Origin: a virus
IMG/VR virus record: IMGVR_UViG_3300031565_000067
Coordinates: 1 to 47,620 of that record
DNA: 47,620 nt
Direction: 5' to 3' (one strand)
Shown here: one piece after another, positions 1 through 47,620 of the stretch
How the letters are laid out: every line of letters starts with the position of its first letter
Position numbering within the stretch: position 1 is the stretch's first letter
Translations under genes and position numbers: made by a program
The notes under the pieces: model-generated
What the model was told of the DNA's origin: nothing
Database searches by the model: none
Seen by the model: the letters and a program-made list of their open reading frames with translations, nothing else

Positions 1-2
1 CC

Positions 3-590
3 ATTGGCGAGGCGGGAAACGTCCGCTGCACATTCGATGTGATGGCCCGCACTGTAGATGCCCACCTCACGAAGGACTTTGGGGCGGGACATTTCGGCAA
101 CTACACGCACGACTTCGATTGCCTCGTAAGCGTCACAAGCTCGTTCACAGCCCATGCGGACTTGTGGGGCGTGAGCAACGCAGCGGGAAGCTTTGCGGAC
201 CGGGCGACGGGCCAAACAGTCTACTGGTATTACAGCGGCACGGGATCGATCCAATACCTGAATCTGCGGGAGATGAGCACTGGTGCGAGCGACGCCTACG
301 TCGCCACGCTCAGCACGCCCTACTACTGCACAGCGGTTCGCGCAGGCACCGCCGGCTCGTGTGAGATTTACGACGCGCCGGGACGCCTGATTGGCGACTT
401 ACTCGACACGCTGACGGCGGTCGTTGCGAACACTACGTACCGCTATCACATCGCCTTGGCAAGCCGCGAGGCCAGCGGCCCCCCGTCCATCACCGGCTAC
501 GTCGAGAACCACGACCTCCACGAGGCGGCGGGCTTCGTGCCCTACCCGCGTCCGATCAACCCCGACATGACCGGAGGAATCTCACAATGA
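3..590 (+). CDS. Partial phage structural protein (5' end missing)
   Basis: The frame is open to the left edge, so the true start lies outside the window; an internal GTG at 39 is only the first visible start codon. The visible 195 residues are rich in Thr, Ser, Tyr and Gly and look like a beta-rich extracellular or virion surface protein, but I recognise no named domain. The stop overlaps the next gene's ATG by four bases (ATGA at 587-590), so the two are probably translationally coupled. Its position ahead of a fibre-like gene and the tail genes suggests a tail fibre or head decoration component. That role is inferred from context only. Confidence 0.75.
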   Translation: MGEAGNVRCTFDVMARTVDAHLTKDFGAGHFGNYTHDFDCLVSVTSSFTAHADLWGVSNAAGSFADRATGQTVYWYYSGTGSIQYLNLREMSTGASDAYVATLSTPYYCTAVRAGTAGSCEIYDAPGRLIGDLLDTLTAVVANTTYRYHIALASREASGPPSITGYVENHDLHEAAGFVPYPRPINPDMTGGISQ

Positions 591-1753
591 GGCGCAAACT
601 CCTCAGCGGCCTTGCCATTCTCCTGATCGGTTGCTCTGCGGCGCACGCGAGGAGCGTCAAGGCCGGCTCGACGAGCGTCACTAACTACTTCTGCATGCGG
701 CTCGCCGCGACGGGCGTGATTGCCACTGGCCTGACGGCAACCGACTTCGACCTCTACTACACCCGCTCGGGGGCGGCCATCTCTGCGAAGGTGGACGCGA
801 CGCTCAACGGCAACGGCGTTGCCGGTGCCTGGTCCGAGAGCACGGTGATCGAGGTGGGGCAAGGCATCTACCGTGTGGACTTCGTTGACGCGGCATTCGC
901 GGTTGGGGTTCCGGAGGTCATCCTGACGGTCAACTGCGCGACGGCGTTCAGCGAGAACCTGCGCGTCGAGCTTTCGCCGCCGGCGGACGTGGTGGCCGTT
1001 TCGGGCGACACGACGGCGGCCGACAACGCGGAGCTGGCCTTCGACGGCACGGGCTACGGCTTCACGAACTGCACGATGCCCACGGTGAGCGACGCGACGC
1101 TCGGCAACCACGCGCACGGCGGGGCAGCGGCGACGCTGAATCTCAGTGGCGGTCTGACGCTCGGCGCGACCACCATCACGAACGCGGCGGGCGTGGGCCT
1201 CGTGGTCAGCGGCAGCACGGATGGCGCGACCATCACTGGCCTCGCAGGACGCGGTGTGACCATTACAGGCACAGGCGGGACGAACGACGCGTTGCTCCTG
1301 ACCGCCCCGGGCAACGGACTCTATGCAATCTCCACGGGCACACGATCCGGAATCTACGCGCAAGGAGGTACGACCTTTGCGGGTATCACTGCCGTCGGCG
1401 GCACCACCGGCCACGGCATCTACGGGGTCGGCGGCGGAACCTCGGGCACGGGGATTCGCGGTGTCGCCTCCACAATCGGGGACGGGATCGAGGGAGTGGG
1501 CGCGGGCGGCGGGTACGACATTCATGGCGACATCGAGGGCAACCTTAGCGGCTCCGTTGGGAGTCTGACGGTCTGGGACAAGACGGGGTACAGCCTCTCG
1601 GGAACGGGTGCCGATCTCATCCTCAAGACCTCGACGTTCGCGCTGGCCCTCTCCGACGCCTTCTGCGACGAACTCCTGGCCGGCCACACGACCGCGAACA
1701 GCTTGGGCAAACTCGTCACCGACATGCTCGAACTTCTCCAAGCTGGGAGATAG
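587..1753 (+). CDS. Fibre-like glycine-rich protein with an N-terminal signal/lipobox
   Basis: This 388-residue protein starts at an ATG overlapping the upstream stop. Residues 1-21 look like an export signal: a basic MRRK, a hydrophobic core, and LIGC at 13-16, which fits a lipobox; AHA at 19-21 is an alternative signal peptidase I site. Residues about 30-120 form a beta-rich domain resembling the N-terminal part of the next protein. Residues about 240-315 are Gly-rich repeats of the GxGIxGVGG kind typical of fibre and beta-helix shafts. The C-terminus (DELLAGHTTANSLG) resembles a recurrent tail-fibre tail module. A cleavable export signal is odd in a virion protein, so it may be a cell-surface protein instead. 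Confidence 0.75.
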   Translation: MRRKLLSGLAILLIGCSAAHARSVKAGSTSVTNYFCMRLAATGVIATGLTATDFDLYYTRSGAAISAKVDATLNGNGVAGAWSESTVIEVGQGIYRVDFVDAAFAVGVPEVILTVNCATAFSENLRVELSPPADVVAVSGDTTAADNAELAFDGTGYGFTNCTMPTVSDATLGNHAHGGAAATLNLSGGLTLGATTITNAAGVGLVVSGSTDGATITGLAGRGVTITGTGGTNDALLLTAPGNGLYAISTGTRSGIYAQGGTTFAGITAVGGTTGHGIYGVGGGTSGTGIRGVASTIGDGIEGVGAGGGYDIHGDIEGNLSGSVGSLTVWDKTGYSLSGTGADLILKTSTFALALSDAFCDELLAGHTTANSLGKLVTDMLELLQAGR

Positions 1754-1757
1754 GCCA

Positions 1758-2723
1758 ATGTCCAACGAGTTGAACTGCACGTACCCGAGCGGGAACACGG
1801 TCTATGCGATCGTCCGGCGGGTGTCTGACAGCGCGGTATGGGACACCGTGGCCGGCGACTGGGCCGTGTGGGCAGACGGCAGTATCGCCAACTACGACGT
1901 CCCGCTCACCGATCGGTCCGGGGACGTGTACTCTGCTGACTTCCCCTCGGGACTCGTGGGGCGGGTCAACGTGCGGGTCAATTTCTACAAGCAGGCGGCG
2001 GGAGCGCCCGCCGTCACCGATCTTGTAATCGGGGCGCCGTCGCGCGCCTGGTTCTGGGTGGGGGCACTGGTCCCAGGTGCCACGGGTGGGAGCCGGACCC
2101 TGGCCGAGTTGATCGTCAACGTCCGCCGGCTGATCCGTGAGGCCACGGAGAAAGAGCACACGGACGGCGATATCACCTACGCCCTCGACAACGCCCTGGC
2201 GGAAGTGTGGGAACTCGTGGCACGGATTCCACACGCGAGCTACTGCACAGTCGTATCGGATGCGATCAACCTCGTGGCCGAGACGGACGAGTACAACATC
2301 CCGGCCAACATGATCCACATCCAGACGGTTCAAGTGCTGGAGTCCACCGGCTCGACCCACTGGCAGGACATTGACCCTGCCGGCCCGCGGCAGATGGAGG
2401 ACGGGCGATCGCCCTACACCTACACGCTCCTCAAGTCCACCGTCCTGCTGCGCCCGATCCCCATCGCAGCGGTCACGGGCGGGCTGCGCTTCATCGGCAC
2501 GGAGAGTGCTGGGACCTTCGACGCCGACGATGCGACGAGCGGCCTCCCTCCGGTGCTGGACCAGGTGCTCGAGCAGTTCGCCGCGGCCCTCCTGTTGCTC
2601 ACCGAGGGCAACGCGATGGCGGGCGCGTTCGAGACGCGCGGGCGCACCATGCTCGACCGGCTGCTGACCGTTCTCGCCCGCCGCCACGAAGGGCCGCGCT
2701 CGATGGCATACGAAAGGGAGTAG
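1758..2723 (+). CDS. Head-tail adaptor protein with an extra fibre-like N-terminal domain
   Basis: The ATG at 1758 follows GGGAGA and begins MSNELNC, giving 321 residues; an upstream in-frame extension has no support. Residues about 1-110 are beta-rich and resemble the N-terminal domain of the preceding fibre-like gene. From about residue 118 the protein becomes a helical-then-beta adaptor-type domain (RTLAELIVNVRRLIREA, then DEYNIPANMIHIQTVQVL), as in podovirus adaptor proteins that bridge portal and tail nozzle. It directly precedes the nozzle gene, which supports the call. The two-domain make-up is unusual. Adaptor assignment is by pattern and neighbours. Confidence 0.65.
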   Translation: MSNELNCTYPSGNTVYAIVRRVSDSAVWDTVAGDWAVWADGSIANYDVPLTDRSGDVYSADFPSGLVGRVNVRVNFYKQAAGAPAVTDLVIGAPSRAWFWVGALVPGATGGSRTLAELIVNVRRLIREATEKEHTDGDITYALDNALAEVWELVARIPHASYCTVVSDAINLVAETDEYNIPANMIHIQTVQVLESTGSTHWQDIDPAGPRQMEDGRSPYTYTLLKSTVLLRPIPIAAVTGGLRFIGTESAGTFDADDATSGLPPVLDQVLEQFAAALLLLTEGNAMAGAFETRGRTMLDRLLTVLARRHEGPRSMAYERE

Positions 2724-2729
2724 TGCCCT

Positions 2730-4520
2730 GTGGCTACATCGAAACGGCTCAAGGGCTTTCTCGGGCTGAACACGCGGGACCATCCCGCGTCCTGGCCGTG
2801 GTGGACCAAGGCGCAGAACGTCATGGCCGCCTCGGGCTACCCCGACGCCCAGGCGATTCTGCGCCCCGGCACTTCCCGCCTGTTCTCGACGCCCCTGACC
2901 GATCCCGAATGCCACGGCCTGTTCTCTTGGATCTCTGAAGCCGATGGGCTGCTCAAGCTGATGTTCATGGGGGAGGAGGATATTTTCTGGTCGGGCGACT
3001 GGACGGCGGCCCTCACGGTTGACAACTGCGGAGCGGCGGACTGGACATGGGCGGCGACGGACCTGTTCAACGCGATCGCCACCCAGGCCATGGTCTACCT
3101 CGTCAACGGGTCGATCGCGGGCTACGGCACCAACTGGCGCTTCGATGGCACGAACATTCACCCGATGGGCCTCAAGGCTCCAACCGTGGCGCCTGGCCTT
3201 GCGGTGGGTGCTGGCGGGGCGCTGACTGGCACCTACGCCTACGTCTACACCTACTACGATCCCACGCTGGAGAGGGAGAGCGACCCGAGCCCTGCGGCGT
3301 CCATCGATCTGACCGCCGATGTCTGCAACATCACGACCACGGCCACAACGGACGCATCCGCAACGAAGGTTCGCCTCTACCGGACCGTGGCAAACGGGTC
3401 CAAGTACTTCTTCGTCAAGCAGTACGATCCCACGGACACGACCGACGAGTTGGCCGACAATCTCCTCGGCTACGAGGTCGGGGACGCCGGGACCAACAAG
3501 GACACCATCGGCTTCGTCGCCAAGTGCATCGCGCTGATGAGCGACGGTCGAGTGGTCATCGCAAACGACGTGACGAATGCCAGGCCGCGCCGCCTGGCCG
3601 CGAGTTACGACAACAGCCACCCCGAGAGTTTCCCGCTGTCGAGTTACCTGAACGCTGGCGAGGAGAACGGCTACGAGATTGTCGCCCTGGTTCCTTTGGG
3701 GGATGAGTTGTGCGTGATCTGCGAAGAGTCGCTTTGGATGCTCAACACGACCTGCACGTCCTGCACCCGGCGGGTGCCGGACGTGGGTGGTGTGGGCCCC
3801 TGGTGCGGCTGCTCCTCGCCCTGGGGGGTGTTCTTCATCAGCCACGATGGGGTGTACCTGTTCGACGGCGCGACGACGCGACGAGTCTCGGACGTGATCC
3901 GCGACACCTGGGACTCCGTGGTCAAGTGGGCGCTCCATGGTGCGAGCATCGTGTACGACGGGGAAACCGACCACGTTCTCGTCTCGGTCATGAGGGACGC
4001 GAAGCTGACGGAGAATGACACGATCCTCGCGCTCGACTGCAAGACGATCCTGTGGCCGGACTGCCGATGGTCGATCTGGACGGTCGCCGCTGACAAGCTC
4101 GAGTCGGTGAAGGCCTACGACGGGGTGGCCAAGTACGTCGTGTTCTCCCACAACGGGACGGGCATCTTGAGGACCTTCAGCCGCGAGGTCTACGCGGACC
4201 AGGGGGTGGCCATCCCCGTGCTCATGCAGTCCGGTCCTGAGGAGCTCGACCAGCCGACGCTCAAGAAGCTCTACCGCCGCGCCCATGTGGAGATTCAGCC
4301 GGTGGCTGGCGGAACCCTCACCGTGGGCTTGGCTACGGATGCTGGTGCGGTGGACGACGTGACGGTGGCCTGCTCCATGACGAAGGCCAACCATCGCGTG
4401 TCCTTCGGGGTGCGGGGCCGTGCGGGTCAACTCTCACTGGCAGCGGACATGCTCGGGTACAAGTTCCGATTCATCGAGGCGGTCCTGGAGGGGGACGTGC
4501 TCGAGAGGAGGGCGGACTGA
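2730..4520 (+). CDS. Tail nozzle / stabilisation protein (beta-propeller type)
   Basis: A GTG at 2730 opens a 596-residue protein six bases after the adaptor gene. It contains repeated strand-rich blades (WRFDGTNIHPMG, GVYLFDGATTRR, YDGETDHVLVSV, YVVFSHNGTGIL), the look of podovirus tail nozzle or stabilisation proteins that form a six-fold propeller below the adaptor. Length fits that family. A central Cys-rich patch (CTSCTRR, WCGCSS at about residues 345-370) is distinctive. The protein would sit at the distal end of the short tail and gate DNA release. Family is inferred from architecture and gene order. Confidence 0.65.
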   Translation: MATSKRLKGFLGLNTRDHPASWPWWTKAQNVMAASGYPDAQAILRPGTSRLFSTPLTDPECHGLFSWISEADGLLKLMFMGEEDIFWSGDWTAALTVDNCGAADWTWAATDLFNAIATQAMVYLVNGSIAGYGTNWRFDGTNIHPMGLKAPTVAPGLAVGAGGALTGTYAYVYTYYDPTLERESDPSPAASIDLTADVCNITTTATTDASATKVRLYRTVANGSKYFFVKQYDPTDTTDELADNLLGYEVGDAGTNKDTIGFVAKCIALMSDGRVVIANDVTNARPRRLAASYDNSHPESFPLSSYLNAGEENGYEIVALVPLGDELCVICEESLWMLNTTCTSCTRRVPDVGGVGPWCGCSSPWGVFFISHDGVYLFDGATTRRVSDVIRDTWDSVVKWALHGASIVYDGETDHVLVSVMRDAKLTENDTILALDCKTILWPDCRWSIWTVAADKLESVKAYDGVAKYVVFSHNGTGILRTFSREVYADQGVAIPVLMQSGPEELDQPTLKKLYRRAHVEIQPVAGGTLTVGLATDAGAVDDVTVACSMTKANHRVSFGVRGRAGQLSLAADMLGYKFRFIEAVLEGDVLERRAD

Positions 4521-4523
4521 GCG

Positions 4524-5549
4524 ATGGCGGAACTTCCTTGCCTGAAACTCAACAGGGACGCGATCCTTGATTCCGTGCGCGGTGCGACCAAGGCGGCCGT
4601 GAACCTCACAGGGTTCGGGATCATGCCGGGGAGCGCAGACAAGCCGGGAGCGGCAGGCCAGATCGCTCAGAACGGGGCGCTGGTGGCGCAGAACCTTGTG
4701 CAACTCGCGCTCAACGTGGGCAAGGCGGTCGAGCAGGCGGCCGAGGCGATCAACCTGGTTGGGGACATCCTTGGCGCTCCACCTGACGAGCTGGCTGGCG
4801 TCTCCCCCATCGCGTACGACGACGAGGCAGGGGAAATCTCCCACGAGGCGGTAGCGGCCGCCGACGTCACGGAGATCGGCTTCACGGACAAGGTGCTGGC
4901 GCGGGTGGGGCTCACGGCCAAGGGCCACCTGCGGACGCCCGTCGAGGCCGACTTCGACGAACTGCCTCCGCCCACGCCCCCCCACTACCACCTTGCCACG
5001 GCGACGGAGGACTACGATTCCTACACGGATGAGGATGCGCCGACTGTCAAGGCCACGATTGACGGGGTCGAGGGCGAGCAGACAGTTATCCTGCTATTCC
5101 GCGGCACGTACGCCAGCAGCATCGAGTATCCCAACATCCGGCAGAGCCAGAAGTTTCATGCCTTCCAGGATAGCGCGGGTACTTGGTACTCGCGGGACTG
5201 CAACGACGCCCCGGTGAATGGGCCTGGCAACGTCGTGTTCTGCGATCTCAACACGGAACCGCCGCCGGGGTGGGAACGAATCACGAGCGTTCTACCGGAA
5301 GGCGAGGACCCCGAGAACGCCTACGATCCACGCGGCTACCTCCTCGGCATTCTGCAAGACGGCAACGTGGCGTGGCACAAGGACGGCGCGCTCAAGCACA
5401 AGCATGTGATACCTGGATCGGGCGATTGGGTCTGCCAGGATAATCCGGTGGTCCAAGTGGTGAGCTATAACCAGTACACCGACGAGACGAGCGGCAGGGA
5501 TGATTGGCCCCTGCACATCGAGTTGCCGCTGATCAGGAGGGTGAAGTGA
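4524..5549 (+). CDS. Putative tail-associated protein
   Basis: This 341-residue protein starts four bases after the nozzle gene. Residues 1-90 are helical and Ala-rich (AQNGALVAQNLVQLALNVG, KAVEQAAEAINLVGDI), suggesting a trimeric coiled-coil attachment segment. Residues about 160-341 are beta-rich and carry a PPPGWERI segment, also seen in fibre and cement-type proteins. A helical N-terminus with a beta C-terminus is common in fibres and tail needles. The stop lies five bases from the end of a convergent leftward gene. I do not recognise a named family; tail location comes from the neighbours. Confidence 0.7.
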   Translation: MAELPCLKLNRDAILDSVRGATKAAVNLTGFGIMPGSADKPGAAGQIAQNGALVAQNLVQLALNVGKAVEQAAEAINLVGDILGAPPDELAGVSPIAYDDEAGEISHEAVAAADVTEIGFTDKVLARVGLTAKGHLRTPVEADFDELPPPTPPHYHLATATEDYDSYTDEDAPTVKATIDGVEGEQTVILLFRGTYASSIEYPNIRQSQKFHAFQDSAGTWYSRDCNDAPVNGPGNVVFCDLNTEPPPGWERITSVLPEGEDPENAYDPRGYLLGILQDGNVAWHKDGALKHKHVIPGSGDWVCQDNPVVQVVSYNQYTDETSGRDDWPLHIELPLIRRVK

Positions 5550-5554
5550 TGCGG

Positions 5555-5971
5555 CTAGCGGGAGTGCGAGAAGCTGAAGCAGGGCGTGAACTTGACGCTC
5601 TCAATAGCGCGGTCGCCGAGTTTCACAATCGGCCTGTTGGCGATGAAGCGCACCGTCGTCAGGGTCAGGGGCTTCACGTCCTTGGCGAAGGCTTGCAGTT
5701 TGGCCTCTCGAAACGCACCGCTCGATCCGAAATCGCAGACGCAGTACACGTCCACTTCCCCGGAATTCCTGTGGATGAACGTCAAGGTGACGACGATGGC
5801 GGGGTCTTGCGAGTTCCCGACCCTGCAAAGCGTCATCTTCGCGTCCTTGATCTCATAGAGGGGGGCGCAAAGCAACTTCGTCATTGGGATGAGAAGGCGG
5901 CCCTGGTCATCCTTGACCACTTCGCCTCCGAACGCGGAGGCGGCCAGCAGCAACAACAGCAAGGTCTTCAT
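5555..5971 (-). CDS. Small exported protein in reverse orientation (moron-type gene)
   Basis: This 138-residue protein begins with a classic signal peptide: MK followed by six leucines, then ASA at 11-13 as a likely cleavage site. The mature part has five cysteines (including YCVC) and beta-strand character, suggesting a disulfide-bonded periplasmic or secreted protein. The start is fixed by AAAGGAG (5979-5985) seven bases upstream and by a consensus promoter at 5995-6023. It is the only leftward gene inside the late rightward operon, with convergent neighbours. Such autonomous units are often expressed from prophages and alter the host surface or block superinfection; no specific function can be assigned here. 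Confidence 0.85.
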   Translation of the reverse strand: MKTLLLLLLAASAFGGEVVKDDQGRLLIPMTKLLCAPLYEIKDAKMTLCRVGNSQDPAIVVTLTFIHRNSGEVDVYCVCDFGSSGAFREAKLQAFAKDVKPLTLTTVRFIANRPIVKLGDRAIESVKFTPCFSFSHSR

Positions 5972-5994
5972 GGCGTGGCTCCTTTCGCAAGGAG

Positions 5995-6023
5995 AGTATA
6001 CGCCCGTTTCGAGCTTTTGTCAA
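5995..6023 (-). promoter_or_regulatory. Consensus sigma-70 promoter for the 5555-5971 gene
   Basis: Read leftward, TTGACA (6018-6023), a 17-bp spacer and TATACT (5995-6000) form a near-perfect promoter. The predicted start is about 5988, leaving a leader of only about 17 bases that contains AAAGGAG. No such promoter is seen for the flanking rightward genes, so this gene appears to be transcribed independently of the late operon. Confidence 0.85.
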
Positions 6024-6052
6024 GAACTGCCGCAGCATGCTAGGAGTTACGG

Positions 6053-6868
6053 ATGGCACTCTATAACCCCTGGGGCACACAGAGTCCTTTGGGCACGGCT
6101 GCATCTGCCCGGCTCAGCGGCGGGGGGGGCAGCTTGCCTGCGATGAGCTCTCTCCAGCCCCGCGATGCCCTCTCCTCGTTGCAGTTCGGCTCGGACGAAC
6201 AGGCCCGCGGGAAGCGTGAGCAGAGCTACGAACAGGCGCTCGGAATCATGGGCGGCCTGGCCGGGTTCGGTGGTGGAGGCGCTGGCGGGGCGGGTACGGC
6301 CGGCGGACTCGGCGGGGGGATACAGGGCATCTTGACGCCAGGCCTTCTCACGGCGGCCCGGGAGTCGATCCAGCGCAACCTGAACCCAGAGACCATCCAG
6401 AGCCAGTTCAGCCCGGACGTCGCAAACCTGATCGGCGGCCAGGCTAAAGAGACAGCGGCGGCGCAGTACGGGGAGCAGGAGCGGAAGTTGCGGGAAGCTC
6501 TGGCCAACAAGAGCATCGGCCAGGGCGAGTTCATGACCCTCATGAGCGAGCTCCAGCGGAACCGCGTCGGGGCCGAGCAGGAGGCCTACAGGACGCCCCG
6601 CATCGAGCAGGCGAAGTACGGCGGGGAGTTCGCCCTCAAGGCTCGGGAAAGCGAGCAACAGAGTCAGCAGCTCGCGCTCGCGGCGCTGCAATCCATCTGG
6701 GGCCAGATGTTCGGCGCGCAGCAGGGCTACGCAACCATGCTGGCGAACGCGCCGTACCAGGGCACGGATTACAGTCAGCTCGGGAACATGGCTTACGGTG
6801 GGTTCACTGATCCGGGCCTCCTCGCCGCCGTTCAGGCGATGGGCGGTGCGGGCGTCAACCGATTCTGA
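6053..6868 (+). CDS. Putative internal virion / ejection protein, small
   Basis: The ATG at 6053 follows AGGAG. The 271-residue product has a Gly-rich hydrophobic stretch at about 68-100 (GGLAGFGGGGAGGAG and onward), then helical Gln/Glu-rich sequence (AAAQYGEQERKLREALANK, FALKARESEQQSQQL). A Gly-rich, membrane-interacting segment plus long helices is typical of small podovirus ejection proteins that travel into the cell with the genome. It is the first of a set of four (6053-14905) lying after the tail genes, the usual position for such proteins. No sequence family is recognised; the call rests on composition and gene order. Confidence 0.6.
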   Translation: MALYNPWGTQSPLGTAASARLSGGGGSLPAMSSLQPRDALSSLQFGSDEQARGKREQSYEQALGIMGGLAGFGGGGAGGAGTAGGLGGGIQGILTPGLLTAARESIQRNLNPETIQSQFSPDVANLIGGQAKETAAAQYGEQERKLREALANKSIGQGEFMTLMSELQRNRVGAEQEAYRTPRIEQAKYGGEFALKARESEQQSQQLALAALQSIWGQMFGAQQGYATMLANAPYQGTDYSQLGNMAYGGFTDPGLLAAVQAMGGAGVNRF

Positions 6869-6881
6869 AAAGGAGTCCTCC

Positions 6882-7148
6882 ATGCCCCTCACATCGGGCA
6901 AGTCGAGGCGTGTGATCGAGGGCAACGTCCACGAGATGCTCCACAGCTCAACGTTCGCCGCTGGCAAGTCGCACAGGAAGCGGGTCGAGATGGCCGTCGC
7001 GGCCGCGGTGGACAAGGCAGGGATCCCGAAGCGTGGCAAGCGCAGCCGCCGCAGACTCCGCAAGCGGGCCAGGGAGGCCAAGGCCCGGAAGGACGCGGGG
7101 AGTGTCCGGCACCTGGCGGCGCTCGGGCTGGCGAAAGGAGCGCGGTAG
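6882..7148 (+). CDS. Small basic phage protein (DUF6496-like)
   Basis: AAGGAG lies seven bases before the ATG at 6882, giving an 88-residue, strongly basic protein. The N-terminus (SGKSRRVIEGNVHEMLHS, then HRKRVEMAVAAAVDKAG) matches a short helical pattern found in many phages, in which small proteins pair a KxxIxxNIxEMxHS segment with a KxxVAxAxxKAG segment; I believe this is the DUF6496 group. The C-terminus is an Arg/Lys-rich helix. It lies between two ejection-type genes and may be virion-associated or DNA-binding. Function is unknown. Confidence 0.65.
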   Translation: MPLTSGKSRRVIEGNVHEMLHSSTFAAGKSHRKRVEMAVAAAVDKAGIPKRGKRSRRRLRKRAREAKARKDAGSVRHLAALGLAKGAR

Positions 7149-7149
7149 G

Positions 7150-8640
7150 ATGGGCAAGAGTTACGCATCGTCCAGAGACCCGTTCGGTGGCCGCGTGCGC
7201 GACGAGACGGCCGAGGAACGAAACGAACGCCTGCGGGCCGAGGCTCGACGAGGAGCGCCGGAGCGCCGGAGCGCGTTCCCCATGCGCGAGGTCCCGGACC
7301 TTGAGGGGGTCTACGCGGGCCTGGAGCAGGCCGCGGCCCAGCGGGTAGCGCGCGCCCGGGCTGACTGGGGCAAGGGGGTGAGCGGTAGGTTTGCCCCGAG
7401 GGAGCGATCGTCGCTCTGGCCGTCGACCATGATGCGCGGCGCCAAGAAGGGCTCGCGTCGGGCCCGCCTGCTCGGCATGTCGCCCGCAGAGGCAATGCTG
7501 CGAGCGGAGGGAATCCGGAACCCACGGAAGCGGAAGGGACTCACGTCGGCCCTGGAGTTCGCCGCGAGGGCCGGGACTCAGGAACGGGCGGAGAGCCGGG
7601 CAGAACGCCAGGTGGGCGTCCAGGAGGCGGCGGAGCAACGGTTGGCTCGCGGCCAGAGGGCGGACATCCAACTCGCCAAGAGAGGCGCCGGGCGCGAGGA
7701 CAGGCGCCTCAGCATGGACGAGAAGATTCACGACGCCGACATGCGCCAGCGCAAGATCACGATGGAGCAAGGGGAGCAACTGTTCCCTTCAATCCTTGCC
7801 CGCCAGAAGGCAGAGGTGGAGAAGTTCCAGCTCGAGCTCGGGGAGCAAAAGGATCTCGTCGGCGCCCGGAAGACCCTGGACGCGGCGACGGCGCGCGCGG
7901 GACAGACCTTCGCGCAGGTCAGCAGCGGCTATCTGGACCACAACGGGAAGTACAGCACGATCATCGCGGAGCGGGATCACATCGTCAACTTGGCCCTGAA
8001 GCTCGGGGACAAGGACAGGGCGGCGAGCATCACGCAGATGGCGGACATGCAGCTCAACCAACTGCGAGGGCCCGAGGTACAGAAGGCCGCGCAGTACCTC
8101 GATGGCCTCGTGGTCCCGAGTTTCGAGGGCAAGGAAGACGCCGATAAGGCAGCGCGCTGGTACCTGACGAATCTGCGAGACCCGGCGGTACGGGAGGAAG
8201 CCGAGAAAGCCCTGTACGGCTCGGTCTACACGCGGACGCAGAACATGGAGGTGGCAAGCCGGGTGCTGCACAGCATGGGAGTCAGTTACGACCGCATTCT
8301 GATGATCAAGAAAGCACACCTGGACATGATGAACGACCAGGCCGCATACACGGGGAAGCTCGCCGATGCTGCGGCGAACCTCATGGCGGGCGGGCTGGAA
8401 GGCGCGGCCCAGCAGGTGGCCGGTGGAATCGGCGGGCAGGGCGGGCCGATGCCCGGGCCACAGGGTGGGCCTCCCCCGGTGCCGGGGTTCAATACGCCCG
8501 CGGCCGCGGCATCGAACGCGCCGGGTGCAGCGGAGGCTGCTCGTCTGAGACTGAGAACTATCGAAGCAGAAAGGGTTAAGAGGTTGAAGGAATCAAACAA
8601 CGTGGAAGATCAATGGCGAGTGAGCAGGATGGGCCAGTAG
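7150..8640 (+). CDS. Putative internal virion / ejection protein, medium
   Basis: The ATG at 7150 follows the previous stop by one base and is preceded by AAAGGAG, giving 496 residues. The first 190 residues are extremely Arg/Ala/Glu-rich and helical. The middle (about 195-410) is a long helical region with few prolines (EQLFPSILARQKAEVEKFQL, AASITQMADMQLNQLRG). Residues about 425-470 are Gly/Pro-rich. Long helical, low-complexity proteins ahead of a giant protein are typical of podovirus ejection machinery, analogous to T7 gp15 and P22 gp20 by position only. No catalytic motif is seen. Confidence 0.6.
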   Translation: MGKSYASSRDPFGGRVRDETAEERNERLRAEARRGAPERRSAFPMREVPDLEGVYAGLEQAAAQRVARARADWGKGVSGRFAPRERSSLWPSTMMRGAKKGSRRARLLGMSPAEAMLRAEGIRNPRKRKGLTSALEFAARAGTQERAESRAERQVGVQEAAEQRLARGQRADIQLAKRGAGREDRRLSMDEKIHDADMRQRKITMEQGEQLFPSILARQKAEVEKFQLELGEQKDLVGARKTLDAATARAGQTFAQVSSGYLDHNGKYSTIIAERDHIVNLALKLGDKDRAASITQMADMQLNQLRGPEVQKAAQYLDGLVVPSFEGKEDADKAARWYLTNLRDPAVREEAEKALYGSVYTRTQNMEVASRVLHSMGVSYDRILMIKKAHLDMMNDQAAYTGKLADAAANLMAGGLEGAAQQVAGGIGGQGGPMPGPQGGPPPVPGFNTPAAAASNAPGAAEAARLRLRTIEAERVKRLKESNNVEDQWRVSRMGQ

Positions 8641-8650
8641 GAGTTCCACA

Positions 8651-11600
8651 ATGACCGGCGCACGAGATCCACGCCGCATCGAGTTCGATCGGGCGCTTGG
8701 GAGCTTGGCGCCCGAGGAAAGGGAGCGCTACAAGCAATACTTCCTTTCGCTCCCGGAAGAGATGCGAGACGCCGAGCACGACCGGACCTATGGGATCCCC
8801 TTCTACCCGCGCCCGATGGAGCGCACGGACGTCAAGCCCCTGACTGGCATGCGCGCTGCGGGGGAGGCCGTGGGGCAGGCGGCAGAGGGCTTGCCCCTCG
8901 TCGGGACCATTGCAAGGGCCACGCAGGGACTCGCCCCGTGGACGCCGCCCAACGAGGGGATGCAGACCATCGGGGGCGGCCCTGAGCTTCCGGTGTGGGC
9001 CAAGGGCCTCCGATTGGCCGCCAGCATCACGGGCAGCCTGGCAGAACTCAAGGGCGTGGGGATGGTCGGCAGGCTGGCCGGCTTGGGCCGTGCGGCAACG
9101 CCGGCGGCCTTTGCCCTGAGCGGCGCTGCGGGCGCGCGCGGCGATACGGTTGGAGAATGGGGGGGCCAGGCGGCAATCGGCGCGGGCACGGGACTTGCGA
9201 CCGCGGCGCTCTTGCCCTGGGCAGGTCGCGGCCGGGAGGCGGCGCGGGCCGCGGGCAAGACGATCACTCCATGGACCGGCCTCGGCAGTGCCATGTGGCG
9301 GCATCCCGTGGCGATGGGCGGGATGGGCATGCTCGGTGAGACGGCCCAGCGCTGGCACAAGGGTCAGCCACTCGGAGAGGCTGCGGTTGAATCGCTCAAG
9401 GGGCTCCCGCGTGAAGCGGCGATGGGTGCGCTGTGGGCTGCCATCGGCCACGTCGGGCAGGTCCGGGGTGAACGAACCAAGGTCGCCCAGTTCATCAAGG
9501 AGGCTGCGGCCCGGAGCGGCGGGAAAGTCAAGCCTCTCGCCGAGGGCATGGAGCCAATCCAGTACCAGGGCGGCACAGCTCAACAGCAGGGGAACATCCT
9601 GCACGCCTACCGGCAGATCGCAAAGGCATATCCCGCGCTGCCGAAGAACGCGCAGGTGAACGTGGTAGAAGGACTTGTGGAGCGAGCGAGAGCCTGGGCG
9701 ACGACGCGGCCGACGCGCGCGAAGGGTGGCGGCTTGGGGATCACGATCGAGGTGGACGCCCGCCTGGGCGATCAGCGTCCGGCGAAGATCCTCGAGGTCA
9801 TGGGTGATGAGATGCGGCACTTCCGGAAGCTCATGCTGGCTGAGTCCCACCTGGGAGCCGGGCAGCAGCGGGAGGCGGCCCGTGAGGGTAAGCTGTGGCG
9901 TGAACGGGGCCAGGAGAAGCTGACGCCTGAGGCATGGGCCAAGGAGAAGGGGGCGCTGGAGCAGGCGACCATTGAGCGCATGAAGGCCCAGGGCATCGAG
10001 CCTCCCCGGGAAAGCACGCATCCCGAGCACGTCAAGATGGTCGAGCGGAACAAGGCGCTCGCGGAGAATCTTGTCTCGGCCCGGGCCAAGATCGCCGAGT
10101 GGGAGCGGAACGCCAAACTGTCGAAAGAGGCAGACGTGGCCCTGCGCGGGACGCGGAAGGGCCGGGCAGTCGAGGAGGTCCAGGGCAGGCAAGCCCGCGC
10201 GGAGCAGGGACGGGAGGCGAACCTGCGCCGGGCGGCAGAGCTTCGCGTAGCACAGCCGACACCTCCCGATGCCGAAGTGGCCTCCCTCATCCGAGAGGCG
10301 CAGTATCGTAGCGCGGTCGATCGGTCCTTCAACGTCGAGCGATGGCTGGAGGCCCAGCGGCAGGCCCGGCCTGCGGTCGTCGAACGCGCGTTGACGTACC
10401 TGCGAGGGGAAGCGGCGGGACCGTTGGAGCGACAAGTGACGGGCCGTGTTGAGCCGCCACCGCCGCCGGCGCCGGCACCTGCGCCCCCACCTCTCCCCCC
10501 TACCCCCGCTGCGGGGGAAGCCCGTGCAGCCGGCATCGAGGGTGCCCGGCAAGTTGTCAGGCAGGCCACAGCAGAAGCTGTCGCCAAGCGGCAGGGCAAG
10601 GCGCCAGCGCCAGCGGGTCAACTCCCATTCGGGCAGAAGCAAGCTCCGGCTGCACCGCCTCCTCCGGCGGCCCCGCCGAAGCCGATCGGCCCGACCGAGC
10701 CCTACCTGCAAGAGCGTGTGACGAAGCTCCGTGAGCATTGGCTGGACCGCACCAGGACGGGCACCTACGATCAGGTCAAGGATCCGGCGCACCGAGCGTC
10801 GCTGGAGCGTGGCGCACAGGCGAAGTCCGCGCTCTGGTCCGAAGTCGAGGCGAGGGCGAAGGCCGGGAATCTGACGGATCGGGACGTCAAGGCGATCAAC
10901 TCGGCCGCGAAGGAGATGCGCCGGCGGGTCCGGGCCGCGGCTCCCCCGGCTCCTCGCGTGGCTCCGAGCGCTGCACCAGTCGAGGGTGCCTTGCCAGAGG
11001 AACGGGTCGTGCGAGGCAAGAAGCAGACCATGCGAACTTCGGCTGGCAACTATGAGGGCGAGTATGCCCTGGTGTCTGCTGACTCCATCACCCTCTCGCA
11101 CAACCCCGAAGGCATAAAGCGGTTCGTTGAGAACCCGAAGTTCAAGAGCAAGCTCGACCAGCCTCGGGACTACACGGCTCCCGAGGAAGCGAAGCAGGTA
11201 GCGGACCTTCGGACGAAGTTCGAGCGCGATCCCTCAGCCATGAGCATCATGCTGAACACGAGTCCCAGCGCCGACTCGGGTGTGCCAATCGTGAGCGAGT
11301 CGGGCGTCGTGCTGAACGGGACGAAGCGGACGTTGGCGAAGCGGACCCTGGACATGCGGGGCAAGGGAGCGGTCTACGACAAGGCGCTCGACCAGCTTGC
11401 CGGGGATTTCGGCTTCACACCGGAGCAGGTGGCCGCGGCCCGCAAGAAGTTCGGGCGGATCGAGCTCGTCCGCGTGGTCAAAGGGGTCAAGGAGGGGACT
11501 CCACAGTCGGCCGCCTTCGCCGCCGAGGGCAATGTCTCGACGATCACGGCGCAGAACATCTACCGCGTGGCGCAGACGTACAGCTCACTCATCCCTGACA

Positions 11601-14600
11601 GGATTCTTCAGCGGGCCAATGTGCCTGAGAACGCGACGGTTGCCGACGCCCTGACCGGGCCACAAGCTTCGGAGTTCAAGACGGCCTTCCGGCAGGCGGT
11701 GGCGAAGGTCGCGCCTCAGCGGCTTACGGAGTTCTTCGACGGCGAGAACCTGACCACGTTGGGGAAAGAGCTTGCGACGAACGTGGCCCTGGTGAAGCTC
11801 GTCCCGCCGCAGACGGTCGAGGCGCTCCCCGCCTCGTGGCGCAACGCGATGCTGGAGGCGCTACCCCAACTGATTCGGGGCATCAAGGTCAAGGGGCCGG
11901 CCAACCTCGTCCCGTGGATCAAGGAGGCGATGACTCTCCGCACGGAGATCGAAGCCTCGGGCCAGCCGTTCAACAGCAAGACGATCAACGACTACCTGAA
12001 CCAGCCGGCGATGTTCGGGGAGAAGACAACTCGCACCTTGAGGCCCGAGGCGAGGATGATGCTGGATGCCTTCGACAAGCTGGCGACCTCGCCGGCGAAG
12101 TTCCGGAGCGCGGTCAAGCAGTTCACGGCCGGCCCGTCCCTGCTGGACCCTGCGGCGGCGACGACCGCGGAGCGCTTCGGCAAGGCGTTTGGCGTGGTAG
12201 CCCGGAAGGGCGCGACCTTCGGGGAGCCGAAAGCTGGCGGCAAGCCTCTCGGGGAGGCGGCGGGCTCGCCCATCCCGAAAGCCGTCCTGGACAGGATGCG
12301 GAAGACTCGGGAGAAGGCCGAGCAGGTCATGGACGCCGTGCGGAAGAAGATCCACCACGAGCGCGTGGGCGCGAAGGTGACGAAGGCGGGTTCCGCGATG
12401 CGTCAGATGTTCCTCTCCCCCGACATCGAGCTCGGCAAGACCATCGGAGGCAAGCGCGTCCGGTCGGCCATGCGCAACTACGAGCAGGAGGGCGCGAGCA
12501 TCGCCGAGAAGTTCGCGCACCAGGCCGAGGCGATCCGCATTCGGCACCGCCTGAGCCGGGCGGAGTTCGACCACATGGGCGCCTTCCTCGACCCGAAGTT
12601 CCGCAGTCGAGCCCCCGAAAGCGTCCTCCTGAACCCTGAGGCGAGGGCGGCCGCGGGCGAGATGAAGGCCCTCCTCAACAGGCACTTCAAGCAGGCGGCG
12701 GATCTCGGTGTGCGGGTCCGCGTCGAGCTTCCCAAAGGCAAGGCCAAGTGGGTGCCGTTGGCCGACATGAAGATCGAGGACTACTGGCGGCGAGCCTGGG
12801 ATCCGCAGTTCACCCGGGAGATCATGCGGGGGCGGGGCCCCATCTATGAGGGGAACCTGAAACACCTGGTAGACTCCGGTCAGGCGAAGACCCTCAAGGT
12901 GGCCCGCAACATGCTGGCGATCTCCGCCATGGAGCAGACGGGCCAGGCGCCGTCCTGGGCGGACGTCTCCAAGATGATCCAGGAGGCGCCCGGCGTGACG
13001 GGCCAGACCCGGCGCATTCACTGGGGCGGCTTCGAGCAGCGGCGCCTCGACCTCCTGCCGAACGCCTACGCCTACACCTGGAGCAAGTTGGCCCAGGATA
13101 TGGCTTTCGGCTACTCCAAGATGATCGCCGGGACCAAGTACTTCGGCCAGAAGCTCGAGCATCTGATCCCCGCCTTGAAGCGAGTCGCGGCCGAGCAGGG
13201 TAGTGACACCGCGCGGTCGGCGTACACGTCCATCGTGCGGCAGATGGGCATGGAGGGGTCGAGCCCTGCGGGGCGTCTCGTCGGCAAGGTAGCCCGCGGT
13301 GCCGCGTGGAGCATCATGAGTTCGGCCAAGACGGCCCTGGCGAAGAACGTCGCCATCGGCCTCCACCGGACGTACAGCGCGTTGGGGGGGCGGTCCCTGG
13401 TAGCGGGTGCCTTCGCAGCGGGCAAGCAGGCGGCACGGAACCTGGGCCTGCGACTGCAAGGCAAGGCGCCGGAAATGAGCCTGGCACAGCGGGCTGGGGC
13501 CATTCAGGCAGGCGCCCACGTCATCGAGTCGGCCTTCGGGAAGCTCGGCAGCAAGCTCTCCCCGTGGTATCGGGTGGGCGAGAGCATCCTGCGCGGCACG
13601 GCCGCCGAGGCCGGGATGCACAGGTTGGGCCAGAGCCTGGTCGCGCTCGGCAAGGCCAGGCCTGGGAGCAAGGCGGCAGGTCGCGCCCAGCACTTCCTGG
13701 AGAACATCATCAACCTGACCCCGAAGGAGATCGGAGCGCTCAAGCGGCTCCACGACGTTGCCCTCACGCGCAAGGCGAGTTTCCGCACCATCGGAGACGC
13801 CTACACTCCGTTCCGCAAGCTGTTCGAGAAGGTGGCCTACTGGTCGGCGGCGGGCACTCAGGGCGTGACCACCCCGCGCACCCTGCCGCTTCCTGCCACA
13901 ACCGAGGTCGGCCGGGCAGGGAGCGTGTTCTATCGGATGGCCTATGCCGGCTTGGTGAACGACGTCCGGAACGTCGTCCAGCCCCTCGTCAAGCAGGGCG
14001 ACGTGCTGCCTCTGGCGCGGTACGTGGTCGGGGGCGTGGTGGCCGGCGAAGGACTCTATGCCCTCTACCACGCCCTGTTCAAGCGCGAGCACCCGGCAGC
14101 GGACGCGACGACAGCCCGCCGCATGCTCGACAACCTCCTGGCCGTCGAGGGTGCGAGTTTCGCCAGCAAGGCCCTCGAGTCGGGCGGCCGTGGGTGGAAG
14201 GACGCCGCCGGGATCGTCGTCGTCGACGCGGCGACGGAACTGACCCGGGACATGTTCGACTTGGCGGGCGGGAAGCTGACGGCTCGGCAGGCAGGGCACG
14301 ACATTGGGATGCGGAGTATGGGACTCTACCGAGACGTGGTACAAGTGCTGGAGGCGCATGGCAGCAAGGACCAGTTGCGGCACAAGCTCGTGCGGGCGCA
14401 GTTCCGCACGATCGGCATCCGGGAGGGGGTATTCTCGCGGGGTGGCATGGAGATCGAGCGGACCGAGCGGACGCCCTACCTGCGGGCCCTGCGGTCGAGC
14501 TTCTGGTCTGACGACCCGGGCGACTGGAAGGCTGCCTACAAGGCCACGATCCTGTACCTGCTCGACCGAGAGGACTTGACGTTCTCGGAGGCCAGGACTC

Positions 14601-14905
14601 GAGTGGCCCAGGCGATCGCGGACGAGGCGCCCTACCCGCCGACGATGACGGCGAAGGGGCGGCAGAAGGTCTTGGAGCGGCTGGACGAGAAGGGCCGGAG
14701 CCGGTTCGAGGCAGCCATGCAGGCGTACCAGGAGCGGCGCCAGCGCTTCTTGACCGAGACGGGCATGGCGGCCGAGTACAAGCGACGGCAGATCGTCAGT
14801 CGGATGACCTCTCGGGCTCGGACTCCTCAGCTTCGGGAGCGGCTCCGTCAGAGGCTGGAGCAGCGGGAGACTCAGAGGGGCCGGCAGGCGCTTGAAGCGA
14901 TGTGA
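8651..14905 (+). CDS. Giant polyvalent internal virion protein with DdrB/ParB-like segment
   Basis: This 2084-residue protein is the largest gene here. Hydrophobic Gly/Ala stretches near the N-terminus (about 85-200) and one near 1785-1812 (ARYVVGGVVAGEGLYALYHA) suggest membrane insertion during DNA ejection. A Pro-rich linker lies at about 600-625. Residues about 795-1000 resemble the ParB-fold DdrB-like domain of phage polyvalent proteins; the signature GVPIVSESGVVLNGTKRTLA at about 877-896 corresponds to the family's GxPVVxxDGxVLxGNxRTxA. The rest is helical. Such multi-domain proteins are packaged and injected to protect or process the phage DNA. No transglycosylase motif was found. The last 110 bases overlap a convergent gene. 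Confidence 0.75.
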   Translation: MTGARDPRRIEFDRALGSLAPEERERYKQYFLSLPEEMRDAEHDRTYGIPFYPRPMERTDVKPLTGMRAAGEAVGQAAEGLPLVGTIARATQGLAPWTPPNEGMQTIGGGPELPVWAKGLRLAASITGSLAELKGVGMVGRLAGLGRAATPAAFALSGAAGARGDTVGEWGGQAAIGAGTGLATAALLPWAGRGREAARAAGKTITPWTGLGSAMWRHPVAMGGMGMLGETAQRWHKGQPLGEAAVESLKGLPREAAMGALWAAIGHVGQVRGERTKVAQFIKEAAARSGGKVKPLAEGMEPIQYQGGTAQQQGNILHAYRQIAKAYPALPKNAQVNVVEGLVERARAWATTRPTRAKGGGLGITIEVDARLGDQRPAKILEVMGDEMRHFRKLMLAESHLGAGQQREAAREGKLWRERGQEKLTPEAWAKEKGALEQATIERMKAQGIEPPRESTHPEHVKMVERNKALAENLVSARAKIAEWERNAKLSKEADVALRGTRKGRAVEEVQGRQARAEQGREANLRRAAELRVAQPTPPDAEVASLIREAQYRSAVDRSFNVERWLEAQRQARPAVVERALTYLRGEAAGPLERQVTGRVEPPPPPAPAPAPPPLPPTPAAGEARAAGIEGARQVVRQATAEAVAKRQGKAPAPAGQLPFGQKQAPAAPPPPAAPPKPIGPTEPYLQERVTKLREHWLDRTRTGTYDQVKDPAHRASLERGAQAKSALWSEVEARAKAGNLTDRDVKAINSAAKEMRRRVRAAAPPAPRVAPSAAPVEGALPEERVVRGKKQTMRTSAGNYEGEYALVSADSITLSHNPEGIKRFVENPKFKSKLDQPRDYTAPEEAKQVADLRTKFERDPSAMSIMLNTSPSADSGVPIVSESGVVLNGTKRTLAKRTLDMRGKGAVYDKALDQLAGDFGFTPEQVAAARKKFGRIELVRVVKGVKEGTPQSAAFAAEGNVSTITAQNIYRVAQTYSSLIPDRILQRANVPENATVADALTGPQASEFKTAFRQAVAKVAPQRLTEFFDGENLTTLGKELATNVALVKLVPPQTVEALPASWRNAMLEALPQLIRGIKVKGPANLVPWIKEAMTLRTEIEASGQPFNSKTINDYLNQPAMFGEKTTRTLRPEARMMLDAFDKLATSPAKFRSAVKQFTAGPSLLDPAAATTAERFGKAFGVVARKGATFGEPKAGGKPLGEAAGSPIPKAVLDRMRKTREKAEQVMDAVRKKIHHERVGAKVTKAGSAMRQMFLSPDIELGKTIGGKRVRSAMRNYEQEGASIAEKFAHQAEAIRIRHRLSRAEFDHMGAFLDPKFRSRAPESVLLNPEARAAAGEMKALLNRHFKQAADLGVRVRVELPKGKAKWVPLADMKIEDYWRRAWDPQFTREIMRGRGPIYEGNLKHLVDSGQAKTLKVARNMLAISAMEQTGQAPSWADVSKMIQEAPGVTGQTRRIHWGGFEQRRLDLLPNAYAYTWSKLAQDMAFGYSKMIAGTKYFGQKLEHLIPALKRVAAEQGSDTARSAYTSIVRQMGMEGSSPAGRLVGKVARGAAWSIMSSAKTALAKNVAIGLHRTYSALGGRSLVAGAFAAGKQAARNLGLRLQGKAPEMSLAQRAGAIQAGAHVIESAFGKLGSKLSPWYRVGESILRGTAAEAGMHRLGQSLVALGKARPGSKAAGRAQHFLENIINLTPKEIGALKRLHDVALTRKASFRTIGDAYTPFRKLFEKVAYWSAAGTQGVTTPRTLPLPATTEVGRAGSVFYRMAYAGLVNDVRNVVQPLVKQGDVLPLARYVVGGVVAGEGLYALYHALFKREHPAADATTARRMLDNLLAVEGASFASKALESGGRGWKDAAGIVVVDAATELTRDMFDLAGGKLTARQAGHDIGMRSMGLYRDVVQVLEAHGSKDQLRHKLVRAQFRTIGIREGVFSRGGMEIERTERTPYLRALRSSFWSDDPGDWKAAYKATILYLLDREDLTFSEARTRVAQAIADEAPYPPTMTAKGRQKVLERLDEKGRSRFEAAMQAYQERRQRFLTETGMAAEYKRRQIVSRMTSRARTPQLRERLRQRLEQRETQRGRQALEAM

Positions 14906-15065
14906 GAAGGCTCTTGACATCTGCCAGCACGGAGTCGATCTCGCGCCTTGCTAGCAGCGGGCAGTAGACTTCTCCCATAGTTCCACAATGTCCTACTCGG
15001 GTATGGGTGATTCGTCCGAGCAGATCAGCGATGCGGTCAAGTGTCGCGCGTGTGTCAGTTGCCAT
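14796..15065 (-). CDS. Small protein downstream of integrase
   Basis: This 89-residue product begins MATDTRATLDRIADLLGR. AAAGGAG (15077-15083) lies eleven bases upstream, just past the integrase stop, so the two genes probably form one leftward transcript. The first 60 residues are predicted helical (DTRATLDRIADLLGRI, REIDSVLADVKSLLTSL), with two cysteines. The C-terminal 30 residues are Pro/Ala/Glu-rich and disordered. That tail is encoded opposite the last 110 bases of the giant ejection gene. It might be a recombination accessory factor by position, but no family is recognised. Confidence 0.65.
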   Translation of the reverse strand: MATDTRATLDRIADLLGRITHTRVGHCGTMGEVYCPLLARREIDSVLADVKSLLTSLQAPAGPSESPAAPASDGAAPEAEESEPERSSD

Positions 15066-15085
15066 CGTAAGTCCTTCTCCTTTCT

Positions 15086-16225
15086 CTACTTCGGTTCGGG
15101 AAGCGCGAGGGTGCCGGTTGGGGCCAGTCGGCGCTGCCGGCTCTGCTCGAGGATCTGCCCCACGGTCGCGGCCACGGTGTCCCCCATCGCCTGGGTATGG
15201 TGAATGTAGCTCTCGGCGCTCCGCCGGTCGTCGTGTCCCAGCCCGGCCTGGATCATGTCGGGCGAGAAGTTTGCCGCGGCCGCCAGAGTGGCGAACATGT
15301 GGCGGAGTTGGTGCGGGGTGATCCGTGGCAGATAGGGGTGGCGCTCGTGGATGGTGGCCAGGGCCTTGTCGAATGCCTGGTGGCTCCACTTGCTGCCCTT
15401 CGAGTTGAGGAAGACCCACTTGCTCCCCTCATGGCCGTGGTACCGCTTCCACCGCCGGGCCTCCTCGACCGCCTCTGCGACAGGGGGCAGGAGTAGATAG
15501 CTCACCCGCTTGCCCCGCTTCGTCGTCACGGTCAGGTAGGACGGCCCGACGTCGGTTTCTTGGAGCGCGGCCATCCCTGAAATCCGGGCGCCCGTGTAGC
15601 CGAGGGCCTTCCAGAGCGGAGCCATCGAGGACGGTAGGGCTGCCAGAAGCCGCAGGAAGCCCTCTGGCGTGGCCGCTGTGCGACGTTGGGGCGTGGCCTC
15701 TGGCACTGGGGCATTCTCGAAGGGCAGGCTCTCTACGAGGCCGTGGCTGCGCGTCCAGCGGGCCATCTTGAGGGTGTGGGTCCGGGCGAGTTGGGCGGTG
15801 CGGCCCGAGGCCTGGGCCTCGCGCCAGCGGAGCCAGTCGGTGTAGCGGGCGAGGGGCGTCTGCTCGATGGGCAGGTTCCCGAGGAATCCGACGAGGCTGC
15901 GCACGTCCCGGGCCATGTTCTCCAGGTGGCCCTCGCTGCGCTTGGACTGGTGGGCGGCGAAGAACTTCTCCCACGCCTCGTTCCAGGCCAAAAGGTCCAT
16001 GGGTTCCTCGCCGCGCAGCTCGCGCTCCAGCGCCTCGGCCGCCGTCCAGTCGGGCAACCAGACGCGGGTGCGGCACTGCCGGCGCTTGCCGGTGGCGTCA
16101 GGGGGGGCGTTGTAGCGGAACTCGAACAGGTAGTGCTGCTCGCCCCGGGTGCGGCGGGTGGCCGCCTGCCGAGTGCTCCCCTCCGGGATGGGGTTGTGTC
16201 TCAGGTCGAGCTTGTGGATGCTCAT
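15086..16225 (-). CDS. int: Tyrosine-family integrase
   Basis: A 379-residue phage integrase for site-specific integration and excision. The start MSIHKLDLRH is fixed by AGGAGG (16234-16239) eight bases upstream; a longer frame reaching 16363 runs through the promoter region and is rejected. Residues about 75-165 form the core-binding domain. The catalytic domain is intact: R214 (TGARISG), K236 (TTKRGKR), H305 and R308 (HQLRHMF), H331 (GLGHDD) and the nucleophile Y340 (ESYIHH). It is divergent from the early operon and shares its control region. No attachment site could be identified by eye. Confidence 0.95.
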   Translation of the reverse strand: MSIHKLDLRHNPIPEGSTRQAATRRTRGEQHYLFEFRYNAPPDATGKRRQCRTRVWLPDWTAAEALERELRGEEPMDLLAWNEAWEKFFAAHQSKRSEGHLENMARDVRSLVGFLGNLPIEQTPLARYTDWLRWREAQASGRTAQLARTHTLKMARWTRSHGLVESLPFENAPVPEATPQRRTAATPEGFLRLLAALPSSMAPLWKALGYTGARISGMAALQETDVGPSYLTVTTKRGKRVSYLLLPPVAEAVEEARRWKRYHGHEGSKWVFLNSKGSKWSHQAFDKALATIHERHPYLPRITPHQLRHMFATLAAAANFSPDMIQAGLGHDDRRSAESYIHHTQAMGDTVAATVGQILEQSRQRRLAPTGTLALPEPK

Positions 16226-16262
16226 GTTTCGGGCCTCCTGCGAACGATTTGCAATTTGGCTC

Positions 16263-16290
16263 TTGACATTGCAAACGTTTGCTGTATAAT
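16263..16290 (+). promoter_or_regulatory. Consensus early rightward promoter
   Basis: TTGACA (16263-16268), a 16-bp spacer and TATAAT (16285-16290) form a full-consensus promoter directed at the early operon, with a predicted start near 16297 and a leader of about 65 bases before the first gene. A perfect 12-bp palindrome fills the spacer, so a bound repressor would directly block polymerase. Confidence 0.85.
16271..16282. promoter_or_regulatory. Operator-like palindrome GCAAACGTTTGC
   Basis: A perfect 12-bp dyad sits between the -35 and -10 boxes of the early promoter. A related, imperfect site (GCGAACGATTTGC, 16240-16252) lies on the integrase side, and a third inverted repeat (TGCAAG, six bases, CTTGCA; 16315-16332) lies on the early side. 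Together they look like a set of repressor sites. No classical repressor gene was recognised; the small early proteins and the HTH protein at 17190 are candidates. Confidence 0.65.
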
Positions 16291-16291
16291 C

Positions 16292-16319
16292 ATTATACAC
16301 CAACGGCCCGCGAATGCAA
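16292..16319 (-). promoter_or_regulatory. Leftward integrase promoter, overlapping the early promoter
   Basis: Read leftward, TTGCAT (16314-16319), a 16-bp spacer and TATAAT (16292-16297) form a promoter for the integrase. Its -10 box is the mirror of the rightward one: the two lie in the perfect 15-bp palindrome GTATAATCATTATAC (16284-16298). The two promoters therefore compete for overlapping DNA and cannot both be occupied at once. Confidence 0.7.
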
Positions 16320-16362
16320 GTAGATTCTTGCAGCCTGTCACAGAATGAGGAGTCGCAGACCA

Positions 16363-16632
16363 ATGGCTTTGACGCAACGGACTCTCAGGCCCGATTACCG
16401 TCTCCACGACGAATGGACCTTCCGGGAGGCGGGCGACTACGCGGACGGCCGAGGGATCGACACGATCCGCCGTTTGGTCCGTGTGCCTGCCACTGTCACC
16501 GTGGACGGCCACACGGTCAAGCAGTTCCGGTTCCGTCTGGCCGCCAAGGCTCCGCAGGCTGCGGCCTGCATTGACGCGGCCAGCTTCAAGCAATGGTGGG
16601 CCAGCGGCGAGCTCCAGGGAGACCCCGCGTGA
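16363..16632 (+). CDS. Small early protein of unknown function
   Basis: First gene of the early operon, 89 residues. GAGGAG (16347-16352) lies ten bases before the ATG at 16363, so I prefer this start over an in-frame ATG at 16345. The sequence has an Arg-rich N-terminus, a TFREAGDYADGRGIDTIRRL helix pair and a beta segment (VPATVTVDGHTVKQFRFRL), and ends WWASGELQGDPA. Size and position right behind the operator would fit an early regulator or antirepressor. No known domain is recognised. Confidence 0.7.
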   Translation: MALTQRTLRPDYRLHDEWTFREAGDYADGRGIDTIRRLVRVPATVTVDGHTVKQFRFRLAAKAPQAAACIDAASFKQWWASGELQGDPA

Positions 16633-16769
16633 AGCTCCAGCGGAAGCTCCGCAGCGGCATGACCCAGTGCCGCACCTGCCTCCAGTACCGGGGAGACATC
16701 GGCCTTTGCCGCAAGTTCAACCTTCCACGCCGCCCGGGGAACGGCTGCACCGAGGGCACATCGACGTGA
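16629..16769 (+). CDS. 46-residue four-cysteine mini-protein
   Basis: A GTG at 16629 overlaps the previous stop (GTGA). The product MKLQRKLRSG... contains C14, C17, C27 and C38, in a CxxC-x9-C-x10-C spacing that could bind one zinc ion, within a basic chain. It overlaps the next candidate start (GTGA again at 16766-16769), so it sits in a tightly coupled series. Similar tiny zinc proteins occur in phage early regions as regulators or host-takeover factors. The role is unknown. Confidence 0.6.
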   Translation: MKLQRKLRSGMTQCRTCLQYRGDIGLCRKFNLPRRPGNGCTEGTST

Positions 16770-17386
16770 ACCGCGAGCCCATCTATCCTGTGCGGGTCCG
16801 GCAGATGCTTGCCGCCCTCCGCGATCAGGATGCTCTCGGGCCATCGGATGCCGTCTCTGGCAGCGTGCCGCGGCGGCGAGCCATGAAGTGGCTCTCCCGC
16901 GCGTTCGGCCACCTGCCACGGCCAGAGATGGAAGCAATGTACCCCGATTGCTGGTTGACGATCATCGTCTCGCGGGTCCGCGAGTTGGAGGGTGAGCTGT
17001 ACGCCCGGCTGGCCGGCGTCCGCCTCGACGCGGAGCCTCTGCCGGAAGAGCTGCCCTTCCTCAAGCAGCAACGACGGGGTAGCAGGCCCAAAGCGGCCGC
17101 CGAAGAGTTCCTCTTCATCCCCGGGGATTGGGACGGCGAGCCTACCCTGCCCGGGGACTATTGCATCGAAGCATTGGAGGAGTTTCTCTGTGAACGAAAC
17201 CGCGCGAACGTGGGAACACTTGATCCCCGAGCCTGCCCTCCTGGCGGCACTCGGGGTCAAGCGGACGACGTTGTACCAGTGGCGGCTGGACGGGCTCCCT
17301 TGGGTGAAGCTCGACTCGCGTCACTTGGCCTACTGGCGAGGGGACCTGGAGAAGTTCCTTGCGGAGAGGCGGACCTTTACCGCTGA
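16766..17386 (+). CDS. Hypothetical early protein with a long 3' overlap
   Basis: A GTG at 16766 opens a 206-residue frame (MNREPIYPVRVRQMLAALRD). The first 145 residues look genuine: a helical N-terminus, REPMKWL-type basic helix (RRRAMKWLSRAFGHL) and acidic C-terminal part ending CIEALEEFLCE near 17190. Beyond that the frame runs 197 bases into the HTH gene at 17190 and the sequence becomes Gly/Arg/Pro-rich, like a shadow of that gene. Either the overlap is real, or a frame disruption near 17190 has removed the original stop. No domain is recognised. Confidence 0.5.
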   Translation: MNREPIYPVRVRQMLAALRDQDALGPSDAVSGSVPRRRAMKWLSRAFGHLPRPEMEAMYPDCWLTIIVSRVRELEGELYARLAGVRLDAEPLPEELPFLKQQRRGSRPKAAAEEFLFIPGDWDGEPTLPGDYCIEALEEFLCERNRANVGTLDPRACPPGGTRGQADDVVPVAAGRAPLGEARLASLGLLARGPGEVPCGEADLYR

Positions 17387-17393
17387 GTCGTGA
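17190..17393 (+). CDS. Excisionase-like helix-turn-helix protein
   Basis: GGAGGAG lies seven bases before the GTG at 17190, giving 67 residues. Residues 17-60 (LLAALGVKRTTLYQWRLDGL, then a strand-loop with WVKLDSRHLAYWRGDLEKFL) match the MerR/excisionase winged-helix pattern: helix, turn, recognition helix, wing, and a final helix. Such proteins bind DNA to steer integrase toward excision or to regulate the early promoter. The position in the early operon divergent from int supports a Xis or regulator role; binding sites are unknown. Confidence 0.7.
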   Translation: MNETARTWEHLIPEPALLAALGVKRTTLYQWRLDGLPWVKLDSRHLAYWRGDLEKFLAERRTFTAES

Positions 17394-17528
17394 TCAGAGA
17401 CCACGGAGAGCGCATCTCCCGACACGAGCCGATAGGGAGAATCAATCTGCGGGGACGTTTCGTAGCTAGCTGCCCGGTGCTGGTAGGGTAAGACCTTTGG
17501 CCATACGGAGGGCGGAAAGGAGTGTGAC

Positions 17529-18509
17529 ATGCATCTCGTGCGTGACGGGATCGGCGGCAGCGACATCGCCGCCGTCCTGGGCGTCAGCAAGTGGAAGTCC
17601 GCCTTCGACGTCTGGGCCAAGCTCTTGGGCCAGGCGCCGCCCGAGGAGCCGCCCAACGACGCCATGACCTGGGGCATCATCCTCGAGCCCGTCGTCGGGC
17701 ACTTCTACTGCCGGCAGCATCCCGGCTGGTTCCTCGACAAGCCGGGCCACCTGCGCCACAAGAGCATCCCCTACATCGTCGGTACCCCGGACGGCCTGGT
17801 GTACGACAGCGAGGATCACCAGGCCCGCGGGCCCCACCGTGGCGTCGAGGTCAAGACCGCCGGGCTCCGCGCCGCCCGCTTCTGGGGTGAGTCGGGCGAC
17901 GAGATCCCGGAGGAGTATCTGCTGCAATGCCAGTGGTACATGATCCTGACGGGACTCCAGACCTGGGACGTGGCCGCGCTCCTGGGCGGCCAGGAGTACC
18001 GGGAATACACCCTGACGGCCGACAAGGAACTCGCCGAGATCATGATGACGGTCGCGGCGAACTTCTGGGCAAGGCATGTGCTCGGCGGGGTTGCGCCCGA
18101 CCCGGGCGGCAGCGAGCAGACCCAGCAGATGATCCGGAGGCTCTACCCCAAGAGCATCGCGGAGATCCGCACGGCGACCGCCGACGAGTGCGTGGTGGCC
18201 GAGGCTCTGCGGCAGGCGGCGATCCTCCTCGACGAGGGCAAGGAGAAACACGACGCGCTTAAGAGCAAGCTCATGGTGGCGATGGGCCAGACGGAAGGCC
18301 TGATTGGCCCCTTCGGCCGGATCACCTGGAAGTCGAGCAAGGACTCGACTGCCGTCGACAAGGACGCCGTGATTGCAGAACTCGGCAGGGAACTGGCGAT
18401 CCGCATCGGTGACAAAGATCGAGCAGATCAGATCATCACGGAGATTCACGCGAGTCACACCACCACCAAGCCGGGGAGCCGGCGCTTCCTGCCGCGGTGG
18501 GCAACGTAA
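17529..18509 (+). CDS. YqaJ-type viral recombinase / exonuclease
   Basis: The ATG at 17529 follows GAAAGGAG; 326 residues. The YqaJ (lambda exonuclease fold) nuclease domain spans about 5-160: IGGSDIAAVLG at 8-18, E53 in GIILEPVV, D88 in GTPDGLV, E107-x-K109 in GVEVKT, and YLLQCQWYM at 130-138. These supply the metal-binding DEK core of the PD-(D/E)XK fold. Residues about 220-326 are a helical C-terminal extension. It would resect double-stranded ends 5' to 3' to give single strands for annealing. The putative annealing partner is two genes downstream. Confidence 0.9.
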   Translation: MHLVRDGIGGSDIAAVLGVSKWKSAFDVWAKLLGQAPPEEPPNDAMTWGIILEPVVGHFYCRQHPGWFLDKPGHLRHKSIPYIVGTPDGLVYDSEDHQARGPHRGVEVKTAGLRAARFWGESGDEIPEEYLLQCQWYMILTGLQTWDVAALLGGQEYREYTLTADKELAEIMMTVAANFWARHVLGGVAPDPGGSEQTQQMIRRLYPKSIAEIRTATADECVVAEALRQAAILLDEGKEKHDALKSKLMVAMGQTEGLIGPFGRITWKSSKDSTAVDKDAVIAELGRELAIRIGDKDRADQIITEIHASHTTTKPGSRRFLPRWAT

Positions 18510-18533
18510 CGGGGAGAACGAAAGGAGTCGCGT

Positions 18534-18767
18534 ATGGGCAAGGAAGGCAAGAAGGGCAAGCAGGGCAAGCAGGCCAAGAAGCACCTGCTGGAGGCAATCA
18601 TCTGCCCTCACTGCGGGAAGAGCTTCGACCAGGAGTTCATGCGCGTCGTGGACACGCCCGGACAGCCAGCCGAGGCGCACTTCGAGCCGTGCAGGGGCGG
18701 CGAGTCGGACAGCGACCATCCAGGGCTGTTCGATGAGAAGGAGCCGCAGGCCCAGGCGCAAGACTGA
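18534..18767 (+). CDS. Small zinc-ribbon-like protein
   Basis: AAAGGAG lies six bases before the ATG at 18534; 77 residues. A Lys/Gly-rich basic start (KEGKKGKQGKQAKK) is followed by a CPHCGKSFD knuckle at about 24-32 and a single later Cys, then an acidic tail. The basic arm suggests nucleic-acid contact. It lies between the exonuclease and the putative annealing protein, so a recombination accessory role is possible. No family is recognised. Confidence 0.7.
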   Translation: MGKEGKKGKQGKQAKKHLLEAIICPHCGKSFDQEFMRVVDTPGQPAEAHFEPCRGGESDSDHPGLFDEKEPQAQAQD

Positions 18768-18773
18768 TCTGTG

Positions 18774-18835
18774 TGCCGGCGGCGGCCGTTACGAGGCCCA
18801 CTGCTTGGATCCCTCGGACGTGTCCGCCGCCGGCA
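18774..18835 (+). repeat. 12-bp perfect inverted repeat with a 38-base loop
   Basis: TGCCGGCGGCGG (18774-18785) and its exact complement CCGCCGCCGGCA (18824-18835) bracket 38 bases, in the 100-base gap between the zinc-ribbon gene and the putative annealing protein. No T-run follows, so it is not a standard terminator. It could be an RNA structure that sets downstream expression or protects the transcript. Confidence 0.6.
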
Positions 18836-18867
18836 GTTCGAGACAACCAACAGAAGGACAGTGACCT

Positions 18868-20070
18868 ATGGCAGAGAAGATAAACACACCTCAGGGGCAG
18901 GACCCGGAATCGCTTCCTGCTACCCGACAAGACGCGCCGACCTTCGCACCCGCGATCTCCGTGGGCGGCGCCTTCGGCGTGGACGTCGCCGTCGCCCGCA
19001 CCGTGGCGGAAACACAGGCCGCCCTCCTGGTGGCCCAGAGGTTCCCCCGCGACATCGAAGTGGCCCGCCAGCGGATCCTGACGAACTGCAGCCGGCTCCG
19101 CCTGGCCGAGAACGCCCTGTACTCCTACAAGCGCGGCACTGAGCTCGTCGGCGGTGCCTCGATCCGCCTGGCCGAGATGCTGGCCCGCGAGCTCGGGCAC
19201 ATCGCCTGGGGCTTCGCTGAGGTCGAGACCCGCAGGGACTCCACGGTGATCAAGGCGGAGGCGTGGGACCGGCAGACCAACGCCTATTCCAGCAGAACCT
19301 TCTCGGTCAAACACGAGCGGCATACCAAGGCCGGCAGCTACCGCCTGACCGACCCCCGCGACATCTACGAGAACAACGCGAACATGGCCCAGCGGCGCGT
19401 CCGGTCCTGCATCCTGGCGCTGGTCCCGAGCGACATCGTGGACGAAGCGACGCAAGCCTGCAAGCACACGGTGGCGACGAAGGGCCAGGCGGGACCGCTG
19501 ATCGACAGGGTGCGGGCGATGGCCGACAGCTTCGGGACGCTCGGCGTCACCATCACCATGCTGGAGGGCCACCTGGGCCACGCCTTGGACGCCACCATTG
19601 AGCGGGAGCTGGTCAGCCTGCGGAAAATCTACGTCGGCATCCGCGACGGCGAGACTCGGCGCGAGGAGTTCTTCGACCTCGCACAAGCCGGCTCCGACGC
19701 CACCCAGCAAGACGACAAGGGCACGCGCACCCACAAGCTCAAGCGGCGCCTGCGGAAGAAGGACAAGACGGCGGCGGAGGGTCAGAGCCCGCCGAGCACA
19801 GACGAGAAGGCCGCCAGCGCGCCCGAGCCACCGGCGGAGCCGGCTCCGCCGGACAACGAATCGGTCAAGCCTACGACTGTCGAGCTGCGCCTGCTCGTCA
19901 TGCGCCTCAAGCCGCACGCGCTGAAGCTCGGCGTCGACTTCGACAAGCTCACCTTCACCCGCCTGCGCGGCCCGGTCTCCGCCTGCACCGACGAGAAGGC
20001 GCTCGCCGCCCTGCTTGACGAGGTGACCCAGGCCTGCGACGACGCGCAAGCCGCAGCGAAGTCCAACTAG
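18868..20070 (+). CDS. Putative single-strand annealing / recombination partner protein
   Basis: 400 residues from an ATG at 18868. The core at about 45-200 (QRFPRDIEVARQRILTNCSR, LVGGASIRLAEMLARELGHI, ERHTKAGSYRLTDPRDIYEN, AQRRVRSCILALVPSDIVD) resembles a widespread phage family found beside exonucleases, in which a GxSxRLAE segment is followed by a beta-rich part. Residues about 285-330 are a basic patch then a Pro/Glu-rich linker; a separate small helical domain ends the protein. With the YqaJ gene it makes a Red-like exonuclease/annealing pair. The annealing function is inferred from context, not from a catalytic motif. Confidence 0.65.
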   Translation: MAEKINTPQGQDPESLPATRQDAPTFAPAISVGGAFGVDVAVARTVAETQAALLVAQRFPRDIEVARQRILTNCSRLRLAENALYSYKRGTELVGGASIRLAEMLARELGHIAWGFAEVETRRDSTVIKAEAWDRQTNAYSSRTFSVKHERHTKAGSYRLTDPRDIYENNANMAQRRVRSCILALVPSDIVDEATQACKHTVATKGQAGPLIDRVRAMADSFGTLGVTITMLEGHLGHALDATIERELVSLRKIYVGIRDGETRREEFFDLAQAGSDATQQDDKGTRTHKLKRRLRKKDKTAAEGQSPPSTDEKAASAPEPPAEPAPPDNESVKPTTVELRLLVMRLKPHALKLGVDFDKLTFTRLRGPVSACTDEKALAALLDEVTQACDDAQAAAKSN

Positions 20071-20083
20071 GGGCGTCCGCCCA

Positions 20084-20147
20084 CCGGCCCTGCCCGTGGC
20101 GGATCCTGAGTACTTCGGGCCACTCAGGTCTGCCACGGGGGGGCCGG
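20084..20147 (+). repeat. Long three-helix inverted repeat upstream of the replication initiator gene
   Basis: Three stacked complementary blocks form one long hairpin: CCGGCCC (20084-20090) with GGGCCGG (20141-20147), CCCGTGGC (20093-20100) with GCCACGGG (20132-20139), and CCTGAGT (20105-20111) with ACTCAGG (20122-20128), 22 pairs in all, with small internal loops and a ten-base end loop. No T-run follows. It fills the 108-base gap before the initiator gene and could be an origin-linked or regulatory structure. Confidence 0.65.
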
Positions 20148-20178
20148 ATCATCGGTCGAACGCGATTGGGGGAGCCCC

Positions 20179-21078
20179 GTGGCTGACGAGTACTCGACCA
20201 CTCTGTCGCGCCTGCCCTACGAGCAGTGGTACTGGTCCGCCTGGTTCGGGGAAGTCCGGCTCTTGGAGGGTCGCCCGGAGTTGTGGGGCTGCTGGCACGA
20301 TCTCCTGGGCCGAATGTGGCAGAGCGGAGAGGAGAACTGGATCTACCGCTCTAGCGTAGCAGATCTCGCAGGGGTATGGCACCTGCCAGCAGAGGCCGCG
20401 CAGGCGATCATCGAGGAGTTGATCGCGCGCGGCGTCTGTGACGGCGAAGTAACGCGTGACCAGAACGTTACCATCATTTCGCGCCGGCGTTACCGGGAAA
20501 CCCGCGAGCGTAAACGCTGTGCTAGCAAGCAAAAGCGATACAGGGACCGGAAGCGTGACCACAATGTTACCGGCCGCGTTGCCGGTCCGTTACCGGGAGA
20601 GTCAGAGTCAGAGTCAGAGTCATGTCCGGAGTCTCCTTCTTCTCCAGAGTCTACCCCGAAAGGATCTGAGTGTACCCCGTCCAAGGGGTTGTCGCCGCGA
20701 GGCGCGACGACCGCCTGCCCCTCTGCCGAGATCATCGAAGCGTGGAATCACCTGGCCGAAATCCACGCGCTGTCACAGGTCAAGAGCCTGACCAGCGAGC
20801 GCCAGCGATCGCTCCACGCGCGCTGGACGTCTCCGTTCTGGCGGGAGAACTGGCGCAAGGCGCTCGACCTGATCCCGCAGTCCTCGTTCTGCTTGGGCCA
20901 GAACGATCGCAACTGGCGCGCGAACTTCGAGTGGTTCGCGCGGCCGAACACTGTCCCCAAACTTATGGAGGGCTTCTACGCCGATGGACGATCGAGCAAG
21001 CGATCCCGCCCAGGAGGCGATGCCGAACGACAACAACGCCTCGGAGAACTCGAGGCGGCCGACCGAGGCGGAGCGTGA
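20179..21078 (+). CDS. Phage replication initiator / helicase-loader partner
   Basis: A GTG at 20179 follows GGGGGAG; 299 residues. Residues about 10-95 look like a winged-helix DNA-binding domain (LWGCWHDLLGRMWQSG, then LAGVWHLPAEAAQAIIEELI). A basic stretch (RYRETRERKRCASKQKRYRD) leads to a low-complexity linker with SESESES and Ser/Pro-rich sequence. The C-terminal part (about 190-275) has WREHW/NW-type helices ending WFARPNTVPKLMEGFY, the usual ending of phage O-like or DnaD-like replication proteins. The next gene is a DnaC-like loader, as in lambda-type O/P modules. Confidence 0.75.
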   Translation: MADEYSTTLSRLPYEQWYWSAWFGEVRLLEGRPELWGCWHDLLGRMWQSGEENWIYRSSVADLAGVWHLPAEAAQAIIEELIARGVCDGEVTRDQNVTIISRRRYRETRERKRCASKQKRYRDRKRDHNVTGRVAGPLPGESESESESCPESPSSPESTPKGSECTPSKGLSPRGATTACPSAEIIEAWNHLAEIHALSQVKSLTSERQRSLHARWTSPFWRENWRKALDLIPQSSFCLGQNDRNWRANFEWFARPNTVPKLMEGFYADGRSSKRSRPGGDAERQQRLGELEAADRGGA

Positions 21079-21643
21079 AGTTCTGCTCTCCGCAGTCGGC
21101 GTCCCCGACCTGTTCCTCAAGGCTCGGCCTGATCAGATCGACCACCGTCGCTTCCAGGAGGCGCTGTTGGCGGGCGGCGGCTTCTTCTACGGCCCGACGG
21201 GAGGCGGGAAGTCTCACGCCGCCGCGGCCATCCTCTACGGCCGCATCCTCGGGTATGGCCACACACGTTACAATCCTCTGGCAGACGCCGGGTGTCCGGT
21301 CGCTGCCTTTGCGTTTGACGCGCGCTGGGTCAAGGTCCCCCTGTGGCTCTACGACTGCCGACAGAAGTTCAAGCAGAAGCACACACCGGACTCAGTGCGG
21401 GAGCTCATCTGCCCTGGCCTACTTGTCCTGGACGATCTCGGGGCGGAAAAAGTCACAGACTGGGTAGACGAGATGCTCTACCTGGTCGTGGACGGGCGCA
21501 TTGAGGCCAACAAGCCCATCATCACGACCACGAACCTCACGCCACAAGAGCTTGGGGAACGCAACCCTCGGCTGGCGAGTCGCCTCCTGACCCAGCCCAG
21601 GGTCTACTTCGGGGGCGAGGACAAGAGACTCAAGGGGGACTGA
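20984..21643 (+). CDS. DnaC/IstB-like AAA+ helicase loader
   Basis: 219 residues from the ATG at 20984, which overlaps the initiator gene by 95 bases. GGAGGG upstream supports this start; an in-frame ATG at 21020 has its ribosome site too close. AAA+ motifs are intact: Walker A GPTGGGKS at 70-77, Walker B LLVLDDLG at 146-153, sensor TTTN at 181-184, and an arginine-finger candidate R200 (RLASRLL). It would load the host replicative helicase at the phage origin, working with the preceding initiator. Confidence 0.85.
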   Translation: MDDRASDPAQEAMPNDNNASENSRRPTEAEREVLLSAVGVPDLFLKARPDQIDHRRFQEALLAGGGFFYGPTGGGKSHAAAAILYGRILGYGHTRYNPLADAGCPVAAFAFDARWVKVPLWLYDCRQKFKQKHTPDSVRELICPGLLVLDDLGAEKVTDWVDEMLYLVVDGRIEANKPIITTTNLTPQELGERNPRLASRLLTQPRVYFGGEDKRLKGD

Positions 21644-21679
21644 CATGGCCCTGTCCTTCGCGGCGAAAGGGGGTGCGTC

Positions 21680-21928
21680 GTGATCATCAAGAAGTGCCGC
21701 TACATTCAGTTCGAGGGCGAGGAGGCCGAGACCGACATCTATCTCGTGAGCAACATCCGGCACAACAGCCCCTTGGGCCGCGTCGAGTTCTACGCCGGAT
21801 GGCGCTGCTATGTGTTCGTGCCCATCGAGGGGACGGATTACGCGTCGGACTGCCTGCGCGACATCGCGGCGTTCTGTGACGAGCGGCTGCGCGCCCGCGC
21901 CGCGCTCCGGCGCGAGAAGGGGGAATGA
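21680..21928 (+). CDS. Hypothetical early protein
   Basis: 82 residues from a GTG at 21680, preceded by a G-rich ribosome site (GAAAGGGGG). The chain is a compact alpha/beta type (IIKKCRYIQFEG, YLVSNIRHNSPLGRVEFYAG, YVFVPIEGTDYASDCLRDIA) with an Arg-rich C-terminal helix. This architecture is common in small phage accessory proteins, and I recognise no named family. It begins a run of about fifteen small genes that abut or overlap from here to 27124. Confidence 0.7.
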   Translation: MIIKKCRYIQFEGEEAETDIYLVSNIRHNSPLGRVEFYAGWRCYVFVPIEGTDYASDCLRDIAAFCDERLRARAALRREKGE

Positions 21929-21929
21929 C

Positions 21930-22121
21930 ATGGCCCTGAGCCTGTCCCACGTCTGGATTGGCCGCAACTTTCTACCGGAGCGCCACGGCCAGCCTTGCCG
22001 GCTCGTGGTGAGCAGCAAGGGCAAGCACGTTGTCGAGTTCGCGGACGGCGAGCGCGTGTCCACCGTGCGCGGGACGTTCCGCCGCCGCGTCCCCAAGCCC
22101 GAAGGAGAGAGCCATGCCTGA
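21930..22121 (+). CDS. Small hypothetical protein
   Basis: 63 residues, starting one base after the previous stop with AAGGGGG upstream. MALSLSHVWIGRNFLPERHG is followed by a small beta region (CRLVVSSKGKHVVEFADGER, RGTFRRRV), like a single SH3-like or Tudor-like barrel. The stop overlaps the following gene's start. No function is assigned. Confidence 0.6.
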   Translation: MALSLSHVWIGRNFLPERHGQPCRLVVSSKGKHVVEFADGERVSTVRGTFRRRVPKPEGESHA

Positions 22122-22410
22122 GCCATTCGAGCCAAAGATCGTGAACGAATATGTGCGACGCTGGTGGCACGGCGACATGCTTCAATGCCCCTACTGCGGC
22201 TGCGCCGCCACGGTGCAAGCGAGCTTGGCCGGCGAACGCGGCGAACGCGGTGAGGGCGAGGAGAAGGTCTACCTGATGCGCGTCCGCTGTGACAACACGG
22301 ACTGCCGCGCAGAGTGGCACGAGGTCATGAAGTCTCAATGGACAGTCCGCGGCATCGAGCCCGTGCATGAGCCGGGCGAGTTGCCCCAGCCCAAAGGAAA
22401 GAAGCCGTGA
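22114..22410 (+). CDS. Small zinc-ribbon protein
   Basis: 98 residues; GAAGGAGAG precedes the ATG at 22114, which overlaps the previous gene by eight bases. CPYCGC at about 25-30 and CDNTDC at about 59-64 form a four-cysteine ribbon, with strands between them (KVYLMRVRC). The pattern resembles the DksA/TraR and Ogr-type small zinc proteins of phages, but the spacing does not match either closely. The C-terminus is Pro/Lys-rich. A transcription-modulating role is possible. Confidence 0.65.
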   Translation: MPEPFEPKIVNEYVRRWWHGDMLQCPYCGCAATVQASLAGERGERGEGEEKVYLMRVRCDNTDCRAEWHEVMKSQWTVRGIEPVHEPGELPQPKGKKP

Positions 22411-23147
22411 GCACCGACTTGAAGCTCTTGGTCGATCCGAAGTACTGGCAAGACGCCCTGACCCCGGAGCCGCTGATGTTCGCCCCTGACGGCGAGGCTC
22501 ACGCTGAGGCCAATGGCACTCGGCGCTGCGAATACGTGGTCTACATCGAGTACTTCGACGGCAAGCCGAGCAGCGTGATTACCGAATCGCGCTGTCTGCA
22601 CCGCGACGCGCGGTTCTGGAAGCCAGGCGACCCCGAGGCGGGCCTGTCAAGCAGCACCTACGATTTCAACGAGTCGAAAGCCTACGGCGAGTGCTACTAC
22701 TCAAAGAGTGGGGGCGGGCCGTCGGAACATGTGGTAAACCCGCCCCTCTGGGCGCACCCAGTACCTCCACGTGGCGCCATCTGGCTCGCCGAGGGACTCC
22801 TGTTGGCCCATAACCCCACGGCGGCGGAACTGCTCACGATGGGCAACAAGCTGCTCGCCAGCCCGCTCGTGATCGACGGGTGGCGCAACCCTTTTGATGG
22901 TGCCGTCGAGGGCGAAACGGTGTGGTGCCAGGTGTGCCGCGACCATCTGCCGAGCGAGGGGGACTCGCCGTGCAAGCACCTGATCTACTGCCGCCAGGGA
23001 TGCGGTCACGTCTACCTGAAGGATCATCGGGGATGGGATGATGACCCCGGCGGCAAGCACGAGATTCATTGCATTGACTGCGGTAAGCCCATTTCGCAGT
23101 GGCGGCACAGGCGGCACCGTGGCCTGTGCGCCGGGTGCGACTACTGA
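22407..23147 (+). CDS. Cysteine-rich hypothetical protein
   Basis: 246 residues from a GTG overlapping the previous stop by four bases. The first 165 residues are mixed alpha/beta (EYVVYIEYFDGKPSSVITES, then LLLAHNPTAAELLTMGNKLL). The C-terminal 80 residues hold about ten cysteines in CQVC, CKHLIYC, CGHVYL, CIDCGK and CAGC clusters, likely two zinc-binding knuckles. Such tails often mediate nucleic-acid or protein contacts. No known family is recognised. Confidence 0.65.
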   Translation: MSTDLKLLVDPKYWQDALTPEPLMFAPDGEAHAEANGTRRCEYVVYIEYFDGKPSSVITESRCLHRDARFWKPGDPEAGLSSSTYDFNESKAYGECYYSKSGGGPSEHVVNPPLWAHPVPPRGAIWLAEGLLLAHNPTAAELLTMGNKLLASPLVIDGWRNPFDGAVEGETVWCQVCRDHLPSEGDSPCKHLIYCRQGCGHVYLKDHRGWDDDPGGKHEIHCIDCGKPISQWRHRRHRGLCAGCDY

Positions 23148-23160
23148 AAGGAGCGAAGCC

Positions 23161-23385
23161 ATGAGCAAGCCGCGCTGGCGCTGGGCGGCTCGCGCCCCAA
23201 AGAACTGGCGAGGCCCATTCCTGCTTGAGCGCGCGGTGTTCACGCACAAGCCCGTAATTGGCTTGAGCAAGTGGGGCCACACCTGGTTTCCGACTGGTGG
23301 CATGGTGGACATTCGAGGCCCGGCGTGGATGCGCAAGCGCTTCGGGCGCGACCTGCGCCCCGGCGAGATAAGGAGGCTGCCGTGA
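23161..23385 (+). CDS. Small basic hypothetical protein
   Basis: 74 residues; AAAGGAG lies eight bases before the ATG at 23161. The chain is short, Trp- and Arg-rich (KPRWRWAARAPKNWRGPFLL, WMRKRFGRDLRPGEIRRLP) and probably folds as a small beta unit with a basic tail. Its stop overlaps the next GTG by four bases. No function is recognised. Confidence 0.6.
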   Translation: MSKPRWRWAARAPKNWRGPFLLERAVFTHKPVIGLSKWGHTWFPTGGMVDIRGPAWMRKRFGRDLRPGEIRRLP

Positions 23386-23678
23386 GCAAGACCCTGACCC
23401 TCGACCGCCGTGAGTGGATTCCCACGACATGGGCCATCGCCCCCCTCAAACTGCGCCGCGACGACGTGACCCTTCACAGGTTGGGCCAAATCGAAGGCCC
23501 CGACTTGTACGCCGTGCGCAATCGTGGCTGGTGCCTAGCCCGCAACGGCGAGTGGGAATGGGAGCCGATCCCGTCGAGCCGGGATGAGGCGTTCATGAAG
23601 CGTTGCCGTTTTCCCAGTTTCGAGGCAGCGCTGAAAGCCGCCGAGGGCACAGAGGAGGTCAAGCGATGCGAACCCTGA
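23382..23678 (+). CDS. Small hypothetical protein starting with a TLTLDR module
   Basis: 98 residues from a GTG at 23382 with AGGAGG upstream. It opens MSKTLTLDRREW, and the next gene opens MRTLTLDRLDA, encoded by a 19-base identical stretch. The body is a small alpha/beta fold (LYAVRNRGWCLARNGEWEWE, then SFEAALKAAEG), similar to short phage proteins that carry a residue-repeat strand pair followed by a helix. Function unknown. Confidence 0.65.
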   Translation: MSKTLTLDRREWIPTTWAIAPLKLRRDDVTLHRLGQIEGPDLYAVRNRGWCLARNGEWEWEPIPSSRDEAFMKRCRFPSFEAALKAAEGTEEVKRCEP

Positions 23679-24118
23679 CCCTCGACCGCCTCGACGCCCT
23701 GACCCCGGAGCAGGTGGACGCCTCCGCGGCACTGGCGATGGGGTGGGAGCCTTACTATGTACACGCAGAGGGAGCGGCAGGTGGCTGGCCGCCCTCGTGG
23801 ACGCGGGGCGGTGTGGGCAGCAAGCGAGAGGACTTGCCCTTTGAGTGCCGATTCGACCCTCCCCCCTACTACACCTGCCCCGCCGACGCGCCCGACCGCT
23901 GGAAGTGGTGGGGCGAGATGATCGAGGCGCTTGTGCGCCGCGGCTGGGAAATCAGCATCAACGCGACGGAAACCATCTGCGGGCATGAGGCGATAGATGC
24001 CGAGGCCGAGGCCGCGACGCCACGCGCCCTCGTCCGCGCGCTGTGCGCGGCGGGGCGGCTTTTCGAACCCTCTGACCTGTGCGCGGCGGGGCGGCTTGAG
24101 GAGGCCGACCATGCCTGA
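23666..24118 (+). CDS. ABA-sandwich-like phage protein
   Basis: 150 residues; GAGGAGG precedes the ATG at 23666, which overlaps the previous gene by 13 bases. The segment EQVDASAALAMGWEP at about 15-29 and the helix-strand order after it resemble the phage ABA sandwich domain (small proteins beginning with a helix and an M/xGW motif). A tandem LCAAGRL(F/E)E repeat closes the protein, from a 21-base direct repeat at 24041 and 24077. The function of this family is unknown. Confidence 0.6.
   Translation: MRTLTLDRLDALTPEQVDASAALAMGWEPYYVHAEGAAGGWPPSWTRGGVGSKREDLPFECRFDPPPYYTCPADAPDRWKWWGEMIEALVRRGWEISINATETICGHEAIDAEAEAATPRALVRALCAAGRLFEPSDLCAAGRLEEADHA
24041..24097 (+). repeat. 21-base direct repeat, 36-base period
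   Basis: The same 21 bases occur at 24041-24061 and 24077-24097, a 36-base period equal to 12 codons, producing two copies of LCAAGRL at the end of the ABA-sandwich-like gene. It looks like a recent slip-strand or unequal recombination duplication that kept the frame. Confidence 0.7.
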
Positions 24119-24875
24119 GCCGAGCGAGAAGAACCGAGCGAAGGGCAAGTACTGGGACTTGCCTTGGACCTTGGTGGAGAATTGCACGCCCGTCTCTGAG
24201 GCGTGTGACCACTGCTGGCTGACGGGCATGGCCGCGCGCTTCGGCAAGGCCGGCCCGGTGCGCTTCCGCGCCGACCGCCTCGACGTGCCCGCCCGCCGCC
24301 GCAAGCCCGCCGTGTTCCCCGTGTGGTCTGACATCTTTCACCCTGCCGTAAGCGACTGCGACCGCGACTCCGCCTATGAGGTCATGGAGCGCTGCGTTGA
24401 CACGCACACCTTCATCGTCCTCACCAAGCGGGCTTACCGCATGAAGCGGTACGTTGGCTGGCGGTACGAGGGCCGCCGCATCCCAGCCCACAACATCATC
24501 CACGGCGTGACGGCGGAGAACCAGCCGCGCCTTGAGGAGCGCCTGCCCGACCTTCTGGCGACGCCCGCGGCGACGCGGATGTTGAGCGTCGAGCCGATGC
24601 TGGGGCCGATGGCATTCCTGTGTCTTGCCAAGACGCCGCCTGAGATTCACTGGGTCGTCCTCGGCTGCGAGAGCGGCCCGCGGCGCCGCCCGACGCCCTG
24701 GACGTGGCTGGAGTCCGCCGTCGAGCAGTGCGCCGCCGCCGGCGTGGCCGTGTGGGTCAAGCAGATGGCGGAGCGCCCCGACGGCACGGGGCGCGTGATG
24801 CACGACATGGCGGCGTTCCCGCCGTGGGCGCGGCGCAGGGAGTGGCCTTTGAGAAAGGAGAATGAGCGATGCTGA
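24111..24875 (+). CDS. DUF5131 / phage Gp37-Gp68 family protein
   Basis: 254 residues from the ATG at 24111, overlapping the previous gene by eight bases. The N-terminus WDLPWTLVENCTPVSEACDH with C25, C32 and C35 matches the NPxxGCTxxSxGCxNC signature of this family. Later motifs fit its TIM-barrel-like plan: PVWSDIFHPAVSD, FIVLTKR, IIHGVTAENQ, LSVEPMLG, VVLGCESGP and VAVWVKQM. The family is related to radical-SAM or spore-lyase-type barrels, though no activity is established. It is common in phage early regions and its role there is unknown. Confidence 0.8.
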   Translation: MPEPSEKNRAKGKYWDLPWTLVENCTPVSEACDHCWLTGMAARFGKAGPVRFRADRLDVPARRRKPAVFPVWSDIFHPAVSDCDRDSAYEVMERCVDTHTFIVLTKRAYRMKRYVGWRYEGRRIPAHNIIHGVTAENQPRLEERLPDLLATPAATRMLSVEPMLGPMAFLCLAKTPPEIHWVVLGCESGPRRRPTPWTWLESAVEQCAAAGVAVWVKQMAERPDGTGRVMHDMAAFPPWARRREWPLRKENERC

Positions 24876-25204
24876 CCGTGCGCTTTCCGAGCGGAGTGGC
24901 CGTGACCTACAACGCGGCGACAAACTTCGAGTACCACACCGGAAACATCCGACTGGTTGACTCGCAGAACTGCTGGATCGCTGAAATCCAAGGGTCCGCC
25001 GCCGCGATTGTGGAACGCGTCGCCCCCTGCAAGGTCGCGCAGAGCATCAACGACACCGCCGCCGCGATTGCCCACCTGCTGGCGGTGGCGGAGCGCGAGG
25101 AGAGCCTGCCCTACTACGGCGCGGGGGCGAAGCTGGCCGAGTTGAAGCGGGCGCTGGGGCGGTTCGACGCGCGGTGCAGGGCGTGGAAAGGGGGTGCCTC
25201 GTGA
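24869..25204 (+). CDS. Hypothetical early protein
   Basis: 111 residues; AAAGGAGAATGAGCG precedes the ATG at 24869. An N-terminal beta part (TVRFPSGVAVTYNAATNFEY) is followed by helices (AAIVERVAPCKVAQSINDTA, LAELKRALGRFDARCRAW). The stop overlaps the next GTG by four bases. Proteins of this size and pattern recur in phage accessory clusters without a known role. Confidence 0.65.
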   Translation: MLTVRFPSGVAVTYNAATNFEYHTGNIRLVDSQNCWIAEIQGSAAAIVERVAPCKVAQSINDTAAAIAHLLAVAEREESLPYYGAGAKLAELKRALGRFDARCRAWKGGAS

Positions 25205-25518
25205 AGCTCGATGAGCTGCGGAAGGCCGCGGAGAAGGTGAAGTGGGCGCTACCGCTAGAGAAGCGCCATGATTTCTCTGCCCTGTGGATCAAGGATGGTG
25301 GGTTGGTGGCGCAACTGCCGGGCCAACCCCAGTTGGCCGCGTACCTCGCCCTCTCCGCGAACGCCCTGCCCGGCCTGCTGGCCGTGGTGAGGGCGGCGCA
25401 GGCACGTGTGCAATGTAAGATGGACACCCAGGCATGCATGTGCCACGGGAAGCTGTACCAGGCCCTGCGCAGGCTGGAAGGAGAAGCCGATGGAACTGGA
25501 GCCGATGACGAACGATGA
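25201..25518 (+). CDS. Hypothetical early protein
   Basis: 105 residues from the GTG at 25201. Helical N-terminus (KLDELRKAAEKVKWALPLEK), then a strand pair (FSALWIKDGGLVAQLPGQP), then two helices (PGLLAVVRAAQARVQCKMD). Two cysteines lie close together (ACMC). The 3' end overlaps the next gene by 29 bases. No domain is recognised. Confidence 0.65.
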   Translation: MKLDELRKAAEKVKWALPLEKRHDFSALWIKDGGLVAQLPGQPQLAAYLALSANALPGLLAVVRAAQARVQCKMDTQACMCHGKLYQALRRLEGEADGTGADDER

Positions 25519-26017
25519 ACTATTGGCCTTGTCGCACGATGCGGCAATAGCGGCGCTGCCAGAGGGCGTGTTGCTGCGCGTGCAGTGGGCGCTAGTCCAG
25601 GCCCATGCCGCGAATGTCTCCGAAGAACGGATCGACGCCCTTGAGGCCGAGCGCGCCCGCCTGGCCGCCGAGTGCGCGGCGCTGAGGGAGGCGGGAATCT
25701 ATCTACGGGTCATTGTGGATTCCGTGACCCCCATCTCGCCTGCAACCGTTGGGCACATGGAGTACGAGCAATCCGACTGCCTGGGCGCGATAGACGCCTG
25801 GGATGCTGCCGCCTCCTCCCCCGCCCCCCGCGTCGCGGCGATGCTGGCGGCGTGGGAACTGGCACTCGACGTGCTGCTCTACAGCGACACGGGCGAATAT
25901 GACGCCGCGCGGTATCTCGCGCTCAAAGACGCCTTCCGCGCCGCCCAGGCCAAGTGCGGGGAGCAACCCACAGCCCCCAAGGGGGCGGAAAGGAGCGACG
26001 ATGGGTGCCCTGAGTGA
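25490..26017 (+). CDS. Hypothetical helical protein
   Basis: 175 residues; GGAAGGAGA lies upstream of the ATG at 25490. Residues about 45-68 (VSEERIDALEAERARLAAEC) form a short coiled coil. The rest is Ala-rich and helical (RVAAMLAAWELALDVLLYSD, ARYLALKDAFRAAQAKCG). The tail TAPKGAERSDDG is encoded by a 31-base hairpin/ribosome-site cassette that recurs at 26369. It may be an oligomerisation or scaffold-like early protein. Function unknown. Confidence 0.6.
   Translation: MELEPMTNDELLALSHDAAIAALPEGVLLRVQWALVQAHAANVSEERIDALEAERARLAAECAALREAGIYLRVIVDSVTPISPATVGHMEYEQSDCLGAIDAWDAAASSPAPRVAAMLAAWELALDVLLYSDTGEYDAARYLALKDAFRAAQAKCGEQPTAPKGAERSDDGCPE
25973..26003 (+). repeat. Hairpin plus ribosome-site cassette, copy 1
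   Basis: A CCCC(C)AAGGGG hairpin, GGAAAGGAG and ATG in 31 bases; nearly the same sequence recurs at 26369-26399. It simultaneously encodes the end of one protein (TAPKGAE) and the start signals of the next. The hairpin sits just upstream of the ribosome site and could tune translation. Confidence 0.6.
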
Positions 26018-26216
26018 CCACTACAAGGCGAAGCACGAGGCCCTCAAGGAGAAGGCGCTGGACGCCAGCCACCCATACACGCGCGACCGCATCGCGTATC
26101 TTGGGGCCGAGCTTGGCAAGGTGCGCGATGAATTGGCCCGTGTGGGCAAGGCCGTGTGTGAGCAGCGCCATGACCCATTCGGGCATGCGTGTCTGGCTGA
26201 AAAGGAGAAGCGCTGA
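26001..26216 (+). CDS. Small helical hypothetical protein
   Basis: 71 residues from the ATG at 26001, with GAAAGGAG upstream. It is a short helical hairpin (SDHYKAKHEALKEKALDASH, then AELGKVRDELARVGKAVC) with two cysteines and a Lys/Arg-rich end. The stop is joined to the next start (TGATG). No function is known. Confidence 0.6.
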   Translation: MGALSDHYKAKHEALKEKALDASHPYTRDRIAYLGAELGKVRDELARVGKAVCEQRHDPFGHACLAEKEKR

Positions 26217-26404
26217 TGGCCCGACGCTGCATAGGCTTCGGCGAGTTCGAGGGCAAGTGCCCCAACGTGGCGGGGACGCCGTGGACGCCTCTGTGGTGCC
26301 TGCGGTGCGACGAACTCCGCCGGGCGCACATCACGCGGCGGCTGGAGGCCCTCGTAGGCAGGGCCACTGCCCCGAAGGGGGCGGAAGGAGCGAGCGATGC
26401 TTGA
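26216..26404 (+). CDS. Small zinc-knuckle protein
   Basis: 62 residues; AGGAGAAG precedes the ATG at 26216, whose A is the last base of the previous stop codon. Cysteines at 5, 15, 28 and 31 (RRCIGF, GKCPN, WCLRCDE) can bind one zinc. The C-terminus is a basic helix ending TAPKGAEGASDA, shared with the protein at 25490. This is a compact nucleic-acid-type knuckle; function unknown. Confidence 0.6.
   Translation: MARRCIGFGEFEGKCPNVAGTPWTPLWCLRCDELRRAHITRRLEALVGRATAPKGAEGASDA
26369..26399 (+). repeat. Hairpin plus ribosome-site cassette, copy 2
   Basis: A second copy of the CCCCGAAGGGG hairpin with GGAAGGAG and ATG, differing from the copy at 25973 by a few substitutions and one-base shifts. 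Two genes thus end with nearly the same peptide and hand over to the next gene through the same signal, which suggests a duplicated module. Confidence 0.6.
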
Positions 26405-26825
26405 CCTGACCAGGCCCGAGGGCCGCAGCGCCGCGAACGAGAAGGCGGCAAGGCTCATTGGCGTTCCGGCATTCCCTGTGTGGGAGTGCGGCTGCGGAGC
26501 GTCCGGCCCGGAGCCGAGCGGGGGCATTCAGATCGATTGCCCCATGTGCGGACTACCCGTGGCGCACCGCCCAGCGCCCGACTTCCTCTCTGGCCTGCGC
26601 CCCGACGGGACGTGCGATGAGAGCAAGGTCAACGGCGACCTGCTGTGGAGGGTGCTTCTCGCCTGCCGTGGGGATTGCTACATTGTGTCCCTCCATGTGC
26701 ACTGGAACGGCGAGGGCTGGGATAGCTTTGCGATGGGACGGTCCTACCACCACGCCCACCCCGTCGCGGCCCTGCTGCTCGCCGCAGGTCACGCGCGGCT
26801 GCTGGACAAAGGAGAAGGGAAGTGA
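26397..26825 (+). CDS. ABA-sandwich-like protein with zinc knuckle
   Basis: 142 residues from the ATG at 26397, eight bases inside the previous gene. CGCGAS at about 32-37 and CPMCGLP at about 49-55 form a four-cysteine knuckle in the first half. The second half (LLACRGDCYIVSLHVHWNGE, SYHHAHPVAALLLAAGHARL) resembles the alpha-beta pattern of phage ABA-sandwich proteins. It would be a relative of the gene at 23666 with an added zinc module. Function unknown. Confidence 0.55.
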   Translation: MLDLTRPEGRSAANEKAARLIGVPAFPVWECGCGASGPEPSGGIQIDCPMCGLPVAHRPAPDFLSGLRPDGTCDESKVNGDLLWRVLLACRGDCYIVSLHVHWNGEGWDSFAMGRSYHHAHPVAALLLAAGHARLLDKGEGK

Positions 26826-27124
26826 AGTCCTTGCCGACCTGTGACGATTGCACCGGGCGCTTTGGCTGCACGTGGCCTGAACGCAAGACCGGCGGGCCAT
26901 GCACGGGCTTCGTGCGCGCTCCGCTTCCCCCCGCCGTCAAGCGCGCCTTCGCGGCGTTCCGGCGCTACGTCAAGGTGCGCCGCGAGTACGAGACCGCCAT
27001 GATCGCGCTCGCGCCCCATGTCGAGGTGCCGGAGGGCCTGTGCGGGCTGGCAACGAAGGCGGGGCTCGCCGAGGGCAAGCTGCTCCGCGCCATCGCCCGC
27101 GCGGAGGGGAAAGCCCGTGGCTGA
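26822..27124 (+). CDS. Small cysteine-containing hypothetical protein
   Basis: 100 residues from a GTG at 26822, overlapping the previous stop. CDDC at 7-10, then C16 and C27, form a likely zinc site at the N-terminus. The remainder is two basic helices (FAAFRRYVKVRREYETAMIA, KLLRAIARAEGKARG). The stop overlaps the methyltransferase start by eight bases. No named domain. Confidence 0.6.
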   Translation: MKSLPTCDDCTGRFGCTWPERKTGGPCTGFVRAPLPPAVKRAFAAFRRYVKVRREYETAMIALAPHVEVPEGLCGLATKAGLAEGKLLRAIARAEGKARG

Positions 27125-28895
27125 GCTCCTCGACCTCCGCGTCGGCCACGCCCTCGACCTGCTGCGCGAGTTGCCGGCGGAGTCTGTGCATTGCGTGGTG
27201 ACGAGCATCCCCTACTGGGGGCTGCGGGCCTACGCCGGCCTCACGGCCTACGTCTGGGGCGGGCGGAGCGACTGCCCGCACGAGTGGAGCGATGAGCTTC
27301 CCCGTGTCGGGAACGAGCACCGCGACGGGCTGGGAGCGAACTCCACCTTCGCCGGCCGCGCCGACAAGGCGGCGGTGAGAGAGAGTTTCCGCCGCGACGA
27401 TGCCGAGTGTGCAGTGAAAAGCACTGGCGGCCAGCACTGCCGGCTGTGCGGCGCGTGGCGCGGCCACTTCGGGAGCGAGCCGCTGCACGACTGCGGAGCG
27501 CACGGGCGCCGCGCACTCCTCGGCTTCGAGCAGAAGCCCGACTTCGATTGGGACGACACCGCCCAAATGTGGGTGCCCGTCGGCCAGTCGTGGCAGCCCG
27601 TGTTCGGCCCGCCTGAGCCGCCCTGCCCCACGTGCTACGTCTGCCACGTCCGCACGATCTGGGCCGCCCTCTGGCGCGTCCTGCGCGACGACGGCGTGTG
27701 CTTCCTCAACATCGGCGATTCGTACGCGGGGACGGGCAGCGGGGCGGGCACGGGCAACTTCGCAGAGAAGAACAATCCCCAAGCGTGGACGCCCAATGGC
27801 AAGCGCGCCCCCGACCTCAAGCCGAAGGGCATGTGCCTCATCCCCCAGCGGCTCGCCCTGGCCCTTGACGCCGACGGCTGGTGGGTGCGCAACGAAATCA
27901 TCTGGCACAAGAAGTCGGCCATGCCCGAAAGCGCGAGCGACCGCTGCACGCGCAACCACGAGCAGATATGGCTCCTCGCCAAGAGCGAGAGCTACTTCTG
28001 GGACCAGGTGGCCGTGAGGGAGAGGGGCAACCTCCCTGCGGGGACTCGCGGGGGCAAGGCGAGCGCGGCCAGGGCCGGAGCCGACGGCGTGAACTCACGG
28101 CCAACGGAATACGCCGAGAGTACCGGTTCGCGCAATCTCCGCACGGTCTGGACGCTCAAGCCGGAGCCGTGCGACTGGGCCTACTGCCGGGGCTGCGACA
28201 CGCTCTTCCTCGGCAGCGACCGCGACGGCATCCGCCAGTACTGCGCGGACTGCGGCAAGCCCTGGCCGAAGCCGCGCCGCAAGGAGTACGTGCCCAAGCA
28301 CTGTGCCGCCTGCGGCAGCGACAAGCGCATCCAGGAATGCCCCGTGTGCAAGCGGACGGACGCCTGGGTCGCGCACTACGCGGCCTTCCCCAGCGGCCTC
28401 CCCCGCCGCTGCATCCGCGCCGCGACGAGCGAACGGGGCGTCTGCCCCAAGTGCGGGAAGCAGTGGGAGAGGGTGGTGAACAAAACGCTTGAACCGCAGT
28501 ACGAAACGCGGCATGGCGGATTCTCCGCACGGGGCGACAGGGCAGGAATGGTGGACATGAGCAAGACTTGGAAACCTGGCACGACTGCTGTTTCCACCCT
28601 CGGCTTTCGCCCGACGTGCGGCTGCCACAAGCGCAAGCCCTTGCACACCTGGGGCCGCGGCCCCGAGCCCGACCCGCCGGCCCCCGCGACCGTCCTCGAC
28701 CCCTTCAACGGCACGGGCACCACGACCATCGTCGCCCGCCAACTGGGCCGCCGAGCCATCGGCTTCGACGCCGGCGCCGACTACGTGGCCGTGGCCCGCA
28801 AGCGCTGCGCCGTCCTCGGCGAGCGGGCCACCCAGCCCGTGCCCGCCGGCGAAATGCCCCTGTTTCAGCATGCGTTGAAAGGAGAGAAGAAGTGA
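27117..28895 (+). CDS. DNA methyltransferase (N4/N6, beta-class order) with inserted zinc ribbons
   Basis: 592 residues from a GTG at 27117. The catalytic motif IV comes first (TSIPYWGLRAY, 29-39), and the SAM-binding motif I last (DPFNGTGTT, about 527-535, then GFDAGADYV), the permuted beta-class order usual for phage methylases. Between them lie several CxxC pairs (CRLC, CPTC, CRGC/CADC, CAAC/CPVC, CPKC). NIGDSYAG and RLALALDADGWWVRNEIIWH are family signatures. The usual SPPYW reads SIPYW here. It would methylate A or C in a short site, protecting phage DNA or altering host gene control. No restriction partner is seen. Confidence 0.85.
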   Translation: MAELLDLRVGHALDLLRELPAESVHCVVTSIPYWGLRAYAGLTAYVWGGRSDCPHEWSDELPRVGNEHRDGLGANSTFAGRADKAAVRESFRRDDAECAVKSTGGQHCRLCGAWRGHFGSEPLHDCGAHGRRALLGFEQKPDFDWDDTAQMWVPVGQSWQPVFGPPEPPCPTCYVCHVRTIWAALWRVLRDDGVCFLNIGDSYAGTGSGAGTGNFAEKNNPQAWTPNGKRAPDLKPKGMCLIPQRLALALDADGWWVRNEIIWHKKSAMPESASDRCTRNHEQIWLLAKSESYFWDQVAVRERGNLPAGTRGGKASAARAGADGVNSRPTEYAESTGSRNLRTVWTLKPEPCDWAYCRGCDTLFLGSDRDGIRQYCADCGKPWPKPRRKEYVPKHCAACGSDKRIQECPVCKRTDAWVAHYAAFPSGLPRRCIRAATSERGVCPKCGKQWERVVNKTLEPQYETRHGGFSARGDRAGMVDMSKTWKPGTTAVSTLGFRPTCGCHKRKPLHTWGRGPEPDPPAPATVLDPFNGTGTTTIVARQLGRRAIGFDAGADYVAVARKRCAVLGERATQPVPAGEMPLFQHALKGEKK

Positions 28896-29185
28896 CATCC
28901 ACGCCGGCGACGAAGGAGACCCTCGACGCCCTGTGCCTGCGCCGCGCGCGCATGGGGATCGGCGAGGCGATTGCCATCGCCAAGCGCGAGAAGCTGATCG
29001 ATGTCCTATCCGACACACCACTGGCAGGAGTAGCGAAGCATGAGCGCCAGAAGACTCAGTCTCTTCATCCCCGGACTCCCCGTGGCGAAGGGAAGCGCAA
29101 GGGCCTTCATGGTCGGGCGCAAGGGGCCGGACGGAAAGGTCGATCCGCGCCACGCCAGGCCGGTGGTCGTTCAGACCAACGCTAA
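28892..29185 (+). CDS. Short hypothetical protein overlapping the RusA-like gene
   Basis: A GTG at 28892 overlaps the methyltransferase stop; AAAGGAGAGAAG lies upstream. The first 50 residues (TPATKETLDALCLRRARMGI, GEAIAIAKREKLIDVLSD) are well-formed helices. Past 29040 the frame continues 146 bases inside the resolvase gene and turns into Arg/Gly-rich filler, so the natural C-terminus may be shorter or disrupted. No function is recognised. Confidence 0.5.
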   Translation: MTSTPATKETLDALCLRRARMGIGEAIAIAKREKLIDVLSDTPLAGVAKHERQKTQSLHPRTPRGEGKRKGLHGRAQGAGRKGRSAPRQAGGRSDQR

Positions 29186-29609
29186 GCGCCAGAAGGGGTG
29201 GGCTTCGGAGATCAGTGCTGCCGTCCAGCGCGAGCTGGGCCAGAGCCACGAGGGGATCGTGTTCATCACGCGGATGGAGTTCGTAATGCCCCGGCCGAAC
29301 AGCCACTTCCGCAGCAACAGGAAGCCCCTCAAGGACGGCTCGGTGTGGCTCCGCGATGACGCCCCCTACTACCACGCGCAGGACCCCGACCTCGACAAGC
29401 TGGCGCGCCTGGTGCTCGACGCCCTGAGTGCTGGGGTGGCGTACAACAACGATAACGTCGTCGTGGCGGCCTACGCCCTCACGAAGCGATACGAGATGCC
29501 CTACGACAGGTCCACGGGGCTCTACCTCGACGTGGAGCTTGCCGAGCAGCCCCGCATCGCGGAGTTGTGCTGGAAGCCGTCGAAGGAGGCCCTGCTGCCC
29601 GCGTGCTGA
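29040..29609 (+). CDS. RusA-like Holliday junction resolvase
   Basis: 189 residues; CAGGAG precedes the ATG at 29040. The start LSLFIPGLPVAKGSARAF is the family's beta-strand entry (FxxPGxPVxKxRxR). The metal-binding acidic set is present: D117 and D119 (DPDLDK), D127 (LVLDAL) and D138 (YNNDNVV). Length is greater than the 120 residues of RusA, from insertions near 25-55 and a longer C-terminus. It would cut four-way junctions made by the YqaJ-driven recombination or by replication before packaging. Confidence 0.85.
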   Translation: MSARRLSLFIPGLPVAKGSARAFMVGRKGPDGKVDPRHARPVVVQTNAKRQKGWASEISAAVQRELGQSHEGIVFITRMEFVMPRPNSHFRSNRKPLKDGSVWLRDDAPYYHAQDPDLDKLARLVLDALSAGVAYNNDNVVVAAYALTKRYEMPYDRSTGLYLDVELAEQPRIAELCWKPSKEALLPAC

Positions 29610-29673
29610 CTTACGGCCGACGTGCCGGACGTCCGCAGGTGCCCACTTTTTGCAGCAAGGTGAGGAGAACGCA

Positions 29674-29922
29674 ATGAAGGAAGCAGAGGAAGGTGAGCAC
29701 AGGAACGCCTTCGAGCGGCTCTATCGGGAGAACCTCTCCTTGGCGCCGATGGCGCAGATCAACGCTCCGCTCGTCTGGCACCCGGCAAGCCGCTCGTGGC
29801 GTTGGCGGGGCCGCGACGGCTATCCCCTCCGGAAGCACTACGACTGCGCCAAGAACCTTGCTTCTCCACTGTCTGGCTGCCACCATCGTTCCCGTCCCGC
29901 CGATAGCACCCGGCCCGTCTGA
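29674..29922 (+). CDS. Small hypothetical protein, last gene of the early operon
   Basis: 82 residues; TGAGGAG lies eight bases before the ATG at 29674. The sequence EGEHRNAFERLYRENLSLAP and WHPASRSWRWRGRDGYPLRK looks like a genuine small protein, with Trp/Arg-rich centre. The last 164 bases are antisense to the tail of the serine-recombinase relative on the other strand. This marks where the rightward early and the leftward operons converge. Confidence 0.55.
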   Translation: MKEAEEGEHRNAFERLYRENLSLAPMAQINAPLVWHPASRSWRWRGRDGYPLRKHYDCAKNLASPLSGCHHRSRPADSTRPV

Positions 29923-30526
29923 GGATCCGCCGGATCGTGTTGGCCGCCCAGCGCCTCCCGCGCGGCGGTATCCCCTCTTTCTCCAGCATGCGGACAATAT
30001 CTGTGAGTCCCAACCCGTCCTTGTGCCACTGGATGCAGGCGCTGATGACGGCCTGCTCCTCGGGGTCGCGGATCAGGACGTGGCGCGTGGGGTGGCGCGC
30101 GTACCCGTAGGGTGTGCGGTCAATGGCCCGGTCGTAGCCGAACTCTCTCCCTGCCTCTTTGATGCCGGTCCGCAGGGCCCGCAAACATCTTGCCACGTCC
30201 CCGGACGTTTCGGGGAAGGCATGCGAGCCATTTCTGAGGAAGGCCACGGACGCCTTGCGGTGGGCCAGCTCGATGGCCAGGCCTTGGGCCGCCGGGGAGC
30301 CGCGCGGGGCCAGGGCCTCAGGTGTCTCGGCCAGGAGCAGGTAGCTGGGGCGCAGCGCGGCGATGGCCCGGCAAAGTCCTGGCAGGTAGTTGTCCGGTGG
30401 TGGTGGCTGGTCGTCGCCGTAGGTGGCAAGAATCTCCACGGCGTTCTGCTCGGCCAGGTCAACGAGGTCGTTGGCCAGGGGGCCGGCGTCGGGGGCGGCC
30501 CCGAGGTACGCGATGGCGGAGCGCAT
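29759..30526 (-). CDS. Serine-recombinase relative lacking catalytic residues
   Basis: 255 residues; AAAAGGAG lies nine bases upstream of the ATG at 30526. Residues 1-100 keep the outline of a resolvase domain (AIAYLGAAP, LVDLAEQNAVEILATYGD, LCRAIAALRPSYLLLAETPE), but the usual YxRVSxxxQ reads YLGAAPDAG, so the Arg and nucleophilic Ser are gone, and the LxRLSR segment reads AETPEALAP. Residues about 128-204 are a good recombinase DNA-binding domain (RTPYGYARH, EQAVISACIQWHKDGLGL, NTIRRILRR). It probably binds DNA without cutting, as a regulator or decoy. It ends the leftward operon. Confidence 0.7.
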   Translation of the reverse strand: MRSAIAYLGAAPDAGPLANDLVDLAEQNAVEILATYGDDQPPPPDNYLPGLCRAIAALRPSYLLLAETPEALAPRGSPAAQGLAIELAHRKASVAFLRNGSHAFPETSGDVARCLRALRTGIKEAGREFGYDRAIDRTPYGYARHPTRHVLIRDPEEQAVISACIQWHKDGLGLTDIVRMLEKEGIPPRGRRWAANTIRRILRRAGCYRRDGNDGGSQTVEKQGSWRSRSASGGDSRRGPANATSGLPGARRAER

Positions 30527-30541
30527 GGGGTGAGTCTCCTT

Positions 30542-30880
30542 TTACACGAATCGGGGTGGCGGTAGCGGGATAGGTTCGTGCTGCGGGCGCCAAAGATGCA
30601 GGCAGAACGGATGAAGATTCTTGTAGACAGAGCGTGGCGGGTGAAGCTGCATGACAGCCTCGTCCGGCCTAAAGAACACTTCCTTGACAAAAGCCATTTC
30701 GTCCCATGTCGGGCACCGGTCGGCTAGGGAAACCGAAACGTGGTCCCAGTCTCCGCCCCATGAGGCGATGATCCGTAGCGTTGATCCTGTGGGGCCGCAC
30801 ATGGTCGCAACAATCCCATCCGGGCCGGCGTTGAGTGGGATCAGCAGTCTGCATTTGGACAGGAACAGAGGCGAGTGCAT
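30542..30880 (-). CDS. Phage DUF7694-like protein
   Basis: 112 residues. I prefer the ATG at 30880, preceded by GAAAGGAAGG, over a TTG at 30901. The core WDHVSVSLADRCPTWDEMAF, then KEVFFRPDEAVMQLHPPRS and CLHLWRP matches a conserved small phage family with an HVSVS-type strand, a PTWDEM helix and a QLHPPxS loop, which I believe is DUF7694. It is common in phage accessory regions, but its biochemical role is unknown. Confidence 0.75.
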   Translation of the reverse strand: MHSPLFLSKCRLLIPLNAGPDGIVATMCGPTGSTLRIIASWGGDWDHVSVSLADRCPTWDEMAFVKEVFFRPDEAVMQLHPPRSVYKNLHPFCLHLWRPQHEPIPLPPPRFV

Positions 30881-30893
30881 GGGGGCCTTCCTT

Positions 30894-31247
30894 TCAGGCA
30901 AAGAGGACTCCCGCGGGCCGCTTCCAGGCCGGCACGGGCGCCAGCTCTGTGATCCGCGCCTGGCCTCGGCGCCTCGGGCGCGGCTTGGCCTTGCGCCGGC
31001 TCTTCGCCGGCGGGGGCGGCGGCGGGGCCGCGTAGCACACGGTCAGGTCAGGCACGGCATGGAGCTGCGCCGATACCCAGTCGTCGTTGACGTAGGCGGT
31101 TTGCAGATCGGGTCGGAAACGCGCGAGGGTTTCGCCCGTCTCAACGTCCTGGTACACGACGGCCGGGCCGTCTCGCCGCTTGGCCGTCAGCCGGAGCGCC
31201 CCGTCAACGGCCTCGGCAATCTCCCGTTGGAGCGGCGTGAGTCGCAT
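30894..31247 (-). CDS. Hypothetical protein with Pro-run and basic tail
   Basis: 117 residues; CAGGAGGCCCG lies upstream of the ATG at 31247, one of five leftward genes with this leader. Residues 1-70 are a helical then beta unit (TPLQREIAEAVDGALRL, VVYQDVETGETLARFRPD). A run of seven prolines at about 78-84 leads into a Lys/Arg-rich stretch (KSRRKAKPRPRRRGQARI), suggesting nucleic-acid contact. No named domain. Confidence 0.65.
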   Translation of the reverse strand: MRLTPLQREIAEAVDGALRLTAKRRDGPAVVYQDVETGETLARFRPDLQTAYVNDDWVSAQLHAVPDLTVCYAAPPPPPPAKSRRKAKPRPRRRGQARITELAPVPAWKRPAGVLFA

Positions 31248-31267
31248 TGTCTCGGGCCTCCTGTTCC

Positions 31268-31465
31268 TTAGCGGGTTACGGTGGCAAGCAGTTCGCCCGT
31301 ATCGTCCTCGACAATCTCGATCCGTTCGATCTGGTCGTCCACCTTGAGAGCGCACTTGGCGCAGAGGCGCAAGACTTCCACGGTCATGAGCGAGGGGTGA
31401 TTGAGTCCTGTGAGATACTCCCATCGGACGCGGCGGCCATTCACGACGGGCCATAGACGCTTCAT
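31268..31465 (-). CDS. Small hypothetical protein
   Basis: 65 residues; AGGAG lies nine bases upstream of the ATG at 31465. It has an N-terminal strand segment (KRLWPVVNGRRVRWEYLTGL), a CAKC pair in the middle and an acidic strand pair at the end (QIERIEIVEDDTGELLATV). The pattern suggests a small beta-rich or swapped dimer fold. No function known. Confidence 0.6.
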   Translation of the reverse strand: MKRLWPVVNGRRVRWEYLTGLNHPSLMTVEVLRLCAKCALKVDDQIERIEIVEDDTGELLATVTR

Positions 31466-31491
31466 GTCACAATCTCCTGTGCTGTGGCGGG

Positions 31492-31596
31492 TTAGGCCCG
31501 CATTTTCCATAGGCAGAACCACGCCACGCCGCAGACGCCGATCAGGTACGTCAGGACGCGGCACACGACTTCAAGCGCGGTCGGGTCGGTGTGCAT
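31492..31596 (-). CDS. 34-residue single-pass membrane mini-protein
   Basis: GTAGGAG lies nine bases upstream of the ATG at 31596. The product is MHTDPTALEVVCRVLTYLIG followed by a hydrophobic continuation to about residue 29 and a short basic end (KMRA). It has the make-up of one membrane-spanning helix with two cysteines. It sits between two small genes of the leftward operon with gaps of only a few bases. Possible roles include a membrane regulator or a small inhibitor; this is inference. Confidence 0.55.
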   Translation of the reverse strand: MHTDPTALEVVCRVLTYLIGVCGVAWFCLWKMRA

Positions 31597-31599
31597 GGG

Positions 31600-31803
31600 T
31601 CAGGCTCCTACGTGCTGGTGGTGAAGGCGGACCGCCCGGGTGTCGAGGTAGACCTGGGCGCCGCGATTCTCCTCGCGGAGTTCGGCCAGCAGGAACCGGG
31701 CGCAACGCTCGGCCTGGGTTTTCTTGTGATCCTCGAGGACTGCCCACAACTCAACGGGGGCCGTGCGGGTTTCCCGCATCAGGACTCGGTAGTCTCGGGC
31801 CAT
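31600..31803 (-). CDS. Small helical hypothetical protein
   Basis: 67 residues; CTAGGAG lies eight bases upstream of the ATG at 31803. It is a basic/acidic mixed helix (VELWAVLEDHKKTQAERCAR, FLLAELREENRGAQVYLDTR) and ends His-rich (RLHHQHVGA). Its stop is three bases from the start of the membrane mini-protein, so the two are probably cotranslated. No function known. Confidence 0.6.
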   Translation of the reverse strand: MARDYRVLMRETRTAPVELWAVLEDHKKTQAERCARFLLAELREENRGAQVYLDTRAVRLHHQHVGA

Positions 31804-31814
31804 GTGACAAGCTC

Positions 31815-32189
31815 CTAGTGGGTCATGGCGTAGGCGACTTCTCGCGCGAAGCGCTCGGGGTCGGTTCGGGCAAGGTAAGCGCGGACCTTGGCGTACTCCG
31901 GCATGCGGAACCACTGCGGGCCGCGGCAGACCAGAAACCAGTACAAGTCCGGCCGGTGGGTCAAGAGCATCCTGGCGTACTTCCGGGTCATGAAGTGGTG
32001 ATAGTAGTTGTGGGGCCAGTTCCGGGACGGGCCGCGCACGTGGAACGTGCCTGGCACCTGGTACTCGGGCTTTGGGTACCACTTCATCCCCTTGTGTGTC
32101 CCTGCGTAGTTGGGCGCCCACCGCGGCAGAGGCGGCGGCAGAGGGACGTTGGATTTCCTGACCGTGCGAGCCATTTCTGTGAGTCCCAT
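31815..32189 (-). CDS. Hypothetical protein, aromatic-rich
   Basis: 124 residues if translation begins at the ATG at 32189; ATGs at 32174 and 32240 are alternatives, and none has a good ribosome site. The body is rich in Tyr, Trp, His and Pro (WYPKPEYQVPGTFHVRGPSR, NWPHNYYHHFMTRKYARMLL, VCRGPQWFRMPEYAKVRAYL). The C-terminus is helical. It follows a 120-base gap after the VWA gene. No domain recognised. Confidence 0.6.
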   Translation of the reverse strand: MGLTEMARTVRKSNVPLPPPLPRWAPNYAGTHKGMKWYPKPEYQVPGTFHVRGPSRNWPHNYYHHFMTRKYARMLLTHRPDLYWFLVCRGPQWFRMPEYAKVRAYLARTDPERFAREVAYAMTH

Positions 32190-32282
32190 GCCAGAGGAAA
32201 TTGACAGGCGATCCGCCGGGCGACGGCCACGGCGGGCCATGCGGGCGCACGGGTGCGGGGGGCGACCGGGCGGGGGGGAGGG

Positions 32283-32314
32283 TGTAGCGGGATGCTACAT
32301 AGTGCACTGCTATG
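32283..32314. repeat. Two nested inverted repeats between leftward genes
   Basis: TGTAGC and GCTACA (32283-32299, five-base loop), and CATAG with CTATG (32298-32314, around an AGTGCACT palindrome), occupy the end of the VWA gene and the start of the following gap. They could be an operator, attenuator or processing site between the MoxR/VWA block and the small-gene block. Confidence 0.45.
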
Positions 32315-33737
32315 CTTCCTGCATTCTGAGGGTGTCGCCAAAGGGCGCGATTTCGTCGGTCGTGCATACCCAAAGGGTCGGGTAGTCTGGGGCCTGGTCG
32401 GGGAAACTGCCGTACAGGTCGGTCAAGTAGATCAGTGCGGCGGGGGGGCCGTCGGGGTCGGCGTCGAGCGCGGCGAACACCGGCCGGAAGTCTGTACCTC
32501 CTCCGCCGGGCGTCTTATCGGGCCGCCACGGGCGGTCCTCGGGGGCTAGGTGGTCTATCCTGTGGACCTGGGCATCACAGTACAGAACGGTCAAGGCAAG
32601 GTCGGGGAAGCTCAAAACCGCGTCAAGCTCCTCAGCGAATCGGCCTTGGGTCTGCGGGTCCATGCAGCTGCCAGAAGTGTCAACGGCAAGGGCGATGGTC
32701 AAGCGCTCGGAGCGAAGCGACGGCATGCAGAAACCCGTATGGGCGTATCGGGGATTCGGGCGGGTGCGGTCCCAGTCGTTGCGGGCGGTGCGGTCTACGA
32801 ATTCGGCTAGGATGGTGCGCCAGTCTAGGGGGGGGTGTTCAAGCTCCTCGATCAAGAGTTTGACGCCGGCGGGCATGAACCCTTGGCCCCGGGCCGCGTG
32901 GGCTGCCTGAAGGATAAGCTGCTGCTCCTCGGCGCGGGCCGCGGGGCTGTCGTCGGGGGCGTCGAGAACGGCGCCCATGCCGTAGGGGTCGGGGGCCTCC
33001 TCGGGCGGGCCGTGCTGGTCGGGCTGCTCCTCGCCGGGGGCGTCGGTGTCCTGGGGGCTGCTGGGGCCGTCTGCGGCGTCGTCTGCGGGGCTGTCGGCGC
33101 CGTCCTGGTCGTCCTGGCCTTGCGTCTCGTCGTCGGCGTCCTGGGGGCCGTCCTGGTCGTCTGACTCTCCTGACCCGTCGTTGTCGGGTGTCTGCTCCTC
33201 GTCCTGCTTGGTGTCGTCCTGGTCGGGCTGGCCCTCCTCGGAGTCGTCCTGGGGGCCGGCGCCGTCCTGGGGCGTCTGCTCGGCGTCGGGGTCGGGCTGC
33301 TGCTCCTCGTCGGAGGGCTGCTGCCGGAGCAAGCTGTAAAGCTGCTCGGCGCTCTTGCCGCGGGCCGCGGCGAGTAGATCGGCGGGGGCGTCGTTGTCGG
33401 GAAGCTCAAACCCTGAGTCGATCGTGTCGTGGTAGATCGCTAGGTCGGCGGCCTTGTTCCAGTCGTCGGGGCTGCGCTCTGCTCGGCGGCGCTGGTGTTC
33501 GTTGACGATGTGCAAAACCTCGTGGACCCACAAGCCTTTCAAGGCGCTGTCGGTCTGCTCCTGAATCCAAGTGGGGTTGTACCATAGGTGCTTACCCTCG
33601 GTTGCCGCGGTCGGCAGTCCTGGGGCCTCGGCGAGCTCAAGGTGCAAGGCGCGGTGGGCAAAGAACGGGGCCTGCCAAAGCATCTGCGTTCGTGCCTTGA
33701 TCAATCTGTCTCGGGCTGGGGCCTTCGTCGTCGGCAT
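32310..33737 (-). CDS. Metallopeptidase-like + VWA protein (MoxR partner)
   Basis: 475 residues; ACGAGGAG precedes the ATG at 33737. Residues about 1-115 carry HEVLH at 72-76 and H81, the zinc-peptidase-like motif of the DUF2201 group. Residues about 140-270 are an Asp/Gln/Glu/Pro-rich disordered linker. Residues about 345-475 are a VWA domain with a complete metal site: D353-x-S-x-S357 (DTSGS), T415 (GGTD) and D440 (YLTDLYG). The same operon encodes a MoxR-type ATPase, the usual partner of such proteins. Such pairs remodel or activate protein complexes; the phage target is unknown. Confidence 0.85.
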   Translation of the reverse strand: MPTTKAPARDRLIKARTQMLWQAPFFAHRALHLELAEAPGLPTAATEGKHLWYNPTWIQEQTDSALKGLWVHEVLHIVNEHQRRRAERSPDDWNKAADLAIYHDTIDSGFELPDNDAPADLLAAARGKSAEQLYSLLRQQPSDEEQQPDPDAEQTPQDGAGPQDDSEEGQPDQDDTKQDEEQTPDNDGSGESDDQDGPQDADDETQGQDDQDGADSPADDAADGPSSPQDTDAPGEEQPDQHGPPEEAPDPYGMGAVLDAPDDSPAARAEEQQLILQAAHAARGQGFMPAGVKLLIEELEHPPLDWRTILAEFVDRTARNDWDRTRPNPRYAHTGFCMPSLRSERLTIALAVDTSGSCMDPQTQGRFAEELDAVLSFPDLALTVLYCDAQVHRIDHLAPEDRPWRPDKTPGGGGTDFRPVFAALDADPDGPPAALIYLTDLYGSFPDQAPDYPTLWVCTTDEIAPFGDTLRMQEA

Positions 33738-33783
33738 TGGGTCTGCTCCTCGTGCTGGGCGTCCTGGGGGCGGCCGCTAGCGC

Positions 33784-33807
33784 GGCGCCGGGCCTCTGAC
33801 CGGCGCC
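33784..33807. repeat. 8-bp perfect inverted repeat between leftward genes
   Basis: GGCGCCGG (33784-33791) and CCGGCGCC (33800-33807) with an eight-base loop lie in the 88-base gap between the helical protein and the VWA gene. No T-run follows in the leftward direction, so it is more likely an RNA processing or attenuation element than a terminator. Confidence 0.45.
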
Positions 33808-33825
33808 GGGGCTGGGGGCCGGGCC

Positions 33826-34689
33826 TCAGAACGCGCCGGCGTACTGGGCCGCGACCTTTGCGAGTCGGTCGGCGTTCTGGGCCGCCGTCTTGCGCCAGAC
33901 TCGGCCGGCGCGGAGTGCTTGCGGGTCCTGCTGTCCGATGAGCTGGTCCGCATCGGCGGCGAGTTGGTTCAAGCGCGCGTCGTTGGTCAAGTTCAACTTC
34001 GGGATGATGGCGGCAAGGTCCCGGATGTTCTGAATGAGGGAATCCCGGAAGATCGCGCCGTCGGTCCCTAGGCGCTCGGCCGCGTGGGCTAGGGCGTCTC
34101 GCAGTCGGGCGTACAGGTCACATACCGCGTCGGCGACGGCTGCGGTGGTCTGCGCTTCAATGTCCTGCCGGATGGCGTCGGCGTCTGCTTGGGCAAGGTC
34201 AACGCGGAAGTCTTGACCCGTGGGGAGGGGAGCGAAGTGAATCCCCATGGAGAACCGGCCGCGGACCTCCTCCGGCGGCGGGTAGTCGGCCTTGTTGAAC
34301 ATGCCGTTGAGTCGGTGTTCGGCGGTGTCCAGCAGTCCGGGGTACTGGGCTGTGAATCGGTCGGCGAGTCGGTCGTGTTCGGCAATCGCCTTGCTGGTGT
34401 AGTCGGCAAGGTCACGGAAAGCCGCGGCGGGCAGGATCCGGGCACCCTCATCTTGCCATGGGAGAGTCAAGCTGTAGAATCTGCCGCGGACCTCGTTGTT
34501 GTGCTTCTCGAGGGGCCGCAAGGCTTCCTTGGGGATGAGGAGTTTGTTCCAACGGCCGGCGTCGGGGTCGGCGCTGTACTCCTCGGTGACGTGCTGGGTG
34601 ATCTTCTTGTCCAGTCGGCGGGCGGTCCATTGCCGAATCGTGAGTCGCGCCAGCATGGCCTTGCTGGTCAAGCCGTTCGTGGAACTCAT
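33826..34689 (-). CDS. Phage-widespread helical protein linking MoxR and VWA genes
   Basis: 287 residues; the start is fixed by CAGGAGGCCCG upstream of the ATG at 34689. The N-terminus (KAMLARLTIRQWTARRLDKK, ITQHVTEEY), the FYSLTLPWQDEGARILPAAA segment, RLNGMFNKADYPPPEEVRGR, and PLPTGQDFRVDL followed by long helices match a family I know from many unrelated phages, where it sits beside MoxR and VWA genes (possibly DUF3150; the name should be verified). It is mostly helical and likely the third component of the complex. No catalytic motif is seen. Confidence 0.7.
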   Translation of the reverse strand: MSSTNGLTSKAMLARLTIRQWTARRLDKKITQHVTEEYSADPDAGRWNKLLIPKEALRPLEKHNNEVRGRFYSLTLPWQDEGARILPAAAFRDLADYTSKAIAEHDRLADRFTAQYPGLLDTAEHRLNGMFNKADYPPPEEVRGRFSMGIHFAPLPTGQDFRVDLAQADADAIRQDIEAQTTAAVADAVCDLYARLRDALAHAAERLGTDGAIFRDSLIQNIRDLAAIIPKLNLTNDARLNQLAADADQLIGQQDPQALRAGRVWRKTAAQNADRLAKVAAQYAGAF

Positions 34690-34706
34690 CGGTCGGGCCT
34701 CCTGTC

Positions 34707-35786
34707 TCACACGTAAAGTGCTTGGTGGGTGGTGCAGTGGGTGATATAGGCGCGGGTCTGTGCAAAATCTCCCTTCGGTCCTCCGCTGTGGTGTAGGCTG
34801 CTCTGGACCATGAGTACTCCTAGTTCTGCGCCGTCGTCCTGGATCAAGCGGTCGGCGAGGGTGACGATCGCCGGGGCGGTCGTCCTGGTGGCGCGGGCCG
34901 CGATCGCCGTCGCGAAAGCCCATCGGGCCGCGATGTTGTCTCGGGGCGGGATGGGCGCCGTGTTGGGGTGTGCGAGTGCGGCGTCAAGGTCGGGCAGGTC
35001 GCGCCAGACCCTGCAGAAGGCGCAGAACTCGGTTGCGAAAGCCTGGCCGGCTATGCCGGCGAGTCGGGTGAACATCTGCGCGTCGTCTGCTCCTCGGGCA
35101 GTCAAGCGCTTGTAAGCTCGGCCGGCGGCGGCGATCGTCCTGGGCTGGGCGCTGGTCACGATGTCTGCTGAGGCGGTCCATTCCTCGAGTAGGTTGGGGC
35201 GGTACCTGGCGAATGCGACAAGCTCAAGGGGCTGGTCGTGGTGGATCGCCCACTGGGACCATTCCGCAGCGCTGACGATCAGTTCGTAGATTCCGCCAAG
35301 GAACCTGGTCTTGACAGGCTCGAGAATCGTCTGCACTGCGGCGCGGTCGGCGCGGCGGTTGGTGCAGGCGATGAATCGGACGTGCGGTGACAGTCGGTGG
35401 CCATTGCAAGCGCGGGATAGCAGCAGTTGCATGTAGGCTGCTTGGGTCTGCGGCGGGGCCTGTCCGAGGTCGTCCAGCATCCAGACGGTCAAGCGCTCGG
35501 CGTGAATGGCCTTGTACAGCACCCCAAAGGGCAGGAAGTCGGCGCGGTCCTCGGTCGCGCGGAACGGTAAGCCGGCGGGCGTGGTGGGGTCCTCTACCAC
35601 GGGATGACTCAACAGCAAGTCGGCGTCGAGCTGCGCGGCGACGTCGAGCGCCAGTTCGGTCTTGCCGATACCGGGCCGTCCGACGATCAAAGCGGGTTCC
35701 TGCGCTTCAATGGCGTCGATCAGCATCGGGCGGAGCTGGGCGTGAGTCACTTGCGGGGCCTGGGCGGTCGTCGTGGGGCTGGTCAT
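34707..35786 (-). CDS. MoxR-type AAA+ ATPase
   Basis: 359 residues; CAGGAGGCCCG lies upstream of the ATG at 35786, which overlaps the previous stop by four bases. Walker A is GRPGIGKT at 36-43, Walker B VWMLDDLGQA at 101-110, sensor 1 ACTNR at 140-144, and an arginine-finger candidate is R161 (VKTRFLGG). The insertion-rich layout between Walker A and B is of the MoxR/helix-2-insert type. It would use ATP to remodel a target with the VWA protein, as metal-linked chaperone pairs do. Cytoplasmic location is expected. Confidence 0.85.
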   Translation of the reverse strand: MTSPTTTAQAPQVTHAQLRPMLIDAIEAQEPALIVGRPGIGKTELALDVAAQLDADLLLSHPVVEDPTTPAGLPFRATEDRADFLPFGVLYKAIHAERLTVWMLDDLGQAPPQTQAAYMQLLLSRACNGHRLSPHVRFIACTNRRADRAAVQTILEPVKTRFLGGIYELIVSAAEWSQWAIHHDQPLELVAFARYRPNLLEEWTASADIVTSAQPRTIAAAGRAYKRLTARGADDAQMFTRLAGIAGQAFATEFCAFCRVWRDLPDLDAALAHPNTAPIPPRDNIAARWAFATAIAARATRTTAPAIVTLADRLIQDDGAELGVLMVQSSLHHSGGPKGDFAQTRAYITHCTTHQALYV

Positions 35787-35977
35787 CTGGCGGGCCTCCT
35801 GGGCTGGTTCGGCCAGTCGCCACGGTGGGCGCGGTCAAGGGCCGCGGCAATCTCCTCGCGCGGCGTCGAGCGGAGCAAGGCGCGGACCGCCAGGATCAGC
35901 GGGTCCGGGTGGTCCTGGTCCTTGGGGCTAGAGCCGGCAAAGTCGAGCGTGCCGGCGGCGCTCCTGTGCTGCAGCAT
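35783..35977 (-). CDS. Small first gene of the leftward operon
   Basis: 64 residues; CAGGAGGCCCG lies upstream of the ATG at 35977 and the stop overlaps the MoxR start (ATGA). The C-terminal half (DPLILAVRALLRSTPREEIA, AALDRAHRGDW) is helical and could bind the ATPase. Coupled translation suggests a stoichiometric partner or regulator. No family recognised. Confidence 0.6.
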   Translation of the reverse strand: MLQHRSAAGTLDFAGSSPKDQDHPDPLILAVRALLRSTPREEIAAALDRAHRGDWPNQPRRPAR

Positions 35978-36025
35978 CGGTCGGGCCTCCTGAGCTGCGG
36001 TGTCGGGCCTCTCCCCTGTGATCGT

Positions 36026-36054
36026 ATTCTACCACGGTTATTACGACGTGTCAA
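36026..36054 (-). promoter_or_regulatory. Strong promoter of the leftward MoxR/VWA operon
   Basis: Read leftward, TTGACA (36049-36054), a 17-bp spacer and TAGAAT (36026-36031) give one mismatch to consensus in the -10 box. The predicted start is about 36019, some 40 bases before the first gene. It is the only strong leftward promoter found upstream of the eleven consecutive leftward genes. Confidence 0.8.
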
Positions 36055-36766
36055 GTAAAATGTCCCTGGCCCGCGTTGTTTAGTGGCGTATTCTCGGGGA
36101 GGGCGACTGCGGCGCGGGCCTCTGTACCCTGACTCATGGGTGTACTCTCATGGTGTGTCCCTGTCTGTGTGGGGGCCCTGGCGCCGGGGCCTCTGCTGTC
36201 TGCGGTCCTCTGCTCCTGGCTGCAAGGGCCTGTGCTGTGTCTCAAGGGTCCTCCTCCGGCTGCTCCTCCTCGAGCTGTTGTCGGGCCTTGGACCTGTATC
36301 AGATGGTCCTATTGGTGCGGGAATCGGGGCGTGGAGGTCGGCGTCCGGCGTCGAGCGGGGCCGCCGGCGAGGGGGGCCCTGGGCGGTCGGGGCCTCGGGG
36401 CGTCTCGTGTCCGGCTGTTGTGGGGTGTTGGGCGTGGTGTACCAGATTGGCTATCTGGTGTCTTGGTCTGGCTGCTCCTTGGCTTAGGGCGAGCGGTGAC
36501 AGCGGGCCGCCAGTCTCGGGGGCCTGGGCGGCGTCGAGCTGGCCGCGGGCCGCCGTGGGCGCTCGGTGGCGCGGGCGTGGGCGGGCAGTCGCGGTCGCGT
36601 GGGGGGCGGGTGGGGGCGACGTGGGCGGCGGCGGTGAGGGGGGGGGGGAGGGCCGGAGACCGGTGGCCTCGATGCCCCCCCCTTGATGCGTCTGCGCGTG
36701 GGGCAAGTTTTTTTGAGGGGGTTGGGGTGGTGGTGAGTGTGATACGCTGGCTTTCGGAAAATGTGC
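36055..36766. other. Gene-free, A-poor and G-rich region between divergent promoters
   Basis: This 0.7-kb stretch has no convincing gene. On the + strand A is very rare (one A in 36361-36420, two in 36181-36240). It contains a G-quadruplex motif of four G-runs (36601-36625), an 11-G run (36638-36648) facing an 8-C run (36675-36682), and a T7 tract (36708-36714). Frames that cross it are Gly/Arg/Pro-rich and look non-coding. Because it lies just upstream of the packaging genes, it is a reasonable candidate for a packaging or replication site, but no such site is proven. Confidence 0.6.
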
Positions 36767-36794
36767 TTGACAGGTCGGGAAGTTGTGGTATAAA
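36767..36794 (+). promoter_or_regulatory. Rightward late promoter before the packaging genes
   Basis: TTGACA (36767-36772), a 16-bp spacer and TATAAA (36789-36794) form a strong promoter with a predicted start near 36801 and a leader of about 75 bases. It would drive the packaging, head and (through the window edge) tail genes. No operator-like palindrome is obvious in it. Confidence 0.8.
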
Positions 36795-36876
36795 GAGGGT
36801 GTTGTCTGTGATTCTGGACGTGAACTGGTCTGGAGTCAGGCATGTCGGACAGGAAGGGAGCGAAGGGATGTGAGCG

Positions 36877-37299
36877 ATGCCACGCAAGTCCGAGAAAGCG
36901 GACAAGGGTGAAGCGTCCAATGCGGCTGAGGTGTCCGAGCGGTCGGGGCCGTTGACGGCAGCGCTGGTGAAGGAGTATGCGGACCGGGAGCCGCAGGAGG
37001 TGGAGCGGCAGTTGCGGGCCGCGTACAACCGTGCGGCGGAGGTTCTGGTGCGGCGGGTGCAGGGGGGCAAGGTCACGTTGGCAGAACTGTGCAGCGTGGT
37101 TCGTGCGTTGCGCAGCGTGAAGGGGGTGAAGGACACGAGGGGAGATGGCAGGGGTGGGAAGAAGGGTGGGGATCCGAAGCAGAGCGAGGGGGAGCTTCTG
37201 CGGCGGTTGGGGAAGAAGTTGCGGGAGGCGAGTTCGGAGGGAGCGATGGAGGCAGAGGAGGGGGAGACGGGCGCCCCTGGGCTGGTAGGAGAGCCGTGA
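36877..37299 (+). CDS. Putative small terminase subunit or packaging accessory protein
   Basis: 140 residues from the ATG at 36877, which is preceded by GAAGGGA. Basic at the start (MPRKSEKADKGEA), then helical (LTAALVKEYADREPQEVERQ, LRAAYNRAAEVLVRRVQGG) with a TLAELCSVVRALRSVKG helix, then a Gly/Lys-rich linker and acidic tail. It lies two genes upstream of the large terminase and right behind the late promoter, the usual place for the small subunit, which recognises the packaging site. No HTH signature is certain, so the call is positional. Confidence 0.5.
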   Translation: MPRKSEKADKGEASNAAEVSERSGPLTAALVKEYADREPQEVERQLRAAYNRAAEVLVRRVQGGKVTLAELCSVVRALRSVKGVKDTRGDGRGGKKGGDPKQSEGELLRRLGKKLREASSEGAMEAEEGETGAPGLVGEP

Positions 37300-37301
37300 G
37301 A

Positions 37302-37538
37302 ATGGCTCAGGTCATGCAGCTTGTGACATGCGTGGGGGGACCGTTGAACGGCAGGGGCGTGGAGGTCCCCGTGGGGGAGGAATATTTCACCTGCCAGTGG
37401 GAGCCGTCGAGGGAGGAGGAGATGCCTGGGGTGACTGCTCCGGTGGTCGGGTGCGTGCTGGCGCGGTATCAGCATCTGCCGTTCGGGCGGGCGGTGTGCG
37501 TGGACAGTTTCCACGGGGGCTGGGGGGGTCGGGCATGA
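37302..37538 (+). CDS. Small beta-rich phage protein
   Basis: 78 residues; AGGAGAG precedes the ATG at 37302. The pattern MQLVTCVGGPLNGRGVEVPV, then strands and YQHLPFGRAVCVDSF, matches a common short phage protein found near terminase and portal genes, a two-sheet fold around a GGPxxGxxVxVP loop. The stop overlaps the large terminase start (ATGA). It may be a head or accessory protein; its function is unknown. Confidence 0.65.
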   Translation: MAQVMQLVTCVGGPLNGRGVEVPVGEEYFTCQWEPSREEEMPGVTAPVVGCVLARYQHLPFGRAVCVDSFHGGWGGRA

Positions 37539-39382
37539 TCCAGCTTCCTCCTGGCTTCACGCTCGAGGATCTGGCGCAGCGGGAGGCGCTGGATCCCGAG
37601 CTGGACCGGATCACGCGGGAGTGGGTGCTGACGGATCCGGACTTCCAGGCCTGGGAAGTGGAGCAATGCCGGAAGAACTTCGACCGGCTGGCTCGGCGGT
37701 GGCTGACGATTCGGACGCCTCGGGGCCCGATGCGGCTGCGGTTCAAGCCTGCCCAATTGCGGCTTCACCGGCTGGTGCAGAAGCTCGTCGCCGAGCAGAA
37801 GCCGGTGCGGGTCAACATCCTGAAGGCGCGGCAGGAGGGGATGAGCACGTACTGCCAGGCGTTGCAGTTCTGGATCTGCGGCGTCAAGCAGACTCACGTT
37901 TCGGGCTTGACGGTGGCCCACGACGTGGAGAGCGTGCAGACGCTTCTCTCGATGAGTCGGCTGTTCGTAGACGAAGTGCCGGACTTCCTGCGGCCCGAGT
38001 TGAAGTACAACACGAAGAACCACCTGGAGTTCTCGGAGCGTCGCTCTGACATGCGCCTGGCGACCGAGAAGAACGCGAAGGCGGGCCGGAGCCGGACTCT
38101 GGTGTTCGTGCACGGATCGGAAGTGGCGTTTTGGGGGAAGGCCTCGCAAACGACGACCTCGCTCTACCAGGCCGTGCCGCTGGCCCCGGGGACGTTCATC
38201 TTCCAGGAGAGTACGGCGAACGGTGTCGGGGGGCACTTCTACGAGCACTGGCGCGAGACGCAGCAGCGGCAGGACCGGGGCGAGGAGACGGAGTGGGTCA
38301 ACCTGTTCATCTCCTGGCTGGAGGAGCCGACGTACCAAATGCGGCTGTACGACGGCGAGGCAGAGGACTTCCTGGAGAGTCTGAACGAGGAGGAGCAGGT
38401 ACTGCGCGAGGAGCACGGGGCAACCGTGGAGCAGCTCAAGTGGCGCCGGCGGAAGATCGCGGGCGACCTCGGGGGGGACGTCGAGAAGTTTCACCAGGAG
38501 TTCCCGACGTTTTGGGAGGAGGCGTTCATTTCGACGGGGCGGCCGTACTGCAACCGGCACGTTCTTGTCGGGTGGCGGCGGGAGATCGAAGCCGGCCCTC
38601 AGCCGATGCCGTATCCGCTGGTTGGTGTGGTGAGTCGCATTCGAGCGGGTCGAGAGGACGTAACTCCGGTCGAGGCCGTGCTGCACGTGTACGAGCTTCC
38701 GCAGCCTGGGGTCGAGTACGTGGTGGGCGCCGACGTGGCCGAGGGGATCAGTCCGAACCCCAACAACACGGACCCCGACTGGTCGGTGGCGGACGTGGGG
38801 CGGCTGGACACTTGGGACCAGACGGCAGAGCTTCGGATTCGGTGCGACCCCGATGTATTCGGAGTGCTGCTGGACCAGATCGGGCGCATGTACAACAACG
38901 CGAAGCTGGCCCCCGAAGCGCACGGGCTGGGAGTGACAGTGATCAACACGCTGGTCAAGGTGGGCTACCCGAATCTCTTCTACCGCGCGAGTGCGACGGG
39001 GGAGCCGCAGGCGGGGTGGCAAACGGACCTGGCGACGAAGCCGCAGATGCTCGCCGCGGGCAAGGCGGCCATCCGCGACAAGGTGGGCAAGATCCGGTCG
39101 CTTCCCTGCCTCGAACAGCACATGGCCCTCGAAGTGCACCCCAACGGCAAGGTGGCTGTGACGGCCGGACACGACGATCATGTGTCGGCGCGCAGCATCC
39201 GAATCAAGGTGACCGAGCTTCTGGCCCCGATCGTCCAAGCGCTCAATCGTGCCGAGGGGAGGGGGGACCTCATGGAGCGGCTGCGCCGGTACCGCCAGAA
39301 GGCCATGGAGGAGGGGAGGCAGCGCGAGAGGGACAGGGAGAGCGAAGGGTACTACGACGAAGTCCTTGGGAGAGTGAGCTGA
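37535..39382 (+). CDS. terL: Large terminase subunit
   Basis: 615 residues from the ATG at 37535. The ATPase half carries the terminase Walker A variant NILKARQEGMST (about 94-105), Walker B with catalytic Glu TLVFVHGSEVAFW (188-200) and FIFQESTANG as the coupling motif. The nuclease half shows VVGADVAEG with D400, and HDDHVSA near 546-552. Together these make the packaging motor that pumps DNA into the head and cuts it. Length is normal for this family. It acts with the portal encoded two genes later. Confidence 0.93.
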   Translation: MIQLPPGFTLEDLAQREALDPELDRITREWVLTDPDFQAWEVEQCRKNFDRLARRWLTIRTPRGPMRLRFKPAQLRLHRLVQKLVAEQKPVRVNILKARQEGMSTYCQALQFWICGVKQTHVSGLTVAHDVESVQTLLSMSRLFVDEVPDFLRPELKYNTKNHLEFSERRSDMRLATEKNAKAGRSRTLVFVHGSEVAFWGKASQTTTSLYQAVPLAPGTFIFQESTANGVGGHFYEHWRETQQRQDRGEETEWVNLFISWLEEPTYQMRLYDGEAEDFLESLNEEEQVLREEHGATVEQLKWRRRKIAGDLGGDVEKFHQEFPTFWEEAFISTGRPYCNRHVLVGWRREIEAGPQPMPYPLVGVVSRIRAGREDVTPVEAVLHVYELPQPGVEYVVGADVAEGISPNPNNTDPDWSVADVGRLDTWDQTAELRIRCDPDVFGVLLDQIGRMYNNAKLAPEAHGLGVTVINTLVKVGYPNLFYRASATGEPQAGWQTDLATKPQMLAAGKAAIRDKVGKIRSLPCLEQHMALEVHPNGKVAVTAGHDDHVSARSIRIKVTELLAPIVQALNRAEGRGDLMERLRRYRQKAMEEGRQRERDRESEGYYDEVLGRVS

Positions 39383-39385
39383 GCC

Positions 39386-39745
39386 ATGCTTGAGATCGTG
39401 ATCCTCGTGGTGTTCCTCGTCGGCATCGGGGCTTTGGCCGTGGCGTACTTCGACCAACGGGAGCTCCTGCGCGAGAGCCTGGCCGAGCACAAGGCGCTGG
39501 TCGAGCACCTCAAGGTGGCGGCGACGACGGGCCGGCGGGACATCGCGGCCGCGTTCACCGATCTGATCAACGCCGTCCAGTTCCACATGCCCGCAGGTGG
39601 CGGGCCGGTGGAGTCGAAGTTGCACCCTGCGCCCTCGGACGTGGATCTCTGGTACGCGGAACAGGAGACGCTCCGCAAGCAGCGCAAGGGCAAGTCCAGA
39701 GAGACGAAGTTGCAGGAGGAGCCAGCGGGCGAAGAAGTAGCCTAG
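39386..39745 (+). CDS. Single-pass membrane protein between terminase and portal
   Basis: 119 residues, starting three bases after terL. Residues 3-22 (EIVILVVFLVGIGALAVAYF) form a membrane segment; the rest is helical and charged (DQRELLRESLAEHKALVEHL, TTGRRDIAAAFTDLINAVQF) and ends in a Lys/Glu-rich stretch. Membrane proteins are unusual between terminase and portal. It might affect lysis timing, superinfection exclusion or assembly at the membrane; no family is recognised. Confidence 0.7.
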   Translation: MLEIVILVVFLVGIGALAVAYFDQRELLRESLAEHKALVEHLKVAATTGRRDIAAAFTDLINAVQFHMPAGGGPVESKLHPAPSDVDLWYAEQETLRKQRKGKSRETKLQEEPAGEEVA

Positions 39746-39754
39746 TGCGGGTTC

Positions 39755-39780
39755 GGCCTGACTGCTGATCACAGCAGGCC
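39755..39780 (+). repeat. Hairpin preceding the terminator
   Basis: GGCCTG (39755-39760) pairs with CAGGCC (39775-39780) and the inner CTG/CAG bases extend it, making a stem-loop 17 bases before the U-tract terminator. Together they form a two-hairpin array between the membrane protein and portal genes. Confidence 0.55.
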
Positions 39781-39797
39781 GACGTAAGAACGAAACA

Positions 39798-39844
39798 AAC
39801 GGCGGCATGGTGGTGCCACCACATCACCGTGCCGCCGTTTTTTT
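39798..39844 (+). terminator. Rho-independent terminator before the portal gene
   Basis: A 15-bp stem with one mismatch (39798-39812 with 39825-39839), a 12-base loop and seven consecutive T (39838-39844) make a strong intrinsic terminator. It lies between the terminase block and the portal gene in the same orientation, so transcription probably drops here and the head genes need readthrough or another promoter. Confidence 0.85.
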
Positions 39845-39881
39845 GTTGCCCGCACACGCCCGCCTTGGAAAGGGCCACAGG

Positions 39882-42011
39882 ATGGCCGAGCAGACGATCA
39901 CGAGCGAGATCATCCCGGCCTTCGGGATCGCCAAGGGCAAGACGGCCACCGAGAGTGAGTTACTCGAGCTCGTCATGGAGGCCTGGAAGGACGGGATCGA
40001 GCGCCGGCGTCCGTTCGAGAAGGACTGGATGCACAACATCATGTTCGCCGCGGGCCACCAGTGGCTTGAGTGGGACGTGATGGACGGGCAGTGGCGGCTG
40101 CGCGATCGCGTACCGAAAGAGCGGGTCCGGATGGTGGAAAACCGGACCCGTCGGTTGCATGAAGCAGCGATCGCTCTCCTCGTCGGCCACCGCCCCCGGT
40201 GGAACGTCATCACCGGCTCGCGGGATCAGAAGGACCGGGTGAAAGCGCAAATCTCCCAACGCGCGCTCGACGCCGCCTGGGACACGTACAGCCTCGATGA
40301 GCTCACCGAGGAGGCCGTGGACTGGCAGCTCTCCACCGGCATCGTCGCGGTCAAGACGTTCTGGGACACAGACATGGGGGGGATGGTCGAGGTGACGAAG
40401 CGGGACAAGAAGGGCCGCGAGATCGTGGACGAACGGGGCAACCCAATCGTCACCCTCGAACCTGCGGGCGATGTCCACGATGTAGTGATCCCGCCGTTCC
40501 TCATCCTGCCCGACCCGACGGCGACGAAGCCCGCGGACCTCGGGTGGCTGATTCACCATCCCTGGCGGCAGAAAGCCTACATCGAGCAACGCTGGCCCAA
40601 GAAGGCGGAAGAGGTGCAGTTCGAGGGGCGCCCCGAGGATGACTGGACCGAGGCGAAGCTGAAGGACTACTACAGCTCGCGGGGGGTGCAGTACCAGGAG
40701 CCTCCGGAGGGCAAGCGCTTCTGCAAGGGAGCCTACATCGCGGAGATGATCATTCGGCCCGGGCGGAAGTACCCGAAGGGCGCGATGATTCATGTGGCAA
40801 TGACGGGCAAGGAGGGGAGCGGGATCTTCCTCGACTGGGTAGACGAGCTGGATGAGGACATTCAGCAGCAAGGGTTCCTGCCCGGGCACACGGGGCTCGG
40901 GATCGAGTTCGCCCGCTGCTTCGCCGTGCCTGGCCGCTTCTGGCCCATGAGCTTCCTGGACCTGCTCTGCCCGATGAACAAGCACCTGAACAAGGTCCTG
41001 AGCGACGTGCTGGAGATTGAGGACAAGCACGCGAAGCCGAAGTGGCTTGTCGCGAGGAACGCGCAACTCGCGGAGGGCGCGTTGCATCAAGGCGCGGGCG
41101 AGGTCGTCGAGTACAACTGGCCCTTCAAGCCCGAGCAGTCCCAGCCAACCCAGATGCCAGTCTACGTCGTGGATCTCCACAAGACGATCCCCGTCCGCAT
41201 GCAGGAGTTGGCCGGCGTGCACCAGGCGACCCTGGGCCAGACGCCGGGCGACCTGCGGAGCGGCATCGCCATCTCGCTCGTCCAGGAACAGGACGAACGG
41301 GGTTTCACGCGGCCCAACCGCGAGAAGGAACGGCTCCTGAGCCGGATGGGCCGGCGGCGCCTGGCGCTCATGCGCGACAACTACGAGGAGGACCGGCTTG
41401 TCCACCTCGCCGGCGACGAGACCGCCCCGTGGGACATGCAGGAGTTCCGCAAGACCGACTTCACGGGCCTGCAAGACGTCCGGGTGAAAGAGGGGAGCAC
41501 GCTTCGGCGGAACGTCGCGGCCCAGCGGTCCCACATTCTCGAGTTGCTACAAACCGGTGCCGGGCCGGCCCTGACCGACCTTCCCCCAATCGAACGCGGC
41601 ACGGCCCTGGCCCGCATCCTGGAGGCCCTGGACCTCGGAGACATCGGCACGCTCTACGACGCGACGTCACTCGACAGCCAGAACGCGCGGTACGAGCAGG
41701 CGATGATGGAGCGGGGGCAACCCATGCCCATCACGCCCGAGGAAAACCCGCTGGTTCATCTGCGGGTGCACGGCGACGACATCAAGAGCGCGGCGAGCCA
41801 GGCGGGCAATCCCGCCATCCTGGCGATCAAGCGCCAGCACTTCATGCAGACCCGGCAGTTGGCGCTGACGATGATCGTGGGGACCGGCGGTGGCGAGACG
41901 GAAACGCCGACCGGTGGCAGCGGTACGAAAGCGAAACCTCCCGGCGGGCCCCAGCGAACGCCGAGGGAGCCGAAGGAAGAACGGCCTGGGCCACAAGCCC
42001 AGCAACCATAG
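39882..42011 (+). CDS. Portal protein
   Basis: 709 residues; GGAAAGGG lies upstream of the ATG at 39882, an in-frame extension back to 39807 is rejected because it crosses the terminator. Features of podovirus-type portals are present: an N-terminal clip/wing region with WMHNIMFAAGHQWLEW and RMVENRTRRLHEAAIALLVG, a long core (TFWDTDMGGMV, PWRQKAYIEQRWPKKAEEVQ), the stem helix region (PMSFLDLLCPMNKHLNKVLS, DLRSGIAISLVQEQDERG), and a Pro/Gly-rich tail. It forms the ring at one head vertex through which DNA enters and to which adaptor and nozzle attach. Confidence 0.85.
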   Translation: MAEQTITSEIIPAFGIAKGKTATESELLELVMEAWKDGIERRRPFEKDWMHNIMFAAGHQWLEWDVMDGQWRLRDRVPKERVRMVENRTRRLHEAAIALLVGHRPRWNVITGSRDQKDRVKAQISQRALDAAWDTYSLDELTEEAVDWQLSTGIVAVKTFWDTDMGGMVEVTKRDKKGREIVDERGNPIVTLEPAGDVHDVVIPPFLILPDPTATKPADLGWLIHHPWRQKAYIEQRWPKKAEEVQFEGRPEDDWTEAKLKDYYSSRGVQYQEPPEGKRFCKGAYIAEMIIRPGRKYPKGAMIHVAMTGKEGSGIFLDWVDELDEDIQQQGFLPGHTGLGIEFARCFAVPGRFWPMSFLDLLCPMNKHLNKVLSDVLEIEDKHAKPKWLVARNAQLAEGALHQGAGEVVEYNWPFKPEQSQPTQMPVYVVDLHKTIPVRMQELAGVHQATLGQTPGDLRSGIAISLVQEQDERGFTRPNREKERLLSRMGRRRLALMRDNYEEDRLVHLAGDETAPWDMQEFRKTDFTGLQDVRVKEGSTLRRNVAAQRSHILELLQTGAGPALTDLPPIERGTALARILEALDLGDIGTLYDATSLDSQNARYEQAMMERGQPMPITPEENPLVHLRVHGDDIKSAASQAGNPAILAIKRQHFMQTRQLALTMIVGTGGGETETPTGGSGTKAKPPGGPQRTPREPKEERPGPQAQQP

Positions 42012-42021
42012 GTGAGTCCCC

Positions 42022-42065
42022 GGCCTGGGGTACCTCCGGCCGCAGTGTGCGGCCGGCCCCAGGCC
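42022..42065 (+). repeat. Two-stage GC hairpin after the portal gene
   Basis: An outer 9-bp stem (GGCCTGGGG 42022-42030 with CCCCAGGCC 42057-42065) encloses an inner 8-bp stem (CCGGCCGC 42036-42043 with GCGGCCGG 42049-42056) and a five-base loop. Both stems are perfect. No T-run follows. It may act as an attenuator or protect the 3' end of the portal message. Confidence 0.65.
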
Positions 42066-42097
42066 ACGGGATCAAGCCGCGAGAAGGAGAGTGAGAC

Positions 42098-42895
42098 ATG
42101 GCAGACGACCCGACCCGCTCTGCAACCGAGGCCGGCCAGAGCGATGGGTCCGACACGCTGGACTGGACCAAGCCGCTACCCGACCCGAAGATGGAGAAGA
42201 TGCGGCAGGACATGGTCCGGCAGCACAACGCGAAGCTTCAGGAGGCGGCGCAAGCCCGCGAAGACCTCGAGGCGGAGCGGCAGACGCTCCAACAGGAGGT
42301 CGAGGACAAGGTGCTCACCGAACTCCAGGAGCGGGGCGCGTTCGATACCCTGGTTGACGACACCCCTGGGACGAAAACGAGAGGCGGAGAGGGCAAAGGC
42401 GAGGAACTCACGGAGGCCCAACAGCTCCACAAGGAGCTGGCCGATGTCAAGGCGGAGCACGGGAGCCTCAAGAAGGCCCTCCAAGACCTCACGGTCCAGC
42501 GCGAAATGGACCGGCTCAAGGGTGAGATCATCCGAGGCATGGCGCGCCACCCCGAAATCTTCCCCACGGAAGATACGGAAGACGAGAACGAGTCGACCTT
42601 CTTGGCGGACTGCATTGAGGAGATCGCGACGACGTACGCGACGAGCGGCGACGCTCAGAAGCGCGCGCCCGTGGCGAAGGCCGTCAAGAAGGTTGCCGAT
42701 CGGATCGTCTACATCCGGACTCGCGGCAAGACGGTGAAGAAGGACGCGACGGGTGGCGAGGGCGGATCCAGGCGCGTGAGGCCCGAGGGCGAGGGCGGCG
42801 GGTCAAGCATGCCCGACGACCTCAAGGACATGGACCTCGGGGATGATCGCTTCGTAGAGCGGATCATCCAGCACACGCGAGCGCAAGAGGACTGA
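42098..42895 (+). CDS. Scaffolding-type protein
   Basis: 265 residues; AAGGAG lies upstream of the ATG at 42098. It is highly charged and helical, with coiled-coil stretches at about 28-75 (KMEKMRQDMVRQHNAKLQEA and onward) and 100-145 (EAQQLHKELADVKAEHGSLK), then a basic Gly/Glu linker and a small C-terminal helix (DDLKDMDLGDDRFVERIIQH). This architecture, immediately before the major capsid gene and after the portal, is typical of scaffolds that guide head assembly and are then released. No protease motif is seen. Confidence 0.75.
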   Translation: MADDPTRSATEAGQSDGSDTLDWTKPLPDPKMEKMRQDMVRQHNAKLQEAAQAREDLEAERQTLQQEVEDKVLTELQERGAFDTLVDDTPGTKTRGGEGKGEELTEAQQLHKELADVKAEHGSLKKALQDLTVQREMDRLKGEIIRGMARHPEIFPTEDTEDENESTFLADCIEEIATTYATSGDAQKRAPVAKAVKKVADRIVYIRTRGKTVKKDATGGEGGSRRVRPEGEGGGSSMPDDLKDMDLGDDRFVERIIQHTRAQED

Positions 42896-42932
42896 CGCCC
42901 TGCACAGCCCGTCGCTTGCAGGAGTTCAAGCG

Positions 42933-44138
42933 ATGGCTGTCGACCTGACGACACTCACCAACGTACTGAAGTACCAGTACGGCCCGCGCCTGCTGGACTT
43001 CCTGGCGAAGAAGCACATCTACCTCAGCAAGATCCAGAAGAAGGTGCTGCCCATCCAGGGCAAGCAGTTCGTGTTTCCCGCGCGCGTGGGCGAGAACGAG
43101 GGCCTGAGCGCCGGGGCGGAGACGGCAGACCTGCCGACCGCTGGCAAGACCGCCTACCTCCAGCCCGCGTTCTACCCCAAGCAGCAGCGGGGCCGCGTGA
43201 CGGTCTACGTCAAGAGCATGGACGCGACCAAGAGCAAGGAGGGCTCCTGGATCCGCGCGTGGGACGAGCAGATCAAGTCCACCCTCCGCAACATGCGCCG
43301 GTGGATCGACGCGATGCTCCTCGGCGACGGCACCGGGCGGCTCGCGTACCTGTCGGGCGCCGACGACAACACCGTGCTGACGACCCTCCTGGGCTACCAG
43401 GGGCCCAGCGGCGACCACCTCGTGCAGAACAACATGGTGGTGGACGTGATCGATCTCACCGACTACACCACCGCCATCGCCAGCGCGCGGACCGTGAGCG
43501 CGCGGACCAAGACGGGCTGCACGATCAGCGGGGCAGCGCTCGCCGGCACCGCCGCCGGCGACTACTTCATCCGAGCGGGCAGCAACGGCTACAACGTCCA
43601 CGGGTTGCACGGGATCGTCTCGCAGACCGACCCGCCAAAGGAGGACTACGGCGGGCTCGACCGCGACGACACGGCGAACGAGGAGTGGAAGGGCCAGCAG
43701 TGCGACCTCACCACGATCAGCGTGATCAAGATCGACGGCGCCTACGACCAGATCGCCGAGATCGCGGACGAGCCGCCCGACCTCATGATGTGCCGCCACT
43801 CCACGCTGCGCAAGATCGCATCGCTCCTCGTCCCCACCCAGGTCCACTACGTGATGCCCAACCTCAAGGGCAACATGGAGCTGACCTGGAAGGGCCTGGA
43901 GTACCGCGGGACCGCCATCGTGCCGGACCCGCACATCTGGTCCCAGGAGTTGTACATGATCCGGCTCGCGGACTTCATGATCGGACAGCTCCGGCCCCTC
44001 GGCTGGATGGACGATGACGGCGCGATCATGTGCCGTCTGTCCAACAAGGCAGGGTACGAGGCGACCCTGCTGTGGGACATCGAGCACATCTGCGAGTTCC
44101 CGAAGCGGCAGATGCGCGGCTACAACGCCGAGACGTAG
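42933..44138 (+). CDS. Major capsid protein (HK97-fold type)
   Basis: 401 residues; TGCAGGAG lies upstream of the ATG at 42933. The N-terminus is a helical arm (LTTLTNVLKYQYGPRLLDFL), followed by the E-loop-like region (GKQFVFPARVGENEGLSAGA) and P-domain helix (DEQIKSTLRNMRRWIDAMLL). The A-domain region contains PDLMMCRHSTLRKIASLLVP and the closing beta part (AIVPDPHIWSQELYMIRLAD). These features, length and position after a scaffold gene fit the main head protein. Assignment is by pattern, not by alignment. Confidence 0.85.
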   Translation: MAVDLTTLTNVLKYQYGPRLLDFLAKKHIYLSKIQKKVLPIQGKQFVFPARVGENEGLSAGAETADLPTAGKTAYLQPAFYPKQQRGRVTVYVKSMDATKSKEGSWIRAWDEQIKSTLRNMRRWIDAMLLGDGTGRLAYLSGADDNTVLTTLLGYQGPSGDHLVQNNMVVDVIDLTDYTTAIASARTVSARTKTGCTISGAALAGTAAGDYFIRAGSNGYNVHGLHGIVSQTDPPKEDYGGLDRDDTANEEWKGQQCDLTTISVIKIDGAYDQIAEIADEPPDLMMCRHSTLRKIASLLVPTQVHYVMPNLKGNMELTWKGLEYRGTAIVPDPHIWSQELYMIRLADFMIGQLRPLGWMDDDGAIMCRLSNKAGYEATLLWDIEHICEFPKRQMRGYNAET

Positions 44139-44156
44139 CCTCCGCGTCTCGCAAGC

Positions 44157-44190
44157 CCCCCCCGGACGAACCGGCCCTCGTCCGGGGGGG
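44157..44190 (+). repeat. 13-bp perfect hairpin after the capsid gene
   Basis: Seven C plus GGACGA (44157-44169) pair exactly with TCGTCC plus seven G (44178-44190), leaving an eight-base loop. It starts 18 bases after the capsid stop and is not followed by a T-run. It could limit readthrough into the minor genes or stabilise the abundant capsid message. Confidence 0.7.
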
Positions 44191-44223
44191 CCTCCCCCCA
44201 AGCGTGGCCGGTGGAACCAGCCA

Positions 44224-44637
44224 ATGATCGGCGTCGCAGTCCCGAAGAACGTAGAACGGACCCTCCACGAGTTCGACCCGCGCCTGCGGCTCATCTGGAA
44301 CCAGCGCCGGAAACGCTTTGAGATCCTCGAGCGCCTGGCGGACGGCCAGAAGCACTACGCGCACTGCTTCTTTGTCGAAGTGGACGGGAAGGCGATCTAC
44401 GACCTCGGCAGCGGGGACTTCATCCTGCGCGAGCTTCGGTCGAGGGACGCGCGCCGGCGATTCAGGAACGATGACGATTTCATGTTCAAGACCACGGACG
44501 GCCCGGCCGCGGACCTCGAACGCGAAACGGCCGACTTCGAGGAGGAGACGAGCGACGAGATTGTGAAGGGCGCACTGGACGATTTCAAGGTCCGCAGGAC
44601 CGGCGTCCCGAAGCGCCTCAAGATTGAGAAGGCCTGA
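44224..44637 (+). CDS. Hypothetical protein downstream of major capsid
   Basis: 137 residues from the ATG at 44224; the ribosome site is weak (GTGGAA), which fits low expression after the capsid hairpin. Residues 1-70 are an alpha/beta unit (RTLHEFDPRLRLIWNQRRKR, YAHCFFVEVDGKAIYDL); later sequence is helical and charged (REHxR-like, DFEEETSDEIVKGALDDFKV). It may be a head completion or small capsid-associated protein. No family recognised. Confidence 0.65.
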   Translation: MIGVAVPKNVERTLHEFDPRLRLIWNQRRKRFEILERLADGQKHYAHCFFVEVDGKAIYDLGSGDFILRELRSRDARRRFRNDDDFMFKTTDGPAADLERETADFEEETSDEIVKGALDDFKVRRTGVPKRLKIEKA

Positions 44638-44652
44638 CAGGAGAACCAGACG

Positions 44653-46065
44653 ATGCCTCTCTTCGACACACAGACAGTCCCCAACCCGCAGGTGGACCCG
44701 ATCGAGGTCATGGTGCCCGAGATCGCGGGTCGGGGCAAGCGTTTCTTCGTGCACAGCGGGATCGGCAGCGCTTCCTCCGACGGGAAACTCGCTCAGTACC
44801 CGCTGCTGACCGTCGCCGCGGCGCTGGCCAAGTGCGTCCCCAACCGGGGCGACCGGGTCGTGTGCCTGCCCGGGCACGCGGAAACCATCAACGCCGTCAC
44901 GCTCCTGGCGCTCGACGTGGCGGGTGTGACCGTCGAGGGCCTGGGGGAGGGGTCGCTGAGGCCCACCCTGACGTTCTCGACCTCGACGGCGGCGATCCTC
45001 ACGGTGAGCGCCGCGAACGTGACGCTCAAGAACTTCATTCTGGCGAACAACATCGACTCGCAGGTCATCATGGTGGACGTGAACGCCGATGACTTCACGA
45101 TCGAGGACTGCGAGTTCCCGGAGGCGAGCGCCAAGCAGCCCCTCGTGTTCATCGACGTGAACGGCGGGGGCGCGAACGCGGCGGACCGGTGCAAGATCCG
45201 CCGGTGCAAGATCACCGCTGTGGCGAGTGGCGTCTGCAACGCCGCCATTGAGATCGGGGCCGTGCAGGACGGCGTGGAGATCGTGGACAACGTGATTCAG
45301 GGCGACTTCGACGACGCGGGCATCCACTCCGCGAGCATCCTGACGAACCTGGTGGTCAAGGACAACATCGTCAGCAACCTCCAGACCGGGCAGCACGCCA
45401 TCGAGTTGTCCGGGGCCGCCACGGGGTTCCTCGTGGACAACAGGCTCTACGGCGACACGTTGGGCACCATCCTGGACCCCGGCAGCATGAAGTGCCTGGG
45501 CAACCTGGAGGTGGACGCGATCGACCAGGCGGGCGTCGGGACGCCGGCCACTACCGCCGGGCCACTGCCGGCCGGCAGCATCGCGGCCACGACCTTCGCG
45601 GCGGACGCGATCAGCGCCGACGCCGTTTCCGCCGCTGCCGTCGCCAAGATCGCCGCGGGGCTCGAGCCCTTCTGGGTCAAGAAGACCCTCGTGTCCTCGG
45701 CCATCCTCACGACCGGCGTGGACGTGACAGGCGTCAGCTCCGGCGGCGCCCTCACCATCGAGGACGTGATCCTGCAGACCAACGCGACGGGCCTCGCCAC
45801 TGGCACCAACGTGATCTTCTACACCAACAACGCCAATGGTGATGGTGGCACGACGGGCTTTCTCCAGGAGGCTGTGGCGAACCTCGGTGCCAACGATACC
45901 GTCGAACTCGCCGCCGCTTCCGTCAACCACCAACACGCCGTTCTGGAGAGCGGCAAGAAGATCAGCGTCAAGGCCACCGGCGCCCACTGCGACGGGGCCG
46001 GGACGATCGACGTGTACATCAAGTTCAGCCGGCACGTCGCGGCCGCCACGATCGCCGCCGCCTGA
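44653..46065 (+). CDS. Right-handed beta-helix protein near the head genes
   Basis: 470 residues; AGGAGAACCAGACG precedes the ATG at 44653. Residues about 70-280 consist of beta-helix rungs with ladder-like repeats (AGVTVEGLGEGS, SAANVTLKNFILANN, DDFTIEDCEFPEA, CKIRRCKITAV, GVEIVDNVIQG, TNLVVKDNIVSN). A short Ala-rich stretch (AADAISADAVSAAAVAKIAA) follows, then a beta C-terminus. Such proteins can be decoration or fibre proteins attached to the capsid. Lacking the usual P22 tailspike active-site pattern, it is not assigned an enzyme activity. Confidence 0.7.
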   Translation: MPLFDTQTVPNPQVDPIEVMVPEIAGRGKRFFVHSGIGSASSDGKLAQYPLLTVAAALAKCVPNRGDRVVCLPGHAETINAVTLLALDVAGVTVEGLGEGSLRPTLTFSTSTAAILTVSAANVTLKNFILANNIDSQVIMVDVNADDFTIEDCEFPEASAKQPLVFIDVNGGGANAADRCKIRRCKITAVASGVCNAAIEIGAVQDGVEIVDNVIQGDFDDAGIHSASILTNLVVKDNIVSNLQTGQHAIELSGAATGFLVDNRLYGDTLGTILDPGSMKCLGNLEVDAIDQAGVGTPATTAGPLPAGSIAATTFAADAISADAVSAAAVAKIAAGLEPFWVKKTLVSSAILTTGVDVTGVSSGGALTIEDVILQTNATGLATGTNVIFYTNNANGDGGTTGFLQEAVANLGANDTVELAAASVNHQHAVLESGKKISVKATGAHCDGAGTIDVYIKFSRHVAAATIAAA

Positions 46066-46081
46066 TCCCTGACCACCCCAG

Positions 46082-46117
46082 AGGGCAGGCCCGGCTCTCA
46101 CGGGCCGGGCCTGCCCT
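46082..46117 (+). repeat. 14-bp perfect hairpin after the beta-helix gene
   Basis: AGGGCAGGCCCGGC (46082-46095) pairs with GCCGGGCCTGCCCT (46104-46117) around an eight-base loop, with no T-run after it. It begins 17 bases past the stop. This is the third such GC hairpin following a structural gene in this region. Confidence 0.7.
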
Positions 46118-46131
46118 GAAAGGGGAAGCAA

Positions 46132-46335
46132 GTGCGTCCTGATGACCTTCGCAGTGCCCTAGCCGAGATTCGGAGCGACACGAAGGCCATCCTGGCGCGC
46201 CTGGCCGCCGGCGACGTCCGGTTCGAGAACCTGAACGGCCGACTGAAGCGCGTCGAATGGATCGTGTGGCCGGCGGTCGGCTTGATGTTGACTGCGGTTG
46301 TGGTTGCCCTTCTGGCCCTGGTCATTCACAAGTGA
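46132..46335 (+). CDS. XhlA-like / holin-type membrane protein
   Basis: 67 residues from a GTG at 46132, preceded by AAAGGGGAAG. Residues 1-42 are an amphipathic, charged helix (DLRSALAEIRSDTKAILARL), and residues about 44-65 (WIVWPAVGLMLTAVVVALLA) a membrane helix, ending with a short basic tail. This is the layout of XhlA-type cell-surface haemolysin/holin partners of phages. It starts a run of membrane-associated genes. Function inferred from layout. Confidence 0.65.
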   Translation: MRPDDLRSALAEIRSDTKAILARLAAGDVRFENLNGRLKRVEWIVWPAVGLMLTAVVVALLALVIHK

Positions 46336-46348
46336 AGGAGAAAGAACC

Positions 46349-46933
46349 GTGAACCCGATCCGTCTGCGCACGCTCGTCGCCATCGCCCTGCTGCTCGCCC
46401 TCGTGGCGTTCGGCGCCGGCTGCCAGGGCATCCCCGGCCTGCCCATCGGGTTCGCCCCGAATCCCTCGGAGTCGGACATCGCACGGTGGGCGCTATTCCT
46501 GCCCAATCCGGCCGACCAGAACGAGTTGAACGTCCGCTACGACCAGCACGACAACATCTGGAATCTGGTCCCCCACAACAAGGACACGTGCCCCATCATC
46601 TGTTACTCCCCGCACTACAACAACTATCAGGCGGGCCTGCTCACCGAGTCGGAGTGGGGCAAGTTCCTCCTCAAGTTCTATAGGGCAAAGTGCAAGGCCG
46701 AGGACGACTGCCACTGCAAGGAGTTGCTCGGGTTGGCCGTTGAGCCTGCGCCCGACCCTGTTCCCGTGGCGGAGCCGGCGCCGTCCGCTCCCTCACACAC
46801 CGCACCTGCGGCGCCGTCTCCGCCCGTTACCATCCCGGCCGCCCCATCCGTGGCCGTGCCCGACGTGGACGACCTCAAGGCCAAGATCAATGCGGCAATC
46901 GCCAACTGGCTCAAGAGCAAGGGGCTAAAGTGA
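46349..46933 (+). CDS. Lipoprotein-like protein with Pro-rich region
   Basis: 194 residues from a GTG at 46349 after GAAGGAGAAAG. Residues 1-25 form a signal (MNPIRLRTLVAIALLLALVA) ending FGAGC, a slightly atypical lipobox with Cys25 as the possible lipid site. The mature part has several cysteines (DTCPIICY, CKAEDDCHCKE), then a long Pro/Ala-rich stretch, and ends with a helix (DLKAKINAAIANWLKSKGLK). An outer-membrane or periplasmic lipoprotein is expected; a spanin-like or exclusion role is possible. Confidence 0.7.
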   Translation: MNPIRLRTLVAIALLLALVAFGAGCQGIPGLPIGFAPNPSESDIARWALFLPNPADQNELNVRYDQHDNIWNLVPHNKDTCPIICYSPHYNNYQAGLLTESEWGKFLLKFYRAKCKAEDDCHCKELLGLAVEPAPDPVPVAEPAPSAPSHTAPAAPSPPVTIPAAPSVAVPDVDDLKAKINAAIANWLKSKGLK

Positions 46934-47109
46934 GGCTGCTGCGCTTCTGGAACTGGCGGGCCTGGGACGTGCTTACGGGCGTCATCGCCTCCGTGTTCAT
47001 CGCCTGGCTTGTGATTCGCTGGGCGCGGTGGAACGGCCACCAGACGACCGACGACACCGCCGACTTTCTCGACGACACGCGCGACCATCGCTGGGAGTGC
47101 CACGGATGA
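46930..47109 (+). CDS. 59-residue single-pass membrane protein
   Basis: A GTG at 46930 overlaps the previous stop (GTGA). The product MRLLRFWNWRAWDVLTGVIA has a hydrophobic segment at about 13-28 (DVLTGVIASVFIAWLVIRW), followed by a charged soluble end (TTDDTADFLDDTRDHRWECH). It is coupled to genes on both sides (stop overlaps the next ATG). It may be a small holin, antiholin or exclusion protein. No family recognised. Confidence 0.6.
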   Translation: MRLLRFWNWRAWDVLTGVIASVFIAWLVIRWARWNGHQTTDDTADFLDDTRDHRWECHG

Positions 47110-47261
47110 CCGAACGCATCGTGTTTTGGCTTCTCGACCGTGCCCTCTCCTGGCTCGCCAAGCGCCTCGCCGCCCGCGGCGCCCAGCAAGAGGTGTCCGA
47201 CGCGGAGTATCTGGCCGAGGTCCGCCGCAGGCTCCAGGACGTGAAGGATTCGCTGAAATGA
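47106..47261 (+). CDS. 51-residue amphipathic mini-protein
   Basis: The ATG at 47106 overlaps the previous stop (ATGA). MTERIVFWLLDRALSWLAKR is an amphipathic helix able to lie on a membrane, followed by a charged helix (VSDAEYLAEVRRRLQDVKDS). The stop overlaps the following ATG. The chain fits a small membrane-bound regulator, perhaps of lysis. Function unknown. Confidence 0.6.
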   Translation: MTERIVFWLLDRALSWLAKRLAARGAQQEVSDAEYLAEVRRRLQDVKDSLK

Positions 47262-47620
47262 ACCGACGGACCATCACAGCGGCAATCGGCTTGGCGGTGG
47301 CGGCGGCAGTGAGCACGGCGCTCCTCGTGCAGCCGCCGGCGGTCGAGGCTCCGCCGCCGCCCGTGCTGGAGAAGTCCGTCTCCGTCGAGCTCCTACCCTT
47401 CCCAGCCGCCTGCCGCACCGACGCCGAGCGATGCGAGTGCGCCTATTCGACCCTCGAAGCCCTGCGCCTCCGCCACAACGCCCAGGCCGCCCTCGCGCGC
47501 GCGGGCAAGCTCAAGCCCGCCGAGTTCGCCGCGTGGAAGCTCGCCTACTTCCGTCCGCGCCAGGAGATGATCGTCGCTGCCGTGTGCGCTTACCGCGACA
47601 AGGTGATCAAGCCGCCGAAG
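47258..47620 (+). CDS. Partial membrane-anchored protein (3' end missing)
   Basis: 121 residues are visible and the frame continues past the right edge. Residues about 8-24 (AAIGLAVAAAVSTALLV) are an anchor or signal sequence, followed by a Pro-rich hinge (PPAVEAPPPPVL) and a helical part (ECAYSTLEALRLRHNAQAAL, EFAAWKLAYFRPRQEMIVAA) with three cysteines. A membrane anchor plus extracytoplasmic helical domain is the layout of inner spanins, but no signature proves it. Confidence 0.65.
   Translation, partial: MNRRTITAAIGLAVAAAVSTALLVQPPAVEAPPPPVLEKSVSVELLPFPAACRTDAERCECAYSTLEALRLRHNAQAALARAGKLKPAEFAAWKLAYFRPRQEMIVAAVCAYRDKVIKPPK

Follow-up and report, generated by a model that had tools for sequence, protein, structure and literature searches.

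The locus described here raises the question of whether several adjacent viral genes, among them one for a MoxR-type ATPase and one for a protein joining a metallopeptidase motif to a VWA domain, encode a single machine, and on what such a machine would act. The locus lies in a 47620-base virus record, which is the whole stretch analyzed (the window) and supplies the numbering of all coordinates. Because terminase, portal, head, methyltransferase, and RusA genes are found on the plus strand elsewhere in it, the window represents all or much of the genome of a tailed phage. A twin record carries DNA 100% identical to the window.

The operon and its products

When the sequence was re-read directly, four ORFs and a promoter were found at window 32310-36054, on the minus strand, as are all features described below; the positions given in an earlier note on this DNA were right. 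The promoter that the note had placed ahead of the operon (36026..36054, first hexamer starting at 36054) consists of TTGACA-17-TAGAAT with a TG before the -10, giving 11/12 matches. In the 7.9 kb scanned, 2 promoter-like sites were found vs 0.5 expected. Judged from its letters, the promoter of the ATPase-DUF3150-VWA operon would be strong, near-consensus, and sigma-70-like. A ribosome-binding-like AGGAGGCCCG is located upstream of the operon's first three genes. Downstream, further genes follow in a same-strand chain that reaches 29759: small ORFs, one gene for a DUF7694 protein, and one that is serine-recombinase-like.

The first ORF of the operon (64 residues, 35783..35977) is coupled to the ATPase gene as the earlier note described, its stop and the ATPase start sharing a 4-base overlap, ATGA. 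The HMM searches proposed there for all four proteins gave matches for the ATPase, the VWA protein, and, at family level, DUF3150; the 64-residue ORF had no family match in these searches. Among all loci fetched, a homologue of it was found only in the record with DNA identical to the window. Membership of this orphan in the module is unsupported, and a four-part machine that includes it was rejected for want of a homologue outside the DNA-identical record.

The ATPase (359 aa, 34707..35786) is a MoxR-like AAA+ protein matching phrog_1297 (E 1e-47). Its score against Pfam AAA_5 is slightly below the cut-off of 22 (20.9 bits, E 4e-4), and the top solved match of its family profile is midasin (E 7.6e-25). 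Walker A, GRPGIGKT, occupies residues 36-43 (35658..35681); K42, N143, and R161 are invariant across the aligned viral homologues. With Walker A and an arginine finger, the protein is predicted to be an ATPase of the MoxR/AAA_5 type. The claim that both Walker motifs are intact stands for Walker A but not for Walker B (residues 101-106, VWMLDD, 35469..35486), in which residues 105-106 are D-D and the usual catalytic Glu is replaced by Asp, most relatives having D-E. The D-D form appears to be a subclade trait, present in 12/42 DUF3150-linked viral ATPases vs 1/111 other viral ATPases. A catalytic Glu in Walker B is common in MoxR-VWA pairs but does not strictly define them.

The 287-residue, mostly helical protein recognized in the earlier note (33826..34689) is related to DUF3150 through its family. 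PF11348 is matched by 14/47 family members (best E 3e-7), and comparison of the family with canonical DUF3150 by hhalign gave 96.8%, E 3e-10; a homologue in Synechococcus phage MinM2 carries the DUF3150 annotation. The window protein itself has no PF11348 match in Pfam even at E 1, and for that reason it is best described, at the level of sequence, as a divergent DUF3150 relative and not as a Pfam member. Its AlphaFold2 model has a pLDDT of 95.3. Foldseek against solved structures was uninformative (best E 0.35), and VIA gave generic helical-bundle matches only, almost all in the C-terminal half (best Z 10.2); this absence of a fold match for a model is no proof of a new fold. The term DUF3150 was absent from the literature searched, outside which most subscription papers lie. 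DUF3150 thus appears to have no described role in phages and to be undescribed as a third subunit.

The 475-residue metallopeptidase-VWA protein (32310..33737) contains DUF2201_N and DUF2201 domains, both scoring above the curated cut-offs: PF13203, E 1.6e-36, 126.7 bits (cut-off 23.2), and PF09967, E 8.6e-21, 74.8 bits (cut-off 26.4). It also matches phrog_1314 (E 2.8e-74), a family labeled "HNH endonuclease"; many phage records give these proteins that label or "homing endonuclease". The endonuclease reading was rejected, both Pfam matches being to metallopeptidase and VWA families, and the phrog_1314 label is flagged here as a misleading annotation. The HEVLH, DTSGS, T415, and D440 sites are as given in the earlier note, and its residue numbers are right. 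HEVLHIVNEH, the zinc-peptidase motif together with one more conserved His, spans residues 72-81 (33495..33524). A linker rich in D/E/Q/P (residues 141-262, 32952..33317) separates it from the MIDAS, which is formed by DTSGS (residues 353-357, 32667..32681), Thr415 (32493..32495), and Asp440 (32418..32420). In the AlphaFold2 model, two ordered domains flank this acidic, mostly disordered linker. The C-terminal part aligns with VWA structures over 147 residues (Z 13.6, rmsd 2.5), and the N-terminal domain has faint sequence similarity to solved peptidase-type proteins (MJ1213, E 0.01; M48 peptidase, E 0.03).

Among 144 distinct viral homologues, D353, S355, S357, T415, and D440 are present in 144 each, and the peptidase residues in nearly all (H72 143, E73 142, H76 144, H81 143, D98 144). 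The MIDAS is likewise invariant in 78 bacterial homologues, but the Glu of HExxH is found in only 59 of them; the Sulfurovum type has N-G..H in place of HExxH and keeps the MIDAS. From the difference between 142/144 viral and 59/78 bacterial proteins, viruses retain the peptidase site, whereas some bacterial lineages use a VWA protein without it. The 2 viral proteins with a broken HExxH and the Sulfurovum-type loss suggest that peptidase activity is not needed universally. The catalytic residues of the zinc-peptidase domain nevertheless appear to be kept by selection, and the protein is somewhat more likely than not to be an active peptidase. The conservation that the earlier note named as decisive is therefore borne out for the MIDAS, HExxH, and K42, but not for the Walker B Glu.

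Linkage in viruses, plasmids, and bacterial genomes

IMG/VR was searched with three kinds of seed (DUF3150, VWA, and ATPase). A single-seed search (P0002) gave 13 loci: the full trio was present in 10, and the other 3 had DUF3150 and VWA genes and lacked the ATPase; the latter lie on contigs of 4-10 kb with DUF3150 at the extreme edge. With a DUF3150 alignment (A9) as seed, all three genes were found in 79/80 viral loci, a set that overlaps partly with the earlier P0002/VWA/ATPase set, and in the single exception DUF3150 lies at a contig edge. Rare co-occurrence in phages, which the earlier note had held would speak against a shared machine, is thus not what the survey found. The 79 trios occur in four gene orders and are on one strand in 78 cases. 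VWA-seeded loci contained the ATPase-VWA pair in 76/80, with DUF3150 too in 27 of these, and ATPase-seeded loci contained it in 71/80, with DUF3150 in 12. In the non-redundant first set, 37/37 trios and 51/51 pairs are on a single strand, and DUF3150 is separated from a partner by a median of 32 bases, open frame to open frame. As a control, 85 viral stretches drawn at random (806 kb) contained 0 DUF3150 and 1 VWA gene, the latter adjoining an ATPase.

Pairwise distances across 84 non-redundant trios showed correlated divergence (Mantel r 0.76-0.82; permutation maximum 0.23), which may be expected in part from shared phage descent; the change of gene order with linkage kept is the stronger argument. 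Tunturiibacter phage Tunturi_3 encodes a DUF3150-like protein, yet its whole genome has no ATPase or VWA match. Relatives of the window terminase (8 contigs, most of them short fragments, 26-32% identity, 79 kb total) contained 0/3 genes. No hidden remote DUF3150 was detected in pair-only loci when 33 recurrent neighbor families were compared with the DUF3150 profile by hhalign (best probability 4%); possible alternative third proteins in such loci are phrog_1965 or phrog_15894.

A DUF3150 relative of the window type was found on 44 plasmids and a VWA relative on 61. Of six plasmids inspected, five have the genes for ATPase, DUF3150, and VWA protein in direct succession, and in the sixth, from Simplicispira, the ATPase lies ~3.6 kb upstream of DUF3150 (the profile check covered three of the six). 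A PRTRC cassette lies upstream of four of the six loci; in two of those four, conjugation genes follow immediately. One further locus is near a ParB gene. The ATPase-VWA pair is also chromosomal in many bacteria.

A distribution spanning phages and plasmids would suit a module of inter-element conflict, which protects the element or host from other phages, or disarms host defense, by remodeling or cutting a specific protein. The operon's own promoter, its strand opposite to the head genes, the serine-recombinase-like gene downstream in the window, and the possible alternative third proteins of pair loci are consistent with it, and MoxR-VWA cores occur in predicted conflict systems (PMC7159879). 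However, PADLOC gave no match for the VWA or DUF3150 protein and only weak P-loop matches for the ATPase, and the VMAP, effector, and protease modules of conflict systems are all absent. The sole VMAP-type match is sub-threshold (E 0.06) and falls inside the ATPase; a vWA-MoxR-VMAP ternary system was rejected, the third component being a DUF3150 relative. Moreover, the gp24/gp25 homologues of phage N4 are core in N4-like phages, which is atypical of defense cargo. We regard a conflict role as unlikely.

A sister branch on plasmids and in bacterial genomes combines canonical DUF3150 with a NorD-like VWA protein and a CbbQ_C-type ATPase. In a sample of one bacterial phylum, canonical DUF3150 was found in 9/398 genomes; of the 7 full-length loci examined, 7/7 include a NorD-like VWA gene within the region and 6/7 a MoxR ATPase. 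An A5 alignment profile run over the 398 genomes matched the seed genome alone. The VWA proteins of these 7 loci and of plasmid pCAR1 have an N-terminal HExxH in 7/8 (two sequences being nearly identical); in most of them N-x-x-E-D comes after it. Profile comparison of this region with DUF2201_N gave an insignificant secondary match only; the layout suggests, and does not prove, homology of the two peptidase-like domains.

The NorD annotation and CbbQ_C-type ATPase of the sister branch, together with the NorQD structure among the weak Foldseek matches of the VWA protein, bring to mind a chaperone that inserts a cofactor into, or activates, one metal enzyme, like NorQ-NorD, CobS-CobT, and CbbQ-CbbO. 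However, the neighbors that could be identified include no recurrent metal enzyme, and the peptidase motif is retained in viruses; such a function is quite improbable.

The proposed complex and its stage of action

Near-obligate linkage, conserved strand, correlated divergence, and conserved motifs indicate that the ATPase, DUF3150, and metallopeptidase-VWA proteins very probably form one three-part complex. The three- or four-part machine suggested earlier is thus upheld in three parts, the orphan ORF falling away.

In this complex, a MoxR-type AAA+ ring, to which the family, Walker A, and arginine finger point, would be coupled to the VWA protein. The MIDAS metal site would bind an acidic side chain, located either on the ring or on a target, by analogy with CbbQO, RavA-ViaA, and ATV p618-p892. 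The target would be pulled or remodeled by ATP hydrolysis and then probably cut by the N-terminal zinc-peptidase domain, as proposed because the residues of that domain are conserved. DUF3150 would most likely be a dedicated third subunit, an adaptor or scaffold presenting the target; this role was reached by exclusion and is a guess, since the DUF3150 model has no informative structural match. Made from its own operon, the complex would most likely act on a host or element protein and not in virion assembly. The Walker B motif of the window ATPase, without its catalytic Glu, counts against this explanation.

Of the three functions the earlier note considered, host shut-off and exclusion of other phages are each conceivable; the third is virion maturation. 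In that role the ATPase-VWA pair would chaperone structural proteins and the peptidase domain would trim them, the role proposed by Iyer et al. (2021) for the same ATPase and peptidase-VWA pair in group 2.2 jumbo phages (PMC7824862). The MoxR ATPase p618 of ATV binds both p892, a VWA protein, and virion proteins, and it is itself a component of the virion (PMC4124505). In certain marine N4-like phages, a second structural module, expressed in mid-phase, lies close to the gp24/gp25 homologues (PMC4193335). Nevertheless, the same trio, peptidase-VWA included, is carried by conjugative plasmids, which make no virions, and this makes virion assembly less likely; the chromosomal pairs of many bacteria also stand against it. 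The recurrent identified neighbors are DNA polymerase, exonuclease, helicase, primase, thymidylate synthase, and ligase, whereas the 25 commonest neighbor families include no capsid or tail family, and a terminase gene lies near a few loci only. Genomic context is weak evidence on the target. N4 gp24/gp25 are, in addition, middle transcripts (PMC4193335). The maturation role is thus disfavored and seems to us doubtful.

Because of the replication and nucleotide neighbors, the middle transcription of N4 gp24/gp25 (PMC4193335), and the plasmid carriage, we lean slightly toward DNA metabolism or host takeover as the stage of action. The reading as a whole, in which a three-gene ATP-driven complex with a peptidase and DUF3150 as third subunit acts at this stage and not in virion assembly, has about an even chance of being correct. 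More tentatively, the ATPase, DUF3150, and zincin-VWA proteins may represent an undescribed class of ATP-driven protease or remodeler in phages, conjugative plasmids, and integrating elements, whose interchangeable third subunit (DUF3150, possibly phrog_1965/phrog_15894) sets the target for host takeover or for clearance of host or competitor proteins.

Comparison with known systems

RavA-ViaA, CbbQ-CbbO, and NorQ-NorD are remodeling pairs of a MoxR ring and a MIDAS VWA protein, with cellular targets. The window locus resembles them in pairing a MoxR ATPase with a VWA partner of complete MIDAS encoded next to it. We know of no DUF3150 in these three systems.

Among viruses, ATV p618 is a MoxR ATPase bound and stimulated by the VWA protein p892 (PMC4124505), which differs from the window protein in having no peptidase domain (PMC7824862). 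Haloarchaeal viruses also carry AAA-vWA pairs (PMC7911831), and DUF3150 is not mentioned for them or for ATV (PMC4124505, PMC7911831).

On the IncP-7 plasmid pCAR1, ORF100-103 show the identical order ATPase - DUF3150 - VWA. MoxR and VWA genes were noted there, and ORF100-103 are reported to be conserved in R478, Rts1, SXT, and R391 (PMC2642839). The pCAR1 genes differ in that DUF3150 is canonical (E 8e-92) and the VWA protein is NorD-like, 604 aa, without DUF2201 domains, though with an N-terminal HExxH.

In phage N4, the adjacent genes gp24 and gp25, on one strand, match the ATPase and VWA profiles of the window type, and gp25 consists of DUF2201_N and DUF2201 (E 3e-87 and 1e-46); a DUF3150 gene is neither between nor beside them. 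The two are core in N4-like phages, transcribed in the middle phase, and of unknown function (PMC4193335). In the group 2.2 jumbo phages, a MoxR ATPase likewise adjoins a VWA protein whose N-terminal domain is a metallopeptidase (PMC7824862), but that system has two genes, whereas the 47.6 kb record studied here has a dedicated third, DUF3150.

The ATPase-VWA(peptidase) pair is thus already known from jumbo phages and N4 gp24/gp25. Added here are DUF3150 as an apparently undescribed third subunit, its near-obligate linkage in phages and plasmids, and the plasmid argument against a general virion role for a gene pair core to N4-like phages. A domain of unknown function is thereby assigned to a defined module as its near-obligate third subunit, and the phage, plasmid, and chromosomal versions of that module are now connected.

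Flanks of the trio and a duplicate record

The same-strand chain of genes that follows the trio of MoxR-like ATPase, DUF3150 relative and DUF2201 metallopeptidase-VWA protein ends with a DUF7694 gene (window 30542-30901; E 1.7e-27) and a serine-recombinase-like gene (window 29759-30526; Pfam Recombinase, E 3.8e-7). Between the divergent operons lies about 0.8 kb of DNA with long C/G runs and no assigned gene (window 36055-36876), which is probably a regulatory region. A second record of 39 kb, IMGVR_UViG_3300031566_000154 (L008, L021), was compared with window 22313-44689 and has the same DNA throughout these 22.4 kb; it does not count as an independent relative.

ATPase subclade and third genes

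A Walker B motif reading D-D (window 35469-35486) marks a subclade of the ATPases, found in 12 DUF3150-linked loci and nearly restricted to DUF3150 loci; in most members, [LIVF]GQA comes after it. Among the 51 ATPase-VWA pair loci without DUF3150, phrog_1965 was found in 8, in one example occupying the slot between the ATPase and VWA genes, and phrog_15894 in 24, typically just outside the pair (instances at L108:5538-6233 and L175:12839-13501). Both families are absent from all 37 DUF3150 loci. They may be alternative third subunits, or mere clade markers.

The trio on plasmids and in Tunturi_3

On four Burkholderiaceae plasmids (L263, L265, L504, L505), the trio is located downstream of a PRTRC cassette. 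The phage Tunturi_3 encodes a DUF3150-like protein (L003:4872-5831), and no match to the ATPase or the VWA protein was found anywhere in its 97.6 kb genome.

Peptidase motif and annotation of the VWA partners

Both phrog_1314 and individual GenBank entries, N4 gp25 and Paride_0139 among them, label DUF2201 peptidase-VWA proteins 'HNH endonuclease' or 'homing endonuclease'; the domains of these proteins give no support to an endonuclease. Many of the top chromosomal pair loci come from sulfur-oxidising bacteria. In the Sulfurovum-type chromosomal DUF2201 proteins (L191, L204, L206, L221, L230, L234, L236), the HExxH has been lost, reading N-G..H, and the MIDAS is kept. An unannotated N-terminal HExxH appears in 7 of the 8 NorD-like VWA partners of canonical DUF3150 (L267:25527-27341, L280-L286), and in most of these partners it is followed by NxxED.
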